Source: Acidobacteriota bacterium (GTDB taxonomy: Bacteria > Acidobacteriota > Blastocatellia > RBC074). Taken from it: DNA of 64,000 nt. Position numbers and translations under genes: made by a program. Where the stretch lies: assembly GCA_016196035.1 (NCBI GenBank), contig JACPYM010000117.1, positions 62,001 to 126,000 of the forward strand, read 5' to 3'. Shown here one piece after another: positions 1 to 64,000 of this stretch. Numbering within the stretch: position 1 is the first letter of the stretch; the number at the start of each line of letters is the position of its first letter. The notes under the pieces were generated by a model, which saw only the letters and a list, made by a program, of their open reading frames with translations, was not told the origin of the DNA and searched no databases.

Positions 1-1115
1 CCAAGCTTGACGAAAGCAAAGCCAAAGCCATCGTCGGCGCGACCGTGCATGTCAAAGGCACGCTGCGCGCGGATGGTTCGGTGGACGCGCAATCCATCGA
101 AGTCCGCGCGGCCACCGGCGGCACGACCCCGCCCAGCTTTGTCGAATTGATGGGCAAGATCACCGCGCTGCCCAACAGCGCCGTGTTGGTCGGCGAATGG
201 AAGGTTGACGACAAGGTCGTGCGCGTCAGCACGCACACTGCCATCAATCGCGAAAAGGGCGCAGTCACCGTCGGCGCGACTGTCAAAGTCAAAGGCGTAC
301 AAACCGGCACGAATCCGATTGAGGCCTTCTTTATCGAAGTCGTGACCCCGGCGGCCACCGCCAATTTTACGGCGTTCTCGCAATTGGTTTCGGTCAACGC
401 CAGCGATTACACGCCGGAGGCGACTAGCGATTCGATTGTCGCGATTTTTGGCAACGGCATGGCGCGCACCACCGCTGCTGCCGCGACCTTGCCCTTGCCC
501 ATCGAATTGGGCAACGTCAGCGTCAGCGTGGATGGCAAACCGGCGGGATTGTTCTTCGTCTCGCCGACGCAACTCAACATCCTCGTGCCCGCTGGCTTGC
601 TGCCGGGCAAGGCTCAGATCGCCATCGAACTCAACGACGAAGTGATCGCGCTCGGCGTGCTCACGGTCAACGAAGTTGCGCCCAGCCTGTTCACCGCTGA
701 TGCCAGCGGCAAAGGCATTCCGGCGGGCGTCGCCTTGCGCACCAAGAGCAACGGGCAACAAAGCTACGAGGCGTTGGCGCGCTTCGAGAGCGGCAAGGCT
801 GTGCCGGTGGTGATCACCCGCCGCAGCGGCGAGAGCGTTTACCTGCTGCTTTTCGGCATTGGCATGCGCACCGCGCCTGACAGTGACGGCAACGTCGGCA
901 ACGGCATCGCCGAAAACGTCACCGTCACCATCGGCGGCGTCAGCGTACCGGTGCTCTATACGGGCCGCGCGCCTGGTTTCGCCGGGCTGGATCAACTCAA
1001 CGTGCAACTCACGGCGGCGGTTCCGGCGGGCAATAATCTGCCGCTGGTCGTCAAGGTTTATGATGGCAACGGCAATCTGCTGTCGGCCAATACCGTGACC
1101 ATCTCCGTGCAATAA
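1..1115 (+). CDS. DUF5666 / TIGR03437-domain exported protein, 5'-truncated by window edge
   Basis: The frame is open from base 3, so the GTG at 45 is an internal valine codon and the true start lies before the window. The first part has the short beta repeats of DUF5666 (VHVKGTLRADGSVDAQSIEV, then a second VGATVKVKGVQ unit). From about base 390 to the stop runs a TIGR03437 domain, with an N-terminal VNASDYTPEA-like segment, FVSPTQLNILVPAG and a closing GLDQLNVQL. TIGR03437 is a C-terminal domain of unknown function, abundant in Acidobacteria on secreted proteins. Nothing catalytic is visible. A strong terminator follows 28 bases after the stop. Family assignment is confident; function is unknown. 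Confidence 0.85.
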   Translation, partial: KLDESKAKAIVGATVHVKGTLRADGSVDAQSIEVRAATGGTTPPSFVELMGKITALPNSAVLVGEWKVDDKVVRVSTHTAINREKGAVTVGATVKVKGVQTGTNPIEAFFIEVVTPAATANFTAFSQLVSVNASDYTPEATSDSIVAIFGNGMARTTAAAATLPLPIELGNVSVSVDGKPAGLFFVSPTQLNILVPAGLLPGKAQIAIELNDEVIALGVLTVNEVAPSLFTADASGKGIPAGVALRTKSNGQQSYEALARFESGKAVPVVITRRSGESVYLLLFGIGMRTAPDSDGNVGNGIAENVTVTIGGVSVPVLYTGRAPGFAGLDQLNVQLTAAVPAGNNLPLVVKVYDGNGNLLSANTVTISVQ

Positions 1116-1142
1116 ACCAGGCTGGTTCCCCAACTACCCGTC

Positions 1143-1193
1143 AAACGAGGCGGGGCGCTCCCAACGCTGGAAGCGCCCCGCCTCGTTTGTTTT
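1143..1193 (+). terminator. Rho-independent terminator after the TIGR03437 gene
   Basis: A perfect 17-bp stem (1143-1159 with 1172-1188) with a 12-base loop is followed by GTTTTT. The stem is GC-rich in the middle and AAA/TTT at its foot, so it could also work on the other strand. Confidence 0.85.
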
Positions 1194-1456
1194 TACCTGC
1201 CATTTGCTCGCCGCCGCCAAACTTGGGGCTATTCATCGCCGGTTCATCTTCGCTGGCTAAGATGCGCGCCAGCGTCGTGTGGGGATTGTTTCCGGACAGA
1301 CGCCGCACCCGGCGTGGCGCGACAACCAAGTTTGAGTGGAGCGGCGAACGGTGGGTAGGGATTAAACCATCCCTGCCAGGCTGCTTCAATGAGGATGGGC
1401 TGCGATCCGGAGGGCTTGAGCGGGCCTCCCGGATTTGCAGTTCATCCTGAGGCGGT

Positions 1457-1500
1457 AGACCGCCCGCCGGATACTCGTGAGCGAATCCGGCGGGCGGTCT
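1457..1500. repeat. Intergenic hairpin, 16-bp perfect stem
   Basis: Bases 1457-1472 pair perfectly with 1485-1500 around a 12-base loop. No T-run follows, so it is not a standard terminator. A weaker pair (about 1512-1518 with 1539-1545) lies just downstream. The gap 1116-1843 holds only repeats: the terminator, this hairpin and the palindromic element at 1653-1795; I see no gene in it. Confidence 0.7.
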
Positions 1501-1652
1501 GCTGATGTTATAGGCCCCAAATCGTCTCTACCAAAACCGGGGCCTGGAGACCAGAGGTTAAGAGACAGGCTTGCCCAGTGTAGTTTTCCCTGCTCAGCTT
1601 ATTGTCCCGCTGCACCGCAGTCATTTTATCCTGGCGCCCATCTAATACAGAG

Positions 1653-1795
1653 TTTGGTAGTGGGTCAATGGGGAGAGAGCCACGCCGCAGATCAACGCAG
1701 ACCGCCGCAGATCAATTCAATCGGCTAACAGGACTGCTCCGCGTTTTCCAGCGTTCATCCGCGGCCAGACCTCTCCTCTTTGAGCCACTACCCAG
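1653..1795 (+). mobile_element. MITE-like palindromic element, copy 1
   Basis: About 143 bp with imperfect ~20-bp terminal inverted repeats: GGTAGTGGGTCAATGGGGAG at the left, and at the right the complement of GGTAGTGGCTCAAAGAGGAG. The interior has CCGCAGATCAACGC-type motifs. A near-identical copy lies in inverse orientation at 13714-13860. No coding capacity. It resembles a non-autonomous miniature element; no matching transposase is in the window. Confidence 0.7.
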
Positions 1796-1843
1796 AGTTT
1801 TACGTTGTACGTTGGCTGGCACTGAGACACAATCGCGGCAACC

Positions 1844-2560
1844 ATGAGAATCCTGTTGGTCGAAGATGAACCGCGCATGGCGCATTTCATTGCGAAAGGT
1901 TTGCGCGAACAGAGTTTTGCCGTGGACTTGGCGGCGGACGGCGAGGCCGCGCTGTATCAGTTCAGCATTAACGATTATGACTTGTTGCTACTGGATGTGA
2001 TGCTGCCGCGCAAAGACGGCTACACGGTCTGCCGCGAGTTGCGCGCGCAGGGCATGAAAACGCCGATCCTGATGCTGACCGCGCGCGACACCGTGGATGA
2101 TCGCGTCGAAGGGCTGGATGCCGGGGCCGATGATTATCTGGTCAAGCCCTTCGCCTTCAGAGAGCTGCTGGCGCGGGTGCGCGCGTTGTTGCGGCGCGCT
2201 GAACGCGTCCGCACAGATGTCTGGCCGGACGTTTTGCAAGCCGCCGATTTGACCTTAAATCTCAATGACCATTCCGCCCTGCGGGCAGGCCGCAAAATCA
2301 GCCTGACGACCAAAGAGTACGCCTTGCTCGAATACTTTATGCTGCACGTGGGCCGCCTGCTGACGCGCGAAGAAATCGCCGAGCATGTCTGGGATGAAAA
2401 TTTCGATCCGTTCTCGAATGTGATTGATGTGTATGTGCGCCGCCTACGCAAAAAAATTGACGAAGGTTTTACGCCAGCCTTGATTCACACGCGGCGCGGC
2501 GCGGGGTATTTGTTTACGGCGGAGGCCGCCGCAGAGGCGGGCGAAGACGATGTGGAATAG
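1844..2560 (+). CDS. OmpR/PhoB-family two-component response regulator
   Basis: 238 aa, the usual length for this family. The receiver domain (1-115) has the acidic pair E7/D8, phospho-acceptor D51 in LLLLDVMLPR, T79 and K101 (LVKPF). A winged-helix Trans_reg_C domain (about 130-228) ends with the DVYVRRLRKKID recognition-helix region and the RRGAGYLF wing. The gene overlaps the following sensor kinase by 11 bp, so the two are almost certainly one operon and a cognate pair. It resembles CusR/CopR/QseB-type regulators, but the inducing signal cannot be read from sequence. Confidence 0.95.
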   Translation: MRILLVEDEPRMAHFIAKGLREQSFAVDLAADGEAALYQFSINDYDLLLLDVMLPRKDGYTVCRELRAQGMKTPILMLTARDTVDDRVEGLDAGADDYLVKPFAFRELLARVRALLRRAERVRTDVWPDVLQAADLTLNLNDHSALRAGRKISLTTKEYALLEYFMLHVGRLLTREEIAEHVWDENFDPFSNVIDVYVRRLRKKIDEGFTPALIHTRRGAGYLFTAEAAAEAGEDDVE

Positions 2561-3992
2561 CGTGCGGGCAAAATTGACGCTGTGGTACGTGCTGCTCTTC
2601 GGCGTGCTGTTGCTGGGGTCCAGCCTCTGCCTGTATGTGCTCATCGCGCGCAGCTTCCGCGAACGGCTCGACCTTTCGCTGATCAACACGGCGCAAACCG
2701 CCGCCAAACTCTTTCAGGGCGAACTAAGTGAAAATGGCGGCGACCCGCGTGTGGCCACTGGACACTTCTTCAACGAATTCAAGCCGCCGCATCTTTACGT
2801 CGCCGTCTTGCAAACGCCTCCGGCAGGCGGCCCCAAACTATTGGCCACGAATTTTGACAAAGGCACGCCGCCCTCCATTCCGGCGGGCTTGCAACCGGTC
2901 TTGCCAGCCCCGGCAATCTTGGCCCAAGCACGCCAGACACATGAGCCGCTGACGATTGAGGCCGCTTGGTTTAAGCCGGCGGGCGGGCGCATGGCGGTTT
3001 ATGCTTTCAATGCCGAAGCACAGGACTTCATCATGCTGGTGGCCGAAACGCGGGCCATCAGTGCCGCTTATTTGACTGAGTTGCGGCGCATTTTTTATTT
3101 CAGCTTTCCGGTCTTATTGCTGGTGGCGGGCTTGGCCGGGTATTGGTTTGCGCAAACGGCCTGCGCCCCGATTGCGGCGATGACTGCGCAAGCGGAATTA
3201 ATCAGCGCGCGCAATTTGCACGAACGTTTGCCCATCAAAAATGCCAAGGATGAATTGGGCCAGTTGGCGGGCGTCTTCAATCAATTGCTCAACCGGCTCG
3301 AAGCCTCGTTTGACCGCATGCGCGCCTTCACGGCGGATGCCTCGCATGAATTGCGCACGCCGCTCGCCATCATTCGCGGCGAAGCCGAAGTCGCCCTCGC
3401 CCAGGAACGCAGCCCGGGGGAATACCAGGAAGCCCTCACGCTCATTCAGGATGAAGCCGGTCGGGTGGCCGGGCTGGTCGAAGACTTGTTGGCGTTGGCT
3501 CGCGCCGATGCCGGACAACACAAATTGCACCTCGAAGAGCTTTACCTCAACGACCTGGTCGAAGAATCCTGCCGTTCGGTCAAGACCCTGGCGCACAAAC
3601 GGCAAGTCGCCTTGCATTACGTCCCTGTCGAAGACATTCCCATGCGCGGCGATAGCGAATTGTTACGGCGCATGGTGCTCAACCTGCTCGACAACGCCAT
3701 CAAATACACGCCGTCCGGGGGCGCTGTGCAGGTGCAACTGTTGCGCAATTGCAATCACGCCGAATTGCAGATCACGGACACGGGCGTGGGCATTCCCGCC
3801 GCCGACGCCGCACAGGTTTTCGAGCGTTTTTATCGTGTGGACAGAGCACGCACGCGCACGGAAGGTGGCAGTAGCGGCCTGGGGCTTTCCATCGTCAAAT
3901 GGATCGCCGAAGCCCATCACGGCTCGATCACCCTGGCAAGCCAGCCCGGCCACGGCAGTACGTTTCGCGTCTCATTACCGCTGGAACAGTAG
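2550..3992 (+). CDS. Two-component sensor histidine kinase (HAMP)
   Basis: 480 aa inner-membrane kinase. TM1 is at about 12-33, followed by a periplasmic domain of ~145 residues, TM2 at about 180-200 (FPVLLLVAGLAGYWFA) and HAMP at 201-255. The HisKA H-box has ADASHELRTPL with phospho-acceptor H266. The HATPase_c domain has the N-box (LLDNAIKYTPSGG), DTGVGIP and [16 protein letters not shown]. It phosphorylates the regulator encoded just upstream, which it overlaps. It looks like a CusS/QseC-type kinase. The last ~120 bp of the gene plus ~60 bp downstream recur at 8668-8847. Confidence 0.95.
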   Translation: MWNSVRAKLTLWYVLLFGVLLLGSSLCLYVLIARSFRERLDLSLINTAQTAAKLFQGELSENGGDPRVATGHFFNEFKPPHLYVAVLQTPPAGGPKLLATNFDKGTPPSIPAGLQPVLPAPAILAQARQTHEPLTIEAAWFKPAGGRMAVYAFNAEAQDFIMLVAETRAISAAYLTELRRIFYFSFPVLLLVAGLAGYWFAQTACAPIAAMTAQAELISARNLHERLPIKNAKDELGQLAGVFNQLLNRLEASFDRMRAFTADASHELRTPLAIIRGEAEVALAQERSPGEYQEALTLIQDEAGRVAGLVEDLLALARADAGQHKLHLEELYLNDLVEESCRSVKTLAHKRQVALHYVPVEDIPMRGDSELLRRMVLNLLDNAIKYTPSGGAVQVQLLRNCNHAELQITDTGVGIPAADAAQVFERFYRVDRARTRTEGGSSGLGLSIVKWIAEAHHGSITLASQPGHGSTFRVSLPLEQ

Positions 3993-4051
3993 CGTTCTGC
4001 GCACAGTATGGGCCTACCGCCGCGTACCTGGCTCTCTCTCGCTGTGCGTCA
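3875..4051 (+). repeat. Flanking duplication, copy A (3' end of kinase gene plus downstream)
   Basis: 177 bp, from the G2-box codons of the histidine kinase through its stop codon and ~60 bp beyond. It recurs in the same orientation at 8668-8847 with a few substitutions and one extra CAA near the stop codon. The two copies bracket the IS630, stub and AT-rich segment. Confidence 0.9.
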
Positions 4052-4068
4052 CTAGATCAGTTTGCGAA

Positions 4069-4560
4069 TCAATGTACGGGATAACCGCAGAATTTTACCC
4101 AAGCCAGCAAGTCGGCTTCGGTGCTGGTCGCGAGTGCTTCCCGAATAGCTTGTTCCAAGGCTTCGGAGGTCCGCGCCTTGGCTTTACGCAAGTAGGTTTT
4201 GATCTTTGACCAGCAGCGTTCAATCGGATTGTAGTCCGGCGCATACGGCGGCAAGTATTCCCACCGCGCACGGCCAGCAGTTCGGCAAGCCCCGCGACTT
4301 TATGTGTCGCCAGGTTGTCGCAGACCACGAGGTCGCCGGGCTCCAGCACGGGCGCGAGCACTTCCGCCACATTGACCCGGAAGCTGTCACTGTCTAACGC
4401 GCCCTCCAATAACCAGGGCGCTGGGACACCCGCCAGGCGCGAGACCGCGATCAGCGTGTAGTTGCTCCCGTACTTGGCCGGCACGCTTTCGACTACCCGT
4501 TCGTTTGGCAAAGCGCGCCCATAAAGCCGGGTCAAATTCAATTGGCGGCCCGTTTCAGCG
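4069..4560 (-). pseudogene. IS630-family transposase remnant, N-truncated and frameshifted
   Basis: On the minus strand, about 4541-4262 reads as the DDE region of an IS630-type transposase: RLYGRALPNERV, then APWLLEGALDSDSFR and [10 protein letters not shown] with the second catalytic Asp. The frame then breaks near 4255-4262 and continues in another frame as [20 protein letters not shown] with the catalytic Glu, ending in GYPVH and a stop at 4069. The N-terminal helix-turn-helix half and the first catalytic Asp are missing. It cannot encode an active transposase. The shift looks like a small indel rather than the programmed frameshift some IS630 elements use. Confidence 0.85.
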
Positions 4561-4570
4561 AGCCACTTGA

Positions 4571-4792
4571 TCCCCGCACCACCCCATCCGCCGCGCGTGG
4601 CCGGAAGGCGGCGTGCTTTACAACATGCTGCTGGCCGAAGTGCCGGGCAACGTCGGGCAATATCGCTGGCTCATCCCTGCGAATTTCCCCAGCAGTGCTT
4701 TCGTGCGCTTTATGGTGACGGCCACCGACGCCACCAATCGGGTCGGGCTGGATTATTCCAAGCAAGACTTCCGCGTCAGCACGACACCCTGA
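4571..4792 (+). pseudogene. 3' stub of an exported-protein gene
   Basis: An open frame without a start follows a stop at 4568 and ends at 4790-4792. It encodes about 73 residues with a beta-sandwich-like pattern (GQYRWLIPAN, AFVRFMVTATDATN, GLDYSKQDFRVSTTP), like the last strands of an Ig/Fn3-type domain at the end of a secreted protein. It abuts the IS630 remnant and is followed by a good terminator, so it appears to be the surviving 3' end of a gene cut by transposition. The parent protein cannot be named. Confidence 0.5.
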
Positions 4793-4852
4793 TTCGAGTT
4801 CGAGTTTCTAACCCGATACACCTGGTATCGCGTTAGCCCCTGCACCACTCCA

Positions 4853-4903
4853 AAAGACGCAACCGGATGACTCGCATCCCTGATGGGCGCCGGTTGCGTC
4901 TTT
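4853..4903 (+). terminator. Rho-independent terminator
   Basis: A 14-bp perfect stem (4853-4866 with 4890-4903) with AAA/TTT feet lies 61 bases after the stub gene's stop codon. It probably was that gene's terminator. From here to about 5257 the DNA turns AT-rich and I see no gene. Confidence 0.7.
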
Positions 4904-5150
4904 GGTGCTTTCTTGCTTTGACAGCTTCAGCCATTGTTATCCCGCCTTGTTACTCAGTTTCCCAAAATGGCTTGAATTGTTGCACCAAAATCACTTGAGT
5001 TATTCAGCCAACTTCTATTACAAGAATAATTGCGTTAAATCAAAAATTTTCGTTGACACGATTTTCGCATGGGCGTATAAACGACTTGTTCGGTCATCAG
5101 TAGCAACAGCAATTAGCTAACGAAACAACTAACTCATTAACAAGCGAATT

Positions 5151-5285
5151 CGCGCCTAACTCTTCGCGCCTAACTCTTCGCGCCTAACTCTTCGCGCCTA
5201 ACTCTTCGCGCCTAACTCTTCGCGCCTAACTCTTCGCGCCTAACTCTTCGCGCCTAACTCTTCGCGCCTAACTCTTCGCGCCTAA
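5151..5285. repeat. 14-bp tandem repeat, about 9.6 copies
   Basis: The unit CGCGCCTAACTCTT repeats perfectly with copies starting at 5151, 5165, 5179 and so on to 5263, plus a partial copy at 5277-5285. Each unit carries TAA and 14 is not a multiple of 3, so no reading frame crosses more than about three units. The array runs straight into the signal-peptide codons of the next gene. Confidence 0.95.
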
Positions 5286-5401
5286 ACAAGAAACATAAGA
5301 TTATCCTACCTATCTCTTTAAGTTTTATTGTATCTGGGCTGCTGCTATGCCTCGTAATTCCGGGTAGTCATAGTTTAAGCGCAGTTTTCAATAACTCTAC
5401 T
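5285..5401 (+). other. Signal-peptide-coding extension without canonical start
   Basis: This is the in-frame continuation of the gene at 5402 towards its 5' side. The n-region, hydrophobic core and cleavage-like motif are all present, so the codons appear to be under coding constraint although no ATG, GTG or TTG exists between the in-frame stop at 5255 and 5402. Confidence 0.6.
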
Positions 5402-6052
5402 ATGCAAGTCGTTAGCTTGGCTGAGCGTTTTCGCCCGATAAAGATAGAAGCACAGGTGTCTGGCCAAATTGCTATGTTACAAGTTACATTTAAAAACGAC
5501 TATGAGAAGCCAATAACTGCGTTTTGCGTGGCTGGTGCTGGCAGAGTCACTCTGGATTTTGAAGGTATCAATGTACCGCCCGATGGTCAACGACAAATTG
5601 GACCTGGTGAGATTTACACTCTCGATCTTCCCCTAGGTGCTGATCCGAAGAGGGAAAGTCGCGATGTTTTCATTCGCAGTGTGGTTTTTGCTGATAACAC
5701 CATGGCTGGCGATAAGAGTATCGGCAAAAACATTTTGGATTTTCGTGAGGGTGTTAGGCGTCAAGTTAGTAAAGCATCTGTATTCTTAAGGCAAAATGAC
5801 AAGTTGCTAAATACCGCAAATATCACCGACGTGCGTAATCATCTAATGAATGCCAAAGTAAGCGTGGAATTACTGCTTGGCCAAGAGGGGGTTGGGGAAT
5901 CTCCTTATCTAGGGGCCGGTCTCCAGCACGCAAAAGAATGCTTGCTTAGTGATTTGCAAGCATTGATTGAATTGTCAGAGCGGAATGACAGTAAAGAGTT
6001 CGAGGCAACTCTTTCGCTATTTAACAATCGCTATCTCAAGTTCATAAGATAA
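5402..6052 (+). CDS. AT-rich exported protein of unknown function; in-frame signal peptide upstream lacks a start codon
   Basis: From the ATG at 5402 it encodes 216 aa. I do not recognise the family; the N-terminal half looks beta-rich (MLQVTFKNDYEKPITAF), the C-terminal half helical. The same frame is open back to 5258, and codons 5285-5401 encode a textbook signal peptide: positive NKKHK, hydrophobic IILPISLSFIVSGLLLCLVI, then a GSHSLSA-like cleavage region. No ATG, GTG or TTG lies in that extension and no ribosome-binding site precedes 5402. Either a rare start (ATT at 5300 or CTG) is used, or the 14-bp array has displaced the real start. Base composition differs from the GC-rich neighbours, which suggests transfer. 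Confidence 0.65.
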   Translation: MQVVSLAERFRPIKIEAQVSGQIAMLQVTFKNDYEKPITAFCVAGAGRVTLDFEGINVPPDGQRQIGPGEIYTLDLPLGADPKRESRDVFIRSVVFADNTMAGDKSIGKNILDFREGVRRQVSKASVFLRQNDKLLNTANITDVRNHLMNAKVSVELLLGQEGVGESPYLGAGLQHAKECLLSDLQALIELSERNDSKEFEATLSLFNNRYLKFIR

Positions 6053-6129
6053 GATGTCACTTGCACTTATTAGTAAGCGATTGGAATACAGGCTAAGTAA
6101 CGGTCATTTTATCAGAAAGTTGAGTAAGG

Positions 6130-8217
6130 ATGGTTATGACTTTAATTAATCTCAGAATATGCCTAATCACTGCGCTGCTTTTTATTTTGTCAAATAGGAC
6201 AATTGGGCAATCCCAGAATTGCTATGCTACTTGGACGACAATTACTACTACTTTTAATCTTTGCGGAGGCACAGCTAACAGTATTAGCGGTAACGTCAAG
6301 CAAGAGTCAAGAACGCTTCGTTGGCCGGACCAATACACAGACAATTTCAAAGCTACTGGCGCAGGTGGCTGTTTACCTTACCGTGTTACATGCTGTCAGA
6401 TTAATGCTAGCAGATGTGAAACCTATGGCCTTTTTTATCCAGTGATTCGAAATTCCAATGGGTTTTTCATGCAGATAACTCAGGATACGAAGCCACATCT
6501 TTTTTGGGAAGGTGATTGCAGTTTTCCTTGCTTGAACAATAAATACCAATGCTTTTCTCACTTTGAAGGAGGCGGCTATGCAACTGATTATGAACCTGTT
6601 GGGCCTGAGAGGCGGTGGGAACCCGAGAACGGACAACATTTATGTGCTACCCCCACCCCAACGCCGCACCCAACGCCGCGAGTCGTTTCTGATGAAGAAA
6701 GAGCTTGCGAAGCGGAGCTCTCTAATAACTTTTCCTCTGGCTGTAGTACCAGTACTTTTGGCATAGGCGAAGCTAGAACACTTAGCCCGAATAGATCATG
6801 CTGTCGTGTTAGCCCGCTTGTGGTGGATATGGATGGAGACAGTTTTCATTACACGGACGTGGCGGGCGGCGTGAGATTTGATTTGACGGGAGATGGGCGA
6901 AAATTTCAGGTCGCCTGGCCGACAATTACCTCCGGCGATGCCTGGCTGGTGTTAGATCGCAATGACAACGGAACGATAGACAGCGGGCGTGAGCTATTCG
7001 GTAACTTCACGGCGCAAGTCGCAGACGTTCAGACAGGGAATGGCTTTTTGGCTTTGGCTGAATACGATAAGCCTGTGTATGGCGGCAATGGCGATGGCGT
7101 AATAAACGCGCAAGACGAAGTCTTCTCTTTCCTGCAACTATGGCAGGATGCGAATCATAACGGCGTTTCAGAACCAAACGAGTTAACCTATGTTACTGCC
7201 CGAAACATCGTCAGCATACCGTTGACCTATTGGGAGGGAACCCTGACTGACCAATATGGCAATCGCTTCAGTTTGAAAAACAACGTTACACTCTCCGATG
7301 GCAGTCAGCGCGTAATCTGCGATTCGTATCCTCAATTCGTCCCCATCGAACTATCCATGCCATACCCCCTGCTTGTTTGCGATGGCACAGGGCTGGCCGC
7401 CACGACGATTTCCTGGAGCGGGCCGCCAAATGCGCAGATACGTTTTGACTCTCCGCAGGGAGAACTGTGTGCAAGTTCGGGCGGCAGTTTAACGGGCAGC
7501 ATGGTGACCGGGAAGAGTCTTTACGACGGTCGGCAGATATTCATGGTTGACGGCGCAGACGGTTCATATCTGATGAGCACCGCAATCTCAGTGGTGCCAC
7601 CTGGCAATGGAGCGGCCGCTTGCCCGTATTGGGTGACCACATCGGGAATCTGTGACGGCGTGTGTACCAGCACCATTTCCTGGAATTTCCCTGAAGCAAG
7701 TTTGGTTCAAGTACGCCTGAACTCCTTCACCGGGCCAGTCTTTGCGAATGGCGGCGGAGTTGGGAGCCAGACGAGTAACTTCACGACTGCTCCGGTCTTC
7801 TATCTGGTTGATGTTACTAACGGCATGCCGGGTAAGTTACTTGGAAGTTACGCGGTTAATTACTCGACCCAAACTTGCAAGATACTAGCAAGCCCGAATC
7901 CGGCAACTGTTTGTGATGGAACTGGCCTCGCGGCAGTAACGCTTAACTGGGATTCGGGATTAAAAGACTCGGTGACACTACAGATTCGGCGGGATTCCGC
8001 GACTGGCGAATTGGTTGCTAGCGGAGGTTCATCAGGTACATTCACGACGGGTAAGTGGGTCAGCAATGGAACGCGCTTTGTACTGATCCAAGCTCCTAGC
8101 AAGAGCGGCACTACCGATGGGCCTACCCAAGAGTCGCTTGGTTCGACCGTAGTGACAGTGACCTCGAACGGTTGTAATGGTTTCCAGAAAACGGCGCTGA
8201 ACAAAAACCGACGCTGA
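6130..8217 (+). CDS. Exported cysteine-rich protein with Ca-binding-like segment and three C-terminal repeats
   Basis: 695 aa with a signal peptide ([18 protein letters not shown], cleavage near GQS). A Cys-rich N-terminal part (to ~170) is followed by a Thr-Pro linker ([11 protein letters not shown]). At about 235-300 lies an EF-hand/hemolysin-like acidic segment with [17 protein letters not shown] and [18 protein letters not shown], typical of secreted Ca-binding proteins. The C-terminal third has three related ~90-residue units, each opening with a CDG-type motif ([40 protein letters not shown]). It is probably surface-exposed and perhaps adhesive. It is less GC-rich than the core genes. 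The ATG at 6130 is preceded by GAGTAAGG. The overall family is not recognised. Confidence 0.75.
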
Positions 8218-8235
8218 ATTGCGCGGTGGAAATGC

Positions 8236-8278
8236 AAAGGGCGGAAGTGGAAATGTGATCATTTCTTCCGCCCTTTTT
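8236..8278 (+). terminator. Rho-independent terminator
   Basis: A 12-bp stem (8236-8247 with 8265-8276), extended by inner AAATG/CATTT pairing, is followed by TTTTT. It lies 18 bases after the stop of the Cys-rich protein gene. Confidence 0.85.
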
Positions 8279-8296
8279 CTTTTAACGTCTATTGCT

Positions 8297-8667
8297 TCAT
8301 TTGCTATCCAGCCGTTTACTTCTGCCTTCCACCTTTGGCGCAATCTCGGCCGCCGCCACAATCGCATTCGCCAACACCGTCGAATCAATCTGCGCCGATT
8401 GCGGATCAAGCAATGTTTGCGCGCCATTCAACATCGCGTAACCATCGCCGCCATTCGCCAAAAACGTCGTGCAAGCCAGCGCATAGGTTTTCTTTTCATC
8501 GAGCGGTTGGCCGTTGACCGTGCGTTTGACGACGCGCGAGCCAACAGGTTTGCGGCCATCGAAATCGAACTGCACGCCCGCCACTTGCGGGAATCGCCCA
8601 CTCTCACTTTCTTCGACGACCTGGCTGACGCCGTTTTCCAATGCTGCGCGCAAGACGGTATCGCTCA
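8297..8667 (-). pseudogene. 5'-nucleotidase C-terminal-domain stub
   Basis: About 123 codons on the minus strand, ending at a stop at 8297, match the 5_nucleotid_C domain of UshA-type 5'-nucleotidases: [25 protein letters not shown], then [18 protein letters not shown] with the substrate-stacking-loop region. The metallophosphoesterase half and the start are absent. Homology stops at 8667, exactly where the duplicated kinase 3' segment begins; beyond it the frame continues only as kinase antisense. This is a dead fragment left by rearrangement. Confidence 0.8.
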
Positions 8668-8847
8668 CGGCCTGGGGCTTTCTATCGTCAAATGGATCGC
8701 CGAAGCCCATCACGGCTCGATCACCCTGGCCAGCCAGCCCGGCCACGGCAGTACGTTTCGCGTCTCATTACCGCTGGAACAACAGTAGCGTTCCGCGCAC
8801 AGTATTGACCTACCGCCGCGTACCTGGCTCTTTCTCGCTGTGCGTCA
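8668..8847 (+). repeat. Flanking duplication, copy B (kinase 3' end)
   Basis: 180 bp, nearly identical to 3875-4051 and in the same orientation, with one extra CAA codon before the TAG. It carries the codons from GLGLSIVKW to the kinase C-terminus but no start, so it is not a gene. Sequence beyond 8847 differs from that beyond 4051. Confidence 0.9.
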
Positions 8848-8907
8848 TTAATAACCTCGGCGGCGCTCTCACTTTCATCCAGCGTTCATCTTCCCTGACT
8901 ACACTGG

Positions 8908-8937
8908 TCCCGGCAGCGCGTGACGCCGCTGCCGGGA
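8908..8937. repeat. Small intergenic hairpin
   Basis: An 11-bp perfect stem (8908-8918 with 8927-8937) has an 8-base loop and no T-run. It lies 115 bases upstream of the cytochrome start codon, within a 200-base gap that holds no gene. Confidence 0.5.
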
Positions 8938-9051
8938 GAGCGGTAGAGAGAGCGCAAGCCAAAGGGCCATGCTCGTAATTGCGCCATTACTTGAGCGTGG
9001 CCGCTTGCGTTCTCTTCATCGCCTGTAGGACTGAATTCCTTGGGAGGCTCG

Positions 9052-10239
9052 ATGCAAACACCTACATCCGCCCGTCACCGCAGCGTTAAACGCCTGACAA
9101 CCTTGTTGCTGGCATTGCTGCTGCTGGGGCTGGGATTGGCAACCGGTTCGCGGGGACAAACCAGCACTGACCCGCTGGTCGTGTTGGGCTACAACGAACT
9201 GGGCATGCATTGCATGAATCAGGACTTTTCAGAAATCTGCCTTCTGCCGCCTTTCAACACGCTGCGCGCCGAAGTGATTGATCGTTCGGGCACAGAGCCG
9301 CGCATCGTCCGCACAGGCGTGACGGTGCGTTACGCCCTTCCTTTCAACACCCGTTCCGCCGACAAAACCAATTTCTGGCGCTACGTCAAAATGCTGTTTG
9401 GCGTAGCGCTCGCGCCCAACATCGGCCTGACCGGCAACGGTTTGAGCGGCACCATGCTGCCGACAGCCCGCAATGATTGGGAAGCGAGCGGCATCCCCCT
9501 CACGCCGCTGGATGATTTCGGACGCGACAACCCCTATCCACTGGCGCAAATCACGGTCGTGCGCAATGGCCAGGTCGCCGGACAAACGCGCGCGGTCGTG
9601 CCGGTTTCGTGGGAAATCAGTTGCAACCTCTGCCACGGCGGCGGCCTCTCGGTCGGCACTGACATTCTGCGCAAACACGACAAGCTGCATAACACCAAAC
9701 TCGAACAGGCCAAGCCGGTGCTGTGCGCCAGTTGCCACGCCGATCCGGTCTTGAATGCGCCCGGTCAAACAGGCGTTTCGACGCTTTCGCACGCGATGCA
9801 CCGCGCCCACGCCACGCGCGTCGCCGATTTGAATCTGAGCAATTCCTGTTACGCCTGTCATCCGGGCATGCGCGCGCAATGCCAGCGCGACGTGCATTTG
9901 AGCAAAGGTCTCAATTGCACGAACTGCCACGGCGATATGCAGGCTGTCGGCAACGCCAGCCGCCGTCCCTGGGTGGATGAGCCGCGCTGCACCAGTTGCC
10001 ATCAACGCGCCGGGTTTGAATTTGAAGAGACGGGCAAACTTTACAAGGAATCGCGCGGCCACCAAGGCGTCACCTGTGCGGCCTGCCACGGCAGCCCGCA
10101 TGCCATCACGCCGACAGTGACGGCGGCGGATAATTTACAGGCCATCAATTGGCAGGGGCATCCGGGCAAAATTGATACTTGTACCGTTTGTCACCGGCAA
10201 CGCCCGAACGAGACCTTTCCGCATCGGCTGGGAGACTGA
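9052..10239 (+). CDS. Seven-haem periplasmic c-type cytochrome
   Basis: 395 aa. ATG 9052 is chosen over the upstream TTG (9040) because GGGAGG at 9042-9047 is well placed for it and a signal peptide follows (RLTTLLLALLLLGLGLATG). The conserved N-terminal GYNELGMHCMNQDF is followed by seven CXXCH haem sites in order: CNLCH, CASCH, CYACH, CTNCH, CTSCH, CAACH, CTVCH. Additional His residues could be distal ligands. It should carry electrons in the periplasm or at the outer face. A membrane protein and a YceI protein follow on the same strand, which suggests a redox-related operon; partner and substrate cannot be read. The sites are certain, the exact family is not. Confidence 0.9.
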   Translation: MQTPTSARHRSVKRLTTLLLALLLLGLGLATGSRGQTSTDPLVVLGYNELGMHCMNQDFSEICLLPPFNTLRAEVIDRSGTEPRIVRTGVTVRYALPFNTRSADKTNFWRYVKMLFGVALAPNIGLTGNGLSGTMLPTARNDWEASGIPLTPLDDFGRDNPYPLAQITVVRNGQVAGQTRAVVPVSWEISCNLCHGGGLSVGTDILRKHDKLHNTKLEQAKPVLCASCHADPVLNAPGQTGVSTLSHAMHRAHATRVADLNLSNSCYACHPGMRAQCQRDVHLSKGLNCTNCHGDMQAVGNASRRPWVDEPRCTSCHQRAGFEFEETGKLYKESRGHQGVTCAACHGSPHAITPTVTAADNLQAINWQGHPGKIDTCTVCHRQRPNETFPHRLGD

Positions 10240-10449
10240 CGTGGGCTTGTTTGAATGAATGCTGTGTCTTGAACGGGCGGCGCGCGGAGGGGGAACAATT
10301 GAAGGGAAATGATTTCACAAGGACTGTCGTGTTACCGCGTTCATGCCCATAGCAAAACGGCCGTGACGACGGCTGACACTATGAACCCTAAAGGAGCAAT
10401 GCTAACGGGTGCGGCGATGCTGGCGCTCACACCGTGGCGATAAAAACAG

Positions 10450-11064
10450 ATGTTGAATTCGTATTACTTTGTGATTCCCTTTGTCTTGCAAGTCCTGTGG
10501 ATCGCGGTGGATGAGTTTTATTGTCATCACCAACGCAAATTACCGCGCTGGGAACGTATTGGCCATCCCCTGGACACGATCACCGTGCTGGCCTGCCTGT
10601 TTTGGGTTTTATACGTGCCCATCACAGCCACATCGGTGCGCGTGTTTATCGGGTTGAGCATCTTCTCCAGCCTGTTTGTGCTGAAAGATGACGAGGTGCA
10701 TTTCAAAGAGTGCGGTGTGTTTGAACGTTGGCTGCATACATTGGTGTTGACCTTGCATCCGGTGGTTTTGCTGTGCGCGGGTTTGCTCTGGCCCGCTTTG
10801 CAAGGGACGACCGGGCACTTTTACGACTTGATTCAATATCACGGTTTTGAGCACAGCTTTCTTGTCTTTGAAACGGCGATGATCGTGCTCTTTCTCTTTT
10901 ACCAAACGATCTACTGGAATTTCATTTACCAGCCCGTCAATCGCGTAACACGCCCAACGCTCAAACCGGTTCCGGCGAGCAGTGTAATCCAAGAGCAACC
11001 GGGACAGGCCCATCCGCTCCCGGTCTTTGAGTTGGCGTATTCAGAGAAGGAGCAAATGTCATGA
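10450..11064 (+). CDS. Conserved five-helix inner-membrane protein
   Basis: 204 aa with about five hydrophobic helices (VIPFVLQVLWIAVDEF; TVLACLFWVLYVPIT; VFIGLSIFSSLFVL; LVLTLHPVVLLCAGLLW; FLVFETAMIVLFLFYQTIY). His and acidic residues sit at helix ends (DEFYCHHQRKLP, GHPLDT, KDDEVHFKECG, YHGFEHSF), like metal- or haem-binding sites, but no named family is certain. It overlaps the following YceI gene by 4 bp, so the two are translationally coupled. The 210-base gap before it contains only a possible 14-codon ORF behind AAAGGAG near 10399, which I do not call. Confidence 0.75.
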   Translation: MLNSYYFVIPFVLQVLWIAVDEFYCHHQRKLPRWERIGHPLDTITVLACLFWVLYVPITATSVRVFIGLSIFSSLFVLKDDEVHFKECGVFERWLHTLVLTLHPVVLLCAGLLWPALQGTTGHFYDLIQYHGFEHSFLVFETAMIVLFLFYQTIYWNFIYQPVNRVTRPTLKPVPASSVIQEQPGQAHPLPVFELAYSEKEQMS

Positions 11065-11705
11065 GGCCAGGTTTTTTCAAGCCCTTTTTGCGCTTGCTAT
11101 TCTGCCTGCCGTTGTTGGCGTTCACCACACTGGGGCAAACCAATACCGGCAAGGCCCCGGCTCATCATTACACGCTGGTCCCGGCGGAAAGCAGCTTTAC
11201 GGTTTTCGTCGCCAAAGCGGGCTTACTGAGCGGCATCGCGCACGATCACAACATCGGCGTGAAAGGCTTCAGCGGCGAAATCAACGTGCCAGGCGCGAGC
11301 TTCGACGCGGGCAGCGTGCAACTCGAAGTGCAAACCGAGTCGCTCACGCTGCTGGATAACATCAGCGAAAAAGACCGTGCTGAAATCACTAAAAACATGC
11401 GCGGCGCTGTGCTGGAAACCGCCAAGTTTCCCAAGGTGGTTTTCCGCTCGACTTCGCTGACTGGTTTCACACCGAAAGAAAACGGGGCGAGTTTTACCTT
11501 GAATGGCGATTTGACGCTGCACGGCATCACGAAACGCCTCGCGCTGCCCGTGACGGTGGTGCAAACGGGGCAGACCCTGCGCATCACCGGCCAATACACC
11601 CTGCACCAAACGGATTTCGGCATCACGCCCTATTCCGCCGCGCTGGGCACGATCAAGGTAAAAAACGATGTAGTCATCAAATTCAATCTGGTAGCCAAGT
11701 CTTGA
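11061..11705 (+). CDS. YceI-family periplasmic protein
   Basis: 214 aa with a signal peptide (LRLLFCLPLLAFTTLGQT) and then a full YceI domain: HYTLVPAESSFTVFVAKAG at the start, AHDHNIGVKGFSGEI, FPKVVFRSTSLTG, GDLTLHGITKRLALPV. YceI proteins are lipocalin-like beta barrels that bind polyisoprenoid or quinone-like lipids in the periplasm. AGAAGGAG lies 9 bases before the ATG, inside the upstream gene. Coupling to a cytochrome and a membrane protein fits a role in quinone or redox handling, but that is inference. Confidence 0.9.
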   Translation: MRPGFFKPFLRLLFCLPLLAFTTLGQTNTGKAPAHHYTLVPAESSFTVFVAKAGLLSGIAHDHNIGVKGFSGEINVPGASFDAGSVQLEVQTESLTLLDNISEKDRAEITKNMRGAVLETAKFPKVVFRSTSLTGFTPKENGASFTLNGDLTLHGITKRLALPVTVVQTGQTLRITGQYTLHQTDFGITPYSAALGTIKVKNDVVIKFNLVAKS

Positions 11706-11716
11706 AAGATTGACTT

Positions 11717-11842
11717 CACACGGTGGGACTGGGGCCGCGCGTTTGCGGAGCGATAGGAGTGGACGGTTCACACGTGGCCTCCTGACGCGGCCACAACTGC
11801 TTCTATCGTTCCGCAGACGCCCGGCCCCAGTCCCACCGTGTG
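11717..11842. repeat. 126-bp palindromic element
   Basis: The outer arms are perfect over 20 bp (11717-11736 with 11823-11842). Inner arms pair imperfectly (GCGTTTGCGGAGCGATAG-like against CTATCGTTCCGCAGACGC), so the whole element can fold into one long hairpin. It follows the yceI stop by 11 bases and may act as a terminator, although no T-run is present. Confidence 0.75.
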
Positions 11843-11915
11843 GCTTTGCTGGGAATTCATCTATCGAAATAGAGATGCCTCATAGCACCTGATTTGAATG
11901 AGAGGAGAACGACCA

Positions 11916-13685
11916 ATGCGCGAACGTAAACATGGCTTTACCTGGTTTGGCAGCCTCGGCATCTTGCTGGCATTGACCGGCGCATTGGTGAACGGGCGGC
12001 AGCCGCTGGCTTACGCCGCCGTGCAGGCAGACGACCTCGTCACCTTTATCGGCACCCTCGGCGGCACTGAAAGCCGCGCCTTGGGCATCAATTCGTTGGG
12101 CCACATCGTCGGCTGGGCCAGTCTGGAAAACGGCAAACAACATGCCTTCCTCTGGGACGGCGCGGCCTTGCGCGATTTGGGCGTGCTGGCAAGCGCGAAT
12201 GAAAGCGTTGCCTATGCCATCAACGACGCCGGGCAAATTGCAGGCGCGTCGAGCAGTTTGGGCGACATCACGCCGCGCGCCTTCCGCTGGCAAAACGGCA
12301 CGCTGACGGACATCGGCGCCTTCACCCCACGGGCCATCAACAAAAACGGTGACGTCGCGGGCACGCTGCCAATCAAACGCAACGGCTTGGATTGGTTCGA
12401 GCACGCCTGTCTCTGGCGCAACGGCACGCTCACCGATTTAGGCACGCTGGGCGGCAATAACAGTTATGCCTACGCCATCAATGATGCAGGTTTCGTCGCC
12501 GGCGTATCGCAAGTGCAAGACGATCTGCGCACAAAGGCTTTCTTGTGGAGCAACGGCACACTCAGCGATTTGGGCGCGCTGGGCGGCAACAGCAGCCAGG
12601 CGCTGGCGCTGAGCAATACGAATCAGGTCGCGGGCGTTTCAGACACAGCGAGCGGCGCGCCACATAGCACGCTGTTCGCGCTCAACGCTACAGGCGGCGT
12701 GGCCAGCCGCACAGATTTGGGTGCGCTCGACAGTTCGTATAGTTACGCTTACGCCGTCAACGGCAAAGGCCAGACGGTCGGCACGAACGGGCACGCGTTG
12801 TTGTGGCAAAACGGCACGGCGTTCGATTTGAATTCGTTGCTGCCCGCCAACAGCGATTGGGTGTTGCAGAACGCGGCGGCCATTAATGACAACGGCCAGA
12901 TTGCCGGTTGGGGCACTTTTCAAGGTTCGACGTATGCGTTCGCGTTGCGGCCCATTGCCAACGCCTGGACAGCCAGCGTTTCGGCAGCCAGCTATGACGG
13001 AACCAAACTCGCGCCGGAATCCATTTGCGCGGCCTTCGGTGTCAATTTAAGTGCGGCGACAGCGGGCACGATTTCAGCAACATTGCCGATCACCTTGGCG
13101 GGCACATCCGTGACGGTGCGCGATAGCGCGGGGAGGCTCTGGCCTGCGCCGCTCTTTTTCGTTTCGCCCAACCAGATTAATTATTTGATCCCCGCTGAAG
13201 CGGCCAATGGCCCAGCCACGCTGATTGTCAGCAATCGCGCCAATGTACTCACCTTGGGGACGATCAACCTCGCCAAAGTCGCGCCGGGCGTTTTCAGCGC
13301 GGATGCCAGCGGACGCGGGTTGGCGGCGGCCCTGGCCTTGCGCGTCAAGGCGGATGGTTCGCAAACCTATGAATCCGTCGTGCGTTTCGATCCCGTCCAA
13401 AACAAGTTTGTCGCCGTGCCGATTGATTTGGGCCCAGCCAGCGACCAGGTTTTTCTGATTCTTTATGGCACCGGCTGGCGAAACCGCAGCAGCCAGTCAG
13501 CCGTCATGGTCAAAGTAGGCAATGCCGACGCCCCCGTGAGTTTCGCCGGAGCACAAGGTTCTTTGACGGGCCTGGATCAAATCAACGTGTTGTTACCCAA
13601 AGCACTCGCCGGAAGAGGTGAAGTTGAGGTATCGTTGATTGCGGACGGCCAAACGGCCAATCCGGTGAGAGTCAGCATTCGCTGA
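11916..13685 (+). CDS. HAF-repeat exported protein with TIGR03437 C-terminus
   Basis: 589 aa. The ATG at 11916 is preferred because GAGGAG lies 9 bases upstream; an earlier in-frame ATG (11898) would start before that site. A signal peptide (FGSLGILLALTGALVNG) is followed by about seven HAF repeats (TIGR02913; LGGTESRALGINSLGHIVGW, then YAINDAGQIAGAS), which form a beta-propeller-like array at about 35-345. A TIGR03437 domain (about 350-589) has VSAASYDGTKLAPESI, FFVSPNQINYLIPAEA and GLDQINVLLPKALAG. Probably extracellular; the role is unknown. Confidence 0.9.
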   Translation: MRERKHGFTWFGSLGILLALTGALVNGRQPLAYAAVQADDLVTFIGTLGGTESRALGINSLGHIVGWASLENGKQHAFLWDGAALRDLGVLASANESVAYAINDAGQIAGASSSLGDITPRAFRWQNGTLTDIGAFTPRAINKNGDVAGTLPIKRNGLDWFEHACLWRNGTLTDLGTLGGNNSYAYAINDAGFVAGVSQVQDDLRTKAFLWSNGTLSDLGALGGNSSQALALSNTNQVAGVSDTASGAPHSTLFALNATGGVASRTDLGALDSSYSYAYAVNGKGQTVGTNGHALLWQNGTAFDLNSLLPANSDWVLQNAAAINDNGQIAGWGTFQGSTYAFALRPIANAWTASVSAASYDGTKLAPESICAAFGVNLSAATAGTISATLPITLAGTSVTVRDSAGRLWPAPLFFVSPNQINYLIPAEAANGPATLIVSNRANVLTLGTINLAKVAPGVFSADASGRGLAAALALRVKADGSQTYESVVRFDPVQNKFVAVPIDLGPASDQVFLILYGTGWRNRSSQSAVMVKVGNADAPVSFAGAQGSLTGLDQINVLLPKALAGRGEVEVSLIADGQTANPVRVSIR

Positions 13686-13713
13686 ACCTGAACTTCAAGT
13701 AATTCAAAAGAAA

Positions 13714-13860
13714 TTTGGTAGTGGCTCAAAGGGGAGAGGTCTTGCTGCAGATGAACGCTGGAAAACGCGGATCAGTCCTGTTAGCCGATTGAATTAATCT
13801 GCGTTGGTCGGCGTTGATCTGCGGCGTGGCTCGCTCCCCATTGACCCACTACCAGAAATT
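13714..13860 (-). mobile_element. MITE-like palindromic element, copy 2 (inverted)
   Basis: This is the reverse complement of the element at 1653-1795 over about 145 bp, with scattered substitutions and the same ~20-bp terminal inverted repeats. It lies in the intergenic space between the HAF-repeat gene and the phosphatase gene and ends 23 bases before the latter's start codon. Confidence 0.7.
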
Positions 13861-13883
13861 TCAAGCACCCTACTTCAAGCACG

Positions 13884-14816
13884 ATGAAGACGCGATTTTT
13901 CCTGCACGGTTTGAGCCGATTAGCGTTAGCTATCGCCCTGGGCGGTTTCGCTTTAAGCAACAACGGCTTCGATTTCAAACCCACGCCGACTCAGGCGCAA
14001 GCCGTTCAACCTCTGGCGTTCGCCGCCATCGGCGACAGCGGCACGGGCGGAGCGGAACAATACGCCGTGGCCCGCGCGATGGAACAAGCTTATGCGACGA
14101 CGCCATTTGAGTTGGTTCTGATGTTGGGCGATAACTTTTATGGCGGCGTGGATTACGTCAAGAAATTCGAGACGCCGTATGGCAAGCTCCTAACCCAGGG
14201 TGTCAGTTTTTTTGCCGCGCTCGGCAACCACGATAACGGCAAATCCAACCTGGAAACGGGCTACGCGAAATTCAACATGGGAGGCCGCCGCTATTACACG
14301 TTCACGCGCAACGGCACTGACGAGCAACCGCTGGCGCAATTCTTCGCCCTCGATTCGGCGCAAATGGATGCGGCGCAGGTGGCGTGGCTGGAGCAGACGC
14401 TGAGCCAGTCCACCGCGCGCTGGAAGATCGCGTTTTTCCATCATCCGCTTTATTCTTCGGGCAAGACGCACGGGGCGGATCTGAAATTGCGCGCCCAGTT
14501 GGAACCGCTTTTTGTGAAGCACAACGTGCAATTGGTGCTGAACGGCCACGAACATTTTTACGAACGGCTCAAACCGCAAAACGGCGTGCAGTATTTCATC
14601 TCGGGCGCGGCGGGCAAGCTGCGCCGGAATAATATCAAGCGCGAGGATCCGGCTTTGGCCTTCGGCAATGACCAGGCGCAACACTTTATGCTTTTCGAGA
14701 TAAATGCCAACGAACTGACCTTCCGCGCCATTAGCGATAGTGGTGCCGTGCTCGACAAAGGCACATTCAGTGCGCCCCTCAACCACCATGCCCCAGCCGA
14801 AAGAGGCCACGAGTGA
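13884..14816 (+). CDS. Exported metallophosphoesterase, purple acid phosphatase-like
   Basis: 310 aa with a signal peptide (FLHGLSRLALAIALGGFAL). Metal-ligand motifs of calcineurin-like phosphoesterases appear in order: GDSGTGG, LGDNFY, ALGNHDN, FFHHPLYSSG and NGHEHFYER. Spacing and sequence resemble type 5 acid phosphatases. It should hydrolyse phosphomonoesters in the periplasm or outside the cell. The start lies 23 bases after the MITE-like element, which may therefore supply its promoter region. No strong ribosome-binding site is seen before the ATG. Confidence 0.9.
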   Translation: MKTRFFLHGLSRLALAIALGGFALSNNGFDFKPTPTQAQAVQPLAFAAIGDSGTGGAEQYAVARAMEQAYATTPFELVLMLGDNFYGGVDYVKKFETPYGKLLTQGVSFFAALGNHDNGKSNLETGYAKFNMGGRRYYTFTRNGTDEQPLAQFFALDSAQMDAAQVAWLEQTLSQSTARWKIAFFHHPLYSSGKTHGADLKLRAQLEPLFVKHNVQLVLNGHEHFYERLKPQNGVQYFISGAAGKLRRNNIKREDPALAFGNDQAQHFMLFEINANELTFRAISDSGAVLDKGTFSAPLNHHAPAERGHE

Positions 14817-14962
14817 GCCGCCGCGCAATGGCAGCGCGCGCACGTTGGCGCCGAATTCTGTGCCCTTCCTTGCGACTCTGGCGTCCTTGCTGGCAGGCTG
14901 TCGCCGATTCCAAGCAGTTACCGATCACCTCTCTCATAAAACCCGATAAGGAGGAAGCGCTC

Positions 14963-15760
14963 TTGCGCAAATTCAAATTCCAAGCTTTTCGTCTGTTCAG
15001 CGCCGCCTTGGCTCTGATGTTCATCGCCTTGGCCATACAAGCCCAGGATGCTTTTGAAGTCCAGGTCTACGAATATGAGACCGTGCCAAAGGGCATGTGG
15101 AATCTCGAAACCCACATGAACTTCACCGGTCGGGGCACGAAATTTTTTGAAGGCCCGGTGGCGCCAACCAATCATCAGTTTCATCTGACCTTCGAGCTGA
15201 CACGCGGCATCACCGATAATTTCGAGATGGCCGGTTATCTGGTGTTGGCGGCCCGCCCCGATGGCGGCGCCGAATATGCGGGCTGGCGTTTGCGCCCGCG
15301 CGTCTCGCTGCCGAAGTCCTGGCATCTGCCCGTAGACGTCAGTCTCAGCGGTGAGGTCGGCTTTCCGCACAAAGTCTACGAAGAGAACTCCGTCACCTTT
15401 GAATTCCGCCCCATCCTCGAAAAGAAACTCGGCCGCTGGCAACTCGATTTCAATCCTGTGCTCGCGCGCGCGCTGCGCGGGCCTGGCAAGCACGACGGTT
15501 GGGAATTCGAACCGGGGGCGCGCGTTGGATATGGCATCAACGACAAGCTGGATTTGAGCCTGGAGTATTACGGCGCGACCGGGCCGTTGCGCGAGCCGTT
15601 GCCACGCGGCGAACAAGTGCATCAATTCTATCCGGGCTGGGATTATCAATTTTCCAAAAACCTCGTCTGGAATTTCGGCATCGGCGTCGGCGTGACTGAA
15701 GCGGGTAACCGCTTGGTTTACAAATCGCGCATTGGTTATCTCTTCGGCAAAAAGAAGTGA
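14963..15760 (+). CDS. Exported beta-barrel-like protein (putative outer-membrane protein)
   Basis: 265 aa. I choose the TTG at 14963, because AAGGAGG (14948-14954) is ideally placed and a signal peptide follows at once (FRLFSAALALMFIALAIQA). The longer frame from the ATG at 14813 overlaps the phosphatase stop but gives an unlikely Arg/Trp-rich leader. The mature part alternates aromatic and polar residues in beta strands (GMWNLETHMNFTGRG, RGITDNFEMAGYLVLAA, DKLDLSLEYYGATG) and ends in SRIGYLFGKKK, like a small outer-membrane barrel or transporter-type protein. No specific family is recognised. Confidence 0.75.
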   Translation: MRKFKFQAFRLFSAALALMFIALAIQAQDAFEVQVYEYETVPKGMWNLETHMNFTGRGTKFFEGPVAPTNHQFHLTFELTRGITDNFEMAGYLVLAARPDGGAEYAGWRLRPRVSLPKSWHLPVDVSLSGEVGFPHKVYEENSVTFEFRPILEKKLGRWQLDFNPVLARALRGPGKHDGWEFEPGARVGYGINDKLDLSLEYYGATGPLREPLPRGEQVHQFYPGWDYQFSKNLVWNFGIGVGVTEAGNRLVYKSRIGYLFGKKK

Positions 15761-16242
15761 AACGGATCAGGCTTCTGACGGCTTGCTTACTCCTTCGGCA
15801 AGCTGAGGCGGCGCTTTCGCTCTCAGGTTACGGCGGCATCTTCAGCGCCGTAGTTCAAGACTCCATTGACCCGCGCAGTCATATTGCCCGCGCATCAACT
15901 CCTCACACGGCGTGGCAACCGCGTGACCAACAGCGGGCGACGCAGCGATTGTCTGTGGCTGTCCCGCTAGCGCTCTTTTTGCACTTCCTGCTACTATTCG
16001 CCGCGTTCGGCTCGCAACGTAACGCGCCGTCATCGTCATCAACGTTTTCTTCGCCTTGGTCAGCAGCAGCGCAGTTTCCGGATAAGCGAATAGTGGTTGG
16101 TCGTTCAGGGATTGAGCATTCCGGCGTTGTTGACCTTGCTGATGCTCTCGACAAGGTGAGAAGGGGAAGAGCGAGCGAAACGGCGTGCACTTTCTGCGTC
16201 AAATACCATGACAGCGATTGAGACTGTGCCTCTTCAATTGAG
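15761..16242. other. Gap of ~480 bases without a convincing gene
   Basis: An open frame on the plus strand (15757-16221) starts with GTG overlapping the previous stop, but its translation is Ser/Arg/Ala-rich with no signal, domain or ribosome-binding site. A minus-strand frame is equally featureless. I see no strong hairpin either; it may be decayed DNA. Confidence 0.5.
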
Positions 16243-17163
16243 ATGATTTGCAGCGGAATCAAAACACGCAAAGCCTGCAATTGCCTGCTGCTGGGACGAA
16301 TGATGGTTGTGTTGTTTACACTAACCTGCTCCGCTACAGCGCAGCCAACAGCAATTGTGCAAACTGTGCAAAGCTTGCGCAAAATCAAGGCGGATGCAAT
16401 GGATGATCCGCTTCCGACTGCTGTTCGCCCTTTGCTGACGCAACTCAAGCGGCAACTGCGTGAGTTAATTTCCGATACGCTCAGTGCACCGCAAACGCGC
16501 CGCCTTACTCCGTCACAAGTACGCGCCAACGTGCTGGCGCAACTCGCAAGTATGGGCGTTCGGGTACCACCGCCAGAAACGGAGGGCAGAGATAGCAATG
16601 CTTTTGACACGAGTTATGTCTATGGCGACATTCATCAGATCACTGTCAACCGCCCCGTCGGACATCCCGACTTGCTCGCCGTCACAACGACCATTGGAAT
16701 TTGCTGCGGTGAAGACTCATCGCTTTACCTCTTCAAAAGGCGTGGCAGGCGATGGCAGGTGGTGCTGAGGCAAGAGGCAAACGGCTATGCCGAAATCAAC
16801 GGCGCGCAGGCGAGGTTCAAGTATGCACTCGCACCTTCAGACAAGCACGGTAATTTCGTTGTCGTAACAGCGAACGTCAATCCTTGGTGCACTTCGAATT
16901 GGCAGCAACTGCGCTATCGCGCTATGCGCATTGGCCGTAGCGCGAATCAACCGCGCCTCATATTGAAGCGGGATGCAATTATCTACTTGGGCATTAATCC
17001 GCCTGTCTATCGCCTCAAAGTAAGGGCGCAGCGCTTTAGTTTGAAGTTTTACGGTGAGGCAGATCGTCGGGCTATCGAAAACGGTGCTACAACTCGGCGA
17101 GTGATCTTGCATTATACCGTTGATGGGAATCGCATCAGGCCAGCAAGGATAACAAAACGATGA
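16243..17163 (+). CDS. Exported protein of unknown function
   Basis: 306 aa. An N-terminal hydrophobic stretch (LLLGRMMVVLFTLTCSATAQ) looks like a signal peptide; the real start may be the MM pair near residue 20 instead of the ATG at 16243. The middle has a compact beta-like region with VTTTIGICCGEDSSLYLFKR and WQVVLRQEANGYAEINGAQ, and the C-terminal part is basic. I do not recognise the family. It overlaps the following SGNH hydrolase by 4 bp (ATGA), so the two are probably co-expressed. Base use is slightly less GC-rich than in the genes after 17.8 kb. Confidence 0.65.
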   Translation: MICSGIKTRKACNCLLLGRMMVVLFTLTCSATAQPTAIVQTVQSLRKIKADAMDDPLPTAVRPLLTQLKRQLRELISDTLSAPQTRRLTPSQVRANVLAQLASMGVRVPPPETEGRDSNAFDTSYVYGDIHQITVNRPVGHPDLLAVTTTIGICCGEDSSLYLFKRRGRRWQVVLRQEANGYAEINGAQARFKYALAPSDKHGNFVVVTANVNPWCTSNWQQLRYRAMRIGRSANQPRLILKRDAIIYLGINPPVYRLKVRAQRFSLKFYGEADRRAIENGATTRRVILHYTVDGNRIRPARITKR

Positions 17164-17792
17164 GCCACGTTGTGTTGCTCGGTGATTCAATTTTCGACAA
17201 TACCGCCTATGTAAATGGTGGCCCAGCTGTCCTACAGCAACTTCACGCTGTTTTGCCTGCCGACTGGCGCGCCACGCTTTGCGCCGTTGATGGCAGCATG
17301 ACAACCAACGTGCAACGCCAGTTGGAGAAATTGCCAAGCGACGCTGATTTCCTGGTTGTCAGCATTGGCGGCAACGACGCGATTGATTCGTCCGACGTGC
17401 TCACGCTTAGTGCCCAGTCGGTTGCCGAAGCGCTGGCGCATCTGGCGAGCCGGGCGGATCAGTTTGAATACAACTACCAAGTGATGTTGCGGGCGGTGCT
17501 TGATCGCAAGCTTCCGACTACGCTCTGTACGGTTTACTATCCGCGTTTCACCGAAGCCGCCTTCCAGCGCGTCGCGGTGACGGCGCTGACGGTTTTCAAC
17601 GATTGCATCATCCGCGCCGCGTTTGCCCACGGCTTACCACTGCTCGATCTTCGGCTGATCTGCAACGAAGATGCCGACTTCGCCAATCCGATTGAGCCTT
17701 CGGTACAAGGCGGCGCTAAGATCGCGGCGGCAATCAACCAAGTCGTAACCGAACACGATTTCAGACAATCGCACACACGGGTTTTCGTTTAA
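17160..17792 (+). CDS. Cytoplasmic SGNH/GDSL-type hydrolase lacking the usual DxxH
   Basis: 210 aa with no signal peptide. Block I has the nucleophile Ser (VVLLGDSIFDN), block II a Gly (AVDGSM) and block III GGND (VVSIGGNDAID). Where most SGNH enzymes have DxxH near the C-terminus, this one reads NPIEPSVQGGAKIA, with Ser instead of His. It is probably an esterase or acyl-hydrolase in fold, but its catalytic triad is doubtful. It overlaps the preceding exported-protein gene; glcD follows after 5 bases. Confidence 0.8.
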   Translation: MSHVVLLGDSIFDNTAYVNGGPAVLQQLHAVLPADWRATLCAVDGSMTTNVQRQLEKLPSDADFLVVSIGGNDAIDSSDVLTLSAQSVAEALAHLASRADQFEYNYQVMLRAVLDRKLPTTLCTVYYPRFTEAAFQRVAVTALTVFNDCIIRAAFAHGLPLLDLRLICNEDADFANPIEPSVQGGAKIAAAINQVVTEHDFRQSHTRVFV

Positions 17793-17797
17793 CGCAC

Positions 17798-19252
17798 ATG
17801 ACCAACTCACTCGAATCCAAAATCCAATCCGAACTCACGGTCATTCTCGGCAAAGACGGCGTCATCACCGACGACGCTGAACTGCTCGTGTATGAATGCG
17901 ACGCGATGACGACGCACAAGACGCGCCCGCTGGCCGTCGTCTTTCCGCGCACGACCGAAGACGTGGCGCGGGTGGTCAAGCTGCTGCACGAACACGAAAT
18001 TCCGTTTGGCCCACGCGGCGCGGGCACGGGCTTGAGTTCGGGCGCGGTGGCCGTGGGCTGTGAAGCCGGGACGCGCGCCGTCATCATCGAGATGGCGCGG
18101 ATGAATAAAATCCTCGAAGTGGATTACGCCAACCGCCGCGCCATCGTGCAGCCGGGGCTGATCAACGTCCGCCTGTCGCAAGCCATCGCCACCAACAATT
18201 ACCATTACGCGCCCGATCCGTCGTCGCAGACTTCGTGCACCATCGGCGGCAACGTGGCCGAGAATGCGGGCGGGCCGCATTGTTTGAAATACGGCGCGAC
18301 GACCAATCACATTTTGGGCCTGACCGTAGTGCTGCCGACCGGCGAGGTTGCGCAACTGGGCGGTGGCGGGGCCGAGACGATTGGCTACGATTTGCTGGGC
18401 GCGTTTGTGGGCAGCGAGGGCACCTTCGGCATTGCGACCGAAGTCACCGTGCGATTGACGCGCACGCCGCAATTGACAATCACGTTGCTGGCCGATTTCC
18501 TGGACATCAACGACGCCAGCCGCGCCGTCTCGGCGATCATCGCCGCCGGGTTGCTGCCCGCCGCGCTCGAGATGATTGACAAGGTGGTCATCAACGTCGT
18601 CGAAGATTCCGTCTTCGCCGCCGGGTATCCGCGCGATGCCGCCGCGTGTTTGATCGTCGAACTCGATGGCTTGCAGGCTGGCTTGGAAACCCAGGCGCGC
18701 CGCGCCGCCGACATCTGCCGCGAACTCGGCGCGCGTGAGGTGCGCGAGGCGCGCGATGAAACCGAGCGCAAGAAACTCTGGGCCGGACGCAAAGGCGCGT
18801 TTGGCGCGCTGGGCCGCGTCAGCCCCGATTTGTTTGTGCAGGACGCCGTGGTGCCACGCACCAAGTTGCCTGAAGTGCTGGCGAACATTTACGCCATCGG
18901 CGCGAAATACGACATCCGCCTCTCGACGGTCTTCCACGCGGGCGACGGCAATCTGCACCCGAACCTGAATTTCGATGGGCGCGATCCCGACGAGGTCGCG
19001 CGCGTGCACGCCGCCAGCAAAGAGATCATGAAACTCTGTGTGGACGCGGGCGGTTCGATCACGGGCGAGCACGGCGTGGGCATGGACAAGATCGGCTATA
19101 TGCCGATGATCTTCGATCAGGCTTCGTTGGATGCGATGCTGGCCGTCAAGTCGGTTTTCAATCCGACGGGCTTGTGCAATCCGGGCAAGGCGGTGCCGGC
19201 GCAGCGGATGTGCAAGGAGTATAAGCAGGGCTTCGATTTTGCCGTGAGCTAA
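17798..19252 (+). CDS. glcD: FAD-linked oxidase, GlcD-type (glycolate/D-lactate dehydrogenase)
   Basis: 484 aa, the expected size for GlcD. The N-terminal FAD_binding_4 (PCMH) domain (about 40-220) has GPRGAGTGLSSGA, PGLINVRLSQAIA, GGNVAENAGGPHCLKYG and VGSEGTFGIATEV. The C-terminal FAD-oxidase domain has FHAGDGNLHPNLNFD and GSITGEHGVGMDKIG. It oxidises a 2-hydroxy acid such as glycolate or D-lactate, passing electrons to the membrane quinone pool. GlcE and GlcF partners are not in the window, so it may act alone or as a D-lactate dehydrogenase. Substrate is inferred from family only. Confidence 0.92.
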   Translation: MTNSLESKIQSELTVILGKDGVITDDAELLVYECDAMTTHKTRPLAVVFPRTTEDVARVVKLLHEHEIPFGPRGAGTGLSSGAVAVGCEAGTRAVIIEMARMNKILEVDYANRRAIVQPGLINVRLSQAIATNNYHYAPDPSSQTSCTIGGNVAENAGGPHCLKYGATTNHILGLTVVLPTGEVAQLGGGGAETIGYDLLGAFVGSEGTFGIATEVTVRLTRTPQLTITLLADFLDINDASRAVSAIIAAGLLPAALEMIDKVVINVVEDSVFAAGYPRDAAACLIVELDGLQAGLETQARRAADICRELGAREVREARDETERKKLWAGRKGAFGALGRVSPDLFVQDAVVPRTKLPEVLANIYAIGAKYDIRLSTVFHAGDGNLHPNLNFDGRDPDEVARVHAASKEIMKLCVDAGGSITGEHGVGMDKIGYMPMIFDQASLDAMLAVKSVFNPTGLCNPGKAVPAQRMCKEYKQGFDFAVS

Positions 19253-19267
19253 TCGTGGAGGTCTTTT

Positions 19268-19417
19268 ATGTCGTACCTGGAAGTGAGCGAACTGACGCAA
19301 GACGCTGAAGTCGTCCTGACGGATGAAGCGGATGAACCGCTTGATGACTTCTTCGAAGTTTTCCACGCAAATGCAACAGACCTCATCAGCGGCGGGCGTT
19401 CAGAGTTCCGCCTTTAG
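19268..19417 (+). CDS. Small acidic protein (49 aa), possibly truncated by a hairpin element
   Basis: The ATG at 19268 is preceded by GTGGAGG (GGAGG at 19257-19261). The product is acidic (SELTQDAEVVLTDEADEPLD) and then has the helix-like FFEVFHANATDLI. The last codons and TAG lie inside the left arm of the hairpin element at 19399-19484, so the C-terminus SEFRL is repeat sequence and the original protein was probably longer or different. It follows glcD by 15 bases. Function unknown. Confidence 0.45.
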   Translation: MSYLEVSELTQDAEVVLTDEADEPLDDFFEVFHANATDLISGGRSEFRL

Positions 19418-19484
19418 GCGGTTGCGCGCCGCAGGCGCGTTTGTGGCGCTACGCGCCGCCACCGCCTAAAGGCGGAACTCTGAA
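19399..19484. repeat. Hairpin element, 24-bp perfect arms
   Basis: Arms 19399-19422 and 19461-19484 are perfectly complementary. The loop contains a smaller GC-rich palindrome (GGCGCG-type). It supplies the stop codon of the small ORF at 19268 and lies 85 bases before the GH127 start. Confidence 0.85.
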
Positions 19485-19568
19485 CACCTGTTCGCCACGG
19501 CGTACTTTTCAACCGTTGTTCTAACTGCGGTTGTTTCGATCCAAACACAAATAAGGACAGGGAACAGG

Positions 19569-21425
19569 ATGGTTTCGCGGCGTGATCTTTTACGCGGGCT
19601 GGCTGCGGGCGTTTCAGCAGTCAATCCAGCTTGGGCTACGGCTCTTCAACAACTCACAACACCGGCAACGGATAAAGTCGCCGACCGTTTCGCGCTCGTT
19701 TATCCAAGCTCCGTCCGGCTGGGCGGCTTCCTCGGCGAACGCTGCCGCAAGAACGAACAGGCGCGCCTGTTGACCAAGAGCGAAAGCGATTTGCTCAGCG
19801 GCTTTCAACGTCGTCCTACCCAGGAGGCTGGCAAACAAGCGTGGATTGGCGAGCACGCGGGCAAATGGTTGCACGCGGCAACGCTGGCGTGGGTTTACAC
19901 GGGCGATGCCGAGTTGCGCGCGAAACTCGATCGTGTAGTCAGCGCGCTGCTGGCGACGCAAAAGGCGGATGGCTATCTGGGCACTTATGCCGACGATCAG
20001 CATTGGGCGATGGGGCGCGAACAGAAGTGGGACGTGTGGGTGCACAAATACGACCTGCTCGGCTTGTTGACCTACGCGCAATACACCGGCGATGCGCGTG
20101 CGCTCGAAGCCGCGAAGCGCATCGGCAATCTGTTGCTTGCCAACTTCGGCGTGGGTGGGCCATTGGACATCAACGAACGCAGCACGCACGTGGGGATGGC
20201 TTCGGGCAGCGTGCTCGAACCAATCGTGCTGTTGTATCGCGCGACCGGCGATCAACGCTTTTTGGATTTCGCGCGGCTCATCGTTGACAAGTGGGAAGCC
20301 GCCAATGGGCCGAAACTCGCCAGCCAGCTCGCGGGCAACGTGCCGGTCAATCGCACGGCGGATGGCAAAGCCTACGAAATGCTGTCGTGTCTGGTGGGCC
20401 TGTGTGAGTTGTATCGCGCGACGGGCGAGGCGCGTTATTTGAATCCGGTGCTCAATGCCTGGCTCGACATCGTGAACAACCAACTGCTCGTCACCGGCAG
20501 CGGCAGCAGCGCCGAGCATTGGACGGAGGCGCGGCAATACCTTTCGAGCGTGAATGACAAAGTCGCCGAGACCTGCGTGTCGGTGACGTGGATTCAATTG
20601 AATCAGCAATTGCTGCGGCTGACGGGCAATGCCAAGTACGCCGACGAATTGGAGAAGACCTTTTACAACCACCTGGCCGCCGCCGAGCGGCCCGATGGCG
20701 CGGCTTGGTGCTATTTCACCGCGCACGACGGGCGCAAGCCTTACCAGACCGAGCAGAACTGTTGCACGTCGAGCGGGCCGCGCGCGTGGGCAATGCTGCC
20801 GACGTTCGCGTATCAAACGACCGATGACGGATTCGTCATCAACTGCTTTGGGCCAAGCACGGCGACGCTGAAATGGAAAGACGGCAAGACGGTGACGATC
20901 CGGCAAGAGACGAACTATCCGGTCGAAGGCCGCGTCGTCATCAGCGTCACGGTGCCGGAGCCGTTGAAATTCGCGCTGCGCGTGCGCGTGCCCGCGTGGT
21001 CGCAACTGAGCGGCATCAAGGCCCGGCCCGGCGATTATTGGCTGTTGCGCCAAACGTGGAGCAAGACGCAAACCCTCGTGCTCGATTTCGCGCTGCCGGT
21101 GCGGCTGGCAATGGGCAGCGGCGCGCAAAGCGGACGTGTCGCCGTGTTGCGCGGGCCGCAGGTGCTGGCACTGGACGAGCAATTCAATCCCGACCTCAAA
21201 CCGTTTGCGGCTGTCGCGTTGACCAGTGCCGCGCCAAAGCTGAAAACCAATGTTGGGTTGCGCGACGCCGATGGCTTGCCGGTTTACGAAACCGAAGGCG
21301 TGGTGACGCGTGACACCGGGCAGCATCGCGCGGGTGATCGAGCGACGTTGCGTTTGACGCCGTTTGCCGCAGCGGGCGCGACAGGAAAAGAGTTGGCGGT
21401 GTGGCTGGGCGCGGCATCAGGTTGA
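19569..21425 (+). CDS. GH127/DUF1680 glycoside hydrolase (beta-L-arabinofuranosidase family), exported
   Basis: 618 aa, full-length for the family. A twin-arginine-like N-terminus (SRRDLLRGLAAG) suggests Tat export. The (alpha/alpha)6 barrel has WIGEHAGKWLHAATLAW, WDVWVHKYDLLGLLTYAQYT and HVGMASGSVLEPIVLLYRAT. Zinc and nucleophile residues match the GH127 plan: E334 and C336 (VAETCVSV), and C398/C399 (QNCCTSSGPR). The last ~200 residues form the beta-sandwich part. It should release beta-linked L-arabinofuranose or a related sugar from plant-type glycans; specificity is not proven by sequence. Flanked by hairpin elements on both sides. Confidence 0.92.
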   Translation: MVSRRDLLRGLAAGVSAVNPAWATALQQLTTPATDKVADRFALVYPSSVRLGGFLGERCRKNEQARLLTKSESDLLSGFQRRPTQEAGKQAWIGEHAGKWLHAATLAWVYTGDAELRAKLDRVVSALLATQKADGYLGTYADDQHWAMGREQKWDVWVHKYDLLGLLTYAQYTGDARALEAAKRIGNLLLANFGVGGPLDINERSTHVGMASGSVLEPIVLLYRATGDQRFLDFARLIVDKWEAANGPKLASQLAGNVPVNRTADGKAYEMLSCLVGLCELYRATGEARYLNPVLNAWLDIVNNQLLVTGSGSSAEHWTEARQYLSSVNDKVAETCVSVTWIQLNQQLLRLTGNAKYADELEKTFYNHLAAAERPDGAAWCYFTAHDGRKPYQTEQNCCTSSGPRAWAMLPTFAYQTTDDGFVINCFGPSTATLKWKDGKTVTIRQETNYPVEGRVVISVTVPEPLKFALRVRVPAWSQLSGIKARPGDYWLLRQTWSKTQTLVLDFALPVRLAMGSGAQSGRVAVLRGPQVLALDEQFNPDLKPFAAVALTSAAPKLKTNVGLRDADGLPVYETEGVVTRDTGQHRAGDRATLRLTPFAAAGATGKELAVWLGAASG

Positions 21426-21471
21426 GGGGGGGTCTGTGCTTCCCAAACAAACTTCAAATTGAGGACTATCA

Positions 21472-21535
21472 GCCGCAGATGAACGCGGATAAACGCCGAT
21501 GGTTTTATCCGCGTTTATCCGCGTTCATCTGCGGC
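21472..21535. repeat. Hairpin element, 25-bp perfect stem (CCGCAGATGAACGCGGATAA family)
   Basis: Bases 21472-21496 pair perfectly with 21511-21535 around a 14-base loop. The CCGCAGATGAACGC motif also occurs, diverged, inside the MITE-like elements at 1653 and 13714, so these repeats are related. It lies between the GH127 gene and a secreted SGNH hydrolase. Confidence 0.9.
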
Positions 21536-21574
21536 AAGTCGCTCTCACCCATACTGCTGAAAAAGGATGACTGA

Positions 21575-22357
21575 ATGAAACTTCGCTGCATACCGCTCAT
21601 CACCTTGCTGCTGGCTTTTGCAGCCACAGCGTTCGCCCAACAACAAACCACGCCACCACCGGTAACGCCCGCGCCCGATTCGCCCGAAGCGTTGCAACGA
21701 CGGATTGATCAGATGCAAAGACGCATGCAGGATTGGCCGCAACTGGGCCGCTATCGCGACAAGAATGCCGGCGTGCAACCGCCCGCCAAAGGCGAACAGC
21801 GCGTCGTTTTCATGGGCGATTCGATCACCGATAGTTGGAAGCTGGATGAATACTTCCCCGGCAAGCCGTATATCAATCGCGGCATCAGCGGCCAGACAAC
21901 GCCGCAAATGCTGATTCGCATGCGGCCCGACGTGATCGCGCACGCGCCCAAAGTCGTCGTCATTCTGGCGGGCACCAACGACATCGCGGGCAACACCGGG
22001 CCGATGACCGTCGAGATGATCGAAGACAACTATGCTTCGATTGCCGAACTCGCCAAGGCCAACGGCATCCGCGTGGTGTTCTCATCCGTGCTGCCGGTGC
22101 ACGATTACAACGAGCGCAGCAAAAAGACCGCTGGCCGCCCGCCCGAAAAGATTCTGCAACTCAACGCCTGGCTTAAAGACTATTGCGCCAAACACGGCCA
22201 CATCTATCTCGACTACTTCGGCAAGATGGTGGATGAGCAAGGCTTCCTCAAAGCCGAACTCGCCAACGACGGCCTGCATCCGAACGCGGAAGGCTACAAA
22301 ATCATGGCCCCGCTGGCGGAAGCGGCGATTGCACAAGCGCTCAAGAAGAAAGGATGA
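21575..22357 (+). CDS. Exported SGNH/GDSL-type hydrolase
   Basis: 260 aa with a signal peptide (IPLITLLLAFAATAFA). The SGNH blocks are complete: GDSITDSW (Ser), GISGQTTPQM (Gly), AGTNDIAGN (Asn) and DGLHPNAEGY (Asp/His). It resembles secreted GDSL esterases such as platelet-activating-factor acetylhydrolase-like or carbohydrate acetylesterases, which fits the GH127 gene upstream. Substrate is inferred from neighbours only. It is followed at once by a GGATGA-type palindrome. Confidence 0.9.
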   Translation: MKLRCIPLITLLLAFAATAFAQQQTTPPPVTPAPDSPEALQRRIDQMQRRMQDWPQLGRYRDKNAGVQPPAKGEQRVVFMGDSITDSWKLDEYFPGKPYINRGISGQTTPQMLIRMRPDVIAHAPKVVVILAGTNDIAGNTGPMTVEMIEDNYASIAELAKANGIRVVFSSVLPVHDYNERSKKTAGRPPEKILQLNAWLKDYCAKHGHIYLDYFGKMVDEQGFLKAELANDGLHPNAEGYKIMAPLAEAAIAQALKKKG

Positions 22358-22362
22358 GAAGT

Positions 22363-22435
22363 GAGGGATGAAGGATGAGGGATGAAGGATGAACAAATCC
22401 TTTTTCATCCCTCATCCTTCATCCTTCATCCCTCC
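22363..22435. repeat. GGATGAAGGATGAGG palindromic repeat
   Basis: The left half repeats GAGGGATGAAGGATGA, the right half its complement TCATCCTTCATCCCTC, with slippage between the 7-10-bp subunits. It fills nearly the whole space between the SGNH hydrolase stop and the isocitrate dehydrogenase start, and it creates a spurious in-frame N-terminal extension for the latter. Confidence 0.8.
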
Positions 22436-22439
22436 AAAG

Positions 22440-23474
22440 ATGCACCACATCTCCGTCATTCGCGGCGACGGCGTAGGCCCTGAGATCAGCGATGCAACGA
22501 TGCGCGTGATCGAGGCGGCGGGGGTGAAGTGTGCCTGGGACGTGGTGCCCGTCGGACAATTGGCCGATGCGCGCTACGGCGCCACCTTGCCGCGCGAATC
22601 GCTGGACAAGCTGCGCGCCAGCCGCGTCGTGCTGAAAAGCCCGCTCGTCATCGTGCCGATGGGCCACAAGGTCGTCATCGAACACGACGACGGTTCGCAG
22701 CGCATTTACTCCAACGCCAACACGGCGCTGCGGCTCGAACTGGGCGCTTACGTCAACGTGCGGCCTGTGCGCGCCTTCGAGGGCGTGCGCGCCCACACGC
22801 CCAAACTCGATGTCGTCATCATCCGCGAATTGACCGAAGACATTTACAGCGGCTACGAACACCAGGTCGGCGAGGATGCCGCTACCGCCATCAAGATCAC
22901 CACGCGCAAGGCGTCTGAACGCGCGGTGCGCTTTGCTTTTGAATACGCGCGGAAGAGCGGACGCAAACACGTCAGCGTGATTCACAAAGCCAACGTGCTG
23001 CAATTGACCGACGGCTTGTTTCTGCGCACGGCACGCGAGGTAGCGCGTGAATACGACGACGTGCGCTTTGACGATGCGATGGTGGATTCGTGCGCCTATC
23101 AGTTGGCTTGTTTGCCTGACGTATGGGACGTGCTGGTGATGCCGAATCAGTACGGCGATATTCTCTCGGATTTGTGCGCGGGCTTGGTGGGCAGCTTTGG
23201 CTTAGCCCCCGGCGCGTGTTTTGGCGAACAGTGCGCGATCTTCGAGGCGGCCCACGGCGCAGCGCCCGATCTGGCGGGCAAGAACGTCGTCAACCCGACG
23301 GCGCTGATCTTGTCGGGCGCGCTGATGCTGGATCATCTGGGCGAACGCGAGGCCGCGCAACGCATTCGCAAGGCGGTCAAGACGGTGTTGCAACAAGGGC
23401 GCACGCTGACGCCGGATTTAGGCGGTTCAGGCAAAACCACGGCGATGACCAACGTCATCATTGATCATCTATGA
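22440..23474 (+). CDS. NAD-type isocitrate / isopropylmalate-family dehydrogenase
   Basis: 344 aa from the ATG at 22440. An ATG at 22389 is in frame, but its 17 extra residues are read from the GGATGA palindrome, so I reject it. Family motifs: GDGVGPEI at the N-terminus, NANTALRLELGAYVNVRPVR (substrate loop), ELTEDIYSGYEH, VIHKANVLQLTDGLF (Lys), PNQYGDILSDLCAGL (metal Asp pair) and AAHGAAPDLAGK. The YSGYEH signature and adjacent residues favour NAD-dependent isocitrate dehydrogenase over LeuB. It would oxidise isocitrate to 2-oxoglutarate in the TCA cycle. No leucine or lysine genes are nearby. Confidence 0.85.
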   Translation: MHHISVIRGDGVGPEISDATMRVIEAAGVKCAWDVVPVGQLADARYGATLPRESLDKLRASRVVLKSPLVIVPMGHKVVIEHDDGSQRIYSNANTALRLELGAYVNVRPVRAFEGVRAHTPKLDVVIIRELTEDIYSGYEHQVGEDAATAIKITTRKASERAVRFAFEYARKSGRKHVSVIHKANVLQLTDGLFLRTAREVAREYDDVRFDDAMVDSCAYQLACLPDVWDVLVMPNQYGDILSDLCAGLVGSFGLAPGACFGEQCAIFEAAHGAAPDLAGKNVVNPTALILSGALMLDHLGEREAAQRIRKAVKTVLQQGRTLTPDLGGSGKTTAMTNVIIDHL

Positions 23475-23486
23475 GATGTGGGGCAC

Positions 23487-23600
23487 GAGTAGCGCAACCC
23501 TGCCGAGGTTGCGCAGCTTCATCAACTCCAGCCCTGGCCGCAACTGAAACCATGTTCGTAACAGATGCAGCCGCGCAACCTCGGCAGGGTTGCGCTACTC
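23487..23600. repeat. Palindromic element, 28-bp perfect arms
   Basis: Arms 23487-23514 and 23573-23600 are perfectly complementary around a ~58-base loop. It lies between the convergent isocitrate dehydrogenase gene (+) and carboxypeptidase-regulatory gene (-), where it could terminate both. Confidence 0.9.
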
Positions 23601-23621
23601 TCGCGGGCGCCGTCGCTTTGT

Positions 23622-25355
23622 TCACTTGCCCACACTCAACCGCACCTCAACATTCGTCATCTGTTCGCAGGCCTGCAATTCAAAATCCGGCTGAGTTGCG
23701 GCCAGGCGCAACAACCGCGCGCGCACCGCCCGATCTCCCACCGCAAAACTAGCTGCCGGCGGGCGCAATGCGCTAACTGTGACAGCTTCGGCGTAGAGGC
23801 GATAGCGGCCCGGCGCTACTCTGTTGAACCCGAAGCGGCCCGCCTTATCCATGACCAGCGTCTCGGCGTAGCGCACCAAATCATCCGCCGCAGCAGCCTC
23901 TGCCGGCATCAGATAAACGCGCGCCTGTTCGGGCAAAGCGTTGCCTTCAGCCGCGACCAGACGGCCCCACAAATTGGCGGCCCCGGGCGCAAGCATCAGC
24001 GTGATGCCGCTCAGGTCTTCGCCCGGTTTGAGCGGCAGCCCTGTGCGGCCCAGATCAATCTCTCGTAAAGGCTCGCGTGCGCCTCGGTCTGCGGCGGGCA
24101 GCAACGTCAACGCGCGCAAATACCAGCCCTCGGTGCGGGCGCTGACCAACGGCCAATACGCCCCGGCAGCCAACCCGCGCAAGACAAACTCGCCTTTGGC
24201 ATTCAGCCGCGTGTAAGCATACGCAGTCTCGCCTGCCTGGCCTGTTTCCATCCGGCGCGCAGTGATTGAGACCTCTTCAAGCACGGGCGGGCTAGGCGGC
24301 GTGCATTTGCTCTCTGGCGCGGGGCTGACGGGTGGATTAGCCGTGATGACGCGCCCGGCCAACGAACCGAGCGGCAAGAGCGTGAGCGTGATGCCAGTGA
24401 CATCCGCGCCTTTCACTTGCACACGACGCGGCGCGGCTTGCGCCAAATTACCGAGCGGGTTCTCATAACGCACCGCGGTCAGTTCGTATTCGCCTTCCGG
24501 CACAGCCTGAAAGCTGAAGTCCGTCTCGCCGCTATTCGCGCTCAGCGTGGCCGTGTTGTAACTGGCTTCACTACCCACCTGTTTGAGCACCAGGTTGATG
24601 CCGCCCCGCCCCGCGTTGCTGGGTGCGGTGGCGCCCGCGACTTTGCCGCTGAGCTGGTGGCCGCGTTCGCCGCGATAGCGAATATCAATGCCGCTCGCTT
24701 CTTCGCCGAGCTTCACTATGATTTCCTGAGCCGTCGCGCGGTCGGCGGCGGGGTGATAGGTCGGCGTCTCGTTCTGATAGGCCGAAAGCGGCGCGGCAGA
24801 CTGGCTTGGCCCGTTGGCGACTACGAGATAGGTGCCTTCGCGCAAGCCGTACAAACGATAGATGCCGCGATCATCGGTTGGTTGTGTCTGTTCGGCGCTC
24901 CCTTCAACCAGACGGCCCGTGGCATTGCGAATCATCTGTGCAGCGACGCTGACCGCTACGACCGGTTCGCCCAGCGCATTGGTGACGCGCCCGGTGATAA
25001 CGCCGCCTTTGACCATGGTGAGCGTGGCGGTGTCACCGGGATGGAAGGACGAGGTTGAGGGGCGTTGCATCGTGTAACCCGGCGCATAGGCGTTCAACGA
25101 GTATTGCCCCGTCGTCAAACCATCGAAGCTGAATTGGCCTTCGTCATCGCTGGCGGTTGAACCCGAAGCACTGCTGCCACCAATCTGGTACAGCGTAACC
25201 GTAATATCGGGCAGCGGCTCTCCGTCAGTGCCAACAACACGCCCTGTCAGCTTGGCGTTGTTGGCGGGAGCAGGCGTTTGGCTTGGCGCGGGGACGCTGA
25301 GACTGAACCAACACAATAACAGCAGCCAGGTAAATTGGCAGGTTATGCGTTTCAT
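23622..25355 (-). CDS. Exported carboxypeptidase-regulatory-like protein (downstream member of pair 1)
   Basis: 577 aa with a signal peptide (FTWLLLLCWFSLSVPAPSQ). Several CarboxypepD_reg-like beta-sandwich modules follow: KLTGRVVGTDGEPLPDITV, then VKGGVITGRVTNALGEPVV and TDDRGIYRLYGLREGTYLVV, with later modules about every 100 residues. It ends in a Cys-containing motif (FELQACEQMTNVEVRL). Such proteins lack the peptidase domain; the modules act as surface or adhesion scaffolds. It overlaps the upstream gene by 4 bp with GGGAGG before its ATG, so the two are coupled. The same two-gene layout recurs at 37811-41679. Confidence 0.85.
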   Translation of the reverse strand: MKRITCQFTWLLLLCWFSLSVPAPSQTPAPANNAKLTGRVVGTDGEPLPDITVTLYQIGGSSASGSTASDDEGQFSFDGLTTGQYSLNAYAPGYTMQRPSTSSFHPGDTATLTMVKGGVITGRVTNALGEPVVAVSVAAQMIRNATGRLVEGSAEQTQPTDDRGIYRLYGLREGTYLVVANGPSQSAAPLSAYQNETPTYHPAADRATAQEIIVKLGEEASGIDIRYRGERGHQLSGKVAGATAPSNAGRGGINLVLKQVGSEASYNTATLSANSGETDFSFQAVPEGEYELTAVRYENPLGNLAQAAPRRVQVKGADVTGITLTLLPLGSLAGRVITANPPVSPAPESKCTPPSPPVLEEVSITARRMETGQAGETAYAYTRLNAKGEFVLRGLAAGAYWPLVSARTEGWYLRALTLLPAADRGAREPLREIDLGRTGLPLKPGEDLSGITLMLAPGAANLWGRLVAAEGNALPEQARVYLMPAEAAAADDLVRYAETLVMDKAGRFGFNRVAPGRYRLYAEAVTVSALRPPAASFAVGDRAVRARLLRLAATQPDFELQACEQMTNVEVRLSVGK

Positions 25356-27049
25356 TGCCGCCTCCCTTGTGCTGACAGATCGAGCGTCAGCGTGACTGGC
25401 GTATCGCCCGTGTTGCCGACGGTGATGGTTTGTTTGGTGGAAGCAATCAAGCGGACGGTGGACACTGGCGGCGGGCTATTCGGAACAATTTGCGTAATTG
25501 GCACATAGACAGAAACACGCAATTCATAGGTGTCAGCCGTGAGGTATTCCAGCGCAAATCGGCCCTGCGCATCCGCATCGGTGCTCCATCGAGTAGAGTT
25601 CGGACTCCCGCTCGGATACGCCGCGACAGACACGCGCGCATTGGCGGGCAAGACAGCGCCAGTAAGCTGGATTTGACCCAGGATGCGCGCACTGCCATAG
25701 GTCAGCACAACCCGCACTCCGCTGAGCGGCACGTTGACTTCGAACACCCGGCCCAACACTGCGCCGTTGTGTTCGACGCGGACGAACTCAAAACCGCGCG
25801 ACTCATAGCTGTTGCCGATAGATAGGCTGTAGCTGCCCGGCTCGATACCGCTAACACGAAAGCTGAAGTCCGATGCGAGCGTGCCGGAATTGCCATAAGG
25901 TGAGCGGAGCGCCACCTTCCCCTGTCGAGTCAGGTAGAGTTGCAGCCGCTTCGCGCGCGCCAGCAAAGCCGCATCGGTGACACCTTCAACCATGACTTTG
26001 CCACTCACTTGCAAGCCGCGCCGCGCCACAATTTCAAGGCGGGTCGCTACGCCTTCACTCACCTCGAAAGGCTGCGGTTCGGCGTAATACTCGCTGTCCT
26101 TGCCATCGTTCCAGTTGTGAATAAAGGCAGCGTAACGGCCCGGCAGGACGCCCTCAAAGCGCTTTTCCCCCTGGCTGTCAGTGACGACTGCATCGCTGTT
26201 CACTCGACTAATATCACCAAATGGCTGTGGCCGGATGCTTCCATATCCAACGTGTAAATCAGGCAACGGACGCCGCGTCTCGGCTTCAATCACGCGCACC
26301 GTGATGGCGTGCCCGCGCAAACTCGCGCCCAGCTTGATGTCCACCTCGCTGGTCTCGCTGCCATAGCCGACTTCAATCGCTTTCGGCTGCGCCTCGTCAG
26401 CCGTGGCGGCCATGTCGTGATGATAAGTGAGTTTGTAGGCGCGGCCTTTTCCGTAGTTGTAGCGCACCGCCCCAGCGCCTTCGTCTTGGCCCACTGCCAC
26501 CAGATAGCGCCCAGCCGCCAAGCCATACACGCGGTAAATGCCGCGATCATCCGTCTTGAACGTGTTGGCGTAAAGTTGATTGTAGGGCGTCTTCACCCCA
26601 CTCGCGTTGAGGCGGAACAGCTTGATGTATTCTTCGATCAACGGGCGGCCTGCCGCATCGGTGACGCGCCCGGTAATGACGCCGCCGCGTTCGAGCGTGA
26701 GGTCTTGTCCTTCGAGTTGCTCACCGGCGTTGAGCATCACGCTGCGTCCATCCTCGCCGGTGCTCACGTATTCGCGCGCCGCCGCATATATTTTGAAGCT
26801 CCCGGCGGGCAAGCCCGTCAACCGGTACTGCCCCACGGCATCCGTCTTGGCCTGCGCGCTGGCGCGTTGCCCGCTGTTGTTAGCCGGCAAAGCCAGTACG
26901 GTCACGCCCTGCGCCGGTTTGCCGCCCAACGTGACGCGCCCGCTGATCGTTCCCGTGGCTGGATTGGTTTGCGCCAGCAGCGCGGGGCTGAAACAAAGGA
27001 GTGCCAAGACAAAGCCGAGTCGAAGCATTGAAGCAAAAGGAAGCTGCAT
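25352..27049 (-). CDS. Exported carboxypeptidase-regulatory-like protein (upstream member of pair 1)
   Basis: 565 aa. GGGAGGG precedes the ATG at 27049 and a signal peptide follows (LRLGFVLALLCFSPALLAQ). Modules: TISGRVTLGGKPAQGVTVLA, LERGGVITGRVTDAAGRPL and TDDRGIYRVYGLAAGRYLVA, then Ig-like modules to the C-terminus. No catalytic residues are visible. It is the first gene of a coupled pair with 23622-25355, and its counterpart in the second pair is the gene at 39799-41679. Probably periplasmic or surface-exposed. Confidence 0.85.
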   Translation of the reverse strand: MQLPFASMLRLGFVLALLCFSPALLAQTNPATGTISGRVTLGGKPAQGVTVLALPANNSGQRASAQAKTDAVGQYRLTGLPAGSFKIYAAAREYVSTGEDGRSVMLNAGEQLEGQDLTLERGGVITGRVTDAAGRPLIEEYIKLFRLNASGVKTPYNQLYANTFKTDDRGIYRVYGLAAGRYLVAVGQDEGAGAVRYNYGKGRAYKLTYHHDMAATADEAQPKAIEVGYGSETSEVDIKLGASLRGHAITVRVIEAETRRPLPDLHVGYGSIRPQPFGDISRVNSDAVVTDSQGEKRFEGVLPGRYAAFIHNWNDGKDSEYYAEPQPFEVSEGVATRLEIVARRGLQVSGKVMVEGVTDAALLARAKRLQLYLTRQGKVALRSPYGNSGTLASDFSFRVSGIEPGSYSLSIGNSYESRGFEFVRVEHNGAVLGRVFEVNVPLSGVRVVLTYGSARILGQIQLTGAVLPANARVSVAAYPSGSPNSTRWSTDADAQGRFALEYLTADTYELRVSVYVPITQIVPNSPPPVSTVRLIASTKQTITVGNTGDTPVTLTLDLSAQGRRQ

Positions 27050-27098
27050 AAACCCTCCCTGCGAAAGGCATTTGGTTTTGGGCGCGTGTGAGCCGCGA

Positions 27099-27611
27099 CT
27101 ATTCTACCGGCACCACCGGCACATCCCAATGCGCCAGCAAAATCTCAAAGCGCCGCGCCTCTTCTTTCTTGAATGTCTCTTGATCGGGATAAAGCTGGCG
27201 CGCCAGGGCCGCTTCATCAAAGGGCGCGAAAGCCACCGCAGCGCTCTTGAAGGTGATCGTCACGCGAAAGTCCCAACGCCCGTCTTCGGTCGCGTGGTAG
27301 CGGGGCTTTTCGACTTTGACGCTGACCATGCGCCCCTGTTCGATCTGCTTCTGCAAGACCGGCAGATGGTTCTTTTTGAAGAGCCGCAGGAATTCGTCGG
27401 CGAAGCCCCAGCGGGCTTTGTAGTAGTACTCGACGACGAAAGGTTTGTCCTGCTGAATGGCTGGCACCTCAGCTTCCCCCGCAATCAGCAGTTTGTTGTT
27501 CGAAATGGTATCCAACCGTGGGCCGGGCAAAAGCATGGTTTGTCCTGCCACAAACAGCGGCAACCATGCCAAGGCCATTGTTAAAACAGTCACTCGCAAA
27601 AGAAATCTCAT
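27099..27611 (-). CDS. Exported protein of unknown function
   Basis: 170 aa; GAGGAGG precedes the ATG. A signal peptide (RVTVLTMALAWLPLFVAGQ) is followed by a compact domain with FVVEYYYKARWGFADEFLRL, KKNHLPVLQKQIEQGRMV and DFRVTITFKS. The pattern of two beta strands around long helices recalls dimeric alpha-beta barrels, but I cannot name a family. It lies between mpl and the first carboxypeptidase-regulatory gene on the same strand, with a 49-base gap to the latter. Confidence 0.7.
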   Translation of the reverse strand: MRFLLRVTVLTMALAWLPLFVAGQTMLLPGPRLDTISNNKLLIAGEAEVPAIQQDKPFVVEYYYKARWGFADEFLRLFKKNHLPVLQKQIEQGRMVSVKVEKPRYHATEDGRWDFRVTITFKSAAVAFAPFDEAALARQLYPDQETFKKEEARRFEILLAHWDVPVVPVE

Positions 27612-27641
27612 GGCGTCCTCCTCAACATTTAGGGCTAACGT

Positions 27642-29063
27642 TTAGCGGCTGGTCAGTGCATCCAGCAGCTTTTGGTGAATCCCGCCGAAGCCGCCGTTAG
27701 ACATAATCGCCACCACATCACCCGCGCGCAACTCCGGCGTCAGATGCGCGATGATCGCGTCTGCGCCATCCAGCGCGAGGGCCGGTTTGCCTTGCGCCTG
27801 CAAAGCTTCGACCAGTTGGCCGATGGACATCTGCTCGCTAGCTTCGATGCGTTGCGCTTCAAAGAGCGCCGCGATGACGATGTAACCCGCCGGGTCGAAG
27901 GCCCGCGCGTAATCGTCCTGAAAAACCTTTTTGCGCGATGCCCAGGTGCGCGGTTCGAATACAGCAACCAGCCGACGGTTTGGATACTTTTGCGCGATGG
28001 CCAGCAGCGTCTCGCGCACGGCGGTCGGGTGATGCGCGAAATCGTCAATCACGGTGACGCCGCCTGCCGTGCCGCGCACCTGCATGCGGCGCTTGACGCT
28101 TTTGAAGGTGGTGAGCGCGGCGGCCACAGCTCGGCGTTCGAGACCGAGGCTTTCCGCTGCCGCAATCACGCCCAGGCAGTTGCGCACGTTAAAGGCTCCG
28201 GCGAGCGGCGTGCGAAAGGCGGCATATTCCTGGCCCGCGCAAAAGACGGTGAAGCGCGTTTCGTCAGGCAGGTATTCGATATTGCGCGCCGTCCATTGCG
28301 CGCCGTCATCCAAGCCAAAACTTTCGACCGGGCACCAGACGCCTTGCGGCGCGAGGGGGTGTTCGACCAGTCCACGCACGACCGGCGAATCCCAGCCCGC
28401 GATCAAACGCCCGTTCGACGGGATCAAATTGATGAGCAGCCGAAAGGATCTCTTGACCGCTTCGAGATCGGCGTAAATGTCGGCGTGGTCGTATTCGACG
28501 TTGTTCAGGATCACCAACTCGGGCAGGTAGTGCAAAAACTTCGGGCCTTTGTCGAAGTAGGCCGTGTCGTACTCATCGCCTTCGATCACAAAATGCGTTG
28601 AGTTCGCCACCTTGAAACTCGCGCCGAAATTTTCAGCCACGCCGCCGATCAGAAACGAAGGATCAAGACCAGCCGTCTCCAACACCCAAGCCATGATCGA
28701 GGTTGTCGTCGTTTTGCCGTGCGTGCCCGCGACGACGGTCGAATGTTTGCCGCGAATGAACTGCTCGCGGATGACTTCGGGCATGGAGGCGCAGCGCAGC
28801 CGGGCGGTCAGCGCGTATTCGATCTCGGCATTGCCGCGCGAAGTGGCGTTGCCAACGACGACGACATCAGGCGCGGGCTGCAAATGTTCAGCGGCGAATC
28901 CGTCGAAAGTCTCGATCCCAAGCCGCTTCAATTCGTCGCCCATCGGCGGATAGAAGGCTTTGTCAGAGCCGGTCACGCGGTGGCCTTGCGCTTTGAGCAT
29001 CCCGGCCAGCGAACCCATCGCCGTGCCACAGACACCGATCAGATGAAAGTGTTTGGTCTGCAT
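27642..29063 (-). CDS. mpl: UDP-N-acetylmuramate:L-Ala-gamma-D-Glu-meso-DAP ligase
   Basis: 473 aa, Mur-ligase fold. N-terminal Rossmann domain: HLIGVCGTAMGSLAGMLKAQ, which distinguishes Mpl from MurC. ATP-binding P-loop: GTHGKTTTTS. Central domain: FVIEGDEYDTAYFDKGPKFL and NNVEYDHADIY. C-terminal domain: VIDDFAHHPTAV. Mpl reattaches recovered murein tripeptide to UDP-MurNAc in peptidoglycan recycling in the cytoplasm. No other recycling gene is nearby. Length is close to the ~455-residue norm. Confidence 0.95.
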   Translation of the reverse strand: MQTKHFHLIGVCGTAMGSLAGMLKAQGHRVTGSDKAFYPPMGDELKRLGIETFDGFAAEHLQPAPDVVVVGNATSRGNAEIEYALTARLRCASMPEVIREQFIRGKHSTVVAGTHGKTTTTSIMAWVLETAGLDPSFLIGGVAENFGASFKVANSTHFVIEGDEYDTAYFDKGPKFLHYLPELVILNNVEYDHADIYADLEAVKRSFRLLINLIPSNGRLIAGWDSPVVRGLVEHPLAPQGVWCPVESFGLDDGAQWTARNIEYLPDETRFTVFCAGQEYAAFRTPLAGAFNVRNCLGVIAAAESLGLERRAVAAALTTFKSVKRRMQVRGTAGGVTVIDDFAHHPTAVRETLLAIAQKYPNRRLVAVFEPRTWASRKKVFQDDYARAFDPAGYIVIAALFEAQRIEASEQMSIGQLVEALQAQGKPALALDGADAIIAHLTPELRAGDVVAIMSNGGFGGIHQKLLDALTSR

Positions 29064-29167
29064 AAATTGTGTTTTGGAAATGCGAGCGCGGGGATTATAG
29101 CTGGCTGTACGGCGGCTGTGTACCGGGGAAAAGCGCGGCAGAATGGGGGCGTTGATTTAGGCGGAGC

Positions 29168-29265
29168 ATTCTCAACTTCCCATTCTCAACTCCTGGCAGG
29201 AAGGCTTTTCCCAACAAACTGCGCACTGCAAGCGAATTGAGAATGAAAAATTGAGAATGGAGAAT
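29168..29265. repeat. ATTCTCAA-type imperfect palindrome
   Basis: The left arm has ATTCTCAACTTCCCATTCTC (from 29168); the right arm (29233-29265) has the complementary motifs ATTGAGAATG and ATTGAGAATGGAGAAT. The two-subunit arms pair with interruptions. It lies between the Crp-like gene and mpl on the minus strand. Confidence 0.65.
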
Positions 29266-29286
29266 ACTTTTTCGTTCAGCCAGTCT

Positions 29287-29991
29287 TTACTCTGCCAGAT
29301 ATTCTTCAGCGAGAAACTGCTCCAGGCGCGCCACGTTTGGGCGCACTTCGCCGCGTTTGTAATCAATCAGGCCGCGCTGGCGGAATTCGATCATCATCCC
29401 CGTGACGACTTCGCGGGTCGAACCGATCAGTTCGGCCAGTTCTTCGTGCGTGAGGCGGATGCTGGATTCGTCTGTGCGCCAGGCCGCGTCTGAAAGTTCC
29501 AACAGGGCCTGCGCTAGGCGGCGGTGATTGTTCTCAAACACCAAGGCTTCGATCTGGCGTTGGGCTTCGGCCAACCGCGCGGCGACGTGTTGAAAGGCGC
29601 TCTGCATTGCCTGCGGTTCATGTTTGATGGCATTCCAGAAATCGCTGACGCGGATGAGCGCCACGCGCGTGGTATCAAGCGCGACGGCTTCATCGCTGCG
29701 GCGTGTTTCGGCGGTTGCGCCGGACAAGGCCAACTCGCCAAAGACTTCGCCGGGATAGCGGATCGAAGTGATTTTCTGCTGGCCCGCGGGTGAGGTGCGC
29801 AAAATCTTGACGCGGCCTTTCTGCACCAGGTAAATGTGCGTCGCAGCATCTTCGAGTTTGTAAACCGGCATCCCGCGCCAGAACGTTTTTTCGACGTGCG
29901 GCACATTGGCCAGTGCGGGAAATGGCGGTAGCCAGTGGGGTTGCCGCAAAGGTTCTTCGATCCGTTTTAGTGCTGCTGCATGGGCGATCAT
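29287..29991 (-). CDS. Crp/Fnr-family transcriptional regulator
   Basis: 234 aa; AGGAGG precedes the ATG. A cNMP-binding beta-roll (about 35-145; [31 protein letters not shown]) is followed by the dimerisation helix and a Crp-type winged helix (about 165-225; [20 protein letters not shown]). No N-terminal Cys cluster of the FNR type is present, so it is not an oxygen-sensing Fe-S FNR. The ligand is unknown; the FGELAL loop is conserved, but the cAMP-contacting residues are only partly so. It lies 28 bases downstream of the anti-sigma gene and may share its transcript. Confidence 0.92.
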
Positions 29992-30019
29992 CTGCTCCCT
30001 CCTTCTCGTGCTTGCTTGC

Positions 30020-31021
30020 CTACTCCTGCCGAATTGCTCGTGCGTAATACTGCATCTCGTTCAGAAAGTCTTTGATCTCAAATTCGGGCACCTGGGCCAC
30101 GGATTTTTCGATTTGGCGCAAATGCGCGCTGACCGGCCCCGCCAGCCGTTGCGCCAATTGTTCATTTTCTGTCTCTGGCAAATCAGAAACGACCAGCACG
30201 ACATATTTCGCCGTCTGGTAGGCATTGACTTGAAAGCTTGCGCGCAGGGCGTGTTGCAAGCCCGCAGTCACGCCGTCATCGGTGGGGACTTGGCCGTTCT
30301 GCAAACAGGCTGCGTCGCGCGGCGTTACTAATAAAGAAATGACCTTCCCGTTCTGCGCATAAATCAGGTGGCCGAACTTGCGTTTCTGAAAGCCACAAAC
30401 ATGCACGGCTTTCAACTGCATCCCTTGCGCCCCTGCCGCCGCCGCCTCGGCCAATCCGGCATAAGCGGGATATTTTTCCTTCATCCAGTCGGGCGTCGTG
30501 GCGGTCGCTTGCGCATTGGCGAATTGCAGCGCGCAGGTCTGATGATCGCCTGCCGCCTCGGCCATCACCGTGTCGCTCAACATCGTTGGCCGCCCGCTAC
30601 CTTTGTAGACATACAGGCCGACCCCGCCCAGCGCGAACAGAAAGATCGCCGTGACCGTGGCCGGAAGCGCGAAGTTGGGCGCAAGCCAAGCCAAGCGGAT
30701 GCTGGGCCAGTTGCCGGGCCAAAGACTCGGCCAGAGACGCGGCTGACCGACACGCGGCGGGCGCGCTGGCGCAACCTGCACCAGCGGCGCGCTTTCGGCT
30801 TCAGCGCGTAAGCATGCGCGCAAACGCGCTTGCGCCTCGTCGCTCATACAGGTGCGCGTCACCGCCGCGCGCAACGTGAGACGTAAATTGCGGCGGGCGC
30901 CCATCTCGGCGCGGCAAGGCGGGCACTGTTCAGCGTGCCGCAGACACTCATGGTTTGTCTCGACAGCCAGTTCGCCGCTCAGATACGAATCCAAGACATC
31001 TTTGAAATTTCGGCAATCCAT
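30020..31021 (-). CDS. Membrane-anchored anti-sigma factor with zinc finger
   Basis: 333 aa. The N-terminal zf-HC2 motif (HAEQCPPC, with an upstream His in NHECLRH) is the ZAS-type zinc-binding anti-sigma domain. One transmembrane helix lies at about 125-145 ([19 protein letters not shown]), followed by a ~185-residue periplasmic domain of unknown fold. It begins 3 bases after the ECF sigma gene, so it should bind and inhibit that sigma factor. The periplasmic part carries several Cys residues that might sense redox state; that is inference. Confidence 0.88.
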
Positions 31022-31024
31022 AAA

Positions 31025-31582
31025 CTACTGCTGGGCATCAGCCAGCTTGTAACCAACCGTGTGCGCATACTTCGTCAACTCGCTGCGTAAGAGCTTGCGC
31101 CCGCGATGTAAGCGCGACATCACGGTGCCAATGGGAATTTCCAGTGCTTCGGCCACTTCGCGATATGACAACTCTTCAATATCGGCCAGCACCAGCGGAA
31201 TCTGAAAATCGCGCGGCAAGCGTTCGAGCGCGGCAATGACTTCCTCATCGGTCAATTGCGCCGGCGTCGGTGGATCATACGCAATGGTTTCGGCAATCGT
31301 TTCTTCGACCGGCACCAGCCGCAAGCGCTCTTTGCGCTGTCCGCTGTAATAGACGTTGAACATGATTTTATAGAGCCAGGCCCGCAGATTCGTGCCCAAT
31401 TCGAACCGATGAAACGAGCGCCAAGCTTGTAAATAAGCTTCCTGCACTAAATCTTCAGCCTTGGCCCGCTCGCGGCACAACCGCAGTGCGACGCGGAAAA
31501 GCTGGTCGGCATAGGCCAACGCCGCGCCTTCGAATTGGGCCAGTTTTTGTCCTTCGTTCAGACTCAACGCTCTGCCTTGCAA
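31025..31582 (-). CDS. ECF (RpoE-like) RNA polymerase sigma factor
   Basis: 185 aa. Sigma2 region (about 20-85): [53 protein letters not shown]. Sigma4 region (about 120-175): [40 protein letters not shown]. The start is a TTG at 31582 or a second TTG 15 bases later; no ATG is available before the conserved part. It is followed directly by its anti-sigma gene. Target promoters are not recognisable here. Confidence 0.93.
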
Positions 31583-31823
31583 GCCTTTCTCAGGTTCTGG
31601 GCTGTTTCCGCCTGCACATCCTGCCCTATGTATTGCAAACTGGGGTTGTGATTATTCCGCAGCACTAAATTTTTCTTACGCACGCGGATCAGCGGCGGAT
31701 TTGGCGCACACGCCGAATCCTGCCGCAACAAACACCTGAATTGAGCAAACGGTTGCGCTATTGCGGTTCCGTCACTATAATGCGCGACTTTGCATTTGAA
31801 GATTACATGGAGGTGTCATCACT

Positions 31824-32135
31824 ATGGTATACGCAATCATCCGCACGGGCGGAAAACAGTTCCGGGTCAGTCCGGGCGACGTTGTCCGGATCCCGTCACT
31901 GGGCGAGAAAAACGAAGGCGATGCAGTCGAATTTGAGGTGCTCGTATCCGGCAATGACGAGGGCGTGCAAATCGGCGCGCCCCTTGTCGAAGGCGTCAAA
32001 GCCACCGGCACGGTCGTCAAAAACGGGCGCGGCCCCAAGATCATCGTCTTTAAGTTCAAACGCCGCAAACAATTCAAAAAGATCAAAGGTCATCGGCAAG
32101 GTTATACCTCCGTCAAGATTGACGCGATCGCTTAA
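31824..32135 (+). CDS. rplU: 50S ribosomal protein L21
   Basis: 103 aa, normal length. [19 protein letters not shown] is the classic L21 N-terminus, and the basic end [19 protein letters not shown] carries the 23S rRNA-binding signature. GGAGG at 31809-31813 precedes the ATG. First gene of the conserved rplU-rpmA-obg cluster. Confidence 0.98.
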
Positions 32136-32160
32136 CCGCTTTTTTGTAGGAGTTTTCGTC

Positions 32161-32421
32161 ATGGCACATAAGAAAGGTGTAGGCAGTTCCCGTAACGGGC
32201 GCGATTCCAATGCACAGCGGCTGGGCGTCAAACGCTTTGGCGGCCAGTTGGTTTCGGGCGGTTCGATTCTGGTGCGCCAGCGCGGCACCAAATTCAAACC
32301 CGGCACCAACGTCGGCGTCGGTAGCGACGACACGCTTTACGCCTGCGTCACCGGCATCGTCAAGTTCGAAGACAAGGGACGCAAAGGACGCTTTATCAGC
32401 GTCTACCCAGCAGCAGAGTAG
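32161..32421 (+). CDS. rpmA: 50S ribosomal protein L27
   Basis: 86 aa. [20 protein letters not shown] and [20 protein letters not shown] are diagnostic for L27; the N-terminal tail reaches the peptidyl-transferase centre. The start is fixed by TAGGAG upstream and by family length. A longer frame that begins inside rplU is spurious. Confidence 0.98.
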
Positions 32422-32472
32422 TTGGCCATCGGTTAGCTTATCCGGCTACCGACCACTGACTACCGACTACCG

Positions 32473-33582
<1,110 letters not shown>

Positions 33583-33592
33583 GGAAAAAGCC

Positions 33593-34270
33593 GTGTTGCA
33601 ACGAATCGGCGTTTACGGCGGGACATTCGACCCGATTCACAACGGCCATCTGCGGGTGGCCGCCGCGATCCTTGAGAATTTTGCGCTGGATCAACTGCTC
33701 TTCGTACCGGCTTTCGTACCGCCACACAAACGCGGCCAAACGATCAGCGCGGCGCATCACCGTTATGCGATGCTGGCGCTGGCCACGGCGCTCGAAGCGT
33801 GCATGTTGATTTCGACGATTGAACTGGAAGCGCCCGCGCGCCCCTATACCATCGAAACGCTAGGGCATTTGCAAACGCAATATCCCGGCGCGCAATTGTT
33901 CTTTGTGATGGGTCTGGATTCGTTTCGTGACATTACGCTGTGGCGTGCGCACGAACGCTTGCTGACTGAATTCAGCCTGATCGTTGCCACGCGCCCCGGT
34001 TATCGTGCGCACGAATACGCGACGGAAAATATCGCCGCGCATCTGGCTCTGGAATTGCAGGCCTGCATCGTTGATTTACGCGGCGGGTTGCAACCAACGA
34101 GCGTGCAATTGGCCGCACCGCACACGTTCATTACCGATTACGTGGCGGTGGATGTTTCGGCCACCGCCATTCGCCAGGCAGCGCAAGCGCGCCAGAGCTT
34201 GGAAAACCTGGTGCCGCCGAGCGTGGCGGATTACATCGCCAAATATCAGTTGTATCAATTGGCAGTATGA
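33593..34270 (+). CDS. nadD: Nicotinate-nucleotide adenylyltransferase
   Basis: 225 aa; GTG start. The nucleotidyltransferase signature [23 protein letters not shown] and the C-terminal VSATAIRQ (ISSTxIR-type motif) are present. It makes deamido-NAD from nicotinate mononucleotide and ATP. It overlaps rsfS by 4 bp, the usual neighbour, and the gene order obg-nadD-rsfS-rlmH is widely conserved. Confidence 0.96.
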
Positions 34271-34698
34271 GTGAAGCAATTTTGCAAACAGAAATTCCGG
34301 CGGTCATGCCGCCCGTGCCCCCGGTGGTCGCACTGACAGAGAAAACGGCTGAAGACCAACTCATCTTCGAGCAGGTCAAAACCGCCGTGGCCGCCGCCGA
34401 AGACAAAAAGGCGCTGGACATCGCCGTGCTGGGCCTGGCCGCGCTGACCGAATTCACCGACTACTTTGTGATCTGCACGGGCGCCAATCAGCGCCAGACC
34501 CAGGCGATTGCCGACGAGATCAGCTTGCGGCTCAAAAAAACCTACAAGCTGCGCTCGCAACATACCGAAGGCTATAACGTCGGCGAATGGATTCTGCTCG
34601 ATTTTGGCGCTTTCGTCGTGCACGTCTTCGTCGAAGAGTCGCGGCATTTTTATGATCTGGAACGGCTCTGGCGCGATGCCGAGCGCGTGACTGTTTGA
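34267..34698 (+). CDS. rsfS: Ribosomal silencing factor RsfS (Iojap)
   Basis: 143 aa. The Iojap domain (about 40-140) has [40 protein letters not shown] and [20 protein letters not shown], followed by FYDLERLW. It binds L14 and prevents 30S/50S joining under starvation. There is a ~35-residue N-terminal extension before the domain. Confidence 0.96.
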
Positions 34699-34700
34699 AT

Positions 34701-34779
34701 CCCGTGTCAGAAGCCCGACCGTAAGGGAGGGCCTAGTCGCGCAATCAAGTCCTTCCCACGGCCGGGCTTCTGACACGGG
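34701..34779. repeat. Hairpin element between rsfS and rlmH
   Basis: A 16-bp perfect stem (34701-34716 with 34764-34779) continues inward with imperfect pairing (AAGGGAGG against CCTTCCC). It starts 3 bases after the rsfS stop and ends 9 bases before the rlmH start, so it fills the gap and may sequester the rlmH ribosome-binding site. Confidence 0.85.
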
Positions 34780-34788
34780 CTAATTCCA

Positions 34789-35268
34789 ATGCGTTTGCAT
34801 TTCGTCTGGATCGGCAAAACCAAAGACCGGCCTTGTGCCGCCTTGCTAGCCGATTACCTGGACCGCATCGCCCGCTTCACCCCTTGTGAAGTGAGCGAAT
34901 TGAAAGAGCCTTCCGGCAGGCATTCTGGCAGTGATGCCGAACGTCGCGTGGTCGCACAGGAAGGCGAAAAAATACTGACCGCCATCGGACGGGATGATTA
35001 TGTCGTCCTGCTCGATGAAAGAGGCCGTCAATTCTCGTCACCCGCGTTAGCTGAATTTATCGGGGCACGGCAACAGGCTGGCAGTAAGCGGGTCGCCTTC
35101 ATCATCGGCGGATTCGCCGGCGTGAGCGACGCCGTCCGGCAACGCGCCCAACTCGTGTGGTCGCTCTCGCAACTCACCTTGCCGCACGAACTGGCCCGCG
35201 TCGTTGTAACGGAGCAGCTTTATCGCGCGTATACGCTGCTCGCCGGGTTGCCGTACCACAAGTTTTGA
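34789..35268 (+). CDS. rlmH: 23S rRNA (pseudouridine1915-N3)-methyltransferase
   Basis: 159 aa SPOUT-class enzyme. [15 protein letters not shown] at the start, [24 protein letters not shown] (SAM knot) and the terminal LPYHKF are diagnostic. It methylates pseudouridine 1915 in helix 69. Only the hairpin element separates it from rsfS. Confidence 0.97.
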
Positions 35269-35326
35269 AACACTGCTTGTCACTCCGTTTGGCCGCAGTC
35301 CAAGTCAATCAATTGGGGAGTAGAGG

Positions 35327-35692
35327 ATGGACAAAAAGAAACTGAATTATTTCAAAGAACGCCTGTTGGAAGAACGGGCCAAATTGCTGGGCGTCGTCGG
35401 ACGCAACGAAGATCACGGCCGCGAGGCCGACACCGAGGCTACGCAAGACCCGGCGGATAAAGCCTCGAACTCATACACCAAAGAATTGCTCTTCAGCCAA
35501 TCCACCAACGACCGCCAGATGCTGACGCTGATCGAAGAGGCGCTCGAACGCATCGAAGACGGCGAATTCGGCACCTGCGTCATCAGCGGCGAAGAAATAC
35601 CGATGAAACGCCTGGAAGCGATCCCCTGGGCTAAATACACCATCGCCGTGCAAGAGCAGATCGAAAAAGGCCTGATTGACGAAGAAGAGTAA
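35327..35692 (+). CDS. DksA/TraR-family protein with degenerate zinc finger
   Basis: 121 aa. An N-terminal coiled coil ([20 protein letters not shown]) contains the [18 protein letters not shown] loop with acidic residues at the tip; the C-terminal part resembles the DksA zinc finger ([20 protein letters not shown]), but only one of the four cysteines is left. Zn-free DksA-like proteins of this type are known. It probably binds RNA polymerase's secondary channel to modulate initiation. GGGGAGTAGAGG precedes the ATG. Confidence 0.9.
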
Positions 35693-35723
35693 CAACCAGT
35701 TCGCGGTGGTTGCCAACCGAAGC

Positions 35724-35767
35724 AAAACCCTGAGCGTTGACCACTGTGGCAGGCGCTCAGGGTTTTT
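35724..35767 (+). terminator. Rho-independent terminator after the dksA-like gene
   Basis: A 13-bp perfect stem (35724-35736 with 35754-35766) ends in a T-run. It closes the housekeeping run that begins at rplU. Confidence 0.88.
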
Positions 35768-35835
35768 CTGTTTTACCACAGCCCTTAACGCGGCAAAGCT
35801 GTACACACGAACTGAACCCACTGTAAATTAGCGCT

Positions 35836-36405
35836 ATGGACACCCCAACCACATCCGAGTTACGCGCTGCCTTCAACCCGCTCATTCGCCCTTACCTCGT
35901 CGTGACGATTGGCCTAACGATGGCCAGCACGATCATCGGATTGCCGCTGGCGCTGCTCTGGTTCCTTGGCGTAGGCCAATGGTGGGCGCGGCATTACTTC
36001 GCCAAGCTGGAATGTTGCCTGGGCGATAAAACGCTGCGCTATCGCAAAGGCATTCTGGTGCAGATCGAAAAGACCATTCCGCTCGAAAACATCCAGGACG
36101 TGACCTTTATCGAAGGCCCGCTGCTGCGCTACTTCCATCTCAGCACGCTCAAGTTCGAGCCCGCCGGGCATACCGCCGGGCAGGCGAACAACATGCAACT
36201 CACCGGCATCATCAACGCCCATGAATATCGCAATAGCATTCTCGCGGCGCGTGAGGCGCTGAAACAACGCGCCCAACCCGCGTTACCGGCGGCAGCGACC
36301 GGCACGGGTCCAAGCGAAGCCCAAGCCGCCCAGCAACTCGCCACGCTACAAAACATCGAGCAGCGCTTGAATGAAGTCGTTGAATTGTTGAAGGGACGCC
36401 AATGA
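35836..36405 (+). CDS. Bacterial PH-domain (bPH2) membrane protein
   Basis: 189 aa. Two close hydrophobic stretches (IRPYLVVTIGLTMASTIIGL, PLALLWFLGVGQWWARHYF) are followed by a bPH2/YdbS-like domain: LGDKTLRYRKGILVQIEKTI, PLENIQDVTFIEGPLLRYFH, LSTLKFEPAG. The C-terminal tail is helical with coiled-coil tendency (QNIEQRLNEVVELLKGRQ). Inner membrane; role unknown. It overlaps the DUF2490 gene by 4 bp. Confidence 0.88.
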   Translation: MDTPTTSELRAAFNPLIRPYLVVTIGLTMASTIIGLPLALLWFLGVGQWWARHYFAKLECCLGDKTLRYRKGILVQIEKTIPLENIQDVTFIEGPLLRYFHLSTLKFEPAGHTAGQANNMQLTGIINAHEYRNSILAAREALKQRAQPALPAAATGTGPSEAQAAQQLATLQNIEQRLNEVVELLKGRQ

Positions 36406-37115
36406 AAGCCAAGCGATGCGCGGTGGCCTTGGTTGGCCTGTTCATCTGCATTCAATCCGTGCGCGCCCAAAATCCGCCGCACGCTGACGACCAGGAGTGG
36501 AATGAAGTGCAAATCACCAAACCACTCACCAAAACCCGCGACCTTTTGCTGACGGGCCAACTGCGCCTGGGCCGCGAGTTCACACATGCCGTTGAAGAAC
36601 AACTCGCGGGCGCGGTCGCCTTCAAACCGAATGCGTATCTGACACTGACGCCAGGCTATGCCTACGTCAGCCAACAGCCTTACGCCGGGCGCGTCGTCAA
36701 TCAGCACCGGCTGGTATTCTCGGCGACTGGCAAATTCACCTGGCACGCTTTTACCTTTGCGAATCGCCATCAATTCGAGCAACGCTTCGTCATTGCCAAC
36801 CGCGATGCGTCCGTCTATCGCCAACGACTGACCATAGATCACCCTGCCCACCTCGGCGCCTTCAAATTCAAACCGTTCATTTGGGACGAGATCAGATATT
36901 CCTCGCAAAAACTTGCTACCGGCGGGCGGCTGGGCTGGTATCGCAACCGCCTCGCGCTCGGCCTTAGCAAACCGTTCACCAAACAACTGACGATGGACTT
37001 CTTTTACTTGCGGCAAGATGACGGCGTTTCGCGCCCTGGCAACATCCACGCCGCTGGCGTGAGCCTGCGCATCTTCTTGCCAGCCCACAAGGCTGCGCCG
37101 AAAACCACCTTCTAA
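36402..37115 (+). CDS. DUF2490 outer-membrane-like protein
   Basis: 237 aa with a signal peptide (CAVALVGLFICIQSVRAQ). The DUF2490 pattern is clear: EWNEVQITKPLTKTRDLLL at the N-terminus, amphipathic strands such as FKPNAYLTLTPGYAYV, HQFEQRFVI, RQRLTIDHPA and KLATGGRLGWYRNRLALGLS, and a final FFYLRQDDG. Probably a small outer-membrane beta barrel. Coupled to the PH-domain gene. Confidence 0.88.
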   Translation: MKAKRCAVALVGLFICIQSVRAQNPPHADDQEWNEVQITKPLTKTRDLLLTGQLRLGREFTHAVEEQLAGAVAFKPNAYLTLTPGYAYVSQQPYAGRVVNQHRLVFSATGKFTWHAFTFANRHQFEQRFVIANRDASVYRQRLTIDHPAHLGAFKFKPFIWDEIRYSSQKLATGGRLGWYRNRLALGLSKPFTKQLTMDFFYLRQDDGVSRPGNIHAAGVSLRIFLPAHKAAPKTTF

Positions 37116-37133
37116 CACAGCTTTCGGCAACCC

Positions 37134-37742
37134 ATGAAGTTACGCGAAGAATTCGGCGACATAGACATCTACCTCTTCGATCAACTGCTTAAAGGCAACA
37201 TCCAGCCCGGCCTCGCGCTGCTGGACGCAGGCTGTGGCGGCGGCCGCAATCTCGTCTATTTCCTCCGCCACCACTACAAGGTCTTTGCCGTAGACACCAA
37301 TCCCCAGGCCATCCAGCAAGTCCAAGCGCTGGCCGCCCACCTGGCGCCGCACCTGCCCGCACACAACTTCCAACTCGCCGACGTGGCCGCGCTGCCCTGC
37401 GTCAACGCCCGCTTCGATCTGGTCATCAGCAGCGCCGTCCTGCATTTCGCCCGCAACCCACAACACTTTGACCAAATGTTGGCTGAGATGTGGCGCGTGC
37501 TCAAACCCGGCGGGATGTTATTTGCGCGGCTGGCGAGTTCTATCGGAATTGAAGAACACGTCCGCCCCGTCGGCAATGGCTGGTTCGCATTGCCGGATGG
37601 CACGGAGCGTTTTCTGGTGGATGAAGCAATGCTGAGTGCCGCGATGGAACGTTTGGGCGCTGCGCTGCTCGAACCACTGAAGACGACCAACGTGGCGAAT
37701 CTGCGTTGTATGACGACGTGGCTGTTGGGGAAACCGGCGTAA
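37134..37742 (+). CDS. Class I SAM-dependent methyltransferase
   Basis: 202 aa. Motif I LLDAGCGGGRNLVYFL, acidic motif II FAVDTNPQAI, motif III ADVAALPCVNARFDLVI and post-motif RVLKPGGMLFARL give a Methyltransf_11/25-type fold. The substrate is unknown. It lies 18 bases after the DUF2490 gene on the same strand and may be the last gene of that run. Confidence 0.9.
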   Translation: MKLREEFGDIDIYLFDQLLKGNIQPGLALLDAGCGGGRNLVYFLRHHYKVFAVDTNPQAIQQVQALAAHLAPHLPAHNFQLADVAALPCVNARFDLVISSAVLHFARNPQHFDQMLAEMWRVLKPGGMLFARLASSIGIEEHVRPVGNGWFALPDGTERFLVDEAMLSAAMERLGAALLEPLKTTNVANLRCMTTWLLGKPA

Positions 37743-37810
37743 TTTCCTCTCGCATTTGGCCGCGTCGGCCAGCCCTTAACAACGTCACGAAGCAGTTCAA
37801 CTCGAATAAG

Positions 37811-39802
37811 CTACTTGAATTGGAGTTCGTATTTGCTCAGCCGCTGACAAGGCTGTAATTCGATGGCTTGATTTGCCGCTTCAGCCAAGCGGCGCAAGCG
37901 CAAGCGAGCGGCAGCATCCAAGGCAACGGGCGCTTCCGGCGGCGATGGCTCTTTGGGCGTGGGCTGCGCGAGCACCCAATACTTGCCGGGCGCAAGATTG
38001 CGGAAGCGGAAGGCGCCGTCATTGCCGGTCTGAGTTTCAGCGTAACGCAACACGTCTTCGGCGCGTTCGCGTTCGGCGGGGATGAGGTGAATCTGCCACG
38101 CCCCGGCAGGCACAGCCGCGCCGGCTTTTACGGCTTTGCCATCCAGCGCCGCCGCGCCTTCCGCGACGGTCACAACTACGCCTGTCAGCCGTTCACCGGC
38201 TTTGAGCAGAAGCCCGTTGCGGCTGGCATCCGACATTCTCGAGGGGGCAGCGGGCGCGCTTTTTACAGCAGGCGCGGGCGTCGTTTTGGCGGGCGCAGAC
38301 GCAGGCGCGGCGACAGGGGCGGCAATAGACCGCATGAACCAGCGTTCGTCGAGCAATTGCGTGCCCAGGCGATAGCGTCCGGCGGGCAAGCCGCGAAAGG
38401 CGATTTCACCGGCGCGATTGGGAACGCTGAGCGGCGCGGGCGGGCGCGGTGCCAGCGCTTTGTTCGCCGCCGCCGGTTCAACGCGCAAGGTGAAGATCTG
38501 CTCTTCCAACAACGCGGCGCGCGCGGCGGTGCACTTGCTGATGCTTTCAAGCTGCACTTGCGCACGCACGGCGGCCAGCGGCTTCAACGTTAGGCTAACG
38601 CCGGTAACATCGTTGCCGTTGACCAACACGCGCACGGGCGCGGCGGCGGCGACATCCTCGCCGGAATTGCGTTGCGCCGTTAATTCGTATTCGCCATCCG
38701 TCACGTGAAGCATTGAGAACGTATCGGGGCCGCTGGCCAAACCGCGCCGGATTGGCCCGCCGCGCGGCGTGAGAAACGCCGTATTGACGACCTGGCCGGA
38801 GGCTTTGTGCGTAAGCGTCACCAGCGTGAATCCAGCGCCCGGCCCGCGTTCAGTCGCCGCGCCCGCCACCGTGCCGCTGATGGCGACGCCGTGCACGCTG
38901 CGGTACTGAATATCAATGCCGCTAATTTCCGCGCCGCTGCTCACGGTAATTTCTGCGGCTGCCGCGCGTCCGCCGGAGGGATGGTAAATCGGCCCGTCGT
39001 TCGCAAACGGATTACGCTGCTGACCGGGGCGGCCTCCGCCAAAGGCCGCGCCGAATCCGCCGCCGCCGCCGCCACCTCCACCGGCCACCGCGTTAGCATT
39101 GGCGACGACGACATACGTTCCAGCGGGCAAACCGAAGAGGCGATAGATGCCGCGATCATCGGTTTGAGCGTCGCTGTTCGCCAGTGCGGGCGGAGCCGTG
39201 GCGGTGCTCGCCAACGTCGCGCCGATTGGTTGCGCACTGACACGCACGCCAATCACCGGGTCGCCCGCCGGATTCAGGACGCGCCCCGTAATCACGCCGC
39301 CTTTGACCAGCCAAAGCGTCACGTCGTCGCCGAGGCGATAATAGGTTTGCGTCACGACTTCGGCGGGCGCATCCGGTTCCGCCGCCGCCACACTCACGGC
39401 GGCGCTTTCCTGCACGTACCCCGGCGCATTGACCTGAATCTGCAACGCCGCCGCGCGCAAGCCATCCACTTTGAAATTGCCCTCCATATCGGTGATGACG
39501 CTGCGTGAGCCATTGCCCTGCCCCCGCCCACCCACCGCCAGCACCGTGACGGTCGCGAAAGGCACCGGGCCATCTTCGCCAATCACACGCCCGGTCAGGC
39601 TGCCGTAATTGACCGTCCCGTTGGGCGTTTGCGCCTGGATGCTCGTTGCGATCAGCAACCAGCCAGCCGCACACAACATTATGAATAGCTGGCCACAGAG
39701 GCACAGAGACACAGAGGTTATGCAGCAGCCTCTGCCTTTCTCAAAAACTCGCTCTGTGTCTTTGTGCCTCTGTGGCAATGCTTTCGGGCGCAGCTTGATC
39801 AT
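37811..39802 (-). CDS. Exported carboxypeptidase-regulatory-like protein (downstream member of pair 2) with repeat-split signal peptide
   Basis: 663 aa. Modules: SLTGRVIGEDGPVPFATVTV, VKGGVITGRVLNPAGDPVIG and TDDRGIYRLFGLPAGTYVVV, a Gly-rich loop (GGGGGGGGFGAAFGGG), further modules, and a final IELQPCQRLSKYELQF like its paralogue at 23622. Residues 1-8 (MIKLRPKA) look like a signal-peptide n-region and residues ~39-54 (LFIMLCAAGWLLIATS) like its hydrophobic core; residues 9-38 are read from a CACAGAGGCACAGAG palindrome. Without the palindrome the two join into a normal signal peptide. Alternatively translation starts at Met42. It overlaps the upstream gene by 4 bp. Confidence 0.82.
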   Translation of the reverse strand: MIKLRPKALPQRHKDTERVFEKGRGCCITSVSLCLCGQLFIMLCAAGWLLIATSIQAQTPNGTVNYGSLTGRVIGEDGPVPFATVTVLAVGGRGQGNGSRSVITDMEGNFKVDGLRAAALQIQVNAPGYVQESAAVSVAAAEPDAPAEVVTQTYYRLGDDVTLWLVKGGVITGRVLNPAGDPVIGVRVSAQPIGATLASTATAPPALANSDAQTDDRGIYRLFGLPAGTYVVVANANAVAGGGGGGGGGFGAAFGGGRPGQQRNPFANDGPIYHPSGGRAAAAEITVSSGAEISGIDIQYRSVHGVAISGTVAGAATERGPGAGFTLVTLTHKASGQVVNTAFLTPRGGPIRRGLASGPDTFSMLHVTDGEYELTAQRNSGEDVAAAAPVRVLVNGNDVTGVSLTLKPLAAVRAQVQLESISKCTAARAALLEEQIFTLRVEPAAANKALAPRPPAPLSVPNRAGEIAFRGLPAGRYRLGTQLLDERWFMRSIAAPVAAPASAPAKTTPAPAVKSAPAAPSRMSDASRNGLLLKAGERLTGVVVTVAEGAAALDGKAVKAGAAVPAGAWQIHLIPAERERAEDVLRYAETQTGNDGAFRFRNLAPGKYWVLAQPTPKEPSPPEAPVALDAAARLRLRRLAEAANQAIELQPCQRLSKYELQFK
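39692..39776. repeat. CACAGAGGCACAGAGAC palindrome inside a signal-peptide region
   Basis: Arms 39692-39717 and 39752-39776 are complementary with few mismatches. The same family occurs at 58843-58933 between genes. Here it lies within the coding frame of the gene at 37811-39802 and keeps the frame open. Confidence 0.85.
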
Positions 39803-41679
39803 TGCCTTATCCCTCGCGGTTGCCGATCACTACCATTGGCGTTGCCCCGCGTTGGTGGCGCGGTCAGCGTTTTGAGATCGAGCGGGAAGATGACGCTTTG
39901 CACGCCGCTGCTGCTGACCGTCACGGTCACAGGCGTAATCGTGTTGCGGCCCAGCCCTGCCCCTTGCAAGGTCAGTTCATAAGTCCCGGCGACCAGTTGA
40001 TCGAGTTGAAAACGCCCGCTCGCATCCACCGGCGCATTGCGACCGCCGCGATCACGCACGCTGGCGCTGGCATCCACGCGCCGCGCCGAAACGGATAGGC
40101 GCAACTGCGGCGGCAACACACCGCCGGTCACTTGCACCATGCCGCGAATCGAACTGTTGCCATACGTCGCAATCAGGCGCACGCCTGCGACCTGTTCGCC
40201 CGCTTCGACGCGCAGACCCGCTTGCAAATCGGCGCCGTCGCGTTCGATGCGCAAGATCGTCAGCCCCGGCGTAGCACGATCCACCAGCGTCAACGTCACC
40301 AAGCCCGGCACCAAACCGGACAACCGGAAAATTCCGTCCGGCCCAAGCTGCGCCGCGGCATCATTCGACAACCCGCCGCCGCCGCCGCCGCGCCCACTGC
40401 TACGCGAAGACGCGCGCACCAGCAAGTTCGGCAGATTCGCCTGCACCTTCGACTCGTTCGCATTTTCAAACGCGACGACGCCCGTGATGCTCGCGCCGCG
40501 CAGCAATTTGATCTCGACACCCGTGACATCTGACGAGCTGATTTCGACGGGTACCGGATCGCTGTAAAACTCCGATGCGCCCGTCGCGCGATCCCGCGTG
40601 GCATAAACCGTGAAGCTGCCCGCCGTCAGCCCGGCGATGCGAAATTCGCCCGCCTCATTGCTGGGCGCGTCCGTCAGCTCTTCGACAACGACTTGTTGAT
40701 TGGCGCGATTGCCCTGTTGGGTTGGTTGATTTGGTTGGTTCGGCCCATTTTGATTGTTGGGATTGGGACGATTGGCGCGCGGGTTGGCCATTTTGCTGTG
40801 CCCGAGCAAGACGCCCGCCAGGGGGTTGCCCGTCTCGGCGTCCACCACGCGGCCCACGATGGCGTAGGTGTTGCGCGCGGCCATGCGAATGTCTATGCCG
40901 GTCAATTCCTGCCCCGGTTCGACGCTGACCGCGCTGGCGGTGGCGGCTTCGAGCGCATCGGGATAGTAAGTGCGTTGCCAGGCATTGCCGCTATTTGAGC
41001 CGCCGCCATTCGGGCCGCCACGACCGCCGCCGCCGCCAAAGCCGCCCTCGCCGCGCCCGACGCTGAGCAGATAACGCCCGGCGGGTAAACCGAAGAGGCG
41101 ATAGATGCCGCGATCATCGGTGCGAAAGCTGATGCCATTCGGCAAGCGCATCTGCACGGACTGGCCCGTGGCGTCCACGGGCGTCAGCGTGACCGGTTCG
41201 CCAATCACGGGCCGCGTGCCGTGCAGGACTTTGCCGGTGATGACGCCGCCTTTGGCCAACGACAAATTCAGATTCTGGACGGCCTGCCCATCGGCAAGCT
41301 GCATGGTCATTTCGCTATTCGCCAGCACGTAGCCCGGCGCGGTCACCAGCACGCGAAACGTACCGGCGGCAAGGTTGTTGATTTGAAAGCGCCCCTCAGT
41401 ATCGGTCGTCGCCGCACCGCCCGCAGTTGGCTGCGCGGCCAGTCCGCCAGCGAAAGGCTGATTGCGCTGCCCGCCCGCCACTTGATTCGCCGCCACATTG
41501 GTCAATGACACGAGCGCCCCGGCAATGCCCTTCTCGCCCATTTTGATTTGCCCGGCGAGGCTGGCGGTGCCGGTTGGGGAAGCCGTGGCCGGTGTGGCGG
41601 GCGGTGTTTGCGCCAGGAGGGTGGCTGGCAGAGAAAGCATAACGGCCAACCAACAGAGGTGTTTCTTTTTTCGCGGCAT
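39799..41679 (-). CDS. Exported carboxypeptidase-regulatory-like protein (upstream member of pair 2)
   Basis: 626 aa from the ATG at 41679, which has AAGGAG just upstream and a signal peptide behind it (MPRKKKHLCWLAVMLSLPAT); a longer frame from 41748 adds an unlikely leader. Modules: SLAGQIKMGEKGIAGALVSL, LAKGGVITGKVLHGTRPVIG, TDDRGIYRLFGLPAGRYLLS, a Gly/Asn-rich loop, a Gln/Asn/Pro-rich stretch (NQNGPNQPNQPTQQGNRANQ) and later beta modules. Translationally coupled to the gene at 37811; the pair parallels 23622-27049. No catalytic motif is visible. Confidence 0.85.
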   Translation of the reverse strand: MPRKKKHLCWLAVMLSLPATLLAQTPPATPATASPTGTASLAGQIKMGEKGIAGALVSLTNVAANQVAGGQRNQPFAGGLAAQPTAGGAATTDTEGRFQINNLAAGTFRVLVTAPGYVLANSEMTMQLADGQAVQNLNLSLAKGGVITGKVLHGTRPVIGEPVTLTPVDATGQSVQMRLPNGISFRTDDRGIYRLFGLPAGRYLLSVGRGEGGFGGGGGRGGPNGGGSNSGNAWQRTYYPDALEAATASAVSVEPGQELTGIDIRMAARNTYAIVGRVVDAETGNPLAGVLLGHSKMANPRANRPNPNNQNGPNQPNQPTQQGNRANQQVVVEELTDAPSNEAGEFRIAGLTAGSFTVYATRDRATGASEFYSDPVPVEISSSDVTGVEIKLLRGASITGVVAFENANESKVQANLPNLLVRASSRSSGRGGGGGGLSNDAAAQLGPDGIFRLSGLVPGLVTLTLVDRATPGLTILRIERDGADLQAGLRVEAGEQVAGVRLIATYGNSSIRGMVQVTGGVLPPQLRLSVSARRVDASASVRDRGGRNAPVDASGRFQLDQLVAGTYELTLQGAGLGRNTITPVTVTVSSSGVQSVIFPLDLKTLTAPPTRGNANGSDRQPRGIRQ

Positions 41680-41757
41680 GGTGACTCCTTGTTCGTGGCG
41701 GGGCAGGCCCGCAGCATTCGACTTGCCCTTAAGACGACGGGAAGCCACCTCTGGCCA

Positions 41758-41995
41758 CTATTTGTTGCTGGCAAAATTCAGCTTGACGGAATTGGCCGCG
41801 CCGCCGCCGACTGAAAGATTAAGGTCTACTTCCCCCCGTCCAGTCAGCGCACGCGCAAGTTGCAGGTTAATTTGATCCACACCGATTAAATCGCCTTGCG
41901 CGCCCGTAAAAACAACCTCCGCACTCGTGCCGCCAATCGTCGCCGTCACGCTCGTCAGCCCGCTGCGATCCGGTACAATCACCTTGCCCGCATAG
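41758..41995 (-). pseudogene. 3' remnant of a TIGR03437-domain gene
   Basis: The minus strand encodes the end of a TIGR03437 domain (LTSVTATIGGTSAEVVFTGA, GVDQINLQLARALTGRGEVD) with a proper stop at 41758. Upstream of the codons for about VIVPDRSG the homology ends and the frame runs into unrelated DNA before hsdR. The N-terminal part of the gene is gone from this side and is not found at the other end of the hsd genes. The restriction-modification island therefore adjoins a broken gene. Confidence 0.75.
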
Positions 41996-42070
41996 GATAT
42001 GGAGCACGAGACGTCCGAACTATTCCCTAAAATTTCGCGGAAGGATCGTGCTCGCGCCGCCGGCAACAGT

Positions 42071-45000
42071 TTACCCATCCGTCTTGCGGCCTTCGTGCTT
42101 CAATGCCCGATAGACCTTTTCCAGCAGGTGCTCCAAAGCCAGCTTCCGAAACTCACCATCGGCCATGAGCTTGCCGAAAATCTCTTCGTTGCCTTCCATG
42201 CGGTCAATGACCAGTCCCTCAAAGGCTTTCTCGAAGACGTAGCGGAAGTCATCTTTGGAATTAGCGGCAGCAGCTTTCTTCAGCGTCTCACTCTCAATCG
42301 CTTCTTCCTGGATCTGGTCAAAGAATAGTTGGTCGGCCAGCGTGAAGTTAGTTCCGAAGCGTTCGTTGAGGATGTCAATCAATTCGGAGAGCTTGATCTT
42401 TGGGTCTTCCTGCCCGGTGCCTACGTCGCTCGGCCCCTTGAGCGGTTTGCCGTCGCCGGTGTTGAGGTCAATCTGGCCTTCGCTGATTTTTTGCAGGCGG
42501 TAATACTGCAACTCGACTTCGTCTTCGAGTTGATAACCGGGGCCGGTGTCGCGCTTCGGCAATTTGGTCAGCAAAAAGCGCAGATAGGTATAAAGCTGCT
42601 CCAAGTCGGAATCCTGATACGGGATGACCTGCGACAGGAAGCCGTACATATTGCGGAAGTTCACCAGCAGGGTTTTCACTTCTTCGCGCTCTTCTTCGTC
42701 GCGTTCCTTGAATCGCTCAACTGCCGGGTCAAGGATGCCGTTCATTTGGGCTTGATCGTGGACGGTTTCCTTGCGGCGCGGTTTGAAATACACCGCGCAA
42801 AAAGCCTTCACTTCTTCTTCGTGAATCAAGCGGGTTTCTTCGATCTGGTGTTGCAGCCGGTAAAGGTGTTGCGCATCCGTCAGCGGTTCCGACGGCGTGT
42901 CTTCGTAATAGGGCTTGAACGCTTTATAGATTTCTTCCGGCTTGTTGCGAAAGTCGAGAATGAACGTGTCTTCCTTGCCCGCACAAGTACGATTCAGCCG
43001 CGAGAGCGTTTGCACGGCCTGCAAGCCGGTCAGTTTCTTGTCCACATACATCGTGTGCAGCAACGGTTGATCAAAGCCCGTTTGATATTTTTCCGCCACC
43101 AGCAACACCTGATATTCGTGGCTGTCGAATCGTTCCGGCAATTCGCTTTCCTTGATGCCGCCGTTCATTCCGACTTCCGTGTAGGTTTTTCCCGGCGCGT
43201 CCGGGTCTTCGACGATGCCGGAAAAAGCCACCAGCGTTTTGACATCGGTATAGCCTTTCTCGCTGATGTAACTGTCAAAGGTTTGCTTGTATCGCACCGC
43301 GTGCAAGCGGCCTTCGGTTACGACCATCGCTTTGGCGCGTCCACCGATTTTGTGTTTTACGTGCGTGCGGAAGTGTTCGACCATCACTTCGGTTTTCATC
43401 CGCAGATTGACTTCGTGAAAGGTCAGCGTGCGTGCCAGCGCCCGCGAGGCTTTTTTGCGCAAGACGTGCGGGTCGTCATCGCCGACTTGCACCAGCCGAA
43501 AATAGGCTTCGTAGGTGATGTAGTTTTTCAGCACGTCGAGGATGAACTTTTCCTCGATGGCCTGCCGCATCGTGTAAAGGTGAAACGGCGCTTGCCCCGT
43601 GATGGGGCTGGGTTCGTCAAAGACCTTCAGCGTTTTGAATTTCGGCGTGGCGGTGAAGGCGAAAAAACTCAGGTTGGGTTGTTTGGCGCGCTTCATCATT
43701 TCTCTGACCACACCAGCCAATTGATCGGCGTCTTCGTCTTCTTCGATGCGCTGATCGGCGACGAATTGCGCGGCCTCGGCCTGAATGCGGTCGGCGTTCA
43801 GTACGCCTTTCAAATCCATCGCAGCTTCGCCCGATTGCGAGCTGTGCGCTTCGTCCACGATGACGGCGAATTGTTTATCCTTCGTCGCAATCGCAAGCCC
43901 TGGGTAATCATCCGCGCGCAGCTTTTCCAGCGTCTCGGCAATGAACGGAAACTTTTGCAGCGTCGTGATGATGATCGGCGTGCCGTTCGCCAGCGCCTGC
44001 ACCAATTGCCGCGTATCCTCGTCAATCTTTTGCACGACGCCTTGTTTGTGGTCGAACTGGTAAATCGTGTTCTGAAGTTGTTGATCCAAAATCCGGCGGT
44101 CGGTCACAACGATAACCGAATCGAACACTTTCTTGTCTGCTTCGTCGTGCAGCGAGGCCAGCCGATGCGCCAGCCACGCGATGGAATTCGATTTGCCCGA
44201 ACCGGCGGAATGCTGCACCAGATAATTTCTGCCCGCTCCGTGCTGGCGCGCGTGCGCGATGATTTGGCGCACCGAATTGAGTTGGTGATAGCGCGGAAAG
44301 ATCATCGTTTCTTTGGTGATCTTCTTGATGCCTTCATCGGTGAGGATGCGCTTTTCTTCGACCTGCAAATGCATGAAGCGCCCCAGAATGTCGAGCAGGC
44401 TGTCACGTTGCCAGATTTCGCGCCACAGGTACGCCGTGCGGTAGCCTCCGTCAGTCGCAAGCGGATTGCCCGCGTGTCCGTTATTGCCGAGATTCAGCGG
44501 CAGGAAATGTGTCTTGTCGCCGCTCAACCGCGTTGTCATAAACACCTGATCCTGATCCACAGCAAAATGCACCAGCGTGCGTTTGGTGAACTCGAACAGC
44601 GGTTCGCGGTGGTCGCGGTCTTTCTTGTATTGCTTTTTGGCGTCTTCAACCGTCTGGCCGGAAAGCGGATTTTTCAGTTCCGCCGTCGCGATGGGCAGGC
44701 CGTTGAGGAACAGCGCCAGATCGAGCGATTTGGAATGTGTCGCGCCGTAATAAAGCTGCCGCGTCACCGTCAATACGTTCTGGTCATACAGCTTCAGCGT
44801 ATCGGGGTTCATGCGGTTGTTGGGCGCGAAGACCGCCACGCGCAGTTTCTTGCCGTAGCATTTGAAGCCCTGCCGCAACACCTTGAGCATACCTTTCGTG
44901 TCCAGTTCCTTGACCAGATGATCCAGCACCACGCTGCCCGTTTCCGTTTTGTGAATGGCTACCAGGCTCTTCCACATCTTCTCCTGCGTGGTTTGGATGA

Positions 45001-45151
45001 AGTCCAGCACCAGCGCCGGATCGAGCGCGCGCACCTTGTCGTAACGATCTTTCGCCGCGCCGTCGCGGTAATCCACAAAGACATAGCCGCCCTGCGTGGT
45101 CAGGTGGTCAATGATTGCGTCTTCGAGTCGTGCTTCCGTGTGTTTTTTCAT
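42071..45151 (-). CDS. hsdR: Type I restriction enzyme, R subunit
   Basis: 1026 aa; ATG at 45151 (the frame extends to 45238, but that part is repeat sequence). The N-terminal HSDR_N nuclease domain has the Glu-x-Lys of a PD-(D/E)xK site (TAELKNPLSG). The translocase has Walker A (QHSAGSGKSNS), DEAH box (VIVDEAHSSQSG), FFAFTATPK and the helicase-C motif YQTGFDQPLLHTMYVDKKLT followed by SRLNR. The C-terminal ~180 residues are the helical complex-assembly region. It cleaves unmodified DNA after ATP-driven translocation, together with HsdM2S. Last gene of hsdM-hsdS-hsdR, separated from hsdS by a 50-bp repeat cluster. Confidence 0.96.
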   Translation of the reverse strand: MKKHTEARLEDAIIDHLTTQGGYVFVDYRDGAAKDRYDKVRALDPALVLDFIQTTQEKMWKSLVAIHKTETGSVVLDHLVKELDTKGMLKVLRQGFKCYGKKLRVAVFAPNNRMNPDTLKLYDQNVLTVTRQLYYGATHSKSLDLALFLNGLPIATAELKNPLSGQTVEDAKKQYKKDRDHREPLFEFTKRTLVHFAVDQDQVFMTTRLSGDKTHFLPLNLGNNGHAGNPLATDGGYRTAYLWREIWQRDSLLDILGRFMHLQVEEKRILTDEGIKKITKETMIFPRYHQLNSVRQIIAHARQHGAGRNYLVQHSAGSGKSNSIAWLAHRLASLHDEADKKVFDSVIVVTDRRILDQQLQNTIYQFDHKQGVVQKIDEDTRQLVQALANGTPIIITTLQKFPFIAETLEKLRADDYPGLAIATKDKQFAVIVDEAHSSQSGEAAMDLKGVLNADRIQAEAAQFVADQRIEEDEDADQLAGVVREMMKRAKQPNLSFFAFTATPKFKTLKVFDEPSPITGQAPFHLYTMRQAIEEKFILDVLKNYITYEAYFRLVQVGDDDPHVLRKKASRALARTLTFHEVNLRMKTEVMVEHFRTHVKHKIGGRAKAMVVTEGRLHAVRYKQTFDSYISEKGYTDVKTLVAFSGIVEDPDAPGKTYTEVGMNGGIKESELPERFDSHEYQVLLVAEKYQTGFDQPLLHTMYVDKKLTGLQAVQTLSRLNRTCAGKEDTFILDFRNKPEEIYKAFKPYYEDTPSEPLTDAQHLYRLQHQIEETRLIHEEEVKAFCAVYFKPRRKETVHDQAQMNGILDPAVERFKERDEEEREEVKTLLVNFRNMYGFLSQVIPYQDSDLEQLYTYLRFLLTKLPKRDTGPGYQLEDEVELQYYRLQKISEGQIDLNTGDGKPLKGPSDVGTGQEDPKIKLSELIDILNERFGTNFTLADQLFFDQIQEEAIESETLKKAAAANSKDDFRYVFEKAFEGLVIDRMEGNEEIFGKLMADGEFRKLALEHLLEKVYRALKHEGRKTDG

Positions 45152-45196
45152 GGTGGTTCGGTTTCGCGGTCGTCGAAAAATTCGAGAAACGGTTAA

Positions 45197-45390
45197 AGCT
45201 CCGTAGGGAGCGGCATGTTTATAGAAGCCATCCGCCACACAGCACCAAGCTCCGTAGGAGCGAAATGTTTATAGAAGCCATCGCCACACAGCACCAAGCT
45301 CCGTAGGAGCGAAATGTGCAGATGCCGCTCCTACGGAGCTAACGCAACCGATTGGCCGCCTGCTATAAACATCCCGCTCCTACGGAGCTT
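45197..45390. repeat. AGCTCCGTAGGAGCG repeat cluster between hsdS and hsdR
   Basis: Three direct copies of AGCTCCGTAGGAGCG start near 45197, 45247 and 45297 with a ~50-bp period that also repeats ATGTTTATAGAAGCCAT. Two inverted copies (CGCTCCTACGGAGCT) lie at about 45326-45340 and 45375-45390. The last overlaps the hsdS stop codon. Spacers are nearly identical to each other, so this is not a CRISPR array. Confidence 0.9.
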
Positions 45391-46726
45391 TAGGAATCTT
45401 GACGCCGCGCACATCAATCTTGCCCGTCGTCGCGGCAGTGATGAGAGCGGTGCGATATTCGGTTAAGCGGTTGATGACAACTTCAGCTAATTCCATTAAC
45501 CGATCAAGTTTTTGAAGCTGAATAATCAAGTGTCCCACAATAGCTGTTTGTTCGAGCAATGGCGGCACGGGAATTAGAAACTTCTTGAGTGTTTCAGTCT
45601 CCATCTTGCGAGTGCCGTGCGCGGACTCTTGCGCCAACCCTGAAAAGACTTTTGCAAATCCAGTAAGGCACCAAAACAAATACTCTACGTTGAGTTGTTC
45701 CCCACAACGGAGCGCCTTCATATCTTGATTGATCGTCACAGCACGCTCTGTAATAGCCGTTGGAAATGAATGAGCCAATATCATCCCTCTCACCACAATT
45801 AGAACAGCGTTCACTGCAATGAGGGGGATTGCCGTTTCTCTTAATGCGGCTTCTGTAATGTGATCAATCGAGTCTGATATACGGGGTTGCTTCATATCCT
45901 TTGGAGTTACCCAAGGAATGTCACCATCCCAATACTCTGAGTTTGCCATGCTGGGAGTCATGCCACCGGACATTGTCATTAGAAATCCGAGCGGAACAAT
46001 CTCCCAATGCTGCGGCACTTGGCCGAGCCAGGGGATGCCGGAATCGCGCAGGGGAGTGGCGGGGTTGAGTCCTTTGGTAACGGCTTGAGTGATGACCGCG
46101 AGGCGCTTTTCCTTGAGCTTTTCCAGCAACTCCCGCTTCCGGGCAATCAGCGCGTCAATCTGCCCCGTCTTCCAGTCCAGAAACGCGGCGATTTGCTGCT
46201 GTTCGCTCTCTCCGGGAAGCGGCAGCTTAAGTTCTTTGTATTTCTCCGCGCTGAAGTTCTCAATCGTTGACTGAATCAGCGTCGAGTTGATGCAAGCCCA
46301 ATAACAAGCTGTCTGGAAGTAGTAATTTGCAAAGCGAGGAAAGATCACGCATTGGTCAGGTCGAAACCGAATCAAGTATCCAGCATAGGCAGCCTTCCCC
46401 CAACTAGACAAATACTGAAAACTTTTACCAACGGTAGCACCGCTGCGAGCAAGCAAAATATCACCGTCCTGAAGCAAGTAAGGAGCGGCAACATCCTCTT
46501 CAAGCGAACGAAACGTGTCATCGTAAAGAGTGCCGTCATCTTTGACATCGGTGATGCGGATGTAACGTGGCAGTCCGCGATCATCAAGAACAGCGGCTTC
46601 GTTGGCTCCATACATCAGCGGTTCGGATGCTGCGAAACGGAGTCGGCGAAACGACCAATGGCGCGGCAATACGCCCAGCCAATCGGGTTCAATCTCGCTG
46701 TAATCGGCGTAAGCCTGATAAGCCAT
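45380..46726 (-). CDS. hsdS: Type I restriction-modification specificity subunit
   Basis: 448 aa. Two target-recognition domains (about 15-190 and 225-380) each open with a similar segment (GVLPRHWSFRRLRF; GQVPQHWEIVPLGF). Each is followed by a conserved helical spacer (ESEQQQIAAFLDWKTGQIDA with KLKEKRLAVITQAVTKGLNP; PPLLEQTAIVGHLI with LTEYRTALITAATTGKID). It determines the bipartite DNA target. The ATG overlaps the hsdM stop (TGATG). The last codons and the TAG stop are read from the AGCTCCGTAG repeat, so KAP at the C-terminus is repeat-derived. Confidence 0.95.
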   Translation of the reverse strand: MAYQAYADYSEIEPDWLGVLPRHWSFRRLRFAASEPLMYGANEAAVLDDRGLPRYIRITDVKDDGTLYDDTFRSLEEDVAAPYLLQDGDILLARSGATVGKSFQYLSSWGKAAYAGYLIRFRPDQCVIFPRFANYYFQTACYWACINSTLIQSTIENFSAEKYKELKLPLPGESEQQQIAAFLDWKTGQIDALIARKRELLEKLKEKRLAVITQAVTKGLNPATPLRDSGIPWLGQVPQHWEIVPLGFLMTMSGGMTPSMANSEYWDGDIPWVTPKDMKQPRISDSIDHITEAALRETAIPLIAVNAVLIVVRGMILAHSFPTAITERAVTINQDMKALRCGEQLNVEYLFWCLTGFAKVFSGLAQESAHGTRKMETETLKKFLIPVPPLLEQTAIVGHLIIQLQKLDRLMELAEVVINRLTEYRTALITAATTGKIDVRGVKIPKAP

Positions 46727-49152
46727 CACACCACCTCCTTCAGCATCGCCATAATCTCCTTCTCCAAATCCGTGATGTCCTTTTCGATCTCGTCCAGCGG
46801 GCGCGGCGGTTCGTATTCGTAAAAGTGGCGGTTGAATGGGATTTCGTAACCGACCTTGATCTTGCTGTGGTCAATCCACGCATCCGCGCGATAGGGCAGC
46901 ACTTCGGCGGCAAGGTAGGCTTCGCAATGGTCGCGCACCAGCGCCAGCAACGGCGCTACGTCCACCTTACCTTTGTTTTTCTTGCCTTCGTAATCGAGCG
47001 GCAGCGGCAACGTGAGGCCCGGCGGGAACGCTACGTTTTCGGTATCGCGCAACTCCGGGTCAGGTTCGGGATTGCCTTTCTTGTCGCGGCAGATTTCGGC
47101 GGACGGGTCGCGCTCGCCCAGACTGCCGGGCGAGAGCAACGCGCTCTGTAATTTGCTGTCGAGTTTGATCCCAGCCGCGTCAAAAGCCTCTGCCAATTGT
47201 TCGGCAAACAGCGCCCGATCTTTGTAGGGTAGGTTCTCAACCTGCCCTACAACCTGACCGGAATAGGGCAGGTTGGAAACCTGCCCTACAACCTGACCGG
47301 AATAGGGCAGGTTGTGAACCTGCCCTACAACCTGACCGGAATAGGGCAGGTTGTGAACCTGCCCTACAACATTCAGGCCTTTCATTCCTTCCAGCACTTC
47401 AAGGATGGCCGCCTGCGCTTCGGCTCCCAACAACTCTTCTTCTTCGATCTTGGCTTTGTTTTTGCGCTTGCGGGAAATGGCGAGTTCGACAAAGGCGCTG
47501 GTGCGTTTGAATCGCGCGATGCGTTCGTCAGTCACGGCGAAATTCAACCGCAACGGACGCTCAACCGTGATCTTGAGATAGCCGAAATCCTGATTGTCGA
47601 AAACCTTGCTGACAAACAGGCTCTTGGTCTGGTCACGTTTGGCGTCAACATTCGTCTGAATCTCGCCGATGGTCATTCGCGCGTCGTGCTTGCAATCGCC
47701 ATAAAGTTTGGTCAGCACTTCGATATGATTGGGCTGTCCTTCGGTTCCGTCGCCAATCTGCTTGCGCTTGTCGCCCAGACTCTTTTTCATCTTCCAGGCG
47801 AACTCAGTGCCGTTGATAAGTTGCACCTTGCCTTTGCGCTCAGGCTGTTTGCGGTTGGTGACAATCCAGACGTAAGTCGAAATGCCCGTGTTATAAAAAA
47901 GCTGATCGGGCAAACCGATGATGGCTTCGAGCATATCGTTTTCGATAATCCAGCGGCGGATGTTGCTTTCGCCACTGCCTGCGTCGCCCGTGAAAAGCGG
48001 CGAGCCATTGAACACGATGGCGATGCGCGAACCTTCGCCTTTGGCAACAGGCGCAGGCTCCATCTTGGAAATCATGTGCAGCAGAAACAACAACGCGCCG
48101 TCATTGATGCGCGGCAAACCGGGGCCGAAACGTCCCTTGAAACCGAACTGCTCGTGTTCGCGCGTCAGGTGATCTTTCTCCGGCTTCCACTCGACGCCGA
48201 AAGGCGGATTGGCCAGCATGTAGTGGAACCGCTCATTCGGGTGTCCGTCGCCATCGGTGAAACCCTCTTTAGACTTGCCCGTGCCGAGCGTGTTGCCGTA
48301 AACGATGTTCTTTACGTCTTCGCCTTTGATCATCAGGTCAGAGCCGCAGATTGCATAAGATTCGGGGTTGTATTCCTGCCCGAAAAGTTCAAGGTTGGCG
48401 CTGGGGTTCAGTCCGGTTTCAGGATCAATGATGAGCTTTTCCGATTCCGAAAGCATCCCGCCCGTGCCCGCCGTCGGGTCGTAAATCTTGATGACCTTGC
48501 CTTCGCGGTAAACCAGATTGTCGTAAGTGAAAAGCACGCGCACCATCAGCTTGATGACTTCGCGCGGCGTGAAATGGTCTCCGGCCTCTTCGTTGGCTTG
48601 CTCATTGAAGCGCCGCACGAGGTCTTCAAAGACGTAACCCATCGCAATGTTGGGAATGGTGTCAGGGTGCAAGTCTACGGCGGCGATTTCTTTGACGACC
48701 TCAAACAGCCGGTTGGCTTCTTCCAGCTTTTCAATCTCGTCGGCAAAGTTGAACTTTTCGATGATCTTGCGCGCCCGCGCTGAGAACCCGGCCATGAACT
48801 TCACCAGATTCGGAGCCAGCTTGTCGGGATCGCCCAACAGGTTCTTGAACGTGAAATCGCTGGTGTTGTGAAAGTTCAGGCTGAACTTTTGATTGATGAT
48901 CTTCTCGATGGCTTCGGCATCGTATCTGGCGACGGTTTTTCCGGCTTCGTTGAGTTTGGTTTCTGCCGCAAGTTTTTTGTGCAACGCGACGACGGCGGCT
49001 TTGCTTTCTTCCAGCACGCAATCAAGGCGGCGCAAGACGGTCAGCGGAATCATCACGCGACGGTATTGCGGCGGACGATACGGGCCGCGCAGCAGGTTGG
49101 CGATATTCCAGATGATGTCGCCGTGTTGTTTGAAGGCATCGAAGTTTTTCAT
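46726..49152 (-). CDS. hsdM: Type I restriction-modification N6-adenine methyltransferase, with 13-residue repeat insert
   Basis: 808 aa from the ATG at 49152. The N-terminal HsdM_N helical domain (about 1-160) is followed by the methyltransferase domain with the SAM motif DPTAGTGGM and catalytic NPPFG. It methylates adenine in the target set by HsdS and protects the host. At about residues 595-643 (bases 47224-47368) lies an in-frame array of a 13-residue unit SGQVVGQVxNLPY. Each unit is encoded by a 39-bp palindrome-bearing repeat that is alien to the family. Whether the enzyme tolerates the insert cannot be told from sequence; the frame is intact on both sides and the C-terminal part resumes as ordinary HsdM. 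Confidence 0.93.
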   Translation of the reverse strand: MKNFDAFKQHGDIIWNIANLLRGPYRPPQYRRVMIPLTVLRRLDCVLEESKAAVVALHKKLAAETKLNEAGKTVARYDAEAIEKIINQKFSLNFHNTSDFTFKNLLGDPDKLAPNLVKFMAGFSARARKIIEKFNFADEIEKLEEANRLFEVVKEIAAVDLHPDTIPNIAMGYVFEDLVRRFNEQANEEAGDHFTPREVIKLMVRVLFTYDNLVYREGKVIKIYDPTAGTGGMLSESEKLIIDPETGLNPSANLELFGQEYNPESYAICGSDLMIKGEDVKNIVYGNTLGTGKSKEGFTDGDGHPNERFHYMLANPPFGVEWKPEKDHLTREHEQFGFKGRFGPGLPRINDGALLFLLHMISKMEPAPVAKGEGSRIAIVFNGSPLFTGDAGSGESNIRRWIIENDMLEAIIGLPDQLFYNTGISTYVWIVTNRKQPERKGKVQLINGTEFAWKMKKSLGDKRKQIGDGTEGQPNHIEVLTKLYGDCKHDARMTIGEIQTNVDAKRDQTKSLFVSKVFDNQDFGYLKITVERPLRLNFAVTDERIARFKRTSAFVELAISRKRKNKAKIEEEELLGAEAQAAILEVLEGMKGLNVVGQVHNLPYSGQVVGQVHNLPYSGQVVGQVSNLPYSGQVVGQVENLPYKDRALFAEQLAEAFDAAGIKLDSKLQSALLSPGSLGERDPSAEICRDKKGNPEPDPELRDTENVAFPPGLTLPLPLDYEGKKNKGKVDVAPLLALVRDHCEAYLAAEVLPYRADAWIDHSKIKVGYEIPFNRHFYEYEPPRPLDEIEKDITDLEKEIMAMLKEVV
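47224..47368. repeat. 39-bp palindromic tandem repeat, four copies, inside hsdM
   Basis: TAGGGCAGGTT-N4-AACCTGCCCTA palindromes start at 47225, 47264, 47303 and 47342, joined by the constant spacer AACCTGACCGGA. The period of 39 bp equals 13 codons, so copies add or drop without frameshift. The first unit differs slightly (TAGGGTAGG). Confidence 0.97.
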
Positions 49153-49188
49153 GAGATGGTAATTTCCAATGTGATAGCTTGGCCAAAA

Positions 49189-49542
49189 ATGGAGCGCGTC
49201 TGTCAACGATTCGATCTATTTGAAGCGAATAAGCCGGGACCTGGACGCGCGGTTGTTTTCTCATCAGCCTATGAGATTGTCAATAATTTGAAACGCGGGG
49301 CTGAGGCCGGAAAAGGCAGGCAAGAGTGGCGGCAAGTGTTTTTAGAGTCCAAGCTTCTGCCGGCGTGGTGCAGCCGCGCGGTTTACGCCGGTGAATAGGG
49401 CCATTTTGGCTGAGATCGGTTGCACGGCGGGTACCGGATTGAGCGGAATGCTCCAAGCGTTTTCGTTGTAGTAAGGTTGCGGCACAGGCACTTGCTGAGG
49501 CGGCTGAATTTTTCCCAAAAATTTTCGGGCGGCTAAGCTTGC
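49189..49542. other. Gap upstream of hsdM
   Basis: The minus strand near 49342-49540 holds a YHYH stub (listed separately). On the plus strand an ORF of 69 codons (49189-49398) has no ribosome-binding site or recognisable domain and I do not call it. No clear hsdM promoter was found. Confidence 0.4.
49342..49540 (-). pseudogene. Stub resembling a YHYH-family protein
   Basis: In the same frame as the stop of the YHYH gene upstream, and without a good start, the minus strand reads ARKFLGKIQPPQQVPVPQP, then YYNENAWSIPLNPVPAVQPI and SAKMALFTG. This is like the segment preceding the conserved core of another YHYH-family protein. It then runs off into unrelated residues and a stop at 49342. The core with its YHYH motif is absent. 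It is probably what remains of a third YHYH gene cut where the restriction-modification island joins. Recognition rests on memory of the family pattern. Confidence 0.5.
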
Positions 49543-51585
49543 TCATCGAATGATGAGCGCACCTTTGTACATGCCCATCCCGCAACCAAAGCTGAGTTCG
49601 CCCGCAGGCAAGGCGGGCAATTCGATCAAGATCGTGCCGTTCAGCGGCAAGGCGCGCGTTAGCCCTAAACTGGGGAAGACGATGCGGCTGGCGCAACCGG
49701 GACGTTGGCGGGCTGTCACCGCCAGCGTGACCGGTTGGCCAGCCGCAATCGTCAACTGCGCGGGTTCATATCCGTGTGGGCCGAGTTCCAGCTTGCTGGC
49801 GTGCGACGGAATCGCCACGGCAACGGTGGCGGATGGCGGTTGCGCCGCGCCGACCTGCAAGACGAAGGGTTGCGTGATGACCTGGCCGCCGCGTTGAAAT
49901 TGCGCCCAGAGCTTGTACAAGCCCGCGCGCGGGAAACTGGTCAGCGTGCGAATTATCGCGGGCGGCGGGCCGAGCGCCGCTTCGTTGTGCACGTGCGGCG
50001 CGGTTGGCGTTGGCGCAAACTGGGGCGCTTCGAGCGGGTGGGCGTGAATGAAACTTTCCTGCCGCTCGTCAATGATGACGAAATGCGCCCAGGCGCCAAG
50101 AAAAGGTTCGAGGTCGCTGATGGCTTGGCCGCTCTTGGCGTCACGAATGGTGAAGGCCAGTTCAACCTCTTCGCCCGCGCGCAATGGTTGGTTGAGCGCC
50201 AAATTCAACTTGAGTCCGACTTGCTCTTTTTGCAACACGGCATCGGCGACGAGCGGCGTGGCGGCAGGTGCTGGCCCGCTCAACGTCAACACAAAACTTT
50301 CGACGCGTTGCGCGCTGCCGGGCGGCGTGCAGTCGGCATACAAACGCCAGCGCCCGCCGTGTGGAAACGTGTGCGTGACTTCGTAACGATCACCCGCCAC
50401 TAGCACAGGATGAATGTGCGCGAATTCGGCGAGGTCTTCTGAAACCACCAGCAGATGCAACGGTCGTTCGTGCACGTATTCGAGCGCGCGCACAGGCGCG
50501 CCGTTCGTTTGGCGCACGGCAAAACTCAGGCGCAACGGTTGCCCGGCGGCGAGTGTTTCGCCATACGCTTTCAATTCAAGTTGCGGCTTGGTCAGCGCCA
50601 GTAATTCCCTGCCTGCGGTTGGGCAATCCTCCGACCCAGCAGCCGCGTCACGAAACGCTGTTTTCAATTCTGCCTCTGCCACTTGTCCGTAATAGCGCCC
50701 GCCCAGCAGGTATGGATAAGCCAGCCGCCCGCGCGCATCGGTCGAAAGGAAATAGGCGTAGGTGCCCGCCGGATATTCAGGCGTGATGGCGAAGCGGCCA
50801 TTGAATTCATCCAGATCGCTTGTACCTGCGCTGTATTCGTAATCTTCGCTAAACGTGCCGAGCGGAAAGTCGGCATTGACCGGCGGGCCGTACTGGCTGG
50901 GCGTCAACGCTGTTCCATCAGGCCAAGCCGTGCGGCGTTCAATCCGGCGCAATTGACAACCCGAACGCATGCGCCGCAGGCTTTGTGTTTCACCATTCAC
51001 ATAACCCCACGGCCCATAAATCGGATAGCCGTCAAAGGCAAAGCCCAGCAAGGGCGAGTGCCGCGTGCCGTCGGCAATCAGGTTTTCAAGCAAGCCCAAA
51101 TCAAGCGTATGCGTCGCGTCGCGCGCATAGCCATTCGCCACGCGCGTGCCGTCATCGCCGCCCGCCAGCGGATCGAAATGCCAAAGATTCTGGCCTTGAT
51201 ACGACGCCGCTTCGAATTGGTTGTAAATCGGCACGCCATTGACGAAGACGCCCAACACATCAGGCCGCACGCTGGGATGCGCGTTGGCGCTGGCGGGCGC
51301 GGGAAAACGCGGGATGTGGAAGATGAACTGGCGCAAGCGTTCGACCTGAGCGAGCGGCGTTTGCAACGGGCCGAGGTAGTACAGCGAAAGGCCAGCCGAT
51401 TGCAGTTCAATATACTGATCGCGCACGTTGACGGCGTGAACTTCGGGTTGCACGCGCGCCAGTGGCCGATTCGTGCTGGCGGCGGGGTTCGTGATCCAAG
51501 CGGTGGTGACAGGCTCCGCTGCGCGCGCGCACGGGACGAGTAAGCAGAACCAGCAGAAGATGTATTTCCAGTTTCTGTGTTTCAT
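49543..51585 (-). CDS. Exported YHYH-domain protein with cupredoxin-like C-terminus
   Basis: 680 aa from the ATG at 51585; signal peptide (KYIFCWFCLLVPCARA). The first ~300 residues match the YHYH domain outside its name motif: VLGVFVNGVPIYNQFEAASY, GFAFDGYPIYGPWGYVNG, GPPVNADFPLGTFSEDYEY and PAGTYAYFLSTDARG. Two beta-sandwich regions follow, with His motifs (FAHIHPV, SFIHAHPLEAP). The last ~85 residues look like a cupredoxin_1/EfeO-type domain ending in FGCGMGMYKGALIIR, where the Cys and Met could bind copper. Periplasmic or extracellular. Neighbours are a second YHYH protein, a CpxP/Spy-like protein and a di-haem oxidoreductase. Confidence 0.82.
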   Translation of the reverse strand: MKHRNWKYIFCWFCLLVPCARAAEPVTTAWITNPAASTNRPLARVQPEVHAVNVRDQYIELQSAGLSLYYLGPLQTPLAQVERLRQFIFHIPRFPAPASANAHPSVRPDVLGVFVNGVPIYNQFEAASYQGQNLWHFDPLAGGDDGTRVANGYARDATHTLDLGLLENLIADGTRHSPLLGFAFDGYPIYGPWGYVNGETQSLRRMRSGCQLRRIERRTAWPDGTALTPSQYGPPVNADFPLGTFSEDYEYSAGTSDLDEFNGRFAITPEYPAGTYAYFLSTDARGRLAYPYLLGGRYYGQVAEAELKTAFRDAAAGSEDCPTAGRELLALTKPQLELKAYGETLAAGQPLRLSFAVRQTNGAPVRALEYVHERPLHLLVVSEDLAEFAHIHPVLVAGDRYEVTHTFPHGGRWRLYADCTPPGSAQRVESFVLTLSGPAPAATPLVADAVLQKEQVGLKLNLALNQPLRAGEEVELAFTIRDAKSGQAISDLEPFLGAWAHFVIIDERQESFIHAHPLEAPQFAPTPTAPHVHNEAALGPPPAIIRTLTSFPRAGLYKLWAQFQRGGQVITQPFVLQVGAAQPPSATVAVAIPSHASKLELGPHGYEPAQLTIAAGQPVTLAVTARQRPGCASRIVFPSLGLTRALPLNGTILIELPALPAGELSFGCGMGMYKGALIIR

Positions 51586-51596
51586 TGCGAGGTTCG

Positions 51597-51719
51597 CCTG
51601 GGTACGCATCGCTTCCAGCGTGCGGTCTCGGCGGGGGACGGATTGATGCCGGAAGGTTTCCTTTCAGCATCTGTCGGTCTGCTGCCGAGACCGCACGCTG
51701 GCAGCGGTGCGCACCCAGG
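51597..51719. repeat. Palindromic element, ~36-bp arms
   Basis: Arms 51597-51632 and 51684-51719 pair with a few mismatches (CCAGCGTGCGGTCTCGGC against its exact complement). It occupies the whole gap between the two YHYH genes. Confidence 0.85.
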
Positions 51720-51722
51720 TTG

Positions 51723-53678
51723 TCACTTGATCGTCAAGTTGACCTGGTTTGAACCACGCCCTTCCGCCGTTACGATCACGCTGACTTTGCCCTTGCCCGC
51801 CAGCGCGCGCGGCAGCAACAGATTGAATTGATCCAGCCCGGCGAAAGTACCCTGCGGCCCGGCAAACGCTGGCGTCACGCTGACGCCACCACCGCTGCTG
51901 TTAAAGCTGGCGCTCACTTGCGCGCTCTTGCCCAAGCCGCTGCCAAAACAGATCAAATACACCTGATCGGATTCGGGGCCGAGATCAATTTGCACCGGCG
52001 TAATCACGCCCGCGTTGCTGACCTGATAGACCGGCTCGAAGCTTTGCTGTCCATTGCGCACGCGGATCAAATAACCCGCCGCTATGCTCTCGCCGCCGAT
52101 TTGAAAGAGGTTGGGATATGCCGCGACCACGTTGATTGCGCCGGGAATCGAGACGCCGCCCGCCGCAATCGTCACGGTCGCCAAGCCGGTCGCGGCATTT
52201 TCAGGCACGCGGTAATTAACTTGCCCCGGCGCGGCGTAGGCCAGCGTGGCGGTGTGATTGACGCCCGCCGCATCACGAATCGTCACGACGCTACCCGCGA
52301 GCGTGGTCGGCCAGGCGGGCGAATCCGCCGCCGCCGTGCCGGTCGCCAGTTTTGCGCCGAAGAGCGGAAAGGCCGACAGCAGCGCGCCGGGCGCAGTCGG
52401 GCCGCCTTCAAACGACGCCGCCGAGACGTGGATGGAACTCAGGCGCACGCCGCCGCCGCCCACATCGTTGCGTTGCGCATTGCTGTAACTCGCGCCGTCC
52501 AGCACGTTGAAAACCGCCACGCCATTCACCCAGATGCCGACTGCGCCCAGCCCAGTTGTGCGTTTGGTCGCGGCGGCGGCGGGCGTGCGCGGCAATTGCA
52601 CACGGAAGTTTTGCGCGGCGGGAAAGTTCATGAAAACGCCACCATTGCCGCCATCAATAAACCACGGCCCCATCACGTAACTGCCCAGATTATTCGACGC
52701 AACATACACCGCCGCGTCGGTGTAGCTGATCGTTTGCGGATCGGCCTTGACCGGCGCGGTCACACCACCGCTGACCTGTGCATTCGCAGGGCGCTCAACC
52801 GGCCACGTCGTTTTGGCTCCGGCGGAAGGATCAAAGCCGCTCACCACGCGCGCGTCCTGTTGCGAGTTTTTGGTCAGCCAGGCATTGAGTTGCGGCGCAT
52901 TCGGGACGGTTTGCGTGAACGCGCCGTTGGCGAAATAGCCCTGTGCCGTGGCGGGCGCGACGGCATTGTTGCTGCCCGCGACGTTGCCGTAATACTGCAT
53001 CCCGATAATGTAGGGGAACGCGGGCGTGCCGTTCTCATCCAGCGTCACGAAATAAGCGTAGGTGCCGTTGGGGAATTCGGGCGTTACGCAGGCGCGTCCG
53101 TTGTACTGATCCAAATCGCCCGCGCCCGAGACGAAATCAAAATCCTCGACGTAACGGCCCAGCGGAAAGGTGTCGGACACATCCGGCCCATACTGATTCG
53201 CCGCCAGCGTTTGCGGGATGTTCGGATGATGCGCCAGCGCCCAGTCGGGCAGCGAGGTGCGTTGCGTGATAGAGCGCAACTTGAAACTCGATTTCATGCG
53301 TTTGATCGCGCTGCTGGGGTTGTTGGGATCGGCAAAACCATACGGCCCATAAATCGGATAGCCATCGAGCGCCCAGCCGAGAATGGGCGAATGCACCCAG
53401 GGCGCAGCTTTTTCACGATAAACGGTACCGGTGCGGCCCGTGTTGACGGTGACGAGATTGTCTTCGAGTTGCGCGCGCAAACAGACGGGCTGCGCGTGGT
53501 GGTGATATTGGCCGTTGCCGGGTTGATGGCCCAGGCATTTGTCAAAGGTTTGCGCTTCGCCGTAATAGGCGTTGCGCACCCAAATGCCGTCGCCTTGCTG
53601 TTGCGGCGGTTGCGCCCACACGGCCACGCTGCCAATCAATAACAAGAGGATGGCGCTGCTCAATGTAACTTTGTTCAT
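51723..53678 (-). CDS. Exported YHYH-domain protein with TIGR03437 C-terminus
   Basis: 651 aa from the ATG at 53678, which has GGGAGG upstream and a signal peptide (SSAILLLLIGSVAVWAQ). The YHYH domain shows GNGQYHHHAQPVCLRAQL, the His-rich signature here read as YHHH, then GWALDGYPIYGPYGFADPNN and FPNGTYAYFVTLDENG. A second segment (about 370-450) has GIWVNGVAVFNVLDGASYSN. The TIGR03437 domain fills about 450-651 (VSAASFEGG, APGQVNYRVPENA, GLDQFNLLLPRALAG). Likely surface-exposed; role unknown. It is transcribed towards the first YHYH gene. Confidence 0.88.
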   Translation of the reverse strand: MNKVTLSSAILLLLIGSVAVWAQPPQQQGDGIWVRNAYYGEAQTFDKCLGHQPGNGQYHHHAQPVCLRAQLEDNLVTVNTGRTGTVYREKAAPWVHSPILGWALDGYPIYGPYGFADPNNPSSAIKRMKSSFKLRSITQRTSLPDWALAHHPNIPQTLAANQYGPDVSDTFPLGRYVEDFDFVSGAGDLDQYNGRACVTPEFPNGTYAYFVTLDENGTPAFPYIIGMQYYGNVAGSNNAVAPATAQGYFANGAFTQTVPNAPQLNAWLTKNSQQDARVVSGFDPSAGAKTTWPVERPANAQVSGGVTAPVKADPQTISYTDAAVYVASNNLGSYVMGPWFIDGGNGGVFMNFPAAQNFRVQLPRTPAAAATKRTTGLGAVGIWVNGVAVFNVLDGASYSNAQRNDVGGGGVRLSSIHVSAASFEGGPTAPGALLSAFPLFGAKLATGTAAADSPAWPTTLAGSVVTIRDAAGVNHTATLAYAAPGQVNYRVPENAATGLATVTIAAGGVSIPGAINVVAAYPNLFQIGGESIAAGYLIRVRNGQQSFEPVYQVSNAGVITPVQIDLGPESDQVYLICFGSGLGKSAQVSASFNSSGGGVSVTPAFAGPQGTFAGLDQFNLLLPRALAGKGKVSVIVTAEGRGSNQVNLTIK

Positions 53679-53719
53679 GTTCTGCTCCCTCCCAGTTGCG
53701 TTCTCGAATTGGCGAAGCC

Positions 53720-53820
53720 TTTGGAGTGCGTGCGGCACAGGCCGCCGCTTTGGTATGCCCTTCACTAGCTACGATTCAAAGGATTACCAAAGCGGCGGCC
53801 TGTGCCGCACGCACTCCAAA
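53720..53820. repeat. Palindromic element, 36-bp perfect arms
   Basis: Bases 53720-53755 and 53785-53820 are exactly complementary around a 29-base loop. This is the longest perfect stem in the window. It lies between the CpxP/Spy-like gene and the YHYH gene. Confidence 0.95.
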
Positions 53821-53837
53821 GACGCTGCGCGTCAAAA

Positions 53838-54323
53838 TCAGCACAAGCGTTCTTGTTCAGGGCGCGGCGGAGGCGGGCGATGCGCTTCGTGCTCGGCGTG
53901 GAATTGATCGAGCTTGGCGCGTTGTTCCGCCGTCAACACCTGATAAATCGCCGCGTCTTTGCGGGCGCGAATCACCGTCAACTCAATCTCACTTTGCGCG
54001 ATGGCCGCCGCCAACGCGCGCACTTGCGCTTCATTGAATTGACCCTTGGCGGTCGCCGCTTCGAGCGCCTCGTGCGCCTCGCGGAGTTTGTCAAAATACG
54101 CTTCGGCCTGGGCGTCTTCGGTGTCTTGAATTGTTTTGACTTGCGCTTTTTGCGCGTCGCTCAGATCGAGAAAATGCAGCCGCATTCGCCCGCCATCCGG
54201 CGGCGGCGGGCCACCGGGGCCGCGTTCACCTGGCCCGTGTCCTTGGGCGAAAGCCATTGTCATTAACAGGCCGGCGCCCAGGGCCAGCACGCTCAGGACA
54301 TTCAGTGTGTTGGGAAATTTCAT
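53838..54323 (-). CDS. CpxP/Spy-like periplasmic protein (LTXXQ family)
   Basis: 161 aa with a signal peptide (LSVLALGAGLLMTMAFAQ), a Gly/Pro/Arg-rich linker (GPGERGPGGPPPPDGG) and a long helical domain. The two LTXXQ-type motifs are present (LDLSDAQKAQVKTIQDTEDA; LTAEQRAKLDQFHAEH). Spy/CpxP proteins are periplasmic chaperones and feedback inhibitors of envelope-stress kinases. The promoter carries a paired GTAAA-N6-GTAAA motif like CpxR boxes, and a kinase/regulator pair lies 1.8 kb away. Confidence 0.88.
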   Translation of the reverse strand: MKFPNTLNVLSVLALGAGLLMTMAFAQGHGPGERGPGGPPPPDGGRMRLHFLDLSDAQKAQVKTIQDTEDAQAEAYFDKLREAHEALEAATAKGQFNEAQVRALAAAIAQSEIELTVIRARKDAAIYQVLTAEQRAKLDQFHAEHEAHRPPPPRPEQERLC

Positions 54324-54385
54324 GTCTTGCTCTCCTTTGGTTGCAGTCCGTTGTTGTTTGCCAGATGTCTTGTTGCACTGCCCGG

Positions 54386-54459
54386 ACTATACGCACAAAG
54401 CAACGCGGCGTGTGTAAACCCTGGGTAAACAGCAATGCGCTTTGTAAAGGGCTGGTAAA
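54386..54459 (-). promoter_or_regulatory. Putative CpxR-like box pair and promoter of the CpxP/Spy-like gene
   Basis: On the plus strand GTAAA starts at 54414, 54425, 54444 and 54455: two direct-repeat boxes GTAAA-N6-GTAAA (11-bp period) set 30 bp apart. A TATAGT -10-like hexamer reads towards the Spy-like gene at 54391-54386 with no -35 consensus, as expected for an activator-dependent promoter. The known E. coli CpxR box is GTAAA-N4-8-GTAAA. The same layout recurs at 56046-56119. Confidence 0.65.
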
Positions 54460-54463
54460 GCAT

Positions 54464-54507
54464 GCGCAAAAGGAGGGCGAACAATTCTTTCCGCCCTCCT
54501 TTTGCGC
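54464..54507 (-). terminator. Hairpin directly after the di-haem oxidoreductase gene
   Basis: A 16-bp perfect stem (54464-54479 with 54492-54507) abuts the stop codon at 54508. It contains AAAAGGAGGG but lacks a T-run on the minus strand, so the terminator call is tentative. Confidence 0.6.
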
Positions 54508-55731
54508 TTAGAGCGAACGCAGGAAAGCCAGTACCTGTCCGCGCTGCAATCCATTCAGCAAACGATAACGCGACATCACCTGTGCCGCTTCGCCGCGATG
54601 GCGCAGGATGGCTTCGTCAAAGGTCAGCGCCGTGCCATCGTGCAAGAGGCGATTGCGCGTGCGCACGCCCCAGAGCGGTGGCGTGCGCAATTTGCTGGCC
54701 GTCGCCGGGCCGCCGTTTTGAACGATGCCATCGCCCGTGCCGACATCGTGCAAGAGGAAGTCGCTGTAAGGATGAATGAGCTTGTTGCCGAGCGCAGGCG
54801 GCACGACGAATGAGCCGCCGTTGAGCGACGTGCCCGGCGGCGCGGTTTGCAAAGTTGGCACGTGGCAGACCGCACAACCGATCACGCCGAAGACCTGTGC
54901 GCCCGCGCGCGCTTCCGGCGCGGCGGCCAACGCTTCATCGCGCGACGGCGCTTTGCTGGCGCGCATAAAGCGGGCAAAGACGTCAATATCGCCATCCGCA
55001 TCTTCGGGTTCCGGCACGTTGTCAAAAGCGGCGATGGGACGTCCCATCGAGGTGTTCTCTTCCATCAGCAAATAACTGGTGATGCCGATTTCGTTCAGAT
55101 AAGCATCCGCCGAAAACGACAGCAAGCTGGCGTGCTGATTCTTCCACCCGAAGCGGCCCACGCGCGTCTGGCCGGGCGCTTCGAGCAGGGGTACCTGAAT
55201 CACTTGCCCGGCAATTGCGCCGCGCGTGTCACGGGCCTGTTGGCGAGCAAGCTGAATCAGAGTTTCATCGGCGATGGCTTCGACATAACCGTCGCCCAGT
55301 GTGGTCAGCGAGGTGCGGAAGGTTTGAATGGTTTCGCCATACGTCACGTATTCCTGCAACGACGGGTGAATGGCGCGGTCGTGAATCAGCGAACCGCCGG
55401 GCGCTTCGACAAAGTTGCCCTGCGCGTCGCGATGCCCGGCGCGCAACACCGTCACTTGGCTGATGCCGCCCGTGACCGGGTTCTGATGGCATTCGACACA
55501 GCCTTGCGCGTTGTAAACCGGCCCCAGCCCTTTCTCGATCTCGTCGCGTTCTTCAAATGTTTCGCGGTCATGATCGAAAGTGGTTTGATCCACCATGCCG
55601 TTGGTTTTGTTATCAAAGCCAGTGGCGGCTTCGGTCAAACCTTGTTGCCCAGCCACTGGCCGCACCAACGTGGTGGGCCACGTGAGCATCGTCACGAAAA
55701 GTACGAGCACCGAAAGCTTCAAAAATTTCAT
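54508..55731 (-). CDS. Di-haem oxidoreductase (DHOR / CcP-like)
   Basis: 407 aa with a signal peptide (LSVLVLFVTMLTWPTTLV). Two haem sites: CVECH (about residue 78) and CAVCH (about 286). The DHOR pattern includes FEERDEIEKGLGPVYNAQGC, GWKNQHASLLSFSADAYLNE, IGITSYLLMEE, PPLWGVRTRNRLLHDGTALT and FDEAILRHRGEA. This family is related to bacterial cytochrome c peroxidases, but the substrate is generally unknown. Periplasmic. A second GTAAA box pair lies upstream at 56046-56119, separated by a palindromic element. Confidence 0.92.
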   Translation of the reverse strand: MKFLKLSVLVLFVTMLTWPTTLVRPVAGQQGLTEAATGFDNKTNGMVDQTTFDHDRETFEERDEIEKGLGPVYNAQGCVECHQNPVTGGISQVTVLRAGHRDAQGNFVEAPGGSLIHDRAIHPSLQEYVTYGETIQTFRTSLTTLGDGYVEAIADETLIQLARQQARDTRGAIAGQVIQVPLLEAPGQTRVGRFGWKNQHASLLSFSADAYLNEIGITSYLLMEENTSMGRPIAAFDNVPEPEDADGDIDVFARFMRASKAPSRDEALAAAPEARAGAQVFGVIGCAVCHVPTLQTAPPGTSLNGGSFVVPPALGNKLIHPYSDFLLHDVGTGDGIVQNGGPATASKLRTPPLWGVRTRNRLLHDGTALTFDEAILRHRGEAAQVMSRYRLLNGLQRGQVLAFLRSL

Positions 55732-55858
55732 CTTGATTCATCCTCCATGAGCGTGGCGTTAGCGTGACGCGGACACACTGCCCCCCTTCCGGGACGGCCC
55801 CAGTCACGATTGATTTATTGCTGTGGGTTGCCGGTGTAGCTTGTTCGTCGGGGCCATC

Positions 55859-55981
55859 CCTGGGAGCGCAGGCATCCTGCCTGCCGGGGGAAAGCCGCGT
55901 AGCGTTCCTCATCCCGTCAGAGAGAATAAGGAAGGCTGCGCCGCTTCTTTTGTAGTAGGCAGGAATGCCTGCGCTCCCAGG
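55859..55981. repeat. Palindromic element (CTGGGAGCGCAGGCATCC family)
   Basis: Arms 55859-55882 and 55957-55981 pair with a one-base bulge around a ~75-base centre. It sits between the putative promoter at 56046 and the start of the di-haem oxidoreductase, lengthening that leader to more than 300 bases. Confidence 0.85.
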
Positions 55982-56045
55982 AAATCATCAATATGCGTTG
56001 GGGCCGTTGCGCAGCGTGTTACCTCGCTGCTCATTTGCGAGGCGG

Positions 56046-56119
56046 ACTATAAACGCAAAGCGCGCGGCGCACTGTAAATTCCAGGTAAGCAAGCGGGCGC
56101 TTTGTAAAAGGCTGGTAAA
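56046..56119. promoter_or_regulatory. Putative CpxR-like box pair between the di-haem oxidoreductase and kinase genes
   Basis: Half-sites start at 56074 (GTAAA), 56085 (GTAAG), 56104 (GTAAA) and 56115 (GTAAA): the same 11-bp and 30-bp spacings as at 54414-54459. A TATAGT reading leftwards lies at 56051-56046, in the same relative position. The region lies between the divergent di-haem oxidoreductase (-) and kinase/regulator (+) genes and could serve both. Confidence 0.6.
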
Positions 56120-56172
56120 TTCGCGGGCGGGCAATGTCAGGCACCGCAATGCTGACGTAAAATGCGCGCGCT

Positions 56173-58146
56173 ATGTGGCAACGAATCCAAACCAGCATGC
56201 GGGCCAACTGGCTGCTGTGCGGCGGCGCGGCGTTGTGCGTGCTGTTGCTGTTGACCGCCATATTGCAATACCGCTGGATCAATCGCGTCAGCGAAGCCGA
56301 TCAGCAACTGCGGCACATCCTGTTGGAAATGACGCTGCGCAACTTCCAACGAGACTTTGACCGCCGGTTGCGCGACACCTTGCAATTTTATCAACGTGTC
56401 CTGGGCGTCACGCCCGGCACGGCTTGGGAACCGCGCCTCAACGCCGCGTTGAATCGCTGGCAAACCGAAAGCGCCGAAGCGCGGTTGGTCGAAGCCGTCA
56501 GCTTCGCCACGCTGGACGCGGCGGGCACGCCCGTCTTCAAACGCCGCGCTGGCAATGCCGCCGCTTTCACGTCACAGCCCTGGCCTGTGGCATTGCGGCC
56601 CTATCGCCAAATGCTTGCCCAGCGTTTGCGCACACGCGGGGGCGAGTTGCCGCTCACGCCGCGCGATCTGGTGCAGGAGTTTTCCGCCGACAAGCCCGTG
56701 CTCGTCTTTCAATTGGTCGAAGACGCCGCGCGCCAAGCCGAACTGGCGGCCTCGCCCGACGCTGCTGACCGTCCCGGCAGGTTGCCGCAACGCAAGCTTG
56801 AGGAATTCTTCAATTCGCTCACACCCGCCCCCGCCAAGCTGCCGCAGGGCCGGGCGGAGTTGGCGGGCTGGGTTTTCCTCGAACTCGACGCGGCCTATAT
56901 GCAAACGCAATGGCTGCCGGAAATGTTAAAGCGGTACTTCGGCCAACGCGGCATGGAGGGTTATCAATTGGCGCTGTTGACCGGCCAGCCGCCACGCGCG
57001 CTGTATGTGTCAAACGCCGCACCCGCCGACGCATTTGTCACCGCCGACGCGGCGCTGGTGCTTTTCACGCGCCGCATTCAAACCAGCCAGGAAGCTGGCC
57101 CGCCCAATGGCCCGCCGCCACCGCCACCACCGCCACCGCCGCGCGCTGGACAACCCGACGCAGGCTCACCGCCTGAAGGGCCGCCGAATGAAGGGCCGCC
57201 AGAGGCCGGGCCGCCACGTACAGGCCGCAGGCTGCGGGAAGAATTCACGGCCTTCAATGCCGCCGCTGACCCGGCGGCCTGGCGCTTGGTCGTAAAGGAT
57301 GTTTCCGGCTCGGTGGACACGGCGATTGCGCAGGCGCGCCGCCGCAATCTGGCGCTGGCGCTCGGCGTGCTGCTGATCCTATCCGCGAGTTTTGTGTTGA
57401 TGATTGTGGCGACGCAGCGCGCCCGCCGCCTGGCCGCGCAACAATTGGAATTTGTCGCGGGCGTTTCGCACGAGTTGCGCACGCCGCTGTCGGTCATCCA
57501 ATCCACCAGCCACAATCTGGCGCAAGGCATGGTCAAAGACGCCGCGCGCGTGCAACAGTACGGTGCGGCCATCCAAACCGAAGTGCGCCGCTTGTCGAAC
57601 CAGGTCGAACAGATGCTCGCCTTCGCGGGCGTTCAATCGGGACGCAAGCTCTACGACTTGCGCCCGCTCAACCTCGCTGAAGTTTGCGAACACGCGCTGG
57701 CCGAATACGCCGCCGTGTTTGCCGCCGACGGCTGGCAGATCGAATGTAACTTGCCTGCGGAGCTGCCGCCCGTGCTGGCCGATGCCCAGGCGTTGGAAAG
57801 CGCGCTCAAGAACCTGTTGCACAACGCGCAAAAATACGCCGCCGCTGGCCGCTGGCTGAGCCTGAGCGCGACCACAATGACGGCGCGTCAACGCACCGAA
57901 GTGCAACTGACCATCGCCGATCACGGCCCCGGCATTGCAGCGGCGGATGTGCCGCACATCTTCGAGCCGTTCTATCGCAGCCCGCGCATCGTGGCGACCA
58001 CCATTCCCGGCGCGGGTTTGGGCTTGAGTCTGGTGCAACGGCATTTGCAAGCGATGGGCGGGCGCGTGACGGTGAAAACGGCGGAAGGCGCCGGCACCGC
58101 ATTCACGCTGCATTTGCCTGCCATCATCCCGGAACACGGCTCATGA
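56173..58146 (+). CDS. Two-component sensor histidine kinase with Pro-rich periplasmic segment
   Basis: 657 aa. TM1 at about 14-36 (WLLCGGAALCVLLLLTAILQ), then a large periplasmic domain (~360 residues) ending in a Pro-rich stretch (NGPPPPPPPPPPRAGQP and several GPP repeats, about 310-352). TM2 lies at about 394-415 (LALALGVLLILSASFVLMIV). HisKA: GVSHELRTPLSVIQ with H433; HATPase: LKNLLHNAQKYA, DHGPGIAAADVPHIFEPFYR and GAGLGLSLVQRHLQAMGG. No HAMP is obvious. It overlaps its response regulator by 4 bp. Neighbourhood and promoter motif suggest a Cpx-like envelope-stress sensor. Confidence 0.93.
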   Translation: MWQRIQTSMRANWLLCGGAALCVLLLLTAILQYRWINRVSEADQQLRHILLEMTLRNFQRDFDRRLRDTLQFYQRVLGVTPGTAWEPRLNAALNRWQTESAEARLVEAVSFATLDAAGTPVFKRRAGNAAAFTSQPWPVALRPYRQMLAQRLRTRGGELPLTPRDLVQEFSADKPVLVFQLVEDAARQAELAASPDAADRPGRLPQRKLEEFFNSLTPAPAKLPQGRAELAGWVFLELDAAYMQTQWLPEMLKRYFGQRGMEGYQLALLTGQPPRALYVSNAAPADAFVTADAALVLFTRRIQTSQEAGPPNGPPPPPPPPPPRAGQPDAGSPPEGPPNEGPPEAGPPRTGRRLREEFTAFNAAADPAAWRLVVKDVSGSVDTAIAQARRRNLALALGVLLILSASFVLMIVATQRARRLAAQQLEFVAGVSHELRTPLSVIQSTSHNLAQGMVKDAARVQQYGAAIQTEVRRLSNQVEQMLAFAGVQSGRKLYDLRPLNLAEVCEHALAEYAAVFAADGWQIECNLPAELPPVLADAQALESALKNLLHNAQKYAAAGRWLSLSATTMTARQRTEVQLTIADHGPGIAAADVPHIFEPFYRSPRIVATTIPGAGLGLSLVQRHLQAMGGRVTVKTAEGAGTAFTLHLPAIIPEHGS

Positions 58147-58841
58147 AAAAACGAATCCTGCTGGTCGAAGATGAACCCGGTCTGGTGCTGGCGCTGACCG
58201 ATTTGCTGCTCAATGAAGGCTACGAATTTGAGACCACGCCGGATGGTTTGGCGGGTCTGTCGTTGGCGAGCGAAGGCCGCTTTGACTTGGTGATCCTCGA
58301 CGTGAATTTGCCGGGCAAAAACGGCTTCGACGTCTGCCGCGATCTGCGCCAGCGCGGCGTGACGACGCCCATTCTGATGTTGACCGCGCGCGGCCAAATC
58401 ATTGACAAGGTGCTGGGACTGAAGCTGGGCGCGGATGATTATTTGACCAAGCCGTTTGATTCGCTGGAACTGCTGGCGCGTGTCGAGGCGCGTTTGCGCA
58501 CTGCGCCGTCCGTTGCTGCCTCTTCCTCATCTGAGAGCTTTCATTTCGGCGCAATCGCGGTCAACTTCCCCAGCACCGAAGTGCGCCGCCACGGCCAAGC
58601 GGTCGAGCTGTCGGCGCGCGAATTTGAACTGCTGCGTTTTTTCATCGAGCGGCCCGGCATCACACTTTCGCGCCAGCAGTTGTTGCAAGAGGTTTGGGGT
58701 TATGCGTCGGACATCGAGACGCGCACGGTGGATGTGCATGTCGGCTGGCTGCGGCAAAAACTGGAAGACGACGCGAAAAACCCGCGCCACTTTTTGACGG
58801 TACGCGGGTTCGGCTACAAGTTTTTAGCGCAGGCAGAATAA
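58143..58841 (+). CDS. OmpR-family response regulator, putative Cpx-like
   Basis: 232 aa. Receiver domain with E9/D10, phospho-acceptor D53 (LVILDVNLPGKNG), T79-type Thr (LMLTARG) and the switch Lys in YLTKPF. The DNA-binding winged helix (about 135-230) has VELSAREFELLRFFIERPGI and TRTVDVHVGWLRQKLEDD, then TVRGFGYKF. OmpR-family regulators bind direct repeats one helical turn apart, as seen at 54414-54459 and 56074-56119. Direct control of those sites by this protein is inference. Confidence 0.94.
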   Translation: MKKRILLVEDEPGLVLALTDLLLNEGYEFETTPDGLAGLSLASEGRFDLVILDVNLPGKNGFDVCRDLRQRGVTTPILMLTARGQIIDKVLGLKLGADDYLTKPFDSLELLARVEARLRTAPSVAASSSSESFHFGAIAVNFPSTEVRRHGQAVELSAREFELLRFFIERPGITLSRQQLLQEVWGYASDIETRTVDVHVGWLRQKLEDDAKNPRHFLTVRGFGYKFLAQAE

Positions 58842-58842
58842 G

Positions 58843-58933
58843 TTTGCCACAGAGGCACAGAGACACAGAGGAATAAGAGAGTTTGATGGGGCGGCTTTTT
58901 TTTAGCTCTGTGTCTCAGTGCCTCTGTGGCAAA
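58843..58933. repeat. CACAGAGGCACAGAGAC palindrome between convergent genes
   Basis: Left arm from 58843 (TTTGCCACAGAGGCACAGAG) and right arm to 58933 (CTCTGTGTCTCAGTGCCTCT then GTGGCAAA) are complementary with one or two mismatches. It fills the space between the response regulator stop and the kdgK stop. Same family as 39692-39776. Confidence 0.9.
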
Positions 58934-60025
58934 TCACCGCGCCACGCGCGCGCCGCCGCCTTTCATCACTTTTTCGACTTCGGCCAGCGTCGCCATCGAA
59001 GTGTCGCCCGGCGTCGTCATCGCCAACGCGCCATGTGCCGCGCCGTATTCGATGGCCCGCTGTGCGCCCTGCTCAGTCAAAAAGCCATACGCCAAGCCGG
59101 ACGCGAACGAATCGCCGCCGCCGACGCGGTCAAAGATTTCCAGATTCTCGCGCAAGGGCGCTTCGTAAAACTGGCCGGCGTAGTAACAGATTGCGCCCCA
59201 GTCATTGACCGTCGCCGTTTTGGCGTTGCGCAATGTCGTCGCGACGACTTGGAAGTTGGGGTATTGCGCAACCGCGAGGGCGATCATTTTTTTGAAATTG
59301 GACGGATCGAGGTCGGCGAGATGTTCGTCTACGCCCTCGACGGCAAAGCCGAGCGCAGCGGTGAAATCCTCTTCGTTGCCGATCATCACGTCTACCAATT
59401 CGGCCAAGCCGCGATTGACTTCCTGCGCGCGCGCGTGGCCGCCGATGCCCTGCCAGAGCGATTCGCGGTAGTTCAGATCGTAGGAAATGATCGTGCCGTG
59501 TTTGCGCGCGGCTTCCATCGCCTCTTTGGCGACGAGCGGCGTCGTTTCGGAGAGCGCGGCGAAAATGCCGCCGCAATGGAACCAGCGCGCGCCTTCTACG
59601 CCAAAAATCTTTTCCCAATCAATCTCGCCGGGTTTGAGTTGCGCAATCGCCGTGTGGCCGCGATCTGAACAGCCGACCGCACCGCGCACGCCGAAGCCGC
59701 GTTCAGTAAAGTTCAAGCCATTGCGCACCGCGCGCCCGACGCCGTCATATTTGACCCATCTGATGTGCGACTGATCTACGCCGCCCTGATAGATCAAATC
59801 CTGCACGAGACGGCCCACCGGATTGTCGGCCAAGGCTGTCACCACAGCGGTGCGCATGCCAAAGCAACGCTTCAAGCCGCGCGCGACGTTATATTCGCCG
59901 CCGCCTTCCCACGTCTGAAACGTGCGCGTGGTGTGAATGCGCCCATCACCCGGATCGAGCCGCAGCATCACTTCGCCAAGCGCGACCATGTCCCATTTGC
60001 ATTGTTCTTTTGGTTTTATCTGCAT
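58934..60025 (-). CDS. kdgK: PfkB-family sugar kinase, probably 2-keto-3-deoxygluconate kinase
   Basis: 363 aa from the ATG at 60025, with GGGAG upstream (an in-frame GTG at 60040 would start ahead of that site). PfkB pattern: VALGEVMLRLDPGDGRI, WEGGGEYNVARGLKRCFG, MRTAVVTALADNPVGRLVQD, SYDLNYRESLW, and the anion-hole/catalytic motif DRVGGGDSFASGLAYGFL with its Asp. It most resembles KDG kinases; fructokinase is the alternative. The next gene upstream on the strand encodes a sugar isomerase/epimerase-like protein, which fits sugar-acid catabolism. A 29-bp perfect hairpin lies just before the ribosome-binding site. Confidence 0.87.
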   Translation of the reverse strand: MQIKPKEQCKWDMVALGEVMLRLDPGDGRIHTTRTFQTWEGGGEYNVARGLKRCFGMRTAVVTALADNPVGRLVQDLIYQGGVDQSHIRWVKYDGVGRAVRNGLNFTERGFGVRGAVGCSDRGHTAIAQLKPGEIDWEKIFGVEGARWFHCGGIFAALSETTPLVAKEAMEAARKHGTIISYDLNYRESLWQGIGGHARAQEVNRGLAELVDVMIGNEEDFTAALGFAVEGVDEHLADLDPSNFKKMIALAVAQYPNFQVVATTLRNAKTATVNDWGAICYYAGQFYEAPLRENLEIFDRVGGGDSFASGLAYGFLTEQGAQRAIEYGAAHGALAMTTPGDTSMATLAEVEKVMKGGGARVAR

Positions 60026-60035
60026 CTCGTTTTCT

Positions 60036-60105
60036 CCCACGAAGCCACACGAAGAATCACAAAGTTGTTCTTCTTTCTTTGTGATTCTTCGTGTGGCTTC
60101 GTGGG
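60036..60105. repeat. Hairpin element, 29-bp perfect stem, before kdgK
   Basis: Bases 60036-60064 and 60077-60105 are exactly complementary with a 12-base loop. It lies between the isomerase stop (60116) and kdgK; on the minus strand its last bases GGG belong to the kdgK ribosome-binding site. Confidence 0.95.
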
Positions 60106-60115
60106 CAATCTCAGC

Positions 60116-61003
60116 TTACCCGCCGAGTGCTTGGCGGCAAAACGCATAGCACTTCTTCATTTCCGCAACAGTGTCCGCGCCTTTGTATTCGTATTCGATG
60201 TTGGCGGGAATCTTCCATTTGTTTTGCAGCAACAGGTCAAGCACGGCTTTGATCGGGGTATCGCCTTCGCCAAAAGGCACGTTGTCGCCCTGGTTGCGTT
60301 TGCGATCCTTGATGTGCAGCGTGACGACGCGGGCGTGATGCTTGGTCAGATAATCCACCGCGTCGAAATTAGCTGCTGTGAAATGGCCGATGTCGAGATT
60401 CATGCCGATGTACTCGGAATTGCCCTCCATCGCTTTGGCGAAATCATCCGGCGTGGCGAATTCGTTCGCGTGGATGTTGGAGTGGTTATGCATACCGACG
60501 CGGAGTTTGTATTTCCTGGCATAAACGTCCACACGCTTGGCGACGCTGACTTGCGCCGAAGAGGTGATGCATTTCGCGCCGAGCGCGCGCGCCATTTGAA
60601 AGCCACGCTCGATTTCTTCATCCGTCGAATCGTCGCGGAAGCTGTAGTTGAATGCGTAAAGCTCAATCCCGGCGGTTTTGAACTGCTGGCCGATGGCGGT
60701 GAATTGGCTGAGCGGCGTGGTCAGCCGCCATTTGCGCAACTCGTCGCGCTTCAGTCCGCGCGGTTCGATGTGGCCGGCCCACAACTCGCAGCAGTTCAGA
60801 CCGACTTCGAGATAACCTTTGAGGGCGTCTTCGAGCGAGCGGTCGCGGAAGCTGTAACTTTGCGCGCCGATTTGCACGCCTTTGATTTTGGAATTGGGTT
60901 TGGCCTGCGCCAATAGCCTGCCGGGTAACGCGGTCGAAAAAAGGGAAGCGGTCAGCGTGCCAAGCGCAAGCTGGTGCCATTCCCTGCGAGTCAAATCCGC
61001 CAT
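60116..61003 (-). CDS. Exported sugar phosphate isomerase/epimerase-like TIM-barrel protein
   Basis: 295 aa from the ATG at 61003, with AGGAG upstream; the frame extends to 61156 but that leader lacks support. The N-terminus TRREWHQLALGTLTASLFST resembles a Tat signal. The AP_endonuc_2/xylose-isomerase-like barrel follows: IGAQSYSFRDRSLEDALKGY, VGLNCCELWAGH, KLRVGMHNHSNIHANEFATP, IGMNLDIGHFTAANFDAVDY, VVTLHIKDRK and NIEYEYKG. Metal-ligand His, Asp and Glu positions are retained. Substrate unknown; kdgK downstream suggests sugar-acid metabolism. Confidence 0.88.
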   Translation of the reverse strand: MADLTRREWHQLALGTLTASLFSTALPGRLLAQAKPNSKIKGVQIGAQSYSFRDRSLEDALKGYLEVGLNCCELWAGHIEPRGLKRDELRKWRLTTPLSQFTAIGQQFKTAGIELYAFNYSFRDDSTDEEIERGFQMARALGAKCITSSAQVSVAKRVDVYARKYKLRVGMHNHSNIHANEFATPDDFAKAMEGNSEYIGMNLDIGHFTAANFDAVDYLTKHHARVVTLHIKDRKRNQGDNVPFGEGDTPIKAVLDLLLQNKWKIPANIEYEYKGADTVAEMKKCYAFCRQALGG

Positions 61004-61266
61004 GCGAGTGTCTCCTAGAAATTCATGTTGATTGCGATGAGCGCGGTTGAAAAGTGCGGCAAATTGTAACGTTGCTGCCCACTTGCGACAAGACTTGCGG
61101 CCAGTCTTGCGGTGAGCCTGCGCAAGCGTAAAATCCGCTACGCAGGCGGTTGACACCTATGCTAAGCTCCGCGCGCGTTGAAGCTGTCCACACGAGAATT
61201 CATCGCATCCCACCTGTACGCGGCGCAACGCAAGCAAACCAAGATCATCGTTTCAGGAGTACCGCG

Positions 61267-62247
<981 letters not shown>

Positions 62248-62265
62248 ACCAATGGCTGACAGCCA

Positions 62266-62315
62266 AAACACGAAACGCGCGGGAAGCTGTGAGACCTCCC
62301 GCGCGTTTCGTGTTT
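62266..62315. terminator. Bidirectional terminator between convergent genes
   Basis: A 19-bp perfect stem (62266-62284 with 62297-62315) has AAACA and TGTTT feet. It lies 18 bases after the kinase stop and 17 bases before the FG-GAP gene's stop on the other strand. Confidence 0.85.
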
Positions 62316-62332
62316 AGGTTTTGCCTTCAGGT

Positions 62333-64000
62333 TTAACGTCTCACGCCATATACCACGCGCACCTCACCGGCATCAGCACGCCCGCCGTTGACGCTGGCAG
62401 AACGCGGGATGCCCAACACCAGATCAGGCACGTCCGCCCCATTCAGATTGCCAAACGCCAAGCCTCCAGCGCCCAAGCGGTCGCCCGCATTGGCGCCATA
62501 AATCGTCAAATCCGCCGCTTTGCTCGCCAGGTCATACGTGCTTGGCAATGAAGCGCGCGTACCCAAAATGAGGTAGGCCGCGCCTGATGGATCGCGCTTG
62601 TCGCTGATGAGATCGGCACCCGGTGCGCCGATTACCAAGTCGGCAATGCCATCTCCATTGAAATCTCCGACAGCCAGATTGGTACCGAGCGCATCGGCAA
62701 AGGCGTCGCCGGTGCGCCCGACGCCATAAATCACGGTGTTTTTCGCCTGCACCCCAGCGGCGCCGTAAAAGATAAAAACTTCGCCGGCATTTTGACGCGC
62801 GTTGTTCTGTCCATCGCCGTTGGGCGCGCTCATAATCAAATCGGCATACCCGTCGCCATTGATGTCGCCCAGCGCGACCGCCGCGCCAAAGTTGTCGTTA
62901 TCGCTGGTGCCTGACAGGAAGAAGGCGACATTCGGCACCGTCGCGGTTTTCGTGCCCGTCAGGCCGGCATTCCCTAAGACCAGATAAGCAAAACCAGCCG
63001 CGCGGGCAAAAGCGCCATTCGAAAATGGAGCGCCCGTGGCGAAATCGTCGTAATCATCGCCATTGAAATTGCCGACCGCCAGCGCACTGCCAAGCTGCCC
63101 GCTGCCCAGCAAAGTATCGCCCAGCAGCGTGTAGGTGGCTGCGGTTCTCGCCAGATCAAGCTCTTTGCTGAGCGCCGCGCCACCGGCAAACAGATAAACA
63201 GCCCCCGCATCCGTGGCAATCAGATCAGCCGCCAGGTCGGATTTCACATCCACACCGGGCGCGCCTATCAACAAATCCAGCGGGCCGGTTTTGCTGCGCA
63301 GATGCCCGGCGGCAACACTCGCACCTAATCTGTCACCGGCCTTGAGGCCATTCACCGTCAACCCCGCGATGCGTGTGATGATGGCAGCCTTGTTGGCATC
63401 CAAACCATCCGGCGGGAAAGGCCCAAACAGCGCGTAGACTTTGCCACAATCGCGCCGGTCAGTCGTATCCGCCAGCGGGGCACCCACGATCAAATCGGGT
63501 TTCCCATCACCGCTGATGTCGCCAATCGCCAAGCTCGCGCCGAAGGAATCATAAGAACGCTCGCCATACAGCGTGACATCCGGTTTCTGCTGCGCCAGAT
63601 CAAGCGTACCGCCCAGGCTCGCTTTGCCAAAAAAGACATAGACAGCGCCTGTATCGCGGCCCACGTCCTGCGTGCCGTTGTTGGCGAAAGGCGCGCCGAT
63701 GACGAGATCCGCAATGCCGTCGCCATTCAAATCGCCCGTTGCCACACTCGTGCCCGTGGCATCGCCCGCATCCAAAACATTGCGCGGCACCGGGCCATGC
63801 GCGCCGTAAATCGTGAGATCGCCCGGCTCCTTGCTCAGTTCACGTTGCGCGTCAAAGACCGTGATGCGCACATCCTTGCTTTCACTACTGCCATTGGTGA
63901 TGGCCCGGAAAGTGACGGTGTAACCGCCTGCTTGCGTATAGCCGGGCGTCCATTTGAATTGCCAGATGCCCGCGCTGGTCGCCGTCAGCGCCGCCCCCTC
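62333..64000 (-). CDS. FG-GAP/integrin-alpha-like repeat protein, 5'-truncated by window edge
   Basis: The frame stays open to the window end, so the GTG at 63871 is internal and at least 555 residues are visible. The first ~45 visible residues are an Ig-like strand set (WTPGYTQAGGYTVTFRAITN, VRITVFDA). Then seven FG-GAP repeats with Ca-binding DxNGDGxxD loops follow, for example GDLNGDGIADLVIGAPFA, GDISGDGKPDLIVGAPLA, GNFNGDDYDDFATGAP, GDINGDGYADLIMSAP and GDFNGDGIADLVIGAPGA. These form a beta-propeller as in integrin alpha chains. Certainly exported; probably a cell-surface or secreted Ca-binding protein of unknown role. Confidence 0.92.
   Translation of the reverse strand, partial: EGAALTATSAGIWQFKWTPGYTQAGGYTVTFRAITNGSSESKDVRITVFDAQRELSKEPGDLTIYGAHGPVPRNVLDAGDATGTSVATGDLNGDGIADLVIGAPFANNGTQDVGRDTGAVYVFFGKASLGGTLDLAQQKPDVTLYGERSYDSFGASLAIGDISGDGKPDLIVGAPLADTTDRRDCGKVYALFGPFPPDGLDANKAAIITRIAGLTVNGLKAGDRLGASVAAGHLRSKTGPLDLLIGAPGVDVKSDLAADLIATDAGAVYLFAGGAALSKELDLARTAATYTLLGDTLLGSGQLGSALAVGNFNGDDYDDFATGAPFSNGAFARAAGFAYLVLGNAGLTGTKTATVPNVAFFLSGTSDNDNFGAAVALGDINGDGYADLIMSAPNGDGQNNARQNAGEVFIFYGAAGVQAKNTVIYGVGRTGDAFADALGTNLAVGDFNGDGIADLVIGAPGADLISDKRDPSGAAYLILGTRASLPSTYDLASKAADLTIYGANAGDRLGAGGLAFGNLNGADVPDLVLGIPRSASVNGGRADAGEVRVVYGVRR

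Follow-up and report, generated by a model that had tools for sequence, protein, structure and literature searches.

Genes and operators of the locus

The window, by which is meant the whole 64,000-nt stretch of DNA analysed, carries two direct-repeat regions (operators 1 and 2) lying among leftward genes coding for a CpxP/Spy-family protein (the LTXXQ gene), a di-haem oxidoreductase (DHOR) and YHYH proteins, and next to a rightward pair coding for a sensor histidine kinase and a response regulator (Table 1). Domain matches agree with a sequence-only reading of the same DNA, which had placed the first region upstream of a CpxP/Spy-family gene and the second between a di-haem oxidoreductase and the kinase/regulator pair. 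The LTXXQ protein reaches 48 bits against PF07813 (cut-off 24.3) and stays below the cut-offs of the NCBIfam CpxP and Spy equivalog models. Features of OmpR/PhoB-family two-component systems are present: a regulator with receiver and Trans_reg_C domains, a HisKA/HATPase kinase and a direct-repeat operator. No Pfam domain match was obtained for the sensor region of the kinase; its structure model (pLDDT 85) gave weak matches, with a best E of 3.8e-3, to the dCache ligand-binding domains of KinD, TlpQ and McpU.

Table 1. Features of the locus, with positions in the window
Feature	Position	Strand	Remarks
YHYH + HIHP + cupredoxin protein	49543..51609	-	domain matches
YHYH protein	51723..53672	-	downstream of LTXXQ gene
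CpxP/Spy-family periplasmic protein, 161 aa	53838..54323	-	Metal_resist PF13801 1e-16, LTXXQ PF07813 2e-12
-10 box, LTXXQ promoter	54386..54391	-	TATAGT on minus strand, 22 bp from proximal half-site
Operator 1, four TTTAC half-sites	54414..54459	-	spacing 11/19/11; upstream of LTXXQ gene
Di-haem oxidoreductase (DHOR, PF06537), 407 aa	54508..55731	-	Pfam domain match
-10 box, leftward promoter toward di-haem gene	56046..56051	-	TATAGT on minus strand
Operator 2	56074..56119	-	half-sites 56074, 56085 (GTAAG), 56104, 56115; also upstream of kinase
Probable kinase -10 box, TAAAAT	56158..56163	+	38 bp right of last half-site; relatives TATAAT or TAAGAT
Sensor histidine kinase, 657 aa	56173..58146	+	HisKA + HATPase_c; dCache-like periplasmic region
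OmpR/PhoB-family response regulator, 232 aa	58143..58841	+	best models MtrA/CseB/RpaB/WalR; recognition helix TRTVDVHVGWLRQKL

The paired GTAAA-N6-GTAAA repeats with 11-bp and 30-bp spacing described in the sequence-only reading are found in both copies, save for one half-site. In operator 1 the plus-strand GTAAA half-sites at 54414, 54425, 54444 and 54455 are all exact, and in operator 2 the three others are exact and the one at 56085 reads GTAAG. The half-site spacing of 11/19/11 bp, and hence 30 bp from pair to pair, is identical in the two. Read on the minus strand, both take the form TTTAC-N6-TTTAC-N14-TTTAC-N6-TTTAC, with one variant half-site in operator 2, followed by 22 bp and then TATAGT; the equal distance of this hexamer (ACTATA on the plus strand) from the first GTAAA, already remarked upon in that reading, is exactly 22 bp in each case. 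The box at the matching position of orthologous operators reads TATAGT, TAGCAT, TAAGAT or TAAAAT. The 47-bp blocks of the two operators are 77% identical, and exact single GTAAA-N6-GTAAA pairs number three in the 64 kb, against 0.03 expected by chance.

A distance of 315 bp separates the di-haem gene from its -10 box, and an inverted-repeat element (55859-55981, 17-nt arms, 100%) lies in this interval. This element in the di-haem gene leader resembles a dispersed repeat element, as does another located 3' of the LTXXQ gene (53719-53821, 44-nt arms, 93%). Gly/Pro-rich stretches (GPPNGPPPPP..., GPGGPPPPDGG) occur in the sensor region of the kinase (57100-57230) and in the LTXXQ protein (54180-54240), and likewise in a paralogue pair of the congener G003 (L018). 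Further left, 46726-49206 encodes a type I restriction-modification M-like protein in which a VGQVHNLPYSGQV-type peptide is repeated in tandem.

Distribution of the operator and its associated genes

When up to two mismatches were allowed in the four-site pattern, a search of the 9.59-Mb genome returned only the two window copies, and none for the reversed control. With up to one mismatch, 162 Blastocatellia genomes gave 13 places (reversed control 0), eight of them upstream of a window-type kinase, the window included. The remaining five are the window LTXXQ gene, the DHOR orthologue of G003, a cupredoxin-YHYH operon in another genus (G062) and two one-mismatch matches of other kinds. Exact operator copies precede the kinase orthologue in seven further Blastocatellia genomes, and among 396 genomes drawn evenly across the phylum operator matches were confined to genomes of the window's class, two of which have the module. 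Since several operator-bearing genomes are close kin, these represent about four independent lineages. The sequence-only reading had proposed conservation upstream of orthologous genes as its own test, and paired sites do recur upstream of the kinase, of LTXXQ genes and, in the congener, of the di-haem gene. The operator pair is real and conserved across the class.

Named genomes supplied the kinase relatives, of which the nearer are mostly from Acidobacteria MAGs. An unbiased count of repeated 5-mers with a 6-bp gap in 49 kinase upstream regions ranked TTTAC/GTAAA first, in 11 loci; the runner-up TAAAG, which overlaps it, occurred in 5/49 (shuffle maximum 2), and at gaps of 4, 5 and 7 no 5-mer repeat in these regions rose above shuffles. 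In all 11 loci the pair has the same orientation relative to the kinase coding strand and lies 41-99 bp before the ATG, one locus having an extra pair at -199. Two pairs exactly 30 bp apart are found in 6/11 (window, L019, L020, L024, L025 and L034), and these paired forms have a leftward -10-like box 22-23 bp left of the first half-site. Across the window and its relatives, a kinase -10 box (TAAAAT, TAAGAT or TATAAT) follows the last half-site at 38-47 bp. No such sites were found upstream of more distant kinases whose regulators have a near-identical recognition helix. LTXXQ genes are recurrent neighbours within the kinase family, including members without operator sites. The family itself (56173-57400, L019-L068), with its dCache-like sensor lacking a Pfam match, is common in Acidobacteria and has members in one Verrucomicrobiota and two Chloroflexota-type MAGs.

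Among LTXXQ homologues of the class, 12/30 carry TTTAC-N5/6-TTTAC upstream in gene orientation and one in the opposite orientation, against a mean of 0.03 and a maximum of 2 in 500 shuffles; half-site control of LTXXQ genes would thus be widespread in the class. A -10-like hexamer shows its strongest enrichment where 22 bp separate it from the proximal half-site, and most repeat-bearing LTXXQ genes adjoin an OmpR-family regulator gene. The di-haem association looks recent, because TTTAC repeats were detected upstream of only 2/30 DHOR homologues, both of the window's genus (a built-in control). In G003, the DHOR orthologue (74% identity) and its exact operator are on a separate contig, and the kinase, located elsewhere, still has one pair. 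The YHYH protein at 51723-53672 is 71% identical to one from G010, of the same family, that likewise follows an LTXXQ gene, and the C-terminal part of the 49543-51609 protein is 45-48% identical to proteins of G062 and G138 under the same kind of operator. The suggested tie of this operator type to CpxP/Spy-family, di-haem and possibly YHYH genes is borne out in relatives, where it extends to cupredoxin genes.

A broad regulon of the envelope-stress kind did not emerge. The whole genome has ten exact single pairs, compared with five for the reversed control; three lie in the window and the other seven are mostly intragenic. Allowing one mismatch at most, a combined search for promoter and pair gave one place in the genome beyond the window (control 5), and no exact pair was found within the fetched loci of the two other Metal_resist genes. 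The module is small, its operator being found at two promoters in its own genome.

A one-mismatch match in G004, upstream of an HD-domain-like gene, was counted as something else and not as part of the module. Similarly set aside were three loci (L005, L006 and L007, from G005, G006 and G009) in which four GTAAA at 10/9/11-bp steps precede a different kinase; these repeats sit between that kinase and a divergent regulator-like gene, are conserved in three genera and belong to another circuit with the same half-site. In the window's own genome, direct repeats GTAAA, GTAAA, GTTAA and GTAAA at 11-bp steps (C35:51826; L109 around 1501) are intergenic, upstream of a secreted-protein gene.

Lineage of the regulator and comparison with known systems

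The sequence-only reading had linked the operators to a Cpx-like pair. Against the CpxR equivalog model (NF008199), the window regulator scores 152 bits, far from the cut-off of 341, and is better matched by MtrA (208 bits) and by CseB, RpaB and WalR (193-195 bits); PhoB and others also outscore CpxR. Membership in WalR, RpaB or MtrA was rejected, all scores being below curated cut-offs (for WalR, or YycF, 193 bits against 340). In the tree, the window regulator belongs to a separate clade (100/99). E. coli CpxR nests instead with Blastocatellia regulators adjoining LTXXQ genes (96/91 for all, 89/98 for the inner group); because it is a long branch, we are surer that it lies outside the window clade than of where exactly it attaches. 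The kinase matches the CpxA model over the kinase core only (93 bits, cut-off 486), and its sensor is dCache-like. Judged by its sequence, the regulator is not of the CpxR lineage, and the pair is not Cpx itself.

Like CpxRA-CpxP, the window combines an OmpR-family regulator with a CpxP/Spy-like LTXXQ target. The CpxR consensus GTAAA-N4-8-GTAAA (PMC5063474) is present upstream of its CpxP-type gene, and E. coli cpxP has a TTTAC-N5-TTTAC direct repeat in gene orientation, as at the window LTXXQ gene. The two systems differ in recognition helix (TRTVDVHVGWLRQKL in the window regulator, FDRAIDMHISNLRRKL in E. coli CpxR), in gene order (kinase then regulator, as opposed to cpxR then cpxA), in the sensor, in the two predicted dimer sites 30 bp apart, in the putative di-haem and cupredoxin/YHYH targets and in the finding of only two promoters in the genome. 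The module is Cpx-like in that a CpxP/Spy-type gene is coupled with a two-component pair, and by regulator, kinase and gene order it is outside the CpxRA family.

Nor is the GTAAA-N6-GTAAA repeat specific to CpxR. The WalR site, a TGTWAH-N5-TGTWAH direct repeat (PMC4168254), has the same 11-bp period; the window operators fit its period and core, but the position ahead of each pair's second half-site is G where the WalR consensus has T (GGTAAA/GGTAAG). RpaB recognises HLR1, a direct repeat of TTACA (PMC9241938). Since the direct repeats of CpxR and WalR resemble each other in core and RpaB has its TTACA repeat, the half-site by itself cannot identify the regulator. The targets of WalRK/VicRK, RpaB and MtrA differ from those of the window module.

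Regulators of the CpxR clade are also encoded in the class, two of them on other contigs of the window's own genome (C50 and C14). In the loci surveyed (L186-L191 and L193, from G120, G076, G035, G093, G010 and own-genome C50 and C14) they are usually divergent from an LTXXQ gene, and many such loci have TTTAC repeats between the divergent genes. Eight LTXXQ-adjoining regulators were scored: CpxR was the best model in 5/8 and among the best four in 8/8, the five CpxR-best regulators reaching 217-232 bits, below the cut-off of 341. These are likely Cpx-homologous loci of Acidobacteriota, and they are arranged as in E. coli, where cpxP adjoins and diverges from cpxRA. As in the window, TTTAC repeats stand at the LTXXQ gene, many with 22 bp to the -10 box. 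Unlike in the window, the regulator groups with E. coli CpxR, a HAMP kinase follows it, and the half-sites often form uninterrupted 10/11/11 runs in which TTGAC or TTAAC variants occur. In G010 (L191), the LTXXQ gene and the YHYH gene after it adjoin a CpxR-clade pair, so that comparable target sets stand under both circuits.

Predicted circuit and its alternatives

The layout, the autoregulatory position of operator 2 and the restriction of the operator to this kinase's module favour the adjacent regulator; we think it likely, with some reserve, that both regions are its operators and that it would activate the leftward genes and the kinase. With its dCache-like periplasmic domain the kinase would detect a signal of the envelope or metal/redox kind and then phosphorylate the regulator, two dimers of which would occupy the TTTAC-N6-TTTAC pairs, whose 30-bp separation amounts to about three helical turns. 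With the proximal half-site at about -39 to -35, the regulator would take the place of a -35 element. Operator 1 would direct leftward transcription of the LTXXQ gene, possibly onward into the YHYH genes, and operator 2 that of the di-haem gene. Operator 2 may also serve the kinase promoter, since 38 bp separate its end from the kinase -10 box downstream, an arrangement that suggests positive autoregulation. Weighing against this reading are the CpxR-clade regulators of the genome, the missing sites at more distant kinases whose regulators have a near-identical helix, the small number of independent lineages and the long, repeat-bearing interval before the di-haem gene. Regulator binding, activation in preference to repression, the signal and YHYH co-transcription are all inferred from the sequence. 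Copper is a plausible signal, given the cupredoxin and Metal_resist domains.

That a CpxR-clade regulator (C50 or C14) does most of the binding, acting in trans, is rather unlikely; the window genes would then belong to a Cpx-type regulon with the neighbouring pair as just another target. Both regulators could bind the same half-site, the one on C50 has a TTTACCATCCCTTAAC site near its start, and elsewhere in the class LTXXQ genes diverge from CpxR-clade regulators with TTTAC repeats between, as in E. coli; however, the 11/19/11 geometry with no mismatch is found only at genes of the window kinase's module, CpxR-clade sites often being of the 10/11/11 kind, and the operator is kept upstream of window-type kinases even where no LTXXQ gene is adjacent. 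True orthology of the window pair to proteobacterial CpxRA is very improbable: there is a likeness to cpxP/cpxRA in half-site, in LTXXQ target and in how the genes are arranged locally, but both proteins fall far under the CpxR and CpxA cut-offs, the tree puts CpxR in a different Blastocatellia clade, and sensor fold and gene order differ.

OmpR-family regulators are able to repress from positions in the -35 region, which the proximal half-site touches, and the regulator might instead block the leftward promoters until a signal releases it, or exert dual control. We regard this as improbable, since no -35 hexamer is evident at any leftward promoter and the constant distance of 22 bp from a conserved -10 box accords with activation. 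The likeness of the two window copies might suggest chance similarity or a recent, non-functional duplication, but this is scarcely credible: it is contradicted by conservation across genera, by a reversed control of zero in 162 genomes, by constant orientation and spacing, by the 5-mer enrichment upstream of kinases and by the count for LTXXQ genes.

With local activation preferred, the locus is probably a self-activating two-component module acting in a Cpx-like manner on CpxP/Spy, YHYH, cupredoxin and di-haem genes, in which a stress sensor probably switches on CpxP/Spy-like and metal/redox-type envelope genes through the operators. The literature searches made on a circuit of the envelope-stress type in Acidobacteriota found nothing, and the module provides a computational anchor for one, with regulator, operator and targets predicted for poorly characterised soil bacteria. 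Through it, two kinds of uncharacterised protein, YHYH and di-haem, are linked with a gene set that is CpxP/Spy-like and contains cupredoxins. More tentatively, two distinct OmpR-family lineages of Blastocatellia, CpxR-clade and MtrA/RpaB-like, may share the TTTAC half-site and the 22-bp geometry at CpxP/Spy-type genes, the LTXXQ, YHYH, cupredoxin and di-haem sets having moved between circuits in a rewiring of regulons by operator capture. The locus offers a test case for how a binding site becomes common to regulators of separate lineages and how these swap target genes.
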